A DNA stretch of 40,247 nucleotides. It comes from Desulfobacca acetoxidans. GTDB taxonomy: Bacteria > Desulfobacterota > Desulfobaccia > Desulfobaccales > 0-14-0-80-60-11. Shown piece after piece: positions 1-40,247 of this stretch. Under the pieces are notes generated by a model, which was given only the letters and a program-made list of their open reading frames with translations, made no database searches and was not told the origin of the DNA. The stretch's first letter is position 1. Every line of letters begins with the position of its first letter. A program made the translations under genes and the position numbers. The DNA lies in assembly GCA_020722205.1 (NCBI GenBank), contig DYLF01000018.1, positions 1-40,247 of the forward strand, read 5' to 3'.

Positions 1-947
1 ATGGTTTCTGGGTTTGAGCGCTGAGGAATTTCCTCCTGATCACACGACTCTGTGCCGTTTCCGGCAGCGCCTGGGAGCCGAGGGGTTTCAGCGGTTGTTT
101 AACCAGGTGGTGGAGCAAGCCAGGGAAAAGGGCTTGGTGTCGGATCGGCTGCATATTTTGGATGCCACGCATATGGCGGCCAAAGTGGACCTGTTCCGAC
201 TTAAAAAAGAGCATACCGTAGGCGGCGACGATGACGATCCCCACTAGGTAGATCGTCATTCCCCTGATCCCGAAGCCCGCTTTGGCCGCAAGAGCAAGAA
301 AAAGGGCTTCTATGGCTATAAGTGCCATATGGTGGAAGATGCCGATTCCGAATTGATTGTCCAAGCCACGGCTACTCCGGGCAATGTTCCGGATGGAGTC
401 ATGCTGCCCAAACTTATTGACGATCATCCCCACGAAGCCACCGCCGATAAGGCCTATGACAGTCAAAGCAATCATGATTACCTGGAATCCCAAGGGGTGG
501 CTTCGGGTATTATTCCCCGACGACCAAGACCGGGGCGGCCACGGCATTCCCGCCAAGAGAGGCCCAAAATCGAAAGGAAATTTGCCGAGTGCAAGAGTTT
601 TCATGGCCTACCAAAAGCTCGGTATTGGGGGTTGGCCAAGGTCAAAATTCAAACCTTTATGGTGGCCCTCGTGGTGAACTGTAAGCGTTTAGTTAAATTG
701 GCCCAGGCCCAAATGCACCCGCCGAGGGTGGCCTATGCCTAAAATTGGGTAATTTGCCCGAAATTTATGAAAAACTTCCTCCACCAGGGCTAAAAAATGG
801 TCCATGCGGGCAGAAACCAACAATTTTCCGCATATAAGACCAATCTCCTGGTCATTCGGGGGGGCGAATGAAGACTTAGTTCCCTTGTACTCAAAAAATT
901 TCCTCTAAATCGAGATAAAACAGAAATCTACTTTTTGCAACGGTCTC
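1..947 (+). mobile_element. Insertion sequence remnant, IS5/IS1182 type, left end outside window
   Basis: The element holds a broken DDE transposase (2-742) followed by about 190 non-coding bases. At 932-947 lies TTTTTGCAACGGTCTC, which is the reverse complement of the GAGACCGTTGCAAAA-like ends I associate with IS5-group elements, so 947 is proposed as the right end. The left end is outside the window, so the terminal inverted repeat and target duplication cannot be checked. It sits behind the terminator of the qmo operon and does not disturb it. Confidence 0.6.
2..742 (+). pseudogene. DDE transposase (IS5/IS1182-like), broken by an in-frame TAG and cut by the window edge
   Basis: The reading frame is already open at base 2 and continues to the TAA at 740-742, but a TAG at 245-247 interrupts it. 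Both halves are in the same frame, so this is a nonsense change and not a frameshift. The upstream half has the family's N-terminal segment PDHTTLCRFRQRL and the first catalytic Asp in ILDATH. The downstream half has the conserved RFGRKSKKKGFYGYK stretch, the second Asp in ADKAYDS and the final Glu region ERKFAECK, followed by a basic C-terminus. Apart from the stop all catalytic parts seem present, which points to recent inactivation, stop-codon readthrough, or a sequencing error at base 245. Start and first residues lie outside the window. Confidence 0.8.
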
Positions 948-1013
948 AATTTATAAATTATGATTTGTGAAAAACGAGGGTCGGCGGCGGTAGCTTGCCT
1001 CAAAGGAACTAAG
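875..1013. repeat. Inverted repeat pair flanking the IS end
   Basis: CTTAGTTCCCTTG at 875-887 and CAAAGGAACTAAG at 1001-1013 are reverse complements at 12 of 13 positions, 113 bases apart. The proposed IS terminus (932-947) lies between them. Their role is unknown; they may be scars of an earlier insertion or part of a nested element. Confidence 0.4.
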
Positions 1014-1030
1014 CATAAATTCTATTAATT

Positions 1031-1046
1031 CCTGCCGGGCGGCAGG
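1031..1046. repeat. Short GC-rich palindrome, REP-like
   Basis: CCTGCC, a GGGC loop and GGCAGG form a perfect 6-bp hairpin in an otherwise A/T-rich non-coding stretch between the IS end and the qmo terminator. The form resembles dispersed REP-type palindromes; only one copy was noticed in this window. Confidence 0.35.
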
Positions 1047-1074
1047 GCGGGAAAAGGCAAGTCTAAAGATTAGG

Positions 1075-1116
1075 CAAAAAACCCGGCCCCTTTTAATGAG
1101 GGGCCGGGTTTTTTTT
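1075..1116 (-). terminator. Bidirectional intrinsic terminator after qmoC
   Basis: CCCGGCCCC (1082-1090) pairs perfectly with GGGGCCGGG (1100-1108) around a 9-base loop. Seven A residues precede it and eight T residues (1109-1116) follow it, so it can stop transcription from both directions. It lies 46 bases past the qmoC stop and is the natural end of the sat-apr-qmo unit, and also insulates that unit from the IS. Confidence 0.9.
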
Positions 1117-1161
1117 ACTAAAAGGGGGCAAAGGTCCCCCTTGTCGGTTGACGTTAACGGT

Positions 1162-2325
1162 TCAGAACCCCCGGTCGCTCATGCGGGCATACAGCATGGC
1201 CACGGTGCGATAGACCAGGTGGGCCAGCTTGGTGAAGGGGGCATAGAAGAACAGGCAGAAGATGCATACCAAGTGTAGGAAGTAAACTGGGTAGGCCAGT
1301 ACCGGAATGGGCAAGAGAGCCCGCAGGCCATAGGACAGGGCCCCGGTGAGGCCGACGGCGGCCACGAGATAGATCAACTGCCAGTCGAAGTAGGTGCCCG
1401 GACCGGCCTTTTCGGCGTTGGCCTGGCGGGCCAGGTAAACTTGGTAAATGCCATAAAGCAGCAGGCCGGTGCCCATGAGGGCAATGACCTTCAGCCACCA
1501 CAGGTGAGAGAACAGGTTGTAGGGCGATTCGATGTGAAAAACCCACTCCAGCAGGAAGGCCGTGCCGGTGACCACCGCCAGAAAGATGAACCCAAAGACT
1601 ACCATGAGGTGATTCAGGGAGCGGGCGAAGGTGGTTTCGCACTTTTTGAAGCGGTTGTGGGCCAAGATATCGGTCAACACCGCCACCAGGTTTTTTACGA
1701 TGCCGCCTTTGAGGCGCACCGTCCAGGGGTTGACGTTGATATCGTTCCAGAAGCGCTTGACGCCCTGAAAGAAGACGAACACTGCGAAAGCCGCGGCCCC
1801 CAAGAAGATGGCGTCTATGGCCAGGGTGGGGAACCATTTGGAATAGATGATGGTGCCCTTAGGGATGGCCAGCCCCTGATGAGTCAAGCCTTCCGCCACC
1901 CTTACTCCCAAGACGCCCAGGGCCTTGAGGACGAAGAGCAGAAGCAGCACCGGGAAAAGCACCAAAAGCGGCAGGAATTTGATGTCTCCCACCAGGCGCG
2001 CCAGGAGGCTGGGGAAGGCATAATGTTCGATGGCCATCTGGCGCAGCACTGCCAAGACTTCTCCGGGTTTGGCACCCCGGGGGCAGTAGACCGTGCAGTC
2101 ACTGCACTGGTGGCAGAGCCAGATATCCGGGCTTTTGAGGACGTCTTTCAGGCCCCACTGGGCCTGGATCATCTCCTTCCGGGGGAAGGGCTTGTTATCA
2201 GGAGACAGGTTGCAGACAACCGAGCAGGTGTCACACTGGTAACACTTCTTGGCGGTGTCTCCCCCGGCGGCGACAATGCGCTTGATAAAATCAAGATCGG
2301 GTTTGATGACGGTTTCGCCAGCCAT
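1162..2325 (-). CDS. qmoC: Quinone-interacting membrane-bound oxidoreductase subunit QmoC
   Basis: QmoC is the membrane subunit of the Qmo complex, which passes electrons between menaquinol and AprBA during sulfate respiration. The 387-residue protein has an HdrC-like N-terminal domain with two 4Fe-4S motifs, CX2CX2CX3C at Cys28/31/34/38 and Cys71/74/77/81, the second followed by Pro. About six hydrophobic segments follow (roughly 116-139, 167-187, 239-260, 273-297, 316-336, 341-363), forming a cytochrome-b-like domain with His239, His275, His351 and His369 as possible haem ligands. The Shine-Dalgarno AGGAGGT begins inside the qmoB stop codon, so translation is probably coupled. No further gene (such as qmoD) follows before the terminator. 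Confidence 0.95.
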   Translation of the reverse strand: MAGETVIKPDLDFIKRIVAAGGDTAKKCYQCDTCSVVCNLSPDNKPFPRKEMIQAQWGLKDVLKSPDIWLCHQCSDCTVYCPRGAKPGEVLAVLRQMAIEHYAFPSLLARLVGDIKFLPLLVLFPVLLLLFVLKALGVLGVRVAEGLTHQGLAIPKGTIIYSKWFPTLAIDAIFLGAAAFAVFVFFQGVKRFWNDINVNPWTVRLKGGIVKNLVAVLTDILAHNRFKKCETTFARSLNHLMVVFGFIFLAVVTGTAFLLEWVFHIESPYNLFSHLWWLKVIALMGTGLLLYGIYQVYLARQANAEKAGPGTYFDWQLIYLVAAVGLTGALSYGLRALLPIPVLAYPVYFLHLVCIFCLFFYAPFTKLAHLVYRTVAMLYARMSDRGF

Positions 2326-2337
2326 GGTTTACACCTC

Positions 2338-4503
2338 CTACATGCCCTTGAAGGGGTTGGGGCCGATTTCTTTGACCCGGGCCACGAAATCATCGAGGAT
2401 TTGGGGCAGGGTGTCAAATTCGGAGATGGCCACTTGCATCTGCTGTACCCGGTCGGCTTCCAGGCCCAGCTTGTCCAGGGTTTCCGACAGCTTGGTCAGG
2501 CGGTAAGCGCAGAGTTCGCTGCCCTTGGCAAAGTGGCACTGGTAGTCGTCGCCATACTTGCAGCCCAGGAGGATCATGCCGTCCACCCCGCGGGAGAAGG
2601 CATCAGAGACCCACACCAGGTTAAAGGAGCCCAGACAACGCAGAGGGACGAAGCGGATGGAGGGATTGAGGCGCAGATGGTGCTGGGCTGCGGCGTCCAG
2701 GGCCGGGTAGGCGTCGTTTTCGCAGACCAGGCCAAGGATCCGCAGAGGAACTTCCTCATCGTCTTCCACGTCTTCTTCCGTAGGCACCTCCAAACTCTTC
2801 AACATGGAGCCGACGATGTCCACGCTGTAGTCTTTGAAGTTGACGATGCGCTCGGGGCAGGCCCCCATACAGGTGCCGCAGCGGCGGCAACGGTTGATTT
2901 TGTAGAAGGGAGTGCCTTTCTCGTCTTCTTCGATGGCGCCGAAGGGGCATTCTTCGGTGCAACGTTTACACTGGGTGCAGCGTTGCAAGAAGGGTTCCGG
3001 GAAGGTTTCATCCCAGGCCCGGGGGTGCACCGCCATACCGACGGCGATATGCTCCAAGGCCTGGATGGCCTTCAGGGCGGCTCCGACGCCGTCCTGCTCG
3101 GCCATGGCCAGCCCCATGGGTTGGTGCACGGTGCCGGCGGCATAGATGGCAGTACGGCGGGTTTCGTAAGGGAAACAGATGAAATTGGAGTCGGCAAAGC
3201 CCTGGAACAGGTCCAGGTCAGGGAGTCCCGGCCCCTGGCGATATTTGAGATTCAGGATGGGATCATCTTTGGTGGTGGGCACCATGCCGGTGGCCAGCAC
3301 CACGAGGTCGGCTTCGAAGACGACGTTTTCCCCCAGCAGGGTGTCCTGGGCGCTGATTTTGAGTTTGCCGCCCGCTTCGGTCACCCCGGTTACTTCCGCC
3401 TTGGTGAGCATGACGCCCGGATCGGACTGGGCGGCTTTATAAAAGAGCTCATTGTTGCCGGGGGTGCGGATGTCCTTGTAAAGGATCATGGCCACGGCGT
3501 CCGGATCCTGCTGCCGGACATACAGGGCCTGTTTTAGGGAGACAGCGCAGCAGATGTCGGAGCAGTAGGGGAGATGATCGGGATCCCGGGAACCGGCGCA
3601 CTGGATGAAGGCCACTGCCTTGGCAGGGCGGCCATCGGAGGGACGGGCAATTTTGCCCTTCTTGGCCATCTCTTCCATATCGAGGTTGGTGATGACATTA
3701 GGCAGCCCATAGCCGAGGTGTCCGAGTTTGGTGGCGTCATAAGGCTTCCAGCCGGTGGCCAAAACCACTGCCCCCACCCGCAGGGTTTCCAGCTCGCCAT
3801 TTCTTTTGATAGTAACATCCAAAAGACCAGGTTCTCCCTCCAGGGTTTCGATGACGGAGTTGGTCCAGACCCTGATTTTGGGGTTACCCTGGACTGCATT
3901 GATCTTGGCCAAAACCGGTGAGTTTTGAAGTTTGTCAAAGGGATAGGAGCTGGGGGTGGCTTTGTGCAATTTGGCGCCGAAGCCGCCGATCTGGGCCTCC
4001 TTTTCCACCAGGAGTACATCGTAACCGTGGTTGGCGGCTTCCAGAGCGGCGGACAGGCCGGCCATGCCGCCGCCGATGACCAGGATGGTTTTGTCGCATT
4101 CGGTCTGGAAGGGTTCAGGCAGGTCGCCCTTTTTGATGCGGGCGGCGGCCATGCGCAGATAGTCTTCGGCCAGGGCTTGGGTTTCGGGATGGTTGGGCTC
4201 CTGGGTCCAAGCCACAAACTCACGGAGATTGACGCGCTCCACCAGGCACCCGGGGAAGTCGAACTCTTCGTATTTCACGCGGGGGGAGCAGGCGCCGATG
4301 ATGATGCAGTTAACTCCCTCGCTGGCGATGTCCTGTTTGATCATCTCAAGACCGGCAGGGCTGCACAGGACGTCATGTTCCTTGACCAACGGGATTTTGC
4401 CTTCCCGGGTAGTCACCTTGGTCAAAGCGGCAAACTTGACGGCCTCCCCGATGCCACAGCCCTTGCATAAATACGCAGCATATTTTCTTTCTTCAATGGC
4501 CAT
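2338..4503 (-). CDS. qmoB: Qmo complex flavoprotein/iron-sulfur subunit QmoB (HdrA-MvhD fusion type)
   Basis: This is a soluble Qmo subunit, related to heterodisulfide reductase HdrA with a C-terminal MvhD-like part. Seen in its 721 residues: an N-terminal Cys segment (CKGC at 13-16, Cys47, Cys72); the FAD-binding GGGMAG loop near 144-149; two 4Fe-4S motifs (Cys509/512/515/519 and Cys539/542/545/549); a short acidic linker (about 572-580); and the MvhD-like domain with Cys594, 623, 648, 656 and 665. It is the central gene of qmoABC. Its Shine-Dalgarno AGGAGG runs into the qmoA stop, and its own stop overlaps the qmoC ribosome binding site, so the three subunits are tightly coupled. By analogy with Hdr-type enzymes, it may take part in electron bifurcation or confurcation; that is inference. 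Confidence 0.95.
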   Translation of the reverse strand: MAIEERKYAAYLCKGCGIGEAVKFAALTKVTTREGKIPLVKEHDVLCSPAGLEMIKQDIASEGVNCIIIGACSPRVKYEEFDFPGCLVERVNLREFVAWTQEPNHPETQALAEDYLRMAAARIKKGDLPEPFQTECDKTILVIGGGMAGLSAALEAANHGYDVLLVEKEAQIGGFGAKLHKATPSSYPFDKLQNSPVLAKINAVQGNPKIRVWTNSVIETLEGEPGLLDVTIKRNGELETLRVGAVVLATGWKPYDATKLGHLGYGLPNVITNLDMEEMAKKGKIARPSDGRPAKAVAFIQCAGSRDPDHLPYCSDICCAVSLKQALYVRQQDPDAVAMILYKDIRTPGNNELFYKAAQSDPGVMLTKAEVTGVTEAGGKLKISAQDTLLGENVVFEADLVVLATGMVPTTKDDPILNLKYRQGPGLPDLDLFQGFADSNFICFPYETRRTAIYAAGTVHQPMGLAMAEQDGVGAALKAIQALEHIAVGMAVHPRAWDETFPEPFLQRCTQCKRCTEECPFGAIEEDEKGTPFYKINRCRRCGTCMGACPERIVNFKDYSVDIVGSMLKSLEVPTEEDVEDDEEVPLRILGLVCENDAYPALDAAAQHHLRLNPSIRFVPLRCLGSFNLVWVSDAFSRGVDGMILLGCKYGDDYQCHFAKGSELCAYRLTKLSETLDKLGLEADRVQQMQVAISEFDTLPQILDDFVARVKEIGPNPFKGM

Positions 4504-4505
4504 AG

Positions 4506-5765
4506 CTACCTCCTGCTCAGGCTGATAAGACTTTTCAGGGCGGCCCCGGTGCTATCCTGCATGGATTTGGTGACATCCAAGGGGCTTTTCAGGGAGCCGA
4601 CGGCGTAGATGCCTTTGGGGAGCAATTCCGGAATGACAAAGCCTTCCGGGGTGTAAGACAGTGGCATGGCAAAGGGTGTGGTCTTAGTGGCGGGCACCAT
4701 GCCGACAGCCAGCACCACCATGTCAAAGGTGTCCCTGAGTTTATTACCGGTGGCCGTATTTTCGGCGGTTATCACCACCCTTGGGCTGCCAACTTCCTGC
4801 TCCACTTTGGCCACTTTGCCCCGGATAAGCTTAACGCCTTCATCATCTCGTACTTTCCACATGAACTGTTCGTAGCGCCCCGGGGTCCGCAGATCAATAT
4901 AAAAGATGTGGGCTTCCGACTCGGGATCTTTTTCCCTAAGATAGGTGGCCTGCTTCAGAGAGGCCATGCAGCAGATGTAAGAGCAGTAAGGGAGGTGGTT
5001 TTCGTCCCGGGAGCCGGCGCACTGCACGAAAGCCACCTTCTTGGGGGGCAGATTGTCTGAGGGTCGCAGAATCTGCCCGCCGGTGGGCCCGTTGGCCGCG
5101 GCCAGCCTTTCCATCTGCATGTTGGTGATGACGTTTTTCACCTGGCCGTAGCCCAGGTTGTCGATCTTGGCGGCGTCGTAAAGGTCCCAGCCGCCGGCCA
5201 GGATGATGGCCCCCACGTTGTGGGTCATGGTTTGGGGTCGCATATTAAGGTCAATCGCCTCGTAAGCGCAGGCGGCATGGCATTTTTGGCCGCAGTTGGG
5301 CTGACAGGCCGAGGCATCTATGACGTATTTGAAGGGGAAGGCCATGTCATAGGGGAGGTAAGCTGCTTTGGTCTTATTAAGACCGTAGTTGAAGGCATCT
5401 TCCCGCTCCGCCGGGCAGGCCTCGGCGCAGGCGCCGCAGGCCGTACAGCGGTCGTTGACGTAGCGGGGGTTAATCCTGAGGGTGACGTCATAGTTACCTT
5501 CCGCGCCGCTCACCTGAATGACTTCCGCCTGGGTATAAAAAGTGAGGCGGGGGTTTTGTCGGAGGCGGCGGAACTGAATTTCCAGGCCGCAAGCAGGGGG
5601 GCAGAGCTTGGGGAAATAGCGGTGCAGTTGAGCCACCCGGCCGCCCAGGTAAGGTTTTTTCTCCACGATGACCACCTGGGCCCCGGATTCAGCCGCCTCT
5701 AAGGCCGCGGTGAGGCCGCTCATGCCCCCCCCAATGACCAGAATCTTGTTATTGTCGGTACTCAA
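4506..5765 (-). CDS. qmoA: Qmo complex flavoprotein subunit QmoA (HdrA-like)
   Basis: QmoA is the second HdrA-like FAD subunit of the Qmo complex and probably contacts AprBA. The 419-residue protein starts with a Rossmann segment (ILVIGGGMSGL, about 8-18), has CX2CX2CX3C in RCTACGACAEACP near 106-117, a further Cys cluster (ACQPNCGQKCHAAC) near 153-166, and conserved HdrA blocks such as FVQCAGSRD and LPYCSYICC. The start is TTG at 5763-5765, placed by AGGAGG six bases upstream; no ATG fits. It lies after a 114-base gap with two hairpins behind aprA, the largest gap between subunit genes here, and two bases before qmoB. Confidence 0.95.
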   Translation of the reverse strand: MSTDNNKILVIGGGMSGLTAALEAAESGAQVVIVEKKPYLGGRVAQLHRYFPKLCPPACGLEIQFRRLRQNPRLTFYTQAEVIQVSGAEGNYDVTLRINPRYVNDRCTACGACAEACPAEREDAFNYGLNKTKAAYLPYDMAFPFKYVIDASACQPNCGQKCHAACAYEAIDLNMRPQTMTHNVGAIILAGGWDLYDAAKIDNLGYGQVKNVITNMQMERLAAANGPTGGQILRPSDNLPPKKVAFVQCAGSRDENHLPYCSYICCMASLKQATYLREKDPESEAHIFYIDLRTPGRYEQFMWKVRDDEGVKLIRGKVAKVEQEVGSPRVVITAENTATGNKLRDTFDMVVLAVGMVPATKTTPFAMPLSYTPEGFVIPELLPKGIYAVGSLKSPLDVTKSMQDSTGAALKSLISLSRR

Positions 5766-5791
5766 GGCAGTCCTCCTTTTGGGACCATCTT

Positions 5792-5864
5792 AAAAAACTG
5801 GCCGTGGAGAGCGCGCCGCCACGGCCGAAGATACCGGGCCTGGGGCCGCCCAAAGGCAGCCCCA
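5792..5864 (-). terminator. Tandem hairpins with U-tract between aprA and qmoA (attenuator-like)
   Basis: Read on the minus strand, the first hairpin pairs 5855-5864 with 5841-5850 (10 bp including one G-U, loop TTTG). The second pairs 5819-5826 with 5800-5807 (GGCCGTGG/CCACGGCC, perfect 8 bp, 11-base loop) and is followed two bases later by six U residues (5792-5797). This is an intrinsic-terminator layout inside the operon and could lower qmo expression relative to apr, or stabilise the apr mRNA 3' end. Confidence 0.7.
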
Positions 5865-5879
5865 AGGGTTAGTCGTGGT

Positions 5880-7844
5880 TTACTTCACCAGCTGGACGTA
5901 GGGCTTGGTCTCAAACTTCCACTCGTTCTTGGACTTGTCGTACTGGGAGATGGTGAAGACCTTCCATTTTTCGTCGTCGATTTTCAGGAAGTCGGAACGG
6001 TAATAGTAGCCGGGGTAACGGCTCTCTTCCCGGAAGAGGATGTGCCTGAGGTGAGCCTCGCCGGCCAGGATGCGGTGGTAATTCTCCCAGGCGCGCATCA
6101 GCTCGTGGAGATCCCGGGCCGCCATCCGCTGGGCGTCTTCCTTCAGCAGGGTGAGGCGGTCCAGGCCGATTTCCAACATGACCTTGTTGGTGGTGTAATT
6201 GGCGGAGCAGCCGGCGCAGTATTCGTCCATGAGCTTTTGGAGGCGAGCCTGGACTTGCCTAGGTAATAAGTAGTTGGGGTTAATCTCCGGGGCGGTGGTG
6301 TAGTCTTTGTACTTCTCGTAGATTTCGAAGGGCAGGTAGATTTCGGCGAGAAGCTCGTCGATATTCTGCCCCGGTTCCAGTTTATCATCTTTGTGGTCCA
6401 GGATGAAGGCCAGGGCACCTTTGGCGGCCATGCGGCCCTCGGCATGGGAGCCGGAGGAGAACTTGTGGCCGGAAGCGCCCACCCCGTCACCGGCGGTGAA
6501 CAAGCCTTCCACGGTGGTCATGCGGTCATAGCCCCAGAACCAGTCATCGGGGGCGCCGAGGTAGCCCTTGGAGGGCCCGGAGACCCACAGGCCGGCGCAG
6601 CCGGCATGGGAGGCGAGCAGATAGGGTTCAGAGGGCATGATTTCCGAAGGCTTCTTGTCCGGTTCGATGTTCAAGGAGGCCCACAGTGAGGCGGCGGAGA
6701 TGGACATATCCAGGAAGTCTTCCCAGGCTTCCGCTTCCAGGTGTTTGAGCTCTTTCTTGGAGAGCACCTTGGCCAAATCCGCCATGGCCTTGTCGGTATG
6801 CATCAGGATGGGGCCGCGGCCCTCTTTAATCTCAATCATCTGCACATGGTTGCGCAGGCAGGTGCCGGGGGCATCGGCATAGCCGGGATAGTCGGCCTGA
6901 AGCTGGGCCTTGTTGCGGGTCATGGCGTCTTCGTTGTAGGCGTTGGTGGCCTGGGCCTTGAAGAACAGGAACCAGGCGCCCACCGGGCCGTAGCCGTCCT
7001 TGAAGCGGGTCGGCACGAAGCGGTTTTCCATGAGCACCATTTTAGCGCCGATTTCGGCGGGCATGGCGTAGGTGGAGCCGGCGTTCCACACCGGGTACCA
7101 AGCCCGGCCCTGGCCTTCTTGCACCGACCGCGGCCGGAAGACATTGACCACGCCGCCGCAAGCGATGATCATCGCCTTGCATTTGAAGACGAAGGCCTTT
7201 TGCTCCCGCACGGAAAAACCGATGGCGCCGCACACCCGGTTGGGATTGTTCTTGTCGGTCAAGAGCTTGACGATGAAGACGCGTTCATAGATGTTGTCCA
7301 TGCCGATGGCGTTTTTGGCGGCCTCGGCCACGATGACCTTGTAGGACTCGCCGTTGATCATGCACTGCCAGCGGCCGGAGCGACAGCATTGCCCGCCGTC
7401 CTTCAGCATCGGCAGGCCCTCGTCTCTGGCTACCTGGCCGTCCACAGTGTGGCCTTCCTTGTCTTTCTGCCAGATGGGCAGGCCCCATTCCTGGAAGTCA
7501 TAAACCGTCTGGTCCACGTGGCAGCCCAGGGAATGAATCAGGTCCTCCCGGACGATGCCCATCAAGTCCTGACGCACATACCTGACATAGTCGTCCACCT
7601 TGTTTTCAGGGCCGATGAAGGTGTTGATGGCGGAGAGGCCCATGGCCACGGCGCCCGAGCGATCCAAGGCAGCTTTGTCCACCAGCTTTATTTTGAGGCC
7701 AGCAGGCTTAGCCCAGGCCGCGGCTTCCACCGCGGCGCCGCAGGCGGCCATGCCGCCGCCGACGATCAATAAATCCGTCTCCACAGTTTCCACCGGGGGT
7801 TTCTGACAGAATGACCACTTACAAAATTCTCTTTCCAGAGCCAT
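5880..7844 (-). CDS. aprA: Adenylylsulfate (APS) reductase alpha subunit
   Basis: AprA carries the FAD that reduces adenosine 5'-phosphosulfate to sulfite and AMP in the cytoplasm. The 654-residue protein has the usual length. It begins with the FAD-binding segment LLIVGGGMAACGAA (about 25-38) and continues through typical AprA stretches such as LVDKAALDRSGAVAMGLSAIN, ARDEGLPMLKDGGQCCRSGRWQ (split here only as landmarks), and GDGVGASGHKFSSGSHAEGR near residue 455. The ATG follows AGGAGG by eight bases. It lies 36 bases after aprB. The downstream gap before qmoA holds a terminator-like structure, so aprBA may be made in excess over qmo. Confidence 0.97.
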   Translation of the reverse strand: MALEREFCKWSFCQKPPVETVETDLLIVGGGMAACGAAVEAAAWAKPAGLKIKLVDKAALDRSGAVAMGLSAINTFIGPENKVDDYVRYVRQDLMGIVREDLIHSLGCHVDQTVYDFQEWGLPIWQKDKEGHTVDGQVARDEGLPMLKDGGQCCRSGRWQCMINGESYKVIVAEAAKNAIGMDNIYERVFIVKLLTDKNNPNRVCGAIGFSVREQKAFVFKCKAMIIACGGVVNVFRPRSVQEGQGRAWYPVWNAGSTYAMPAEIGAKMVLMENRFVPTRFKDGYGPVGAWFLFFKAQATNAYNEDAMTRNKAQLQADYPGYADAPGTCLRNHVQMIEIKEGRGPILMHTDKAMADLAKVLSKKELKHLEAEAWEDFLDMSISAASLWASLNIEPDKKPSEIMPSEPYLLASHAGCAGLWVSGPSKGYLGAPDDWFWGYDRMTTVEGLFTAGDGVGASGHKFSSGSHAEGRMAAKGALAFILDHKDDKLEPGQNIDELLAEIYLPFEIYEKYKDYTTAPEINPNYLLPRQVQARLQKLMDEYCAGCSANYTTNKVMLEIGLDRLTLLKEDAQRMAARDLHELMRAWENYHRILAGEAHLRHILFREESRYPGYYYRSDFLKIDDEKWKVFTISQYDKSKNEWKFETKPYVQLVK

Positions 7845-7880
7845 ATTTCAGTCCTCCTTGAATTTTCCTGTTTCTTCGAC

Positions 7881-8306
7881 TTATTCGGTGCGGGCCGGCC
7901 CGGTGAAGAAACCGGGTTTTTTCAGATCCGCCAGGTTAGAAGGGATGGTCTTCCCCTTGAACACGTCGATGGAGCCCTCAGGGGTGGTGCGGATGGGGAA
8001 CTTGAAGCGCTTTACGGTTTTCTGATCGCGGAACTTGATGGTCCACATGATGTTGTCCGTGCCCCTAAGCGGGAAGGTGCTGGAGCCCAAGGGCATGATG
8101 TCCGCATAGTGGCGGACCTCGATGGCCTGCTGAGGGCAGATCTTCACGCAGTTGAAGCACTCCCAGCACTGATCGGGTTCCTGGTTGTAAGCCTTCTTTT
8201 TCACGGGATCCAAGACCATGAGGTCGTTGGGACAGATGTACTGGCAAGCAGTCTTGTCCAGGGCCTTGCAGCCGTCACATTTCTCCGTAATCACAAAACT
8301 TGGCAT
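7881..8306 (-). CDS. aprB: Adenylylsulfate (APS) reductase beta subunit
   Basis: AprB is the ferredoxin-like partner of AprA; two 4Fe-4S clusters carry electrons from QmoABC to the AprA flavin. Both cluster motifs are visible in the 141 residues: Cys10, Cys13, Cys21, Cys25 and Cys47, Cys50, Cys53, Cys57, each ending in Cys-Pro. The C-terminal tail that wraps around AprA in known structures is present, ending FFTGPARTE. AGGAGG sits nine bases before the ATG. A 140-base gap with small hairpins separates it from the upstream small ORF. Confidence 0.97.
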   Translation of the reverse strand: MPSFVITEKCDGCKALDKTACQYICPNDLMVLDPVKKKAYNQEPDQCWECFNCVKICPQQAIEVRHYADIMPLGSSTFPLRGTDNIMWTIKFRDQKTVKRFKFPIRTTPEGSIDVFKGKTIPSNLADLKKPGFFTGPARTE

Positions 8307-8358
8307 GGTTTTAAACCTCCTGTTTAGGGTTAACTAAACTGCTTTTCTTCTATTGCCG

Positions 8359-8388
8359 AGGCGGGCGCCGCCTTGCCCTCGTCGAGGG
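8359..8388 (-). other. Two small hairpins upstream of aprB
   Basis: Within the 140-base gap before aprB, AGGCGG (8359-8364) pairs with CCGCCT (8368-8373), and CCCTC (8376-8380) pairs with GAGGG (8384-8388). Neither is followed by a U-tract, so they look like intercistronic RNA structure (a processing or stability site) and not a terminator. Confidence 0.35.
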
Positions 8389-8446
8389 TGACAGCCCCAC
8401 CTTGATTACCCTTGCCGATCAATCAATCTTCCGGTTCCAGAGGAGA

Positions 8447-8752
8447 TCAGCCTTTTTCCACCAACTTAATAAAATCGTCCATGACGTCTAAGGACTTCTT
8501 TTTCACCACCATGTCGTAAATCTGGTCTTTCACTTTCTTGGGCAACAGCTCAATGCTCTTGGTGGTGGCGGCGTCATATTTGGCCATGGGGAAGAGCTGC
8601 AAGACCTTGTCCCGCTGTTCGGCGGTGCAAGGGACGATGAGGACTTTCATGCCGGCCAGCTCCTCTTTGAGCAACTTCCCCAGGCCGGCATTCTGCAGGG
8701 AGTTGAACCGTTCCTCATTGATCCATATATTAATCGGATAAGTCTCAGCCAT
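8447..8752 (-). CDS. Small uncharacterised protein between sat and aprB
   Basis: I do not recognise a named domain. The 101-residue protein starts at an ATG with an excellent Shine-Dalgarno (AAGGAGG, 8-9 bases upstream), 83 bases after sat, in the same direction, so it is almost certainly a real operon member. It is soluble (no signal peptide or membrane segment), mixed alpha/beta in look, Lys-rich towards the C-terminus, with one Cys (Cys42 in VPCTAEQRD). As I recall, the Archaeoglobus fulgidus operon also carries a small unknown orf2 between sat and aprBA; whether the two are related cannot be judged here. A role as a chaperone, regulator or linker for Sat/Apr is only inference. Confidence 0.85.
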   Translation of the reverse strand: MAETYPINIWINEERFNSLQNAGLGKLLKEELAGMKVLIVPCTAEQRDKVLQLFPMAKYDAATTKSIELLPKKVKDQIYDMVVKKKSLDVMDDFIKLVEKG

Positions 8753-8835
8753 ATCCTTTCCTCCTTAAGAGTTCTATCAGGCCGGGGCCTGCAGTTAATC
8801 TTGAATGGGGAAGTCTCGTCAGGAAGCCCTGTCTC

Positions 8836-10113
8836 TTATAAAGGCTCAATGCTAAAGGCTGGCTTGGCCTTTTGCAGATATTCCTGGGTGACGAAAGGAG
8901 AGCCGAAGCCGTATTTCTTGGAGGCTTCCATGACCACGTCAAAGACCTCCGGCCGGAAGATCAGGCGAGTGGGCTTCACTTCGTCCATGATGATGGAGCG
9001 GATCTTGGTACCGCTGAACTTCTGGAGTTCCTTCCAGTGCCCGCACAGACCGATGCAGGTCACTTCCCCGCAGTGTGGGCAATAGGCCCATTCCAGGACA
9101 TAGATGGGAGTGATGTTCAATTTTTCTTTGGGGATGCTCATCAGCAGGTGGTGGGCCTGATAGGAATGATAATAGGTGCCGACGCCGGCATGGTCCCGGC
9201 CAAACATGTGGTGGGTAAGCCCCAGATTGGTGCGGATGATGGAGTGGTGCACCGCCTCCCGAGGGCCGGCATAGCGCATATCCCAGAAGGTCATGGTCAC
9301 CATATGAATGTCTGCGCGGAAGTAGCCGGATTTGCGCAACTCATCCTGGGTGAGGACGATGGCCTCGTCAATGTAGTCGCCAACCCGCTTTTCACCTACA
9401 ATACAGTTGACCAATATGCCGGAAATGGCCTTGCCCATGGTCTCCATCTGCTCCACCGGGCTGTCACCGTGGGCGGCGATGTAGGCGTGTTTCATCAACC
9501 ATTCATGGCCGGAGTGAGGCACGTTCCGGGTCTGGTGGGCCACAATCTTGATCCAGTTCTTTTCCGCAAACTTTTGCCGGTGCTGCCGGGGGGTAAGAAA
9601 ATAGGGGGTAAAAGGTTCCCGGACTTTGGGTTCATTAACCAGGGTGATTTTGCCGCCCAGGAATTTGTCTTTATAATTATAAGTCCGCTTGACACCTGGG
9701 TGTTTTTCCTCTTTGGTGCCGTACACATCCTGGGCCATAGACTCTTTGTCATAAGTATAAATCTCTTCGATATCAAAGATGGCGAGGGGATTGCCGTCGT
9801 AAGTGAGAAGGACAGAGTCCCCCACCTTGAGGCCGTACTGGGCGATCTCCGCATCCGAGATGTCGTAAACGATGGGGATGCTCCAGATGGTGCCGTCAGT
9901 AAGCTCCATTTTCTTGCAGGTGGTCTCCACATCGGCCTTTTTCATGAAGCCCTCGATGGGCGAGAAAAACCCATAGGCGATGCCGATGGCCTCGGTTGCC
10001 ATCTGCCGACTGGCCGGCATGGTTTTTAACCCCGCGATTTTCTTTTTGGCTTCAGCCTTATCTGTTATCACCCTTTCTACCAAAGGCTTACCGCCGTGAC
10101 CGGTATACTGCAT
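8836..10113 (-). CDS. sat: Sulfate adenylyltransferase (ATP sulfurylase), dissimilatory type
   Basis: Sat activates sulfate with ATP to adenosine 5'-phosphosulfate plus pyrophosphate, the first step of sulfate respiration. The 425-residue protein has the catalytic QTRNVPHSGHE block at 194-204, GRDHAG at 305-310, and a metal-binding CPHCGEVTC..CGH set (Cys345, 348, 353, 357, His359) typical of the dissimilatory homo-oligomeric enzymes. There is no APS-kinase extension. The ATG at 10113 has a modest Shine-Dalgarno (AAGGGG). It is the first gene of the sat-apr-qmo unit, with a promoter about 130 bases upstream. Confidence 0.97.
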   Translation of the reverse strand: MQYTGHGGKPLVERVITDKAEAKKKIAGLKTMPASRQMATEAIGIAYGFFSPIEGFMKKADVETTCKKMELTDGTIWSIPIVYDISDAEIAQYGLKVGDSVLLTYDGNPLAIFDIEEIYTYDKESMAQDVYGTKEEKHPGVKRTYNYKDKFLGGKITLVNEPKVREPFTPYFLTPRQHRQKFAEKNWIKIVAHQTRNVPHSGHEWLMKHAYIAAHGDSPVEQMETMGKAISGILVNCIVGEKRVGDYIDEAIVLTQDELRKSGYFRADIHMVTMTFWDMRYAGPREAVHHSIIRTNLGLTHHMFGRDHAGVGTYYHSYQAHHLLMSIPKEKLNITPIYVLEWAYCPHCGEVTCIGLCGHWKELQKFSGTKIRSIIMDEVKPTRLIFRPEVFDVVMEASKKYGFGSPFVTQEYLQKAKPAFSIEPL

Positions 10114-10248
10114 ATCTTTCCCCTTTCTGTGTGTGTGAGTTTCGTCGGGCTGCCCGGAGCAGTGAGATCGACCATGCGCTTGTCGTTAAAAATTAAAACT
10201 CGTCAAAATGGAAGAGAAACTTTTCACATCTTACACATGCAATGAAGC

Positions 10249-10277
10249 ATTTAATATAAGTTTGTGAACATTGTCAA
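10249..10277 (-). promoter_or_regulatory. Predicted sigma-70 type promoter of the sat-apr-qmo operon
   Basis: On the minus strand a perfect -35 TTGACA (10272-10277) is followed after 17 bases by TTAAAT (10249-10254). Transcription would start near 10242, giving a leader of about 130 bases before sat. A/T-tract DNA lies directly upstream of the -35 box (separate entry). Confidence 0.65.
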
Positions 10278-10280
10278 TAG

Positions 10281-10305
10281 AAATTTTTTTTCCCAAAAAA
10301 AATTT
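10281..10305. repeat. Perfect A/T inverted repeat just upstream of the sat promoter
   Basis: AAATTTTTTTT (10281-10291), CCC, and AAAAAAAATTT (10295-10305) form an 11-bp perfect inverted repeat. It starts four bases upstream of the sat -35 box and 12 bases past the end of the cyclase gene. The position suits an UP element or intrinsically bent DNA; it might also help end cyclase transcription. Confidence 0.6.
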
Positions 10306-10316
10306 CCAGAATTTCT

Positions 10317-11150
10317 TTACCAGTTGACCTGGTAGCTTACCGTCAGCTCTTGCCGCCCCCTAAGCTTCACGGCCGGCCCGGGGACAATCTGAAAGCTTTC
10401 CCCTTTCACTTCCAAGAAAGTGGATTCCCCCAGGATGATGTCGGCCCCGGATTCTTTGGCCAGTTCCAGCAGACGGGCGGCTACATTGACCACGTCGCCG
10501 ACGAGGGTGAAATCCATGCGCTGGGGGGAGCCGATGTTGCCCAACACGGCCTCACCGGTGTTGATGCCGATGCGCAGGCCGGTGATGGGAGTGGCGTTGT
10601 CTTGCCGCATTTTCTGGAGCCGCCGTTGCATGGCCACCGCGCAGGCCACGGCCTGGCTGGCGGCTTGGGGGACATCCAGGGGGGCGCCGAAGAAAGCCAT
10701 CATAGCGTCTCCCAGAAACTTATCCAGAGTGCCGTGGTGCTCGAACACCAGGTCCACCATCTGGCTGAAGAACCGGTTAAGAATTTCCACTACCTGGCTT
10801 GGGTCCAGCCTTTCCGACAGGGAGGTAAAACCCTTGATGTCGGCAAACAGCACAGTGATGTGCCGCCTCTCTCCCCCTAATTGCAGCATTTGGGGATTTT
10901 TCAGAATCTCCTCGCACATGGCCGGGCTGACATAGCGGGAGATGGTGTCCCACAGCAGTTGTTTCTGCTCATAGAGGCGCAGGCGGCTTCGCAAGGACGC
11001 CTCATGGCCGGCCTCTTCCTGGGCGATTTCCTGCAGCAGATGTTTGAGCTCCGGATCGTCCGTCTCCGCAGCCAGGGCCAAATAACTCTGGCGGGCCTCC
11101 AACTCGTGAGAAATTGCCAGTTCTATGGCTTGCAGGATGCTCAAGTCCAT
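10317..11150 (-). CDS. Class III adenylate cyclase with N-terminal rubrerythrin-like (ferritin-like) helix pair
   Basis: The C-terminal part (about 88-277) is a class III nucleotide cyclase. Metal-binding Asp104 (FADIKGF) and Asp148 (FLGDAMM), transition-state Asn222 and Arg226 (VNVAAR) are present, and the Lys144/Thr215 pair suggests ATP as substrate. The first 55 residues match the first half of a rubrerythrin domain: E16-x2-A-R-x2-Y, then E46-x2-H49, the diiron-ligand pattern. I place the start at ATG 11150 because GGGAG lies just upstream; an in-frame ATG at 11264 would add 38 residues but has no ribosome binding site. Length from 11150 is 277 residues. The gene lies on the same strand just upstream of sat. 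A redox-, oxygen- or iron-responsive cyclase is the inference. Confidence 0.88.
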   Translation of the reverse strand: MDLSILQAIELAISHELEARQSYLALAAETDDPELKHLLQEIAQEEAGHEASLRSRLRLYEQKQLLWDTISRYVSPAMCEEILKNPQMLQLGGERRHITVLFADIKGFTSLSERLDPSQVVEILNRFFSQMVDLVFEHHGTLDKFLGDAMMAFFGAPLDVPQAASQAVACAVAMQRRLQKMRQDNATPITGLRIGINTGEAVLGNIGSPQRMDFTLVGDVVNVAARLLELAKESGADIILGESTFLEVKGESFQIVPGPAVKLRGRQELTVSYQVNW

Positions 11151-11232
11151 CACCAGACTCCCTAACGCATAAAAGGCTGAAGCATGAAATATGGAGAGCG
11201 CCAAAAAGGCTTGAAGATTAATTTTATCCCGT

Positions 11233-11246
11233 AGATTTATAAATCT
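11233..11246. promoter_or_regulatory. 14-bp perfect palindrome in a divergent intergenic region (operator candidate)
   Basis: AGATTTATAAATCT reads the same on both strands. It sits between the cyclase gene (start 11150, minus) and the Cys/His-rich gene (start 11327, plus), next to a TAATAATAAT run that could serve as a -10 region. It may bind a dimeric regulator controlling both genes. Confidence 0.4.
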
Positions 11247-11326
11247 GGCATAATAATAATCCAAAAGATCAAAGATGGCGAATCTGGTTGGGGCTGCTGA
11301 GGTTGACTTTCAGAGGAGGAATTTTT

Positions 11327-11713
11327 ATGACTGGGGCAAAAATGGTGGAAGTGGTCATCTATGACACTCCTACTGCGGCCTCCTCCGGTTGCAGTTGCGG
11401 TTGCGGCCATCATCAGGGGACTGCTCAGGCTCATGAGCACGAGCATGGTGACCCGCTGGCCAAGGTCAGCATGGAAATGCAGGCCAAGGCCTTGGCGATG
11501 ACTTTGGAGGCCGCCTTTCCGGGCAGAGTGAAGGTGGAATATATTAACGTCCTGCAAGACCCGCGGGGGCCGTCGCTACCGCAGACATCCCTGCTCTGCT
11601 CTCTTGCCTACCCCACCCCTCTGGTTTATCTCAACGGCCGGGGCCGGTTTGCCGGGGCTATCCCTGCGGAGCGCATCAGGGAAGAAGTGGGCAGGTTGCT
11701 GAGTGAACAGTAA
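11327..11713 (+). CDS. Cys/His-rich protein with thioredoxin-like fold features, function unknown
   Basis: The start is ATG 11327, nine bases after AGGAGG; an in-frame codon at 11288 would add 13 residues but lacks a binding site. The 128-residue product opens with a beta-strand (VEVVIYD), then CSCGCGHH (Cys22/24/26, His28/29) and an AHEHEH run (36-40), a likely metal site. A helix, a second strand (RVKVEYINV) and the YPTPLVYLNGRG segment follow; the Pro before a strand resembles the cis-Pro of thioredoxin folds, and the layout recalls ArsD- or YuzD-like proteins. No signal peptide is seen. A metal- or thiol-handling role is inferred, nothing more specific. It probably shares a transcript with the next gene. 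Confidence 0.8.
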   Translation: MTGAKMVEVVIYDTPTAASSGCSCGCGHHQGTAQAHEHEHGDPLAKVSMEMQAKALAMTLEAAFPGRVKVEYINVLQDPRGPSLPQTSLLCSLAYPTPLVYLNGRGRFAGAIPAERIREEVGRLLSEQ

Positions 11714-11777
11714 GCGGAGGGCAGGAGCAACGGGGATAATGATCTTAGGCTCTTGACTGATGGCTAAACCTTTGGGG

Positions 11778-11797
11778 CCCGGGGCCATCGCCCCGGG
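11778..11797 (+). other. Strong GC hairpin next to the ribosome binding site of the SAM hydrolase gene
   Basis: CCCGGGGC (11778-11785) pairs perfectly with GCCCCGGG (11790-11797) around a 4-base loop. The Shine-Dalgarno-like GATGGGG begins immediately after it and the ATG is at 11812. It could limit or modulate translation, or protect the mRNA; no U-tract follows. Confidence 0.45.
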
Positions 11798-11811
11798 ATG
11801 GGGTTACCAAG

Positions 11812-12609
11812 ATGCCGGCCCGTCGGGTAATAACCTTGCTGACCGATTTCGGCTGCCAGGATGCTTACGTGGCGGCTATGAAGGGCGTCATTCTGGGGAT
11901 CAACCCCGAGGCCATCCTGGTAGATATCACCCACGATATTCCAGCGCAGGACATTTTGGCCGGGGCTTTGGTTTTGGCGGCGGCTGCCCCTTATTTTCCA
12001 CCGGATACCATTCATCTGGCCGTGGTGGACCCGGGGGTGGGGGGGACACGCCGAGGATTGGCGGCCAAGTGTCGTAATTTGTACTATGTGGGGCCCGATA
12101 ATGGACTGTTTGCCCTCGCTTGGGCGTCTGATGAATCTCAGTTGTCAATCGTGTCCCTCAGCGAAACTTCTTATTTTCGGACACCGGTGGCCCCCACTTT
12201 TCATGGCCGGGATATCTTTGCCCCGGTAGCCGCCCATCTTTCCTTGGGAGTGGTCTTGTCCGCTTTCGGGCCCCCCCTGCCTGACCCTGTCCTGCTATCT
12301 TTTCCCCATCCCACTTTTGGCCCTGAGACAGTGCAGGGAGAGATAATTTATCAGGATCATTTCGGCAACCTAGTGAGCAATGTCCGAGGTAAGGATTTGT
12401 TGGCTTGGTTGACTGGGGGCACTTGTCAGCTGGAGATCGGCTCCCAGACTCTGACCTCTCTGCAGCGCACTTATGCCGAAGTCTCGGCGGGGGAATTGCT
12501 AGCCCTGATCGGCAGCCACGGATACCTGGAAGTCGCCTGCGCATTTGCCAGCGCTGCTCAACAGCTAGGGTCGGCGGTGGGCACCCCCCTGCTCATCCGC
12601 AAGGTATGA
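11812..12609 (+). CDS. SAM hydroxide adenosyltransferase (DUF62 / SAM hydrolase family)
   Basis: Members of this family, related to fluorinase and chlorinase, hydrolyse S-adenosylmethionine to adenosine and methionine with a water-derived hydroxide. The 265-residue length is typical. Landmarks are LLTDFGCQDAYVAAMKG at 8-24 (family signature with Asp11 and Asp16), DITHDIP at 38-44, VVDPGVGGTRR (about 70-80), GPDNGLF and TFHGRDIFAP (about 125-135), and the C-terminal domain segment YQDHFGNLVSN, which contacts the adenosine in known structures. The halogenase-specific features cannot be judged by eye, but the hydrolase is by far the more common form. It follows the Cys/His-rich gene by 98 bases. 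Confidence 0.9.
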   Translation: MPARRVITLLTDFGCQDAYVAAMKGVILGINPEAILVDITHDIPAQDILAGALVLAAAAPYFPPDTIHLAVVDPGVGGTRRGLAAKCRNLYYVGPDNGLFALAWASDESQLSIVSLSETSYFRTPVAPTFHGRDIFAPVAAHLSLGVVLSAFGPPLPDPVLLSFPHPTFGPETVQGEIIYQDHFGNLVSNVRGKDLLAWLTGGTCQLEIGSQTLTSLQRTYAEVSAGELLALIGSHGYLEVACAFASAAQQLGSAVGTPLLIRKV

Positions 12610-12732
12610 TATCTTTAATTCTGCCGGCGGGAGTGAGGAAGGGGAGGGTATGATAATTTCTTCCTGTCAGCATAAATCTACACTAATTAATATCTTAAGA
12701 TTAGGGTGAGGAAAATCGGGCAGCTGAGGCCG

Positions 12733-12773
12733 TAAAAAATCGCCTGGGGGGACCGGTGCGGTCTCCCCAGGCG
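12733..12773 (-). terminator. Intrinsic terminator of the rubredoxin-SOR-flavodoxin operon
   Basis: On the minus strand a 14-bp stem (12741-12754 with 12760-12773, one mismatch) with a 5-base loop is followed by ATTTTTTA (T run about 12733-12738). It lies about 85 bases after the flavodoxin stop. There is no U-tract on the plus side, so it does not obviously end the SAM hydrolase transcript. The rest of 12610-12857 shows no gene. Confidence 0.85.
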
Positions 12774-12857
12774 CTCAATGATAGGTATTTTCCAGGCCTA
12801 CCGCGGCTAGTTGAAATATTCACCTACCGGCGGCAGAAAGGCGGCCCTTACTCAAAA

Positions 12858-13307
12858 CTAGCCGGCAGCGTTTAACTTCTCGCCCACGACCCGCCCATAA
12901 TCCTGGCAGGCCTTCATGCCTTCGGCCTTATCAATCATGGCCTCTTTGAGGTTAAATGAACCCAAATCGGTCATGTTCATGTCGAAGACGTATTGCATGG
13001 TTTCATAGATGTATTTGGGGGCATCGCCGCTGTGGGTGTAGGAGCCGAAGGCGCCTCCCACTTTGCCCTGGAGTTTGGCCTTCTGCGCCAAAAAGAGGAA
13101 AGTTTTCATGCCTTGGGTCATGTCCCGGTGGTAAGTGGGGGAGCCGAAAAGGTAGCCATTGTAACCCTGCAAATCTGCCTCTGTTTTGATATCGGAGATT
13201 TTCTTCACTTCGACCTCATTCCCCGAAAAACGCACCCCCTCCGCCATATACTGGGCCATTTTTTCAGTGTGCCCGGTTCTGCTGTCGTACGCAATCAATA
13301 CCTTCAT
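12858..13307 (-). CDS. Flavodoxin-family protein
   Basis: The 149-residue protein has the FMN phosphate loop at residues 7-14 (YDSRTGHT), then GSPTYHRDMT near 58-67 and the GAFGSYTHSGDAP region for the flavin ring, as in WrbA/flavodoxin-type proteins. The start is ATG 13307, seven bases after AAAGGAG; the longer frame from a TTG at 13328 would place the ribosome binding site inside the gene. It is the last gene of the oxygen-defence operon, 93 bases after desulfoferrodoxin, and could act as an electron donor there or in central metabolism. Confidence 0.9.
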   Translation of the reverse strand: MKVLIAYDSRTGHTEKMAQYMAEGVRFSGNEVEVKKISDIKTEADLQGYNGYLFGSPTYHRDMTQGMKTFLFLAQKAKLQGKVGGAFGSYTHSGDAPKYIYETMQYVFDMNMTDLGSFNLKEAMIDKAEGMKACQDYGRVVGEKLNAAG

Positions 13308-13400
13308 AGCCTCTCCTTTCTCAGTCAATATTTGAGATGCCGGTCAAGGTCGGCCAGCCGTTAAGCATTACCGCGAGCAACAGGCGATTTGCCGAGGCTG

Positions 13401-13775
13401 CTAAGCCTTCCAGAGGCCGTGCAGGTTGCAGTATTCCCGGGCGGTCACTTTTTCGGCCTGAATTTCAAAAACAGCCTCAGGTGCCTGTCCCGGTTGCAGG
13501 AACTGCCGGTAGGCTTTGCCGTCGGCAATGATTTCGATCCACTCAATGTAGTGTTTCTCCTCCATGGGGTGGGGTACACCGCCAACCTTCACTCTGAAAC
13601 CGCCGGAGATTTTTTCCACCACCGGGACATGTTTTTCCTTGGCGGCATCCACGGTGTTCTCCACAAAGTTTTTCATCGGAACGCCGCAACAGACCAACTG
13701 TCCCTGCCCGGCATGCAACACTTCCACGATGTTGCCGCAAACTTCACATTTGTAGATCTGCAATTTTTCAGTCAT
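13401..13775 (-). CDS. dfx: Desulfoferrodoxin (superoxide reductase, two-iron type)
   Basis: It reduces superoxide to hydrogen peroxide without making oxygen, protecting anaerobes. All ligands are seen in the 124 residues: the desulforedoxin-type iron at Cys10, Cys13, Cys29, Cys30, and the catalytic iron at His49 (EKHVP), His69, His75, Cys116 and His119. ATG 13775 is chosen since AGGAGG lies six bases upstream; the ATG two codons earlier overlaps that site. The gene lies between a small zinc ribbon gene and flavodoxin, and rubredoxin, its usual electron donor, is first in the same operon. Confidence 0.95.
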
Positions 13776-13846
13776 CGCCATCCTCCTTTAGATGTAGGGC
13801 CTGGGGGCCTTTAGGAAAAAATTATAAGGAAAAAACTTGGCCTAAT

Positions 13847-14071
13847 CTATCCAAGTCGTTTCAGGGCATTGAACTTGCTGTGCCAGGAACAGAGGTTACA
13901 GTAAGTTTCGGTGTCGTCGGTAATGTCTGGCGGCTGCGCATTTCCTTCCTCTGAAGGGATGAAGAAGGCTTTGCCATGGCGGAGATCAAATTCGTAAATT
14001 TCATATTGGTCTTGCGGGTCCCGGAGATGAAAACTCTGAGAGCCACAATAGGGGCACCGATAGTCAGCCAT
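13847..14071 (-). CDS. Small zinc-ribbon-like protein in the SOR operon
   Basis: The 74-residue protein has CPYC at 6-9 and CNLC at 58-61, a rubredoxin- or zinc-ribbon-like four-Cys set, with an aromatic, acidic middle (YEIYEFDLRHGKAFF). No named family is recognised. ATG 14071 is preceded by AAGGAG at good spacing; an in-frame start at 14167 would overlap the rubredoxin gene. It lies 41 bases after rubredoxin and 71 before desulfoferrodoxin, so a structural-metal or iron electron-transfer role in oxygen defence is plausible but unproven. Confidence 0.8.
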   Translation of the reverse strand: MADYRCPYCGSQSFHLRDPQDQYEIYEFDLRHGKAFFIPSEEGNAQPPDITDDTETYCNLCSWHSKFNALKRLG

Positions 14072-14112
14072 TAATTTCACTCCTTGCTGATTTTTATTTT
14101 CAACCTGATGGC

Positions 14113-14274
14113 TTAGGCCAGCGGGCTGAATTGTTCTTTGGCCGCAGCGCAGATCGGGCACACCCAATCCGCCGGTAATTGTTCAAAGCTGGTAGGGGGA
14201 GGAATATTGTTTTCCGGGTCTCCTTGCTCTGGATCATAGAGGTAACGACAAATGCCACATTGGTAACTTTTCAT
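14113..14274 (-). CDS. rub: Rubredoxin
   Basis: This is a 53-residue electron carrier with one iron bound by four Cys. The pattern is complete: Cys6-x2-Cys9 in YQCGICRYLYDP and Cys39-x2-Cys42 in ADWVCPICAA, with the family's GDPENNIPP and SFEQLP segments between. The ATG at 14274 has GAGG about ten bases upstream. It is the first gene of the operon with the zinc ribbon, desulfoferrodoxin and flavodoxin, and is the expected electron donor to desulfoferrodoxin. Confidence 0.95.
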   Translation of the reverse strand: MKSYQCGICRYLYDPEQGDPENNIPPPTSFEQLPADWVCPICAAAKEQFSPLA

Positions 14275-14437
14275 GATCGTCTGCCTCTTTTGGGGAATTT
14301 TATCAATTAATTATGTGTCCAGGGGACGGCAAGTCGGGAGGACACGCAATTCGTCGGCACCGGGATAATAAAGAGGTTGAAAGAAAACCATTGAAAAATT
14401 CACCCGTGGTCAACCAACCTGGTAATTAATTGTTTAT

Positions 14438-14466
14438 TAAATAATAATTATTACTGTCCTTGTCAA
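14438..14466 (-). promoter_or_regulatory. Predicted sigma-70 type promoter of the rubredoxin operon
   Basis: On the minus strand TTGACA (14461-14466) and TATTTA (14438-14443) are spaced by 17 bases. The start would be near 14431, leaving about 155 leader bases before rubredoxin. The 317-base gap 14275-14591 otherwise shows no gene, and no clear terminator was seen for aroB. Confidence 0.65.
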
Positions 14467-14591
14467 GATGGAACGACATATTTTTGCCGGCCCCGATCAG
14501 GCAGCTCTGACTCCAATCTTCTGCCAGGTTCGGAAGCCGGCGGCGAGCAAGTAAGGAGAGGAAATAATTGTTGCCTCAAGCTCTTCTTCTC

Positions 14592-15701
14592 TCACTGACC
14601 GCTTATTGCCGGCCACTGCTGCCTTAATATTTGGTCCACCAGAGAGAGGGGGACGCCCGAGAAAATCACTGGTTCTCCCAACTCTTTCAAGAGCACAAAA
14701 ACCAGGTCCTGGCCCTGGCGCTTTTTGTCTCGGGGGAGGGCTGCGAGAATAGCATCGTGATTAAGAGGGGGCAGGCTGCGGCCAAGACCGCAGTCTCTGA
14801 TCAGTCCGGCGCCGTAGGAGGCGGTGGCAGGGGACAGATCGGCGAGCTGCACGGATAATTGCAAGGCCGCCAGCATACCGCAGGCTACGGCCTGGCCATG
14901 GGAGAGCTGAAAGCCTGAGGCGGCCTCCAGGGCATGGCCAACAGTATGGCCAAAATTAAGAAGCCGCCGGACATCCGCTTCCCGCTCATCGGCCACTACG
15001 ATCTGGGCCTTGATTGCCGCCGCCGTATAAATGATGTTGGTTAGTTCGGCCGGAGTGTCAAACAGTCGGCGGCGGCATTTTGCTATCCGCCCCAGGAGGT
15101 CAGGTTGGCGGATGAAGCCCGCCTTGAGGACTTCGGCCAAGCCATTGAGGCGTTCCGGGGGGGGCAAGGTTCTAAGAAATTCCGGGTCGATAACCACCAG
15201 GGCGGGTTGGTGGAAAGTTCCCAGCAGATTCTTGCCCTCGGGCAGATTGACGGCCGTTTTGCCACCGATACTGGCGTCCACCATGGCCAAGAGGGTAGTG
15301 GGGACCTGGACGCACGGCAGGCCCCTCATATATATGGAGGCCAGAAAGCCGGTCAGGTCGCCGACGACGCCGCCGCCCAGAGCCACCAGGGCGGTGTGGC
15401 GGTCAGCCCCTGAAGCGAGCAAACGCCGGGCCGATCGCACTATGGTGGGCCAGCTTTTGGTGCGTTCACCGGGGGCGACGGTCAAGAGCTCTATCGTATA
15501 ACCGGCGTCCTGTAACGATTTACTCACCTCCGCCCCGTAAAGGCGGGCCACCCGGGTGTCGGCGACGAGAAAAAGGCGGCGGGGCAGATGGAGGGGTTCC
15601 AGACAGGCGGCCAAGCGCAGACGCAATCCCGGGGAGATGACAATCTGGTAACTCTGCTCCCGCCCCGGCAGGGGGAGGGAAATCTCCAAGAGTTGGTTCA
15701 C
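14592..15701 (-). CDS. aroB: 3-Dehydroquinate synthase
   Basis: AroB is the second shikimate-pathway enzyme and converts DAHP to 3-dehydroquinate with NAD and a divalent metal. Its 369 residues are normal length. Visible motifs are the NAD-binding GGGVVGDLTGF (about 109-119), VPTTLLAMVDASIGGKTAVN (family signature with the active-site Lys), and NFGHTVGHALE with metal-binding His (about 249-259). It starts 16 bases after the aroF stop, so the two genes form an operon for the entry to aromatic amino acid synthesis. Confidence 0.95.
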   Translation of the reverse strand: MNQLLEISLPLPGREQSYQIVISPGLRLRLAACLEPLHLPRRLFLVADTRVARLYGAEVSKSLQDAGYTIELLTVAPGERTKSWPTIVRSARRLLASGADRHTALVALGGGVVGDLTGFLASIYMRGLPCVQVPTTLLAMVDASIGGKTAVNLPEGKNLLGTFHQPALVVIDPEFLRTLPPPERLNGLAEVLKAGFIRQPDLLGRIAKCRRRLFDTPAELTNIIYTAAAIKAQIVVADEREADVRRLLNFGHTVGHALEAASGFQLSHGQAVACGMLAALQLSVQLADLSPATASYGAGLIRDCGLGRSLPPLNHDAILAALPRDKKRQGQDLVFVLLKELGEPVIFSGVPLSLVDQILRQQWPAISGQ

Positions 15702-15717
15702 GTTTGCCGACTCACCA

Positions 15718-16725
15718 TCAGCACCAGCCGCCGGGTCGCAAAGTTTGCAGATCTGCCATCAGATCGGCAAACTGTTGGGGGTACAAGGACTGAGCCCCGT
15801 CGGAGAGGGCCTTTTCGGGATCATGGTGCACTTCGATGAGCAGGCCGTCGGCGCCGGCGGCGACGGCGGCCCGGGCCAGGGGAACCACTAAATCGCGACG
15901 GCCGGCGGCATGGGAGGGGTCCACCACGATGGGGAGGTGGCTTTCTCGGCGCACCGCCGGGATACTGGCCAGGTCCAGGAGGTTTCTGGCATGGTCGCCG
16001 ATGCCCCTGATCCCCCGTTCACAGAGAAGCACCTGAGGATTGCCCTCTGACATGATATATTCCGCCGACATGAGCCATTCTTCGAGGGTAGCGTACATGC
16101 CCCTCTTTAAGAGCACTGGTTTGCCGATGTGTCCGGCCCGGCGCAGGAGAGTGAAATTTTGCATGCTGCGGGCCCCGATCTGGACGATGTCGGCATATTC
16201 GGCCACCAACTTCAGCGAGTCGTGGTCCACCGCTTCGGTGACGATCAGCAGGCCGGTTTCTTCCCGGACTTTGGCTAAAATCTTCAGGCCGTTCTTGCCC
16301 ATTCCCTGATAGCTATATGGGGAGGTGCGGGGTTTGTAAGCGCCGCCTCGAAAGAGCTGCGCGCCGGCCGCTTTCACGGCCCGGGCAATGGTGAGGGCCT
16401 GAAGCTCGCTCTCAACGGCACAGGGGCCGGCCATCACCACGAATCTGCCTTTACCGATTTCCAGGCCAGGGAGGCGGATGATGGTATCTTCACGCTTCAT
16501 TTCGCGGCTGACCAGCTTGTAAGGCTTGGAGACGGCAATGGCCTGGGTCACACCCGGCATGTCCAAAAATAGTGCGGGGTCCACCGGCCCCGGGTTTCTC
16601 AAAATACCGATGGCCGTCCGGGAACCGCCCGGAATGGGCTGGGCCAAGAAGCCTAGGGAGGTGATTTTGGCCACCACTTGAGCGATCTGTGCCGGGGAGG
16701 CGTCTTTATCCATGACGATGAGCAT
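15718..16725 (-). CDS. aroF: 3-Deoxy-7-phosphoheptulonate (DAHP) synthase, type I-beta
   Basis: It condenses erythrose 4-phosphate and phosphoenolpyruvate, the first shikimate-pathway step. In 335 residues there is an N-terminal ferredoxin-like/ACT-like regulatory domain (about 1-70, starting MLIVMDKDAS), then a TIM barrel with VMAGPCAVES (about 96-105), GGAYKPRTSPY, LLKRGM, CERGIR and DPSHAAGRRDLV. The added N-terminal domain is that of the Thermotoga-type enzyme, where it mediates feedback by Tyr/Phe. It is first in an operon with aroB. Confidence 0.95.
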   Translation of the reverse strand: MLIVMDKDASPAQIAQVVAKITSLGFLAQPIPGGSRTAIGILRNPGPVDPALFLDMPGVTQAIAVSKPYKLVSREMKREDTIIRLPGLEIGKGRFVVMAGPCAVESELQALTIARAVKAAGAQLFRGGAYKPRTSPYSYQGMGKNGLKILAKVREETGLLIVTEAVDHDSLKLVAEYADIVQIGARSMQNFTLLRRAGHIGKPVLLKRGMYATLEEWLMSAEYIMSEGNPQVLLCERGIRGIGDHARNLLDLASIPAVRRESHLPIVVDPSHAAGRRDLVVPLARAAVAAGADGLLIEVHHDPEKALSDGAQSLYPQQFADLMADLQTLRPGGWC

Positions 16726-16787
16726 TTCGGGTCTCCCTGCCAGGAAGATGAGGAAAACAGAGGATGAAAAACTCTGCGCTAATAGTT

Positions 16788-16816
16788 ATCATAACCGCCA
16801 ATTGCTAAAATTCCAA
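16788..16816 (-). promoter_or_regulatory. Predicted promoter of aroF-aroB
   Basis: On the minus strand TTGGAA (16811-16816) and TATGAT (16788-16793) are 17 bases apart; the start would be near 16781, about 55 bases before aroF. The remaining part of the gap 16726-17051 holds the upstream region of the divergent adenosyltransferase gene; I saw no convincing cobalamin riboswitch or other gene there. Confidence 0.5.
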
Positions 16817-17051
16817 CCACCTATTTCAGAGGAGGGCAAAGCACAGGGGGCGACAAGGGCGGAAGGGAAAATACGTGGGGAGATGATAAGGAAGTGGAAA
16901 GGATTTTTCAGGGACAACCGTTCGGTAATGGTGCTAAGATATCAATTCGGCAGTCCTGTTCGCCAGCCGAAAGCAAGAGGTTATTGGATAAGGGGATACC
17001 AGCCAGCCGGGAGGGCAATGCGATAGCCATCGGCGGTGAGGAGAAAACAGC

Positions 17052-17588
17052 ATGAGCAAGGAAAGATGGTCTCAAGGCTTTGTCCAGGTTTATACCGGGG
17101 ACGGCAAGGGGAAGACCACCTGTGCCCTGGGTTTGGCGCTCAGGGCGGTGGGTCAGGGTTTGCGGGTGTTCATCGTGCAGTTTCTGAAAGGGCGGGAAAG
17201 CGGTGAAGTGCGGGCGGCGGCGCGTCTGGCCCCGGAGCTGACCATCCGTTCTTTTGGGCGGCCGGGGCTGGTGAATTTCAAATCTCCGGCGGCCGAGGAC
17301 CTAGCCTTGGCCCGCCAGGCCCTGGACTTGGGGCGCCACCTCATCCGCAGCGGTGAATATGAGGTGGTCATTCTGGACGAAATTAACGTTGCCTTGGCCG
17401 GTCAGCTCCTGCCGCTGGCAGAGGTGCTGCAGCTCCTGCAAGAGCGCCCCCCGGGGGTGGAAGTGGTTCTTACCGGCCGATCGGCTCCCCCCGAGTTGGT
17501 GGCGGTGGCTGACCTGGTTACGGAAATGCGCCCGGTCAAACATTATTACGAGGCCGGGGTGGCAGGGCGCCGGGGGATAGAATGGTGA
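17052..17588 (+). CDS. cobO: Cob(I)yrinic acid a,c-diamide adenosyltransferase (CobA/CobO/BtuR type)
   Basis: It transfers the adenosyl group of ATP to cob(I)alamin or its precursors to make coenzyme B12. The 178-residue protein carries the P-loop GDGKGKTT at 16-23, the family's QFLKGR (about 43-48), VILDEINVAL (Walker B-like, about 109-118) and VVLTGRSAP, and ends with KHYYEAGVAGRRGIEW. GAGGAG stands eight bases before the ATG. It is alone on its strand between divergent aroF and the convergent activator gene. Its product is the cofactor needed by the class II ribonucleotide reductase encoded at 29709. Confidence 0.93.
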   Translation: MSKERWSQGFVQVYTGDGKGKTTCALGLALRAVGQGLRVFIVQFLKGRESGEVRAAARLAPELTIRSFGRPGLVNFKSPAAEDLALARQALDLGRHLIRSGEYEVVILDEINVALAGQLLPLAEVLQLLQERPPGVEVVLTGRSAPPELVAVADLVTEMRPVKHYYEAGVAGRRGIEW

Positions 17589-17656
17589 CTAGACTCCCGT
17601 AGTTTAGGGACATCACCCTTCTGTCCTTGAGGTCTGGCGGCCCCCTGGTGGTGCCG

Positions 17657-18730
17657 TTAACCGTGGTGCAGGCGCACAGAGTCTAGGTCGATATCGTAGG
17701 ATTGCAGCCAACGATAGATGGTCTTGGTGCACACCCCCAGACGGCGGGCCAGCGCGGATACATTCCCCCCTACCTCCGAGAGCAGGTTTTCCAATTGCTG
17801 CTGTGGCGGTCGGGCCGGCCACACCTCAGCGGCCATCTTGGCGCGGTAGGCGGTTGCCTTTTCCGCCAGCGTCGAGGCCGAAGGAGTGGGAGGAGAATAA
17901 AATTTCGGGGTTAAATGCAGGTCTGTTTCCCGGACCAAGGGGCCGGAGCAGTGGAGCACGGCCCGGGTGACCACGTTTTTCAGCTCCCGCACGTTTCCCA
18001 GCCAGGCGTGCTCTTTGAGGCGGCGCACCGCGGCGGGCGAAAACCCCTTGACCGCTCGTTGGTATTGTCGGGCCTGCTCGGCCAGAAAATGGTCGGCCAG
18101 CCGAAGAAGATCATCACCCCGTTCTCTCAGGGGGGGGAGATAAACGGCCAGCACTGCCAGGCGGTCATAGAGGTCCTGACGGAAGCGCCCCTGAGCCACC
18201 AGTTGGGGCAGACTCTGATTGGTGGCGGCAATCAGACGCACATCCACCCGGATGGGCACATCCCTCCCCAGCGGTTCGATCTCTCCCTGCTCCACCGCTC
18301 TTAGCAGGCGGGGCTGGATGGCTAGCGGCAAATCCCCCACCTCGTCCAAAAACAAGGTGCCCTGATGGGCCATCTTGAACTTGCCGGCTCTGGCGGTCTC
18401 CGCCCCAGTGAAAGAACCCTTCAGATGTCCAAACAGCTCGCTGCAGGCCAGATCAGCAATCAACACGGCACAGTTAAGCCGGAAAAAAGGCTGCTGGCAG
18501 CGAGGACTCAAGGCCCACAAGGCCTCGGCCACCAACTCTTTGCCGGTGCCGGGCTCTCCCATGATCAACACCGGTAAATCGGTGGCGGCATACAGGGGCA
18601 GACGCTGCAGGATGTGGCGGAAGGCCCGATCGCCCGTAATAATGTGGGTGAGGTCGGAAATTGGTGGGGAGTCGAAATGCTTGCCGGTCTCGGCCGGCTG
18701 GCTTGGCTTGACGTCACTTTTTGTCCCCAT
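17657..18730 (-). CDS. Orphan sigma-54-dependent transcriptional activator
   Basis: This is an AAA+ enhancer-binding protein of 357 residues. It has almost no sensory domain (about 30 residues before the AAA+ part), then Walker A GEPGTGKE (58-65), the sigma-54 contact loop as GSFTGA (105-110, Ser in place of the usual first Ala), Walker B LFLDE (126-130), the arginine-finger region and the NVRELKN motif. A Fis-type helix-turn-helix follows at about 315-345 (GGNVSALARRLGVCTKTIYR). AGGAGG precedes the ATG at good spacing. With no receiver or GAF/PAS domain, control must come from a partner protein, as for PspF, or from expression level. A sigma-54 promoter at 32261 in this window is one possible target. 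Confidence 0.92.
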   Translation of the reverse strand: MGTKSDVKPSQPAETGKHFDSPPISDLTHIITGDRAFRHILQRLPLYAATDLPVLIMGEPGTGKELVAEALWALSPRCQQPFFRLNCAVLIADLACSELFGHLKGSFTGAETARAGKFKMAHQGTLFLDEVGDLPLAIQPRLLRAVEQGEIEPLGRDVPIRVDVRLIAATNQSLPQLVAQGRFRQDLYDRLAVLAVYLPPLRERGDDLLRLADHFLAEQARQYQRAVKGFSPAAVRRLKEHAWLGNVRELKNVVTRAVLHCSGPLVRETDLHLTPKFYSPPTPSASTLAEKATAYRAKMAAEVWPARPPQQQLENLLSEVGGNVSALARRLGVCTKTIYRWLQSYDIDLDSVRLHHG

Positions 18731-18871
18731 AGCACCTCCTTGTGCCGTTACGGTCGAAAGGGCTGGAATTAATCGCCCTTCTCCCCAGAAATCACACCTC
18801 CCTGTGCTGGGGCAGGGGACTGGCCATTTTTTGCCAGGACCTGAACAGACCTATAAGTCCCAGTAATTTCT

Positions 18872-18915
18872 TGATTACAAGAAAAATATTTTTTGTCAAG
18901 TGTTTTTTTTGTCAA
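18872..18915 (-). promoter_or_regulatory. Tandem TTGACA boxes before the sigma-54 activator gene
   Basis: On the minus strand TTGACA occurs at 18910-18915 and again at 18894-18899, each followed by an A-tract. The second is 16 bases from TAATCA (18872-18877). The surrounding DNA (about 18880-18950) is nearly pure A/T. This may be a promoter with a UP-like region or two overlapping promoters for the activator gene. Confidence 0.4.
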
Positions 18916-18945
18916 AAATATATTTTTTTTATTTTTTTAAAAATA

Positions 18946-19425
18946 TTACAGAGAAGCCAAAACTTCCGCCGCGCTCCGCCGCAGTTCCACTTGGGGGCTG
19001 GTGAGGGCCAGGACCTGCATCTTGCCCTTGAAGCCTTGTTGTTCCACCCGGCTGCGGGTGCCTACCTGGTCAGCCATGACCTGCAACACCTGGATAACCA
19101 CGTCAGGCTCAGGGAAATCCAACAGCAGGTTGAGAGTCCCCCATTCTTCCGGGAGGCCGTATTCCTTTAGGAACTTCTTCACCGTGGAGACAAATTTTTT
19201 AGTGCCGTGGGCTGCCTCCAAGGCCTTTAGGGCCGCTTGATATTCCGGTCGGCCGCGTTTGCCCTGAAAGAGGGCTTCGGCTTGGCGCAGAGCCAACTTT
19301 CGCACCCACTCCGCTTGTTTTTTCGGCAACCTTGGCCTTATCGGGCGTTGCCGAGCGGGCCGGTCGCGACGCTGGTCTATTTCCCGCCAACTGGGGCGGT
19401 CGTCTCGATTTCGATCGTCAGGCAT
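18946..19425 (-). CDS. Hypothetical protein with charged N-terminus and helical body
   Basis: I do not recognise this 159-residue protein. The first 35 residues are rich in Arg and Asp and probably disordered. The rest looks all-helical, with repeated hydrophobic segments around 85-135 (TLNLLLDFPEPDVVIQVLQVM) that are reminiscent of HEAT-like repeats. No Cys, signal peptide or membrane segment is seen. A GAGGGGG ribosome binding site precedes the ATG. It follows pth by 151 bases in the same direction and may be the last gene of that operon. Confidence 0.75.
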   Translation of the reverse strand: MPDDRNRDDRPSWREIDQRRDRPARQRPIRPRLPKKQAEWVRKLALRQAEALFQGKRGRPEYQAALKALEAAHGTKKFVSTVKKFLKEYGLPEEWGTLNLLLDFPEPDVVIQVLQVMADQVGTRSRVEQQGFKGKMQVLALTSPQVELRRSAAEVLASL

Positions 19426-19576
19426 GGACAGTTCCCCCTCAAACCCGGCTGGGCCGGAATCAAATAGCCGACTTAGTCAAGATAGGCGAGTGACAAGTAA
19501 GCTATGTGGTTTTAGTATCAGAAGCATTATAGGAGACAGCAAGTCACTGGAGATCCTGGTTGCTCCAGTGGGTCAA

Positions 19577-20176
19577 TTAACTTTGCACCTTCAGGCCGGC
19601 CTCGCGGGGCTGCGGCTGGCGATGAAATTCATTCTGGGTGGCGGCCAGGCCGGCGGTTACCAGGGTGATCACGGCCTGGGCGGCTCGGGTCACCAGTTCC
19701 GCCATGGTTTCTATTTCTTCGGGCTTGAAGGGGTTGAGGACAAAGTCTTCCGCTGGGATACCGGGGGGCGGCCGGCCGATGCCCAGTTTCACCCGGATGA
19801 AGTCTTCACTGTTCAGGGCGGCAATGATAGAGAGGATGCCGCGATGTCCTCCCGCCCCACCCCGGGCTGAGAGTTTGAGACGGCCGAAGGGCACGTCCAG
19901 ATCGTCATGAATAACCGCCAGGTCAGCAGACGACAGTCGCCAACGGTTTAGGAGCAATTTCACGGCCAGGCCGCTCTGATTCATGTAAGTGAGGGGTTGG
20001 GCCAGCACCACGGTTTCTCCCGCCAAGAGACCCTGCCCCCAACGAGATTTAAGATTCTGTTTGTTTAAGGCAATACCCAGTTGCCGGCCCAAGGCGTAAA
20101 TTACCAGATATCCCAGGTTATGGCGGCTTTGGGCATACTCCAGCCCGGGATTGCCTAAACCGACGATGAGTTTCAT
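19577..20176 (-). CDS. pth: Peptidyl-tRNA hydrolase
   Basis: Pth cleaves peptidyl-tRNA released from stalled ribosomes. The 199-residue protein opens with LIVGLGNPGLEYAQSRHNLG (catalytic His19 in SRHNLG), then QPLTYMNQSG (about 60-69), the HDDLDVPFG segment (about 90-98) with the conserved Asp, and GGAGGHRGILSI. It follows prs by 177 bases. In many bacteria a ribosomal protein L25 gene (rplY/ctc) stands between prs and pth; none is present here. Confidence 0.95.
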   Translation of the reverse strand: MKLIVGLGNPGLEYAQSRHNLGYLVIYALGRQLGIALNKQNLKSRWGQGLLAGETVVLAQPLTYMNQSGLAVKLLLNRWRLSSADLAVIHDDLDVPFGRLKLSARGGAGGHRGILSIIAALNSEDFIRVKLGIGRPPPGIPAEDFVLNPFKPEEIETMAELVTRAAQAVITLVTAGLAATQNEFHRQPQPREAGLKVQS

Positions 20177-20353
20177 GGCAGCAATGGACAGTGAACCGAT
20201 GTCAGTAAGAGGTCTGGTGTGGCTTTATTATATATTTGTTGCTGTCGGCAACTGACAGCGGCCGGCTGCTTTGAAAGTTCAAAGTTCAAATGAAAGATCG
20301 GGGAGCGTACTTTTCATGACCAGGGGTGGGCCACCAATCCCTCAGAGGCGGCC

Positions 20354-21289
20354 TTAAACAAACAGAGAGCTTACCGAATCCTGTTGATAGATGCGTCGAA
20401 TGGCCTCTCCCAGGAGCGGAGCCACGGACAGCACCCGGATTTTGTCCAGGCTGGCGGCCTCCGGGTTGAGAGGAATGGTATCGGTGACCGCTAGGGTTTG
20501 GAGCAAGGAACCCTGGAGATTTTTGACGGCATTGCGGGCCATGACGGGGTGGGTGATGCAGGCGTGCACGGCCCTGGCCCCATGGAGGATGAGGAGTTCG
20601 GCGGCCATGGTGGCTGTGGCGCCAGTGGTGATCATATCATCCAGGATCATGGCTTCCCGACCCCAGACATTGCCGATGAGGGTCATACCTTTGATGGCCG
20701 GGCCTTCCCGGCGCTTGTCGATGATGGCCAGAGTGGTGTTGAGGCGTTTGGCGAAGGCTCGGGCCCGCTCCACCCCGCCGGCGTCCGGCGAGACTATAGT
20801 AATGTCGGCGGAAAAATTCTGGCGGATATATTCCAGGGTAACCGGGGTGGCGTAAAGGTGATCCACCGGGATATTGAAGAACCCTTGAATCTGGCCGGTG
20901 TGAAGGTCCATGGTGAGCAGCCGGCTGGCGCCGGCGGTGGTGATGAGGTCTGCCACCAGCTTGGCCGAAATGGGCACCCGGGGGGCGGTCTTGCGGTCCT
21001 GGCGGGCATAGGCGTAATAGGGCACTACGGCCGTGATGCTGCCGGCGGAAGCCCTTTTGAGGGCGTCCATCATGATGAGAAGTTCCATCAGGTTCTCGTT
21101 GCAGGGCATACTCAAGGGCTGGATGAGAAAGACCTCCTGTCCCCGGACATTTTCCCGGAACTCGACACTGATTTCGCCGTCGGAAAAACGTCCCACCACG
21201 GCTTCTCCCAGAGGAACCTGAAGATATTGGCAGATTTTCTCTGCCAGTGGCCGGTTGGCAGTGCCGCTGAAAATTTTCAGTTTGTCCAT
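20354..21289 (-). CDS. prs: Ribose-phosphate pyrophosphokinase (PRPP synthetase)
   Basis: Prs makes phosphoribosyl pyrophosphate from ribose 5-phosphate and ATP for nucleotide, His and Trp synthesis. Starting at ATG 21289 gives 311 residues with the usual N-terminus (KIFSGTANRPLAEKI), FSDGEISVEF for ATP contact, YYAYARQDRK, the DLHTGQIQGFF signature (about 129-139) and the PRPP loop DDMITTGATA (about 219-228). The longer frame to 21352 adds 21 residues that do not belong to the family. The chosen start lies within the last 13 bases of ispE, so translation is probably coupled to ispE. Confidence 0.95.
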   Translation of the reverse strand: MDKLKIFSGTANRPLAEKICQYLQVPLGEAVVGRFSDGEISVEFRENVRGQEVFLIQPLSMPCNENLMELLIMMDALKRASAGSITAVVPYYAYARQDRKTAPRVPISAKLVADLITTAGASRLLTMDLHTGQIQGFFNIPVDHLYATPVTLEYIRQNFSADITIVSPDAGGVERARAFAKRLNTTLAIIDKRREGPAIKGMTLIGNVWGREAMILDDMITTGATATMAAELLILHGARAVHACITHPVMARNAVKNLQGSLLQTLAVTDTIPLNPEAASLDKIRVLSVAPLLGEAIRRIYQQDSVSSLFV

Positions 21290-22158
21290 CCCTGGTTCTC
21301 TAGGCAGCGGTCGGCGGCTTCGCCAGTGAGACCGCGAGCCACCGCCAGCCAACCGGTGAAAGTGCGGCGCAACTCTGCGGCTGCTTGGCGTGCTGCTTCT
21401 TCCTCAGCAAAGAGACCAAAGAGGGTAGGGCCGCTCCCCGACATACCTTGTCCTTGTGCTCCCAGATCCTGAAGGCGCTGGAGCAGGGTGCGCAGGGTGG
21501 GAAAATGTTGTATGGTCACCGTCTCCAGATCATTGGCGATCCAGACCTCTGGGGGGTCAACGCCCCAATTTTCCCTTACCGCACCTGCTTCCTTTTGTAA
21601 AGCGAAAATATCCAGGTTTTCATAAACCCAGCGAGTTGAGATCGGCCAACCGGGATTGAGCAAGACGTACCAATAAGGTGGTAAGGTGATGGGGGTTAGG
21701 TCGGTGCCAATGCCCCGGGCCACTGCCGGCCGGCAGTGGAGGAAAAAGGGGACATCCGCCCCCAATTGGGAGGCCAAACGATGCAAGGCCGAGTCGTCCA
21801 GAGGTCGGCCAAAAAAGGTGTTCAGGGCCAACAAGGTGCCGGCGGCGTCGCTGCTCCCCCCGCCTAGTCCGGCGGCGACGGGGATTTTCTTTTTCAATTG
21901 TAGTTGAACTGTCAAAGATAGACCGGTGGCCGCTGCGAAGGTCTGAGCGGCCCGCCATACCAAGTTCTCTTCACCCTGCGGCAGATCGGGTTGATCGCAT
22001 CTCAGAGACAAACCGGGCGAGCCGGCAGTCAGGGTCAGGTCATCGGCCAAGCTCAAGGGTTGCATGACGGTGAGGAGGTGGTGGTAGCCGTCCGCTCGTC
22101 GCCCCAGCACCTTCAAATAAAGATTGACTTTGGCCGGGCACCGCCGCCTGATCAGCAT
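21277..22158 (-). CDS. ispE: 4-Diphosphocytidyl-2-C-methyl-D-erythritol kinase
   Basis: IspE is the ATP-dependent kinase of the non-mevalonate isoprenoid pathway. The 293-residue protein is a GHMP kinase: N-terminal substrate-binding PAKVNLYLKVLGRRADGYH (8-26, with the catalytic Lys), the ATP-binding PVAAGLGGGSSDAAGTL (about 91-107), and the C-terminal motif MSGSGPTLFGLF (about 239-250). The ribosome binding site is weak. It overlaps prs by 13 bases; the pairing of ispE with prs is common in bacteria. Confidence 0.95.
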   Translation of the reverse strand: MLIRRRCPAKVNLYLKVLGRRADGYHHLLTVMQPLSLADDLTLTAGSPGLSLRCDQPDLPQGEENLVWRAAQTFAAATGLSLTVQLQLKKKIPVAAGLGGGSSDAAGTLLALNTFFGRPLDDSALHRLASQLGADVPFFLHCRPAVARGIGTDLTPITLPPYWYVLLNPGWPISTRWVYENLDIFALQKEAGAVRENWGVDPPEVWIANDLETVTIQHFPTLRTLLQRLQDLGAQGQGMSGSGPTLFGLFAEEEAARQAAAELRRTFTGWLAVARGLTGEAADRCLENQGWTN

Positions 22159-22245
22159 AATCGGGGATTAGAGAAGGGAAATCGGCGAGGGGAGAGGATT
22201 TTGAATCCGTACCCCGGTCCCCGATTCCTAAGGACGGCAGACGGC

Positions 22246-22635
22246 TTAACACGCCTCTTTGACATAGCGCATTCTGAGATCATAGAGAAGGTGGTCAAAA
22301 AGTTTCTCTTCCTCGGCATCCAGATTGTTGGCCGTCTTCTGGCGGAGCAACCCCATGAGATCAATGGTCTGTTTGGCCATGGGCAAGTTTTTTTTGAACT
22401 CGCCGCTGGTGGGTTCCGGTATGTCTCCCAGGTGGACAAAGGCTGATGATCCCAGGGAGATGAGGAAGGCGGAAAAGGAAATCTCCGGCAGGGGCATCTG
22501 GGGGGGCGGTTCGCTGGCCTGCCCCACAGCTTGCCGGGCGGCTTCCGCCTCCCGCACCTTGGCCTTTTCTTCCTCACTCAGATGGAGAAAACGCCGATCC
22601 TCGACTTTATAACCTTTCTCTTCAGAGTGGGCCAT
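22246..22635 (-). CDS. DUF1844 family protein
   Basis: This 129-residue soluble protein has the DUF1844 core in its second half: ISFSAFLISLGSSAFVHLG (about 72-90), then NLPMAKQTIDLMGLL with conserved Lys and Asp (about 103-117), and NLDAEEEKLFDHLLYDLRMRY (about 123 onward to the end). The first half is charged and helical. The function of the family is unknown. It heads an apparent operon with ispE (87 bases downstream), prs and pth, an arrangement linking it to housekeeping genes. Confidence 0.85.
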   Translation of the reverse strand: MAHSEEKGYKVEDRRFLHLSEEEKAKVREAEAARQAVGQASEPPPQMPLPEISFSAFLISLGSSAFVHLGDIPEPTSGEFKKNLPMAKQTIDLMGLLRQKTANNLDAEEEKLFDHLLYDLRMRYVKEAC

Positions 22636-22754
22636 GATTATCCCCCTAAAATGGGGTTTTTGGTTCTGGGTATTGGGGTTGATCAGGTTTTTTTCCGTGT
22701 CCCCGGTGAACCGCTGACAGGGTTCTCGGTTCCCCTTACCCAGGTTCTATATGT

Positions 22755-22782
22755 AAAATAATTTTTTGTCGTTAGATTGCAA
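22755..22782 (-). promoter_or_regulatory. Possible promoter of the DUF1844-ispE-prs-pth operon
   Basis: On the minus strand TTGCAA (22777-22782) and TATTTT (22755-22760) are 16 bases apart in the A/T-rich gap after serA. The match is moderate and no serA terminator with a U-tract was found, so read-through from serA remains possible. Confidence 0.35.
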
Positions 22783-22810
22783 GTCCTCTGTGTTTTTTCG
22801 TCTGGTCAAC

Positions 22811-24388
22811 CTACAATTCCAAAGGAATGGCCTGGGCCACATGTTCCAGGTCCCGTACCGCCTGGAGACATTCGGGAGTGACGGGGGTATCGGTGGTGAG
22901 GAGGATGATGTTCTGTCCCCGCTCTTTTTCCTGCCCCACCGTCATGCGGGCGATGTTGATGTTATGGCGACCGATGGTGGTGCCGATGGCGCCGATCACG
23001 CCGGGCCGGTCGGTGTTGTAGATGAAAAGCATATGCCCTTCGGGGATGGCCTCCAGCCGAAACTTATTAATGCGCACGATGCGAGGTTCATATTTTCCGA
23101 AAATGGTGCCGGCCAATGAGTTTTCTTCCATGCCGGCCCGCACTGACAAACGGATCAGCGTGGCGAAGTCCTCACTGGTGGCGATTTTTTCTTCGCTCAC
23201 CAGGATTCCCCGGTTGGCGGCCATGGAGGGGGCGTTGACATAGTTGACCTCATCACCCACCACCGGGAAGAGCAGACCCTTAAGGATGGAATGAGTGAGG
23301 GGTTGGGTGTCCAGTTTGGAGACTTCGCCCACATAGGAGACGGTGACCGTGGTGATGGCACCTTCGGTCAATTGGGCCTGGAAGCTCCCCATGGCCTCGG
23401 CCAGGGTCAGATAAGGCCGGAGCTTGGCCAAAGCCTCCCGGCTCAGGGAGGGGGCATTGACTGCATTCATGATGGTGCCATGCAGCAGGTATTCCAAGAC
23501 CTGTTCGCAAATGGCCAGCGAGACGTTGGCTTGCGCTTCTTCGGTGGAGGCGCCCAAATGCGGGGTGCAGATGACGTTGGGGTGGCGGCGCAAGGGAAAA
23601 TCCGGAGGCGGCGGTTCCTGTTCGAAGACGTCCAAGGCAGCCCCGGCCACCTGGCCTTCCTGTAAGGCCGCCAGCAGGGCCTGCTCATCGATGAGGCCAC
23701 CCCGGGCGCAGTTGATTAGGCGCACTCCGGGCTTCATCTTCCGGAAGGCCTCCCGGTTCAGAAGTTTTTCCTTTATTTTTGGGGTATGAATGGTGATGAA
23801 ATCGGAACGGGCCAAGAGTTCATCCAAGGAGACCAGTTCTATTCCGGTGGCCCCGACCGCTTCCTTGCTGATGAAGGGGTCATAGCCCAGTACCCGCATA
23901 TTGAGGCCCAAAGCCCGGGCGGCCACCACCGAGCCGATGCGCCCAACGCCGATAATCCCCAAAGTTTTGTTAAATATTTCGGTACCCTGGAATTTTTTCT
24001 TCTCCCACTTGCCTTCCCGCATGGATTGGGCCGCCTGGGGGACGTTGCGGGCCAGGGCCAGCAAAAGGGTGATGGCGTGTTCGGCGGTGGTGATGGTGTT
24101 GCCGCCGGGGGTGTTCATGACGACGATGCCCCGCTTGCTGGCTGCCGAGATGTCCACGTTGTCCAGGCCCGTGCCGGCGCGCCCCACCACCTTCAGGTGG
24201 GGGGCCGCCTGGATCAGATCAGCGGTCACCTTGGTGGCGCTGCGAATAACCAGGGCATCGGCGTCTCTGATGGCCTGCTTCAACTCCTCCGGGGAGAGGC
24301 CTGGCCGGACGTCCACTGCAATGCTTGGATGGCGCTCAAAAACTGCGATTCCGTCCGGGTGCAGGTTATCGCTGATCAGAACTTTCAT
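22811..24388 (-). CDS. serA: D-3-phosphoglycerate dehydrogenase, long form
   Basis: SerA oxidises 3-phosphoglycerate to 3-phosphohydroxypyruvate, the first step of serine synthesis. The 525-residue length is that of the long form: substrate domain, NAD domain with GIIGVGRIG (144-152), the catalytic Arg in NCARGGLIDE, Glu in FEQEPPP and His in TPHLGAST, then the intervening (ASB) domain and a C-terminal ACT domain (about 450-525, starting GHMLFIYNTDRPGVIG), which usually binds serine for feedback control. Its Shine-Dalgarno lies in the end of the aminotransferase gene, one base away, so the two are cotranslated. Confidence 0.96.
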   Translation of the reverse strand: MKVLISDNLHPDGIAVFERHPSIAVDVRPGLSPEELKQAIRDADALVIRSATKVTADLIQAAPHLKVVGRAGTGLDNVDISAASKRGIVVMNTPGGNTITTAEHAITLLLALARNVPQAAQSMREGKWEKKKFQGTEIFNKTLGIIGVGRIGSVVAARALGLNMRVLGYDPFISKEAVGATGIELVSLDELLARSDFITIHTPKIKEKLLNREAFRKMKPGVRLINCARGGLIDEQALLAALQEGQVAGAALDVFEQEPPPPDFPLRRHPNVICTPHLGASTEEAQANVSLAICEQVLEYLLHGTIMNAVNAPSLSREALAKLRPYLTLAEAMGSFQAQLTEGAITTVTVSYVGEVSKLDTQPLTHSILKGLLFPVVGDEVNYVNAPSMAANRGILVSEEKIATSEDFATLIRLSVRAGMEENSLAGTIFGKYEPRIVRINKFRLEAIPEGHMLFIYNTDRPGVIGAIGTTIGRHNINIARMTVGQEKERGQNIILLTTDTPVTPECLQAVRDLEHVAQAIPLEL

Positions 24389-24389
24389 C

Positions 24390-25538
24390 TCAAGCCTCCT
24401 TGGCTAAAATCTCTTGGGCCGCCCGCAGCCCCACACCCGGCGCCACCGGGTAACCCAAGTCATTGAGCACCACCTCCAGGGCGCCGATGGTTCCCAGGAT
24501 TTCCAGTTCATCGATGTAACCCATGTGGGCGAGGCGGAAGATTTTGCCCTTGGCTTGGGCTTGGCCGCCGGCAATCCAGATGCCGTATTTTTCCCGCAGG
24601 CGGGCCACCACCTGCTGGCCGTCTATGCCCGGTGGGGCCAGCACCGCCGTCAGGACCACCGAAGGATAATCTTTGGCGTACAATTCCAGACCCATGGCCT
24701 GAACAGCGGCCTTGGTGGCGGCGGACAACTTCCGGTTACGAGCGAAGATTTTCTCCAGTCCTTCATTTTTGACGCGGGCCAGTACTTCTTGCAGACCCAA
24801 GACCAAAGTCACCGCGGAGGTGTAAGGGGTCTGGTTCTTGTTCTGTGATTTCAGTTGCTTGGAAAAGTCAAAGTAAAACTTGGGCAAAGTTGAAGTTTTG
24901 ACAAATTCCCAAGCCTTGGGGCTTAAGGCGGCGAAGGCCAAGCCCGGTGGCAGCATCATGGCCTTCTGAGAGCCGGCCACCACCACGTCCAGCTGCCACT
25001 CATCCATGGGCAGCTCATAGCCGCCCAGGGCGGAGATGGCGTCCACCACCAAGACGGTGTTGGGCCGCGGAGTCACCACTTCGGCCAATTGCTTGACTGG
25101 GTGCTGCACACCGGTGGAAGTCTCATTGGCCTGGACGAACACCGCTCTGATTTCCGGGCGGGCGTCCAGGCGCCGGGCCACCTCTTGGGGATCCACGGCG
25201 CGGCCCCACTCCACCGCCAGTCTGTCCACTTTGATTCCATAGACGTTGCATAGTGCTAGCCAGCGCTCGCCAAACTTGCCCCCGTCCACCACCAGGGCCG
25301 TGTCTCCCAACGAGAGGAGGTTGGCCACCGCCCCTTCCATGGCTCCGGTGCCGGTTGAGGCCAGGATCAACACTTCCTGTTCGGTTTGGAAAAGATATTT
25401 CAGACCCTCCCGCACCTGACCCAAGATCTCCATAAACACCGGAGAGCGGTGATGCAGTATGGGTTGCGCCATGGCCAAGCTTGTCTCCGGGGGCACCGGT
25501 GTGGGGCCCGGGGTCAAAAGATACCGTTTCAAGTTCAT
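24390..25538 (-). CDS. Class V aminotransferase (serine-pyruvate / alanine-glyoxylate type), probable serine-pathway transaminase
   Basis: This PLP enzyme of 382 residues starts with the family signature LTPGPTPVPP and has STGTGAMEG (about 61-69) for cofactor phosphate, VVDAISALGG with the PLP-binding Asp (about 164-173) and the Schiff-base Lys in AGSQKAMMLPPGL (about 188-200). It is of the serine-pyruvate/alanine-glyoxylate group, not the classical SerC group. Cotranscription with serA, one base apart, suggests it acts as the phosphohydroxypyruvate or hydroxypyruvate transaminase. The exact substrate cannot be read from sequence. Confidence 0.9.
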   Translation of the reverse strand: MNLKRYLLTPGPTPVPPETSLAMAQPILHHRSPVFMEILGQVREGLKYLFQTEQEVLILASTGTGAMEGAVANLLSLGDTALVVDGGKFGERWLALCNVYGIKVDRLAVEWGRAVDPQEVARRLDARPEIRAVFVQANETSTGVQHPVKQLAEVVTPRPNTVLVVDAISALGGYELPMDEWQLDVVVAGSQKAMMLPPGLAFAALSPKAWEFVKTSTLPKFYFDFSKQLKSQNKNQTPYTSAVTLVLGLQEVLARVKNEGLEKIFARNRKLSAATKAAVQAMGLELYAKDYPSVVLTAVLAPPGIDGQQVVARLREKYGIWIAGGQAQAKGKIFRLAHMGYIDELEILGTIGALEVVLNDLGYPVAPGVGLRAAQEILAKEA

Positions 25539-25607
25539 GCTATTCCCTACCTGGTGAATTTACAGAATATTTCAAAGAGACCGGCTGATCTCCTTCCCGA
25601 ATGTTAA

Positions 25608-25636
25608 TTTTTATTTGCTTTCTGGACGGCTGTCAA
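25608..25636 (-). promoter_or_regulatory. Predicted promoter of the aminotransferase-serA operon
   Basis: On the minus strand a perfect TTGACA (25631-25636) is 17 bases from TAAAAA (25608-25613); the start would be near 25601, about 63 bases before the aminotransferase ATG. Confidence 0.65.
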
Positions 25637-25831
25637 GCTATGTGGCAGAAAAATTGAGGAATTAGATGCTAGCCACATTCCTCGCGGGCTTTGAGAGCTT
25701 AGGATTTATCGTGAGGGATTTTTTATTTTAAGGGGTCTTAAAGAAACTTTATTCACTGACCGATAATAAAGACGTTCATAACTTAATTTGCCAACAAGTT
25801 ATTTTTTCCTCAAAAATTTTTAAAATTCTGC

Positions 25832-25861
25832 TTGACAGAGTGGTTTGGGGGCGCATAAAAT
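25832..25861 (+). promoter_or_regulatory. Predicted promoter of the outer-membrane protein gene
   Basis: TTGACA (25832-25837) and TAAAAT (25856-25861) are 18 bases apart. Transcription would start near 25868, just before the structured leader. The part of the gap between 25637 and 25831 is A/T-rich and shows no gene. Confidence 0.6.
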
Positions 25862-25879
25862 GTTTTAACCCTTAGAGGG

Positions 25880-25951
25880 TTTTGGGCATGGATACCCAGG
25901 AAAGGAGGGATGGACTGAGGGTCCATGGGGGGTTAAGGCCCAAAAATTTTT
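25880..25951 (+). promoter_or_regulatory. Structured 5' leader with two competing hairpins before the outer-membrane protein gene
   Basis: TTTTGGGC (25880-25887) can pair with GCCCAAAA (25938-25945), followed by ATTTTT, like a weak attenuator. Inside it, GGGTCCAT (25919-25926) can pair with ATGGATACCC (25888-25897, two-base bulge), or its GTCCAT part with ATGGAC (25910-25915). The two choices exclude each other, as in a regulatory switch. It does not match any riboswitch consensus I know. Confidence 0.45.
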
Positions 25952-25973
25952 AAAGATTAAGGGGGATGAGGTT

Positions 25974-26792
25974 ATGAAAAGGGTAGTTCCGATGGTGGCT
26001 TTGCTGCTGGTGGTGGCCTTGCTGGTTTGGCCCACGGCAGGTAAAGCGGAGATGTATGTGGAAGGCTATATGGGGGCCAGTTTTGCCTCACCGGTGGGCG
26101 AAAAACTTGATATGGCCACACCCGGTGGTGCAGGGACCAACGGAGGTTGGAGGGGTAGCGGAGATTTCGATGGCGATGTCGACCCGGCTTTTTTGGGCGG
26201 CGGCAAACTGGGCTACTGGTTTGTCAAAGAGGGTTTTTTAGGGTACAATTACCCCGATTGGGCTAAGTACTTCGGCGTTTACTTTGACTTATCCTACCAC
26301 AGGATCCCGGTCCGACGCGATGACCTTGCCTTCCAGAGGTTTCAACCTTTGCCGGTAATAAATTTCATAAATAATAACATTTCGATGGACGGCACGGCCT
26401 TAACCCTGGCCTTCATGTTTGCCGGCCGTTACGGTTTTTTGCCTGATTCCGAAGTGCCTTTCGGCCGTTTGCAACCTTACGTGGCGGTGGGGCCGGCAAT
26501 CTTGATTTCCTCTCAGAGGCCTACTATTCATCTCAACGTTGCGGGGAATCCCGATGGGCTTGGTATGGATTCTCGCTACCAGACTTCGACCGACGTTGCC
26601 TTGGCCGTGGAAACCGGCTTGCGCTATCTGGCTTTTAAGAATGTCTCCTTAGACCTCAGCTTCAAATACCGGTTTGCGCAGCCCCAATATCGCTTTGAAA
26701 TGATCGACAGTCGGGCGGAGCATTTCGATGTGGACTACAACCCCACCTACCACCTCTTCAGCGTGCAGGTGGGGGCGGCTTATCACTTCTAA
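25974..26792 (+). CDS. Outer-membrane beta-barrel protein
   Basis: The 272-residue protein begins with a signal peptide (MKR, then hydrophobic residues to about 20, probable cut after GKA near residue 24). The mature part alternates polar and aromatic strands typical of an 8- to 10-strand barrel and ends with Phe (VQVGAAYHF), the signal for outer-membrane insertion. Segments such as FGRLQPYVAVGPAI and TGLRYLAFKNVSLDLSFKYRF resemble OmpW/OmpA-like small barrels. The exact family and cargo are unknown. It is a single-gene unit with its own promoter, a structured leader and a strong terminator. Confidence 0.85.
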   Translation: MKRVVPMVALLLVVALLVWPTAGKAEMYVEGYMGASFASPVGEKLDMATPGGAGTNGGWRGSGDFDGDVDPAFLGGGKLGYWFVKEGFLGYNYPDWAKYFGVYFDLSYHRIPVRRDDLAFQRFQPLPVINFINNNISMDGTALTLAFMFAGRYGFLPDSEVPFGRLQPYVAVGPAILISSQRPTIHLNVAGNPDGLGMDSRYQTSTDVALAVETGLRYLAFKNVSLDLSFKYRFAQPQYRFEMIDSRAEHFDVDYNPTYHLFSVQVGAAYHF

Positions 26793-26825
26793 CTTTCTGA
26801 CTTGAGGTAAAAAATTACAAACGGC

Positions 26826-26853
26826 AAGGCGGCCCAGGTGGCCGCCTTTTCTT
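26826..26853 (+). terminator. Intrinsic terminator after the outer-membrane protein gene
   Basis: AAGGCGGCC (26826-26834) pairs perfectly with GGCCGCCTT (26840-26848) around a 5-base loop, then TTCTT. It lies 34 bases past the stop codon. Confidence 0.88.
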
Positions 26854-26923
26854 ATGGGGAGCAACGGTGGGCGGGATTACTTTTCAGTTCTCCCAGAGGG
26901 AGGAAAAGTGGTGTTGACTAGCT

Positions 26924-27050
26924 GACCTCGGCTGTTCTTTCAAAGTGAGGGGGACCGTCATCCCCGGGTGTTAGAAGGCGCCTGCTTTACGCTTAAGGGT
27001 TTGGTCGCCGAAATGACCAAAAGGCGTGAGGGCCGGCGATAGCTGAGGTC
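26924..27050 (+). ncRNA. Candidate structured leader RNA (riboswitch-like) before the TerC/YjbE gene
   Basis: GACCTCGGCT (26924-26933) and AGCTGAGGTC (27041-27050) form a 10-bp closing stem (one G-U) around 107 bases. Inside are GGGGA/TCCCC (26950-26954 with 26961-26965), TTGGTC/GACCAA (27001-27006 with 27015-27020, perfect), and ACGCTT/AGGCGT (26989-26994 with 27022-27027), which encloses the previous hairpin. The gap of about 90 bases to the ATG could hold an expression platform. YjbE/TerC genes are often preceded by the yybP-ykoY manganese riboswitch, and a separate terC RNA motif has been described, but I do not see the yybP-ykoY core GGGGAGUAG here. The type is therefore unassigned. Confidence 0.6.
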
Positions 27051-27142
27051 TTTTAAGATACGAAACTGATATATTTAAAATCGGGGCTGGAAATTTGAAG
27101 CTATTCAGGGCGGGGCAAAAATCTTCTTAACGGGGCAGACCA

Positions 27143-27919
27143 ATGGATTTGGCCGCCTGGGGACTGGACCGGCTGGATGGGGCCTTTGTCCTCGGAATTG
27201 TCAACATAATCATCATTGACCTGATCCTGGCCGGCGACAACGCCGTGGTCATCGCCATGGCAGTACGGGCCCTGCCCCGCCGAAAAAGGCAGACGGGTAT
27301 TGTCCTGGGGGCGGGGGCGGCGGTGCTCCTGCGGGTGGGGCTCACCTTTTTTGTGTCCCAACTCCTGGAAGTGTCGTTGGTCAAGCTGGCGGGAGGGGTG
27401 CTCATCGCCTGGATCGCCGTCAAGCTCTTTCTGGAGGGCGCCCCGGAGCAGTCCGACAAGGAAGCAAAAACCCTTTGGCAGGCCATCCGGCTCATCGTCA
27501 TTGCCGATCTCACCATGAGTCTGGACAACATACTGGCGGTGGCCGGGGCGTCGCACGGCAACCTGTTTCTTTTGCTCTTCGGCTTGGGGCTGTCCATTCC
27601 CCTGGTGGTGTTCACCAGCAACCTGCTCTCCCTGCTCATGGATCGCTATCCCATCGTCACTTATCTCGGCGCCGCGGTGCTGGGCCGGGTGGCGGCCGAG
27701 ATGATCTTTACCGATCCCGTGGTGGAGCGCTGGTTGTTGCCGCCCACCTGGTTTAAATATATCATGGAGGCAGTGTTTGCCGTGGGCGTCATCATCGTCG
27801 GGAAGCTGTGGATCAGATTCGTTTACCGCAAGGCGGAGATTTCAGAAACATCAGCCCTGGACAGCGGCCAGGCGTCACCTGAGACTCCTGGAGGTAAGCG
27901 AGGGACATGGCCATACTGA
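27143..27919 (+). CDS. TerC/YjbE-family integral membrane protein (probable metal exporter)
   Basis: The 258-residue protein has about seven hydrophobic helices and the two family signatures with paired Asp-Asn, LILAGDNAVVIAMA (about 28-41) and DLTMSLDNILAVAGA (about 122-136). In this family they line a metal site; several members export manganese. The C-terminal 30 residues are polar. The start ATG 27143 has only a weak GGGG ribosome binding site. The last 13 bases overlap the following kinase-BON gene, and a long structured leader precedes it, which fits riboswitch control by a metal; the ligand here is inference. Confidence 0.9.
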   Translation: MDLAAWGLDRLDGAFVLGIVNIIIIDLILAGDNAVVIAMAVRALPRRKRQTGIVLGAGAAVLLRVGLTFFVSQLLEVSLVKLAGGVLIAWIAVKLFLEGAPEQSDKEAKTLWQAIRLIVIADLTMSLDNILAVAGASHGNLFLLLFGLGLSIPLVVFTSNLLSLLMDRYPIVTYLGAAVLGRVAAEMIFTDPVVERWLLPPTWFKYIMEAVFAVGVIIVGKLWIRFVYRKAEISETSALDSGQASPETPGGKRGTWPY

Positions 27920-28707
27920 CTATCTCCCGGGAGTACGGCAGCGGCGGCCGGGATATCGGGCGCCGAGTGGCTGAACGCTTGGGTTATCAATATGTGGACA
28001 AGGAACGACTGTTCCGGGAGCTGGAGCAGGTTGGTAACCGCTGGGGACGACTAGCCCGGGAATTGGATGAAGTCTGCCCTACCCTCTGGGAGCGCCACGA
28101 CTGGGAATATCATGGCTATCTGGCGCAACTTGAGGCCCTCATTATGGAATATGCAGCTCGGGACAAGGTGGTGATCATCGGCCGCGGCGGCTCCTTTCTC
28201 CTGGGCGGGACGCCCCATTGCCTGCGGGTGCGTCTGGTCGCTCCCCTGGCCGTCCGCCTGGAACGCGTCATGGTGCGGGAGAGCTTAAGCCGGCAAGCCG
28301 CCGAACGGCTGATCACCCAAGTGGACAGAGATCGGGCTAGTTATTTGAAAATAAATTACGGCGAAGGGGAGAAAGGCCTAGCTTATGATCTGGTCCTGGA
28401 CACCGGTCGCCTGTCTTATGACCAAACTGCAAAGGTCCTGGTGGAGGCCCTGAAGGAAAGGGAACCTTTGGCCACTGGCCAAGTCAGGGCCGCCTTGGCT
28501 ACCCTGGCTTTGGCCTACCGCCTCAAGGCCAGAATAGCCACCGACCCCCGGCTTCTGGTGCCTACGCTCAAGGTCGCCGTCGAGGGGGATACCCTGATTG
28601 TCTCCGGCATTATCCACCACCCCAAAGAGAGCCACCTCATCCGGGAACTTTCCCGACAGGTGGCCGGCGACCGGCCGGTGCGTCTGAACCTGCACCATCG
28701 GGTGTGA
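27907..28707 (+). CDS. Cytidylate-kinase-like protein with C-terminal BON-like domain
   Basis: Residues 1-190 form a cytidylate-kinase-like P-loop domain (AAA_26 type): ISREYGSGGRDIGRRVAERL at 6-25, YVDKERLFREL, VIIGRGGSFLL (about 89-99) and RVRLVAP. Such proteins are widespread but their substrate is mostly unknown. Residues about 203-262 (AYRLKARIATDP..., EGDTLIVSGIIHH) resemble a BON domain, usually a lipid- or ligand-binding module of stress proteins; no signal peptide is present, so it would be cytoplasmic here. Translation is coupled to the TerC gene through a 13-base overlap, with GGAGG upstream. The combination suggests a role in the same metal or envelope stress response. Confidence 0.82.
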   Translation: MAILTISREYGSGGRDIGRRVAERLGYQYVDKERLFRELEQVGNRWGRLARELDEVCPTLWERHDWEYHGYLAQLEALIMEYAARDKVVIIGRGGSFLLGGTPHCLRVRLVAPLAVRLERVMVRESLSRQAAERLITQVDRDRASYLKINYGEGEKGLAYDLVLDTGRLSYDQTAKVLVEALKEREPLATGQVRAALATLALAYRLKARIATDPRLLVPTLKVAVEGDTLIVSGIIHHPKESHLIRELSRQVAGDRPVRLNLHHRV

Positions 28708-28833
28708 ACCGTGAGTCGTTGATCAATGGCCCTGACCCCAAACCTTGACCCCCTTCTTTCCGCTGATAGCCACAGTCTCTCGGGCGGCGGGCGGGGGGTA
28801 AGGTGAGGGAAAAAGTAGGCAAAGGAGGCTCTT

Positions 28834-29616
28834 ATGAACTACCAGGAGGCTGCCCGGCAACTTAAAGAAGCCCTGCGCCTGCGTAGCGAACCCCTGGGGG
28901 TATCATTTTTAACGGCAGAAGATGCCTTTCCGGGCAAAGCCCGCCGTCCCTCCCAGGTGTTTGGCAAGAAGGTTACCATCTGCCAGGGCGTCACTATGGC
29001 TCGGCTGTACGGCTGGCCTGTACTCCTTACGCGGGATGACCTCATCTGTGTGCCCGGCATGTTGGCCTTTGGTTTCGCCCCCGTGGCCGAACCTGGTCAG
29101 GAACTGGCGCAGCTCATGTGCGAAGTGGGCTTTCACCAGGACATAGAACCGGCCCGGCAAGAAGCGACCGTCTTGGTGCGCTTCGCCCCCGGGGAAATCA
29201 GCGCCGTTTATCTCTCTCCTTTGGAGCGCTTGGCCATCGACCCGCACGTGGTGGTGGTTTACGGTAATCCCGCTCAGATCATGCGCCTCGTCCAGGGAGC
29301 TGTCTTTAGTCTCAGGGAGCGTGTCCGGGGGGACTTCGGCGGCAAGGTGGAGTGCAGCTCCTACCTGGTCGGCCCGCAGCGGGACGGTTCCCCCCGGGTG
29401 GCCATCCCCGGCTTGGGGGACCGCATCTTCTCCATGACTCAGGATGATGAGCTGGTATTCAGCTTCCCCACCGGCCTGCTGCCGGCGGTACTCAAAGGCC
29501 TCACAGAGGCTGCCCGCCGGATCGGCGCCCGCTACCCCGTTACTTTTTATCAAAATTTTTCTCCTGAATTCCCGCCGCCCTATAAAGAGCGGGCCGAAAA
29601 ATGGGGAATTGCTTAA
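28834..29616 (+). CDS. DUF169 family protein
   Basis: The 260-residue soluble protein has the DUF169 pattern: YQEAARQLKEALRLRSEPLGV at the start, an internal Cys in TICQGV (about 49-54) and LICVPG (about 69-74), FAPGEISAVYLSPLE (about 111-125), and YGNPAQIMRLVQGA (about 149-162), CSSYLVG (about 179-185), GDRIFSMTQDDELVFSFP. The family is found mostly in anaerobes and methanogens and has no settled function. A strong AGGAGG precedes the ATG. It follows the kinase gene by 126 bases and may be independent of it. Confidence 0.88.
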   Translation: MNYQEAARQLKEALRLRSEPLGVSFLTAEDAFPGKARRPSQVFGKKVTICQGVTMARLYGWPVLLTRDDLICVPGMLAFGFAPVAEPGQELAQLMCEVGFHQDIEPARQEATVLVRFAPGEISAVYLSPLERLAIDPHVVVVYGNPAQIMRLVQGAVFSLRERVRGDFGGKVECSSYLVGPQRDGSPRVAIPGLGDRIFSMTQDDELVFSFPTGLLPAVLKGLTEAARRIGARYPVTFYQNFSPEFPPPYKERAEKWGIA

Positions 29617-29708
29617 GTTATAATATATAATTTTTTATTCCACTCAGATGGCCATTACCTCCTAATTACTGGTCACTGCTCACTAGCTATTGAAAACGGT
29701 ATTCGCCC

Positions 29709-31481
29709 ATGGTTGACAGCGCTCCTTTACAATTCCGGCCGCTGGCCTTCCGGGTGCTGGAGGAGCGTTATCTGCGACGGGACCCGGAGGGCCGAATAGT
29801 GGAAACCCCGGAGGAACTGTTCCGCCGCGTGGCCCGGGGAGTAGCTGCGGCTGAGGCCCGCTATGGCGGCGCCAAAGCGGTGGCCCGCCGAACCGAGGCC
29901 TTTTATCAGGCTATGGCCACGGGCAAATTTCTCCCCAACACCCCTACCCTGATGAACGCCGATCTGCCGCAGGGCCAATTGGCGGCCTGCTTCGTCATCC
30001 CGGTAGAGGATGACATGAAGAGCATCATGGAGGCCGCCCGGGACATGGCCCTCATCCACCAGACGGGCGGCGGCACCGGCTTTTCTTTCAGCCGCCTGCG
30101 CCCCAAAGGGGACCAGGTGCGGAGCACCGGCCGCATTGCCTCCGGACCAGTGGGGTTCATGCGCATCTTTGATATCACCACCGAAGTGGTCAAGCAGGGT
30201 GGGCGTCGCCGTGGGGCCAACATGGGCATTTTGCACGTCAGCCACCCTGACATCCTGGAATTCGTGGCTGCCAAGGCAGAGCCGGACAAGTTTACCAACT
30301 TTAATCTCTCGGTGGGGGTGACCGATGACTTCATGGCGCAGGTGGAGGGAGACGGCTTGTTTCCCCTCATTAACCCTCGCACGGGTCAGGAGGTCAAGCG
30401 CCTGCCGGCCAGGGAAATCTTTGCTGCCATCTGCCGCTTTGCCCACCAAACCGGGGATCCCGGCCTCCTTTTTCTGGATGCCATTGAACGCGCCAATCCC
30501 ACCCCGGAATTAGGGCGTCTGGAAGCTACCAATCCCTGCGGGGAACAGCCCCTCCTGCCCTATGAATCTTGCAACCTCGGGTCCATCAACTTGGCCTGCC
30601 TGGTGCGTCGGGGAGAGCTGGACTGGGACGAATTGGACTACCTGGTTCGCTTGGGCGTGACTTTTCTGGATGATGTCATCGACCAAAGCCACTACCCCTT
30701 GGCCCAGACCAGCGCCATTACCTGGGCCAACCGCAAAATCGGCTTGGGCGTCATGGGCTTGGCGGACATGTTCATTCACTTGGGAATTCCCTACGATTCC
30801 TCTGAAGCCCTGACCCAGGCTGACAAGGTCATGGAGCGCATCCAGGCGAAAGCCGTGGCCCACTCCGAGACCTTGGCCAAGGAACGCGGCCCTTTCCCCA
30901 ATTTTTATATCAGCCGCTGGCGTAAAGAAGGCCATCCTCCCCGCCGAAACGCCACCGTCACCACCATCGCCCCCACCGGCACCATCAGCCTGATTGCCGG
31001 AGTAAGCAGTGGTATTGAACCTCTCTTTGCCGTTGCTTACCGGCGTCGCGCTCTGGAAGGAGAGGAATTTGATGAAATCCACCCTCTCTTTGCCCAAAAA
31101 GTTCGAGAGGCAGGAATCCCAACAGAAGACTGGCTGCCGCAGGTGCGGTTGAGTGGCCGCGTTCGGCCCCTAACCAGTTTGCCCGCAGAACTCCGCCGAC
31201 TTTTCCCTACCGCCTTCGAAGTGAGTCCTGAGCACCAGATTCTGATGCAGGCCGCCTTTCAGCGCCATGTGGACAATGCCGTCTCCAAAACCATCAACCT
31301 GCCGACGGAGGCCACCGTGGCCGAGGTGGCCGAGGCCTTCCGACTGGCCCATCGCCTGGGACTAAAGGGCCTGACCGTGTATCGCTACGGCTCCCGGCCG
31401 GGGCAGGTTCTCAGCCTGCCAGAGGAGGGTCTTACCCTGTCCCATGAGGTGGGCGAAGAATGCCGTCAATGCTCGGTATAA
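29709..31481 (+). CDS. nrdJ: Class II (adenosylcobalamin-dependent) ribonucleotide reductase, short form
   Basis: NrdJ reduces ribonucleotides to deoxyribonucleotides with a radical generated from coenzyme B12, so it works without or with oxygen. The 590-residue protein carries PNTPTLMNA (76-84), Cys94 in AACFVIP, the active-site N275-P-C277-G-E279 block, the YESCNLGSINL stretch after it, APTGTISLIAG, and a C-terminal redox pair Cys585/Cys588 (ECRQCSV). There is no N-terminal ATP-cone. No clear ribosome binding site was noted, and the upstream 29617-29708 is A/T-rich. The cobalamin adenosyltransferase at 17052 would supply the cofactor. Confidence 0.95.
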   Translation: MVDSAPLQFRPLAFRVLEERYLRRDPEGRIVETPEELFRRVARGVAAAEARYGGAKAVARRTEAFYQAMATGKFLPNTPTLMNADLPQGQLAACFVIPVEDDMKSIMEAARDMALIHQTGGGTGFSFSRLRPKGDQVRSTGRIASGPVGFMRIFDITTEVVKQGGRRRGANMGILHVSHPDILEFVAAKAEPDKFTNFNLSVGVTDDFMAQVEGDGLFPLINPRTGQEVKRLPAREIFAAICRFAHQTGDPGLLFLDAIERANPTPELGRLEATNPCGEQPLLPYESCNLGSINLACLVRRGELDWDELDYLVRLGVTFLDDVIDQSHYPLAQTSAITWANRKIGLGVMGLADMFIHLGIPYDSSEALTQADKVMERIQAKAVAHSETLAKERGPFPNFYISRWRKEGHPPRRNATVTTIAPTGTISLIAGVSSGIEPLFAVAYRRRALEGEEFDEIHPLFAQKVREAGIPTEDWLPQVRLSGRVRPLTSLPAELRRLFPTAFEVSPEHQILMQAAFQRHVDNAVSKTINLPTEATVAEVAEAFRLAHRLGLKGLTVYRYGSRPGQVLSLPEEGLTLSHEVGEECRQCSV

Positions 31482-31601
31482 TTAAATAAACCCTACCCCG
31501 GCGGGGCCGAAAACTGATAAAGTGCAGGTAAGGATAAAGCGCCCGTCGGCGACTAGACCCAATATGCTTTTAGCTAAGTACTTATAGGAGGTTATGACAC
31601 G

Positions 31602-32036
31602 GTGAAACGTTTTCTCCTTTTTTTCCTGGGCCTTTCCTTGGCCGTCGGTCTGATCGCCGGCAGGAGCGCGGCTGCAGAAGTCAACACTCTCATTGCGAAA
31701 GGCATTGATTTCAGTGAAAAAGGCCAGTACGATCAGGCCTTGGCGGAGTTCAACCGAGCCTTGAATATCAACCCCCAGGACCCCATGCTCTATAATTACC
31801 GGGGCAAAGTCTATTGGGCCAAAGGCCAGAACGACAAAGCTCTGGCCGACTTCACCCAGGCATTAAGCATAGACCCGAAAAATGGCCGGGCCTATGAATA
31901 CCGGTCCTTGGTCTATTGCAGCCTGGAAGATTTTGCCAAAGCCCTGGCCGACGTGGAGAAGGCTAAAAGCCTAGGCTTTAAAATAGACGAAGACTTCCAT
32001 AAGATGCTGCAGCGGAAAGCCGCCGCCAAAAAATAA
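31602..32036 (+). CDS. Exported TPR-repeat protein
   Basis: The 144-residue protein has a signal peptide (MKRFLLFFLGLSLAVGLIAG, cut probably after SAAA near 25) and three TPR units: about 29-62 (AKGIDFSEKGQYDQALAEFN), 63-96 (YNYRGKVYWAKGQNDKALAD) and 97-130. It is a small periplasmic scaffold of unknown partners. The start is GTG at 31602, ten bases after AGGAGG. An ATG at 31594 reads only Met-Thr-Arg and stops within the GTG codon. A strong terminator follows. Confidence 0.87.
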   Translation: MKRFLLFFLGLSLAVGLIAGRSAAAEVNTLIAKGIDFSEKGQYDQALAEFNRALNINPQDPMLYNYRGKVYWAKGQNDKALADFTQALSIDPKNGRAYEYRSLVYCSLEDFAKALADVEKAKSLGFKIDEDFHKMLQRKAAAKK

Positions 32037-32085
32037 TTTCCCAGACTCTTATCCACTCCCTTCCCTGACCGAGATGAGGCTCACG

Positions 32086-32118
32086 GGGGCGATCCTGAAG
32101 GTCGCCCCATTATTTTTT
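32086..32118 (+). terminator. Intrinsic terminator after the TPR gene
   Basis: GGGGCGATCC (32086-32095) pairs with GGTCGCCCC (32100-32108, one-base bulge) around TGAA, followed by ATTATTTTTT. It lies 50 bases past the TPR stop and separates this gene from the sigma-54-driven pair. Confidence 0.85.
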
Positions 32119-32260
32119 GCGCTTTTTGCATTTACTTAGGCAAGAGAAGGGTGACAGGAATACAATCAGAATTCGAAAATATGGCGGTCATAGGCAAAAT
32201 TTGCCGTGGTAGCGGGGGCTGTTTAAGCCGTTCATGCTCATGCCTTGCGGCTTTGCTAGC

Positions 32261-32275
32261 TGGCACTGAATTTGC
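32261..32275 (+). promoter_or_regulatory. Predicted sigma-54 promoter of two unknown genes
   Basis: TGGCAC (32261-32266), five bases, TTGC (32272-32275) fits the -24/-12 consensus TGGCACG-N4-TTGC with exact spacing. Transcription would begin near 32287, and AGGAGG (32299-32304) with GTG 32311 follows. An upstream inverted repeat AAGCCG (32225-32230)/CGGCTT (32248-32253) is a possible activator site. It was the only such match noticed in the window. Confidence 0.75.
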
Positions 32276-32310
32276 AAAATGGCTAGTTAAAGCTGTAAAG
32301 GAGGCTGAAA

Positions 32311-32637
32311 GTGGAAATTTCAATTTACCATAGCTATCCGACCATCATCCTGGCCCCTGAATCCGAAGAGACTGGGTCGACGTCGCCGAGGCCGCCGATG
32401 AACCAAAAATCTTCTGCTCTGGAGCAAAAATGGCAGGATGAGCGCTCCACTCTGGTGCGTCTTCAGAACCTGGCCTCTCCCCAAGCCAAGGAGGTGGATG
32501 TTCAGCAGGCCGTGGCCTTGTTGCGCCAAGTCCAGGAACAATTTGCCAGCCGCGACCGCCAGGAATTGCGGGAACTCTATCAGTTTGAGCGGCTGCGCGA
32601 TCTCTGTTGCCAGATTCAACCGGAGGGTGAGGTCTAA
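32311..32637 (+). CDS. Unknown protein behind a sigma-54 promoter
   Basis: I do not recognise this 108-residue protein. The start is GTG 32311, six bases after a perfect AGGAGG. The N-terminus (about 1-35) looks flexible and polar; the rest is predicted helical and rich in Gln, Glu, Arg and Leu, coiled-coil-like (VQQAVALLRQVQEQF, RQELRELYQFERLRDL). There is no signal peptide. It starts about 24 bases after the expected start of a sigma-54 promoter and is followed after 37 bases by a second unknown gene. In Desulfobacterota many sigma-54 genes are flagellar, so a flagellar or secretion-related role is a guess only. Confidence 0.7.
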   Translation: MEISIYHSYPTIILAPESEETGSTSPRPPMNQKSSALEQKWQDERSTLVRLQNLASPQAKEVDVQQAVALLRQVQEQFASRDRQELRELYQFERLRDLCCQIQPEGEV

Positions 32638-32674
32638 ATATTGCCCCTTTAAAGATTAATTTTTAGGATTCATT

Positions 32675-33094
32675 ATGAAAGTTGAAGATCTCCTCTTGTT
32701 TTCCCCGCAAACGGTGCGCTCCGAGAGCCGGCAATCTGGCGAGGGCGATTTTGCCCAGTGCCTGGCAGAGGCTCTGAAGGCCGGCGCGAGCCAAACAGCT
32801 GGCGCCGCCCCGCTGGCCAGACTCGGCCCCGCTGAGGGGGCCGGCAACTCTCCCCAGAACCTGGTGGAGGCCACTCTCTCCCGCTTGGAGCTGTTTCAGG
32901 AAGCCCTGGGCCGCCCGGACATCTCCTTGAAGAATATCTCATCTCTGGTGGACAGCTTGGAAGAGGACAGCCGCCAACTGCAAAGCACCGCCGAAAAATT
33001 ATCCCCCGGCTCCCCCCTGCGCCAGGTCCTGGAGGAAGCCGCTGCCCTCTCCTGGGTGGAATGCTTTAAGTTCCGCCGGGGAGATTATGTCTGA
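32675..33094 (+). CDS. Unknown protein, second gene of the sigma-54 unit
   Basis: This 139-residue protein has no recognised domain. Residues 1-65 are rich in Ala, Gly, Ser and Gln and probably disordered; residues 70-130 form helices (LSRLELFQEALG, SLVDSLEEDSRQLQ) and end with a compact segment SWVECFKFRRGDYV. There is no signal peptide or membrane helix. The ribosome binding site is weak (AGGATT-like). It lies 37 bases after the previous gene and shares its codon style. The two probably form one transcript. Confidence 0.7.
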   Translation: MKVEDLLLFSPQTVRSESRQSGEGDFAQCLAEALKAGASQTAGAAPLARLGPAEGAGNSPQNLVEATLSRLELFQEALGRPDISLKNISSLVDSLEEDSRQLQSTAEKLSPGSPLRQVLEEAAALSWVECFKFRRGDYV

Positions 33095-33430
33095 GTTTGG
33101 AAAGCACCGGCCATAATCTCTCAGTGTCTGAATTCTTTCGAGGTCCCCCCAGGTATCGGGGTCACAGGCTGGAAACCTTATCCACCTGTAACTCTGAGAC
33201 CTTTTTGGGCGTTCTTCCCAAGCTTGCCTTTGCCAACCCTTTTGTCCCCCCTTTTGTACTTCTCTGCTTTTCTCTTTATCTTAGATAAGATTACCAAGCC
33301 TGGTCAGAAAACAATGACCGCCAAGCAGCCCGCATTTTCCGGTTGCCATTCCGAGACTTAATGTTAGAATTTCTTGATGGTAATAATTTTTATGGGTCTT
33401 GACATTTCCTACTCCCGAAATGAGATGTAG
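33095..33430. other. Gene-free gap before the polysaccharide cluster
   Basis: I see no credible gene here; a 63-codon frame from a TTG at 33097 has no ribosome binding site and an unlikely protein. A pyrimidine-rich run lies about 33230-33285. TTGACA at 33399-33404 is too near the ATG at 33431 to be its -35 box with a normal start. No clear terminator was found. Confidence 0.5.
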
Positions 33431-34564
33431 ATGGTACCTTCCACGAAACTTGCTTTCATTGATCTACAAACCCAGCAAAAACTTATCTACCCCAACCTGA
33501 TGGCAAGGCTGGCGCAGGTTCTTTCCCACGGTCAGTACATTATGGGGCCGGAGATCAAGGAACTGGAAGAGCGGCTGGCCGCTTACGTGGGAGTAAAAGA
33601 AGTTATTACCTGCTCTTCGGGTACCGATGCCCTGCTGATGCCCCTGCTGGCCTGGGGGGTGGGCCCAGGGGACGCGGTGTTCACGACGCCGTTCACCTTT
33701 ATCGCCACAGCCGAGGTCATCCAGTTGTTGGGGGCCACCCCGGTCTTTGTGGATATTGAGCCCCGCACCTTTAACCTGGACCCGGAGGCCTTAGCCAAGG
33801 CCTTGGCAACTTTCGGGGATAACCCGCGTACTGCCTCCTTGCGCCCCAGAGGCGTCATGCCGGTGGACCTCTTCGGCCAGCCGGCGGACTATGAGCGGAT
33901 AAACCCCCTGGCCCAACAGCACGGTCTGTTTGTCTTGGAGGATGCCGCGCAAGCCTTCGGCGCCACCTATCAAGGCAGGAAGGCCGGCGCCCTGGCGGAG
34001 GTGGCGGCTACTTCTTTTTTCCCGGCCAAGCCCCTGGGTGGTTATGGTGACGGCGGGGCCATCTTCACGGATAACGTCGAATTGGCCCAAGTATTGCGCT
34101 CCATCCGGGTGCACGGCCAAGGCAGTCAAAAATACGAAAATGTCCGGATCGGGGTCAACGGCCGCCTGGACACTTTGCAAGCCGCCATTCTGCTGGCCAA
34201 GCTGGACATCTTTGACCGGGAGAACAAGGCCCGCCAGGAAGTGGCCCAACGTTATAGTGAGGCCTTGGCGGAGGTGGTGGAGGTCCCTTATGTGGCTCCG
34301 GGATGCACTTCGGTGTGGGCCCAGTACTCGGTTCTCAGCCCGGACAGGGCCGCTTGGCGGCAAAGACTGGCGGACGCTGGAGTGCCCACGGCCGTTTACT
34401 ACCCGCGGCCGCTACATCTGCAAACAGCCTTCGCCCACCTGGGCTATCAAGCGGGCGACTTTCCGGTGAGCGAACGGGTGTCCCAGGAGATTTTCAGCCT
34501 GCCGATGCATCCTTATCTGAGCAGAACCGACCAAGAAGAGATCATCAGAATATTTCACGGCTGA
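33431..34564 (+). CDS. DegT/DnrJ/EryC1/StrS aminotransferase (WbpE-like)
   Basis: This PLP sugar aminotransferase has 377 residues. Visible are the N-terminal FIDLQTQQKLIYPNL, the GTDALLMPLLA cofactor segment (about 60-70), the Asp in FVLEDAAQAFGATY (about 166-179), the Schiff-base Lys200 in FFPAKPLGGYGDGG, and RLDTLQAAIL (about 240-249). The sequence style is that of WbpE, which aminates UDP-3-keto-GlcNAcA. The next gene encodes a WbpB-WbpD type fusion, which supports a diacetamido-uronic acid or similar amino sugar. The ribosome binding site is poor. Confidence 0.9.
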   Translation: MVPSTKLAFIDLQTQQKLIYPNLMARLAQVLSHGQYIMGPEIKELEERLAAYVGVKEVITCSSGTDALLMPLLAWGVGPGDAVFTTPFTFIATAEVIQLLGATPVFVDIEPRTFNLDPEALAKALATFGDNPRTASLRPRGVMPVDLFGQPADYERINPLAQQHGLFVLEDAAQAFGATYQGRKAGALAEVAATSFFPAKPLGGYGDGGAIFTDNVELAQVLRSIRVHGQGSQKYENVRIGVNGRLDTLQAAILLAKLDIFDRENKARQEVAQRYSEALAEVVEVPYVAPGCTSVWAQYSVLSPDRAAWRQRLADAGVPTAVYYPRPLHLQTAFAHLGYQAGDFPVSERVSQEIFSLPMHPYLSRTDQEEIIRIFHG

Positions 34565-34684
34565 GGTTGGTTCAAACGGTCTCTTCTCAGGGAATCCGTT
34601 GGGGTTTGGGTTAGATTGGGACGCCGGCGTGGGCAGGTATACAGGTATAAATGTCTGGAAATAGGATCCGCAGTGAGTTAATGA

Positions 34685-36268
34685 ATGGTTGCATCTGAGC
34701 TGACGTCTAAGGTTGCTGTTATCGGCGCCGGTTCCTGGGGGAAGAACCTGGTTCGTAATTTTTATCACCTGGGAGCCTTGGCTGCGGTCTGTGACCCCGA
34801 TCAGCGGGTGCTGTCAACCTTGGCCCAAACCTATCCGGGCATTACAACCTGTGAAAATCTTGATGCCGTTCTGGAAAATTCAGCCATAAATGCCGTCGCT
34901 ATCGCCTCGCCAGCCGTTCATCATTATTCTCTGGCCAAAAAGTGCTTATCAGCCGGTAAGGACGTATTTGTTGAAAAACCGTTGGCTATGAATGTCTCGG
35001 AAGGCCAGGAACTGGTGGCATTGGCCGAGCGCAGGGGTCTGATTCTCATGGTCGGCCATGTCCTGCAATATCACTCGGCCGTCTGGAAGCTTAAAGAGTT
35101 AATCGATACGGGGGAGTTGGGGAAAATACGTTATATCTATTCAAATCGTCTTAATATCGGCAAAATCAGAACCGAAGAGAACATCCTCTGGAGTTTTGCC
35201 CCGCATGATATTTCTATTATCCTCGCTTTATTAAGGGAAATGCCTGAAAATATCAGTGTGCACGGCGAACATTTCTTGCAAACCAAAGTGGCTGACGTCA
35301 CCTTGACCGCTTTATCTTTCCCCAGCGGCGTCAAAGCGCATATTTTTGTAAGTTGGCTTCACCCGTTTAAAGAACAAAAATTAGTAATTGTCGGTGACAA
35401 ACAGATGGCAGTATTTGATGATGTTTCCCCCGATAAGAAGCTGATGCTTTATCCTCACCAGATAGAATGGATTGAGCGTGTGCCGGTAGCCCGGAAGGCA
35501 GAGGGTATAGCGGTGCCATTCGTTCTGAGCGAACCCTTAGAGAATGAGTGTCGGCATTTTTTGGAGTGTGGTCAAAACCGTTTAAGCCCAAAAACCAATG
35601 GGCATGAAGGGTTAAGAGTCCTTAAGGTGTTGCAGGCGGCCCAACAGTCCTTGAACCAGCAAGGAGCGCCGGTCAGACTGTCAGAGTCTGCTGTTGGCCG
35701 GTCGGTTGCCCCTTATTTTGTCCATGAAACGGCGGTGGTTGATATGCCGGCCCACATCGGCCGAGGCACCAAGATTTGGCATTTTTCTCATATCCTGCGG
35801 GATTGTCGCCTCGGCGACAATTGTAATATCGGTCAGAATGTGGTAATTGGCCCTGGGGTGACCATAGGCAATGGCTGTAAAATTCAAAACAATGTGTCCA
35901 TATATCATGGCGTTACTCTGGAGGATTTTGTATTTTGCGGGCCTTCCATGGTGTTTACTAATGTTCTCAACCCCCGGGCCCAGATTCCCAGAATGGATGA
36001 GGTGCGGCCCACTTTGGTAAAGACCGGCGCCACTATCGGTGCCAATGCCACCATCGTGTGCGGAAAGACCATCGGGCGTTATGCGTTTGTGGGAGCCGGG
36101 GCGGTGGTAACCAAAGATGTGCCGGATTATGCTTTGGTGGCGGGCAATCCTGCTAGACAAATCGGCTGGATGTGCAGCTGCGGCACCAGGCTGAAGGGCT
36201 CCCTGCAGTGTGAGGCCTGCGGGCAAAGGTTTAAACAAGAAGGCTCAAATATCATGCCGGTTGGATAA
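34685..36268 (+). CDS. Fusion: Gfo/Idh/MocA sugar dehydrogenase (WbpB-like) + hexapeptide N-acetyltransferase (WbpD-like) + zinc ribbon
   Basis: Residues 1-330 are a Gfo/Idh/MocA oxidoreductase: GAGSWGKN at 14-21 for [11 protein letters not shown] with the conserved Lys-Pro (about 97-104), HVLQYH, and [10 protein letters not shown] with the catalytic His. Residues about 340-490 are a left-handed beta-helix acetyltransferase ([50 protein letters not shown]). The C-terminus has two Cys pairs (CSCG..., CEACG, about 496-514), a zinc ribbon. In Pseudomonas, WbpB, WbpE and WbpD are separate enzymes that make UDP-2,3-diacetamido sugars; here two are joined and the third is the gene before. Codon use seems more A/T-rich than that of the operons upstream (not computed). 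Confidence 0.9.
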
Positions 36269-36295
36269 TTTTTTCCGGCTTGAAGAGGACCATCC

Positions 36296-37288
36296 TTGCA
36301 ACTTCAGGGCAGTAAAATTCTGGTTATCGGTGGCGCCGGGCTGATAGGCTCGCACGTGGTGGAGGAACTCCTCAAAGAAGATATTCAGGAAGTTGTCATC
36401 TATGACAATTTTTGCCGCGGCAGCCAGCAAAACTTGGAGGTGGCTTTGAGAGACCCCCGATGCCGGGTTTTCGAGATCGGCGGCGATATCCTGCAGACCG
36501 ATATTCTGAATGCCGCCATGCAGGGAATCGACGCGGTGGTTCACTTGGCCGCCCTCTGGCTGTTGCAGTGTTATGAATTCCCCCGGGCCGCCTTTGACGT
36601 TAATATTCGGGGTACTTTTAACGTCCTTGAAGCCTGTGTGGCCCATAAAGTCAAACGGCTGATATATTCTTCCTCGGCTTCAGTATATGGGGATGCCCTC
36701 TCGGAGCCTATGCATGAGGATCATCCTTACAATAACTGGACCTTTTATGGCGCCACCAAAATCGCTGGCGAACACATGCTTAAAGCCTTTCATAAACGCT
36801 ATGGCCTGAACGGCGTCGGACTGAGATACATGAATGTTTATGGTCCCCGTCAGGATTATCAGGGGACCTATATCGCCGTAATGATGAAAATTCTCGACAA
36901 CCTCGATCGAGGTCTCCCGCCGGTAGTTTATGGCGACGGCAGCCAGTCTTATGATTTTATCTATGTTACGGACGCCGCCCGGGCTAATATCTGCGCTCTG
37001 AAGAGCGAGGTTCCTTTCGGCTTTTATAATGTGGGCCGGGGCATCAAGACCTCTATAAAGGAATTGACCGAGCTTATTTTAAAAATTACCGGCGTCAACC
37101 TGCCCATTCAGTACGAACCGACCGGGCCGACCTTTGTCACCAATCGGGTGGGGGACCCTACAGCGGCCAGAAATGACCTGGGCTTTACCTGGCAGGTGGA
37201 CCTGGAAGAGGGTCTGCGACGACTCATTGCCTGGCGTTCCACCCATAAGGAGGCCGTGGCCTGCCGCCGGGCCAAGATGAGAGCTTAA
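36296..37288 (+). CDS. NAD-dependent nucleotide-sugar epimerase/dehydratase (extended SDR)
   Basis: The 330-residue protein is an extended short-chain dehydrogenase: LVIGGAGLIGSH at 9-20 for NAD, DAVVHLAALW, YSSSASVYG with the catalytic Ser (about 122-130), and Y151-x3-K155 in FYGATK. The substrate domain has YMNVYGPRQDYQGTY and VYGDGSQSYDFIYV. It is a UDP-sugar 4-epimerase or dehydratase; the exact sugar is unknown. The start is TTG 36296 with GAGG eight to nine bases upstream; no ATG fits. It follows the fusion gene by 27 bases. Confidence 0.88.
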   Translation: MQLQGSKILVIGGAGLIGSHVVEELLKEDIQEVVIYDNFCRGSQQNLEVALRDPRCRVFEIGGDILQTDILNAAMQGIDAVVHLAALWLLQCYEFPRAAFDVNIRGTFNVLEACVAHKVKRLIYSSSASVYGDALSEPMHEDHPYNNWTFYGATKIAGEHMLKAFHKRYGLNGVGLRYMNVYGPRQDYQGTYIAVMMKILDNLDRGLPPVVYGDGSQSYDFIYVTDAARANICALKSEVPFGFYNVGRGIKTSIKELTELILKITGVNLPIQYEPTGPTFVTNRVGDPTAARNDLGFTWQVDLEEGLRRLIAWRSTHKEAVACRRAKMRA

Positions 37289-37302
37289 GCAATACCGCCA
37301 AA

Positions 37303-38406
37303 ATGAAAATTCCCTTGATCAGGCCAGTTATCACCGCCGAGACCAAAGCCAGGGTCCTGGAGGTTTTAGAGAGCGGCTTTCTCACCGAGGGTGAGGTAAC
37401 CCGACAGTTCGAGCAGGCAGTGCGGGATTATGTGGGCTGCCGGTTTGCCATCGCCGTCACCTCCTGCACCGCCGGCCTGGAGTTGGCCCTGCGTGCTCTC
37501 GGAATAGGGCCGGGCGATGAGGTCATTGTGCCTGATTATACCTATCCGGCTACGGCTGACGTGGTGGCCATCGTGGGGGCCACCCTGGTGATTGTGGATA
37601 TTTGCCGCCAAACCATGCTGATTGATTATGAGGCTCTGGAGCAGGCCATCACCCCCCGCACTAAGGCCATCCTGCCGGTTTCCCTGTTTGGCAATCCCCT
37701 GGATTACGACCGGCTCCAGGGTCTCAAAGAACGGTATGGCGTTTATGTCGTGGAAGATGCCGCCTGTGCTCTGGGAGCCGAGTATAAGGGAAGAAAAGTG
37801 GGAACCCAGGCGGATATGACCGTGTTCAGTTTCCATCCGCGCAAGTTTATCACAACGGGGGAAGGCGGCGTGATCGCCACGAATAACCCGGAATGGGCGG
37901 AGTGGCTGAATTCTTACAAACACTTTGGCATGGAAGTGTCGGCCTCGAGACGGCAGGCCTACTTTAAGAGAATCGGCAGCAATTATAAATTAAGCAACCT
38001 GCTGGCCGCGGTCGGACTCTCGCAAATGGCCCGGATTGAGGAGCTGCTGGCCAAAAGGCTGGCCCTGGCCGATTATTACCGACACCTGTTAGCCCAACAG
38101 CCCCTGGTCAACCTGCCCCAGACTACGGTGCATGGGAAGCACTCCCAACAATCCTTTGGCATTTTCGTGCCCCGGCGCGATGAGGTGATGGATTATCTGA
38201 GACAACAAGGCATTGAAGCCCAAATCGGCACGTATGCCCTGCATCTGTTTCCACCCTTTGCCCCTGGGGAGAACTGCCAGCTGGTGGGTGACCTGAAAAA
38301 CAGCCGATATGCTTTTGACCATTGCCTGGTGCTGCCCCTGTTTTATGACATGACGACAGCAGACCAGGAACTGGTGGTGGAGACCTTGAAGCAGGCGTTA
38401 TTGTAA
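37303..38406 (+). CDS. Second DegT/DnrJ/EryC1/StrS aminotransferase
   Basis: A sugar aminotransferase of 367 residues, clearly different from the one at 33431. It has TSCTAGLELALRALGIGPGD (phosphate-binding region, about 50-69), VPDYTYPATADVV, VVEDAACALGAEYKG with the PLP Asp (about 150-164), the Schiff-base Lys181 in FHPRKFITTGEGG, and KHFGM and RIGSNYKLSNLLAA. Having two aminotransferases suggests a diamino sugar or two modified sugars in the polymer. It is 14 bases after the epimerase gene, with no clear ribosome binding site, so it may rely on coupling. Confidence 0.9.
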   Translation: MKIPLIRPVITAETKARVLEVLESGFLTEGEVTRQFEQAVRDYVGCRFAIAVTSCTAGLELALRALGIGPGDEVIVPDYTYPATADVVAIVGATLVIVDICRQTMLIDYEALEQAITPRTKAILPVSLFGNPLDYDRLQGLKERYGVYVVEDAACALGAEYKGRKVGTQADMTVFSFHPRKFITTGEGGVIATNNPEWAEWLNSYKHFGMEVSASRRQAYFKRIGSNYKLSNLLAAVGLSQMARIEELLAKRLALADYYRHLLAQQPLVNLPQTTVHGKHSQQSFGIFVPRRDEVMDYLRQQGIEAQIGTYALHLFPPFAPGENCQLVGDLKNSRYAFDHCLVLPLFYDMTTADQELVVETLKQALL

Positions 38407-38556
38407 GATTCAGTACGAGCAGGCTGCAAGCTCCGCTGCGACCTTTAGCCCTGGCTCTTTTTAAAAGGCAACGAAATAATCTTATAGAATTTATTGATAA
38501 TCCAGGCTCTTTCGAGCGAACCCAAAACTGCCCAATAAAAACCCAGCTCTTCAGCC

Positions 38557-40247
38557 ATGTGCGGCATTGCCGGCATCTTCAATCTGGACGGCGCCCCTAT
38601 CGCCCATCGCACGATCAAGGCCATGACCGATCTCTTGGCGCATCGCGGCCCAGATGGGGAAGGCCACTATATTGATGTCAACCTGGCCCTGGGGCACCGT
38701 CGGTTGGCCATCATTGATTTGACCCCGGCGGGCCACCAGCCCATGGCCGATCCGGCAGGGGAGGTCGTGGTCAGCTATAATGGGGAAATTTACAATTTCT
38801 TGGAATTGCGCCTGGAATTGGAAGCCAAGGGACACCGTTTCCGTTCCCGCACCGATACGGAGGTTTTGGTTTACGGCTATAAAGAATACGGCATCGACTT
38901 TATCCGGCGGCTGAACGGCATGTTTGCCCTGGCCCTGTGGGATGCCCGCCGGCGGCGTCTTTACTTGGTGCGGGACCGCTATGGCATCAAACCCCTTTAT
39001 TATTACCATGACCCACGGAAGTTGGTATTTGCCTCCGAGATCAAGGCTATTATAAGCCACCCGGAGATCTCGGTGGATTTAAATTACGAAGCCTTAAATG
39101 AATACTTCACTTTTCAGAACCTCTTTCGCCATCATACCCTTTTCAAGAACATCTTTTTATTACCGGCAGCCACCATTGCCGCCGTCAGCGAAGCCGAGCC
39201 CTCCCTTTCCTGCACATCTTACTGGGATTACAATTTCACCAACCGTCACCGGGACCTCAGTTTTGACGAAGCCCGGGAGGAGATTCTTCGGCTGTTCAAG
39301 CGGGCCGTGGTGCGGCAACTGATCAGCGATGTGCCGGTGGGGAGTTATTTGTCAGGCGGAATGGACTCTGGCTCCATCGTCGCCGTGGCCTCCCGGGAAA
39401 TCCCGCGCCTGGCTACTTTCACCTGCGGCTTTGAAATGACCGGCGTGGAGGGCCAAGAAGCCGATAGTGATGAGCGCCAGGACGCCGAACTCATGGCCTA
39501 TGTCTTCAACACCGAGCACTACCAGCAGGTCATGCATGCCGGCGACATCGGTTGGGTCTTGCCGTCTTTGGTTTATCACCTGGAAGATTTGCGGGTGGGC
39601 ATGTCTTACCCCAACTATTATATCGCCCGCCTGGCTTCTAAATTTGTCAAGGTCTGCCTCTCCGGGGCCGGGGGTGACGAACTCTTCGGGGGCTATCCCT
39701 GGCGCTATTATCGGGTCTGCCGTTCCCTGAACCAGGAGGAGTATCTCCACGAATACTACAGTTTTTGGCAAAGACTGGTCTCTGATGAGGAGAAACCTCA
39801 ATTATTCACCGACAGTGCCTGGAAGAATATTACGGCTAAAAACACCTTTGAAATTTTTTCTCAGGTCTTTACTTCGAATCCTGATTTGCGTTATGATTCA
39901 GTAGAAGATCATATTGCCAATGCCCTCTATTTTGAGATAAAAACTTTCCTTCATGCCCTCTTTATCCTGGGAGACAAAATTTCCATGGCCCACTCCCTGG
40001 AAGAGCGGGTGCCCTTCATGGACAACGACTTGGTGGAGTTTGCCCAAAAGGTTCCTATTCGCCACAAGCTGGCCGACCTAGAAGAGATCAAAAAGTTGGA
40101 TGAAAATGAACTGCGGAAAAGGAGACATTACCAGCGGCAATACCAGGATGGAAAAAATATTCTGCGTCAGGCCATGTCCAGTCTTATTCCAGAAAGCATT
40201 ATCAATCGGAGGAAACAGGGTTTCTCCGCGCCGGATGAGTCCTGGTA
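38557..40247 (+). CDS. asnB: Asparagine synthetase (glutamine-hydrolysing), 3' end outside window
   Basis: The frame is open from ATG 38557 to the window edge, 563 codons. It begins MCGIAGIF, so Cys2 is the glutaminase nucleophile after Met removal. The glutaminase domain shows HRGPDGEG, GHRRLAIIDL and SYNGEIYNF; the synthetase domain has the PP-loop SGGMDSG (266-272) and SGAGGDELFGGYPW (about 370). The C-terminal EERVPFMDNDLVEFA and NRRKQGFSAP are present, so only a short tail is missing. It lies 150 bases after the aminotransferase and lacks a good ribosome binding site. In polysaccharide clusters AsnB-like enzymes often amidate sugar acids, so that role is as likely as asparagine synthesis. 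Confidence 0.92.
   Translation, partial: MCGIAGIFNLDGAPIAHRTIKAMTDLLAHRGPDGEGHYIDVNLALGHRRLAIIDLTPAGHQPMADPAGEVVVSYNGEIYNFLELRLELEAKGHRFRSRTDTEVLVYGYKEYGIDFIRRLNGMFALALWDARRRRLYLVRDRYGIKPLYYYHDPRKLVFASEIKAIISHPEISVDLNYEALNEYFTFQNLFRHHTLFKNIFLLPAATIAAVSEAEPSLSCTSYWDYNFTNRHRDLSFDEAREEILRLFKRAVVRQLISDVPVGSYLSGGMDSGSIVAVASREIPRLATFTCGFEMTGVEGQEADSDERQDAELMAYVFNTEHYQQVMHAGDIGWVLPSLVYHLEDLRVGMSYPNYYIARLASKFVKVCLSGAGGDELFGGYPWRYYRVCRSLNQEEYLHEYYSFWQRLVSDEEKPQLFTDSAWKNITAKNTFEIFSQVFTSNPDLRYDSVEDHIANALYFEIKTFLHALFILGDKISMAHSLEERVPFMDNDLVEFAQKVPIRHKLADLEEIKKLDENELRKRRHYQRQYQDGKNILRQAMSSLIPESIINRRKQGFSAPDESW

Follow-up and report, generated by a model that had tools for sequence, protein, structure and literature searches.

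A half-ferritin hairpin fused to a class IIIb adenylate cyclase in the Desulfobaccales: a candidate di-metal input to cAMP signalling

Within the window (the whole 40,247-nucleotide stretch of Desulfobaccales DNA analysed here), a gene on the reverse strand encodes a soluble, cytoplasmic-type adenylate cyclase of 277 aa, in which the usual input domain is replaced by an N-terminal, two-helix half of a rubrerythrin/ferritin-like domain. The first-pass annotation had described this protein as a cyclase fused to half a rubrerythrin and had proposed that iron, or its oxidation state, controls cAMP output. Our analysis confirms the fusion itself, on stronger grounds than first stated, and partly supports its interpretation as a sensor.

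Domain architecture and conservation of the fusion protein

The gene occupies 10317..11150 of the reverse strand, with an ATG at 11150 and a stop codon at 10319-10317. A longer frame opening with TTG at 11264, present in the open reading frame list, was ruled out, since the orthologues start at the same methionine as the ATG at 11150 or at an adjacent position. Residues 9-63 match the Pfam Rubrerythrin profile PF02915 at 32.4 bits (cut-off 22.8), over profile positions 3-59 of 137 only, and residues 96-270 match the cyclase profile PF00211 at 95.3 bits (cut-off 21.9). Each of the 27 orthologues matched PF02915 independently (E <= 0.01). Chance resemblance to ferritin can be ruled out, as the score lies above the curated cut-off and the orthologue family spans the order, and so can a local or mis-assembled fusion, the gene being present as a single copy in 28 of the 29 genomes of the order (22/22 among good genomes, those with a completeness of 90% or more and a contamination of 5% or less).

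An AlphaFold2 single-chain model (mean pLDDT 88) comprises helices at residues 5-29 and 33-70, followed by the transducer segment and a cyclase domain of ordinary fold; pLDDT is about 91-97 across residues 11-60 of the hairpin, and the N-terminal part modelled by itself gave the same hairpin. On the basis of PF02915, this model and the EncFtn structures that are its best PDB fold matches, we assign the half-ferritin hairpin to residues 5-60 (10971..11138, reverse strand), helix 1 being residues 5-29 and helix 2 beginning with residues 33-60. The chain contains one hairpin and half of the PF02915 profile, and a four-helix bundle with both ligand halves is absent, in agreement with the original description of a half-rubrerythrin N-terminus with a single helix pair. 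When the hairpin was searched against the PDB with Foldseek, the top 16 matches were all EncFtn-type half-ferritins, EncB fitting at 0.5-0.6 Å over 54 residues; below EncB came further EncFtns and COG1633 rubrerythrin-like proteins, and entries for diMn- and diNi-sulerythrin were also among the fold matches. The shortness of the domain makes the E-values of this search weak, the best (0.065) being insignificant alone, and the sequence evidence therefore bears the weight. A search of BFVD with the hairpin gave generic helical and ferritin-like matches only.

The ligand pattern described previously, E16-x2-A-R-x2-Y and E46-x2-H49, is present as stated. E16, A19, Y23, E46 and H49 are invariant in 27/27 orthologues and R20 in 26/27, so that the three residues on whose conservation the earlier proposal hinged (E16, E46 and H49) are retained throughout; all three sit on conserved helix faces. 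The 27 orthologues come from approximately one order and are 61-72% identical to the window protein, so this invariance partly reflects shared ancestry. Residues other than candidate ligands are also fixed, including the invariant stretch SRLRLY, and the hairpin is the best-conserved part of the protein, with a mean entropy of 0.53 bits versus 0.80 for the catalytic core. When the cyclases were aligned with EncFtns and with the half-ferritin histidine kinases described below, the sole invariant positions were E16, Y23, A43, E46 and H49. The spacing of E16, Y23, E46 and H49 (+7, +30, +33) is identical to that of E32, Y39, E62 and H65 in EncFtn, where E32, E62 and H65 form the iron centre of the Rhodospirillum rubrum protein (PMC5012862), Y39 lies ~4.5 Å from this centre (PMC11202242) and mutation of E32, E62 or H65 impairs metal binding and ferroxidase activity (PMC5012862, PMC11202242). 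By this correspondence E16 (11103..11105, reverse strand), which is invariant in the orthologues, kinase fusions and EncFtns alike, is a predicted metal ligand; Y23 (11082..11084, reverse strand) is the predicted iron-centre tyrosine, in view of its invariance and of the role of its EncFtn counterpart (PMC11202242); and the invariant E46-x-x-H49 (11004..11015, reverse strand) would supply the bridging glutamate and a histidine ligand.

Residues 61-92 (RYVSP...LGG; 10875..10970, reverse strand) continue helix 2 into a transducer segment common to ordinary class III cyclases, and are followed by the catalytic domain (residues 93-277; 10320..10874, reverse strand), delimited by PF00211 and the catalytic residues. 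D104, K144, D148, T215, N222 and R226 match Pseudomonas aeruginosa CyaB (3r5g) position by position and represent the two metal-binding aspartates, the Lys/Thr adenine pair and the Asn/Arg transition-state pair of the subclass IIIb set, upholding the claim that all cyclase catalytic residues are kept. A paralogue in the same genome (L004) has E and S in place of K and T, and the catalytic-residue test therefore discriminates. The domain is thus a class III adenylate cyclase of subclass IIIb, predicted from its sequence to synthesise cAMP as a homodimer. In three cyclase paralogues of the same genome, the open frames span 665-772 aa and the cyclase is preceded by long regions, and the nearest other cyclases, in 395 genomes of the phylum, align from residue 60 onward only; the hairpin hence occupies the place of their other N-terminal regions.

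Distribution and genomic neighbourhood

The 25 named matches in genome collections are labelled Desulfobacca, Desulfobaccales, Syntrophobacterales/Syntrophales or unresolved deltaproteobacterial MAGs, and the gene is very probably present in the cultured type strain of Desulfobacca acetoxidans. A further copy, 63% identical, comes from a MAG (G137) assigned to another family. Viral origin was ruled out, as the search of viral contigs found no relatives and the N-terminal part was not found on plasmids. A profile search of the phylum retrieved histidine kinases of 340 aa that carry this half-ferritin at the N-terminus (PF02915 + HisKA + HATPase), and a targeted search placed three of these in three genera of one other Thermodesulfobacteriota family (L137, L138 and L139). 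These kinases keep the E/Y/ExxH set and, since the hairpin is found on kinases as well as on cyclases, the half-ferritin behaves as a portable input module. L079 and L088 also belong to this half-ferritin HisKA/HATPase kinase class, and the genome of the window also has a free-standing, EncFtn-like half-ferritin in a 102-aa open frame (L005; G000:C52:55770).

The next gene downstream of the cyclase is sat (8836..10113, reverse strand; PF01747 + PF14306), encoding ATP sulfurylase. In the family of the window the cyclase gene lies directly upstream of sat, in the same direction, at 18/18 loci with enough flank (the window and 17 others), and aprB, aprA and qmoA lie beyond sat as far as the flanks reach; in the sister family, which includes Desulfobacca acetoxidans, sat is not adjacent to the cyclase. 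The position just upstream of sat, to which the first-pass annotation drew attention, is therefore a fixed feature of one family and not of the other. Moreover, sat has its own promoter between the two genes (10249..10277, reverse strand), with TTGACA at 10277-10272 and TTAAAT at 10254-10249, the former being present at 17/17 other loci of the family. This conserved promoter means that sat can be transcribed independently, and both strict co-transcription and co-regulation with the cyclase are unproven.

The cyclase-sat gap also contains, 44-53 bp past TTGACA at 17/17 other loci, a TGTGA-N6-TCACA palindrome with at most one mismatch. In the window the corresponding CRP/HcpR-type operator position (10213..10228, reverse strand; TGTGAAAAGTTTCTCT) is weak, with 2 mismatches, and lies 49 bp after TTGACA; it was read from the gap sequence, the automated best match having overlapped TTGACA instead. 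The palindrome falls just after the -10 element of the sat promoter. In Desulfovibrio, the same CRP-like signal has been predicted ahead of both sat and apsAB, and HcpR was named as the probable repressor (Rodionov et al.; PMC545781). The genome of the window encodes three cyclic-nucleotide-binding proteins, and the Arg-Ser/Thr motif typical of cAMP binding is kept in L082, a stand-alone domain, and in L080, a membrane protein with rhodanese and MauE/DoxX regions. The sole member with a CRP-type DNA-binding domain, L081, does not have this motif, leaving direct CRP-cAMP feedback on sat unsupported, and any effect of cAMP on sat is probably not exerted through a classical CRP.

Several other features of these loci were observed. 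At L038, L042, L043, L045, L048, L053-L056 and L059, a distant sat (~30% identity) takes the place of the usual one, and the cyclase, the promoter and, at loci whose flank extends far enough, aprBA are retained. A DUF6955 protein is encoded between sat and aprB (8447-8752, reverse strand) and, in the compared loci, is found only with the sat type of the window. The divergent neighbour of the cyclase (11327-11713, forward strand) encodes a protein of 128 aa without a Pfam match that has a Cys/His-rich N-terminus (SSGCSCGCGHH...HEHEH), and stays beside the cyclase in many family members. Shortly upstream (12858-13781, reverse strand) the open reading frame translations resemble flavodoxin and desulfoferrodoxin (superoxide reductase). 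Open frames for cyclic-nucleotide-binding proteins similar in length to L080 (G000:C177:14176) occur in 5/7 genomes of the order searched (495-533 aa), and two rubrerythrins are encoded on the same contig as L080.

Proposed sensing mechanism and alternative readings

We consider it somewhat probable, and the best explanation at hand, that a cyclase with this half-ferritin input is a di-metal sensor that gates cAMP synthesis. Hairpins from two chains would pair, bringing E16, E46 and H49 of each, with the adjacent Y23, into one di-metal, probably diiron, centre. Pairing of the hairpins would be altered according to whether this centre is empty, diferrous or oxidised, and the continuous helix 33-70 could relay the change to the transducer segment and thereby set cAMP output. 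In an anaerobe, the likely signal would be ferrous iron in the cytosol or the oxidation of that iron by O2 or peroxide, and in one family the output would presumably be relevant to sulfate activation. The data above establish the fold class, the ligand set, its conservation, the catalytic residues and the replacement of the usual input domain; we infer metal binding, the identity of the metal, the pairing mode and the coupling to activity. The iron-dependent assembly of EncFtn offers a precedent for metal-gated pairing.

The geometry of pairing requires closer consideration. In the AlphaFold2 model, helix 2 runs unbroken from residue 33 to residue 70 into the transducer, which implies parallel chains in the cyclase dimer; H49 lies ~32 Å from residue 70. 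In class III homodimers that have a helical transducer, the helix ends are expected to come together. Antiparallel pairing of the hairpins would leave these ends ~60 Å apart (21 residues x 1.5 Å, twice), a separation that a single compact cyclase dimer could accommodate only if the helix broke or the site lay between dimers. The iron-centre dimer of EncFtn is an antiparallel four-helix bundle (PMC5012862). Thus the suggestion that two halves pair, such that one dimer serves both cyclase and diiron centre, gains a precedent for the pairing from EncFtn and meets a difficulty in its orientation. The hairpins may pair in parallel around a site with non-ferritin geometry, the helix may break, or the iron site may link different cyclase dimers.

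The last of these options amounts to a separate reading, in which hairpins belonging to separate cyclase dimers meet at the metal site to form an EncFtn-like ring or chain, and iron controls higher-order assembly rather than geometry within the dimer. It would suit both the antiparallel pairing at the EncFtn iron centre, where iron drives dimers into D5 decamers, and the rigid, 38-residue helix 2, which favours a parallel cyclase dimer and leaves an antiparallel site to neighbouring dimers. However, the fusion does not have the short third helix that forms part of the other (non-iron) interface of EncFtn, and we regard this arrangement as unlikely. Rather less likely is a metal-free hairpin that acts as a mere dimerisation or stutter element, its Glu and His residues being conserved because they pack, form salt bridges or contact a partner protein. 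Long hairpins of helices often serve as input elements and many of the conserved residues are not ligands, as in SRLRLY, but across families the invariant residues reduce to the ferroxidase-centre set and one Ala, and a hydrophobic face that carries acidic and His side chains would be costly if no metal were bound. The hairpin might instead bind another metal (Mn or Zn) or be a tethered peroxidase or ferroxidase that does not regulate the cyclase: ferritin-like sites take several metals, as the sulerythrin matches illustrate, and rubrerythrins act as peroxidases. Continuity of the helix into the transducer and reuse of the hairpin on histidine kinases point to signalling instead, and this is the least probable of the three.

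Returning to the di-metal sensor, we tentatively extend the proposal to a portable class of metal/redox input, in which half-ferritin hairpins are carried by a cyclase in the Desulfobaccales and by a histidine kinase in another Thermodesulfobacteriota family. Each chain would bring half of a diiron centre, and iron would assemble or switch the complex, possibly in a parallel, non-ferritin geometry; we see the case for this wider class as falling a little short of even. If it is true, there would be no sensor site before two chains come together, so that iron (or O2/peroxide) could act on second-messenger output by simple physical means, and sulfate reducers would possess a ferritin-type iron/redox sensor for cAMP signalling whose gene is, in one family, locked beside those for sulfate activation. 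The idea is directly testable because candidate ligands, an enzyme and a cultured strain (Desulfobacca acetoxidans) have been identified.

Comparison with known systems

The closest relatives of the hairpin in fold are the EncFtns (R. rubrum Rru_A0973, Myxococcus xanthus EncB/EncC and Pyrococcus furiosus EncFtn), which share the two-helix half-ferritin and the E/Y/ExxH set with identical spacing. In EncFtn the iron site arises only on pairing of chains, and by analogy the same is predicted for the cyclase. Unlike EncFtn, the fusion protein has its half-ferritin attached to a signalling enzyme, and its helix 2 runs straight on where that of EncFtn turns into the short third helix. It scores below the EncFtn cut-offs (PF22277, 15-18 bits versus 27; the NCBIfam EncB/EncFtn models NF058679, 37-40 versus 90, and TIGR04535, 31-34 versus 125), and it ends in the cyclase domain, no encapsulin targeting tail being recognised by eye. 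The rubrerythrin/COG1633 proteins share the E-x6-Y and ExxH motifs and the PF02915 match above cut-off; the fusion differs in having the first half of the domain only, without the second E/ExxH pair and without a rubredoxin part.

Class IIIb cyclases such as CyaC of Spirulina and P. aeruginosa CyaB resemble the fusion in fold, in the six catalytic residues and in the RYVSP transducer segment, and differ from it in the input domain. The first-pass annotation knew of no described signalling protein of this make-up, and our search of the open-access literature likewise turned up no account of a cyclase or kinase that carries a half-ferritin or rubrerythrin, a scope within which absence does not prove novelty. 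The concept that comes closest is the hemerythrin-GGDEF sensor. To our knowledge, the diiron signalling switches known so far use a complete hemerythrin domain. In Bhr-DGC of Vibrio cholerae, the redox state of such a diiron module switches a second-messenger enzyme (PMC9388753). Bhr-DGC and Bhr-HD-GYP resemble the fusion in joining a diiron four-helix module, the four-helix diiron site being predicted for paired half-ferritins, to an enzyme of nucleotide second-messenger metabolism, but theirs is a complete hemerythrin of an unrelated domain family, with five His ligands in one chain, and the messenger is c-di-GMP. No hemerythrin family is among the Pfam matches of the fusion, and its hairpin has one invariant His, H49. 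The half-ferritin histidine kinases share with the cyclase the N-terminal half-ferritin input and the same E/Y/ExxH set, and differ in their HisKA-HATPase output and in the bacterial family that carries them.
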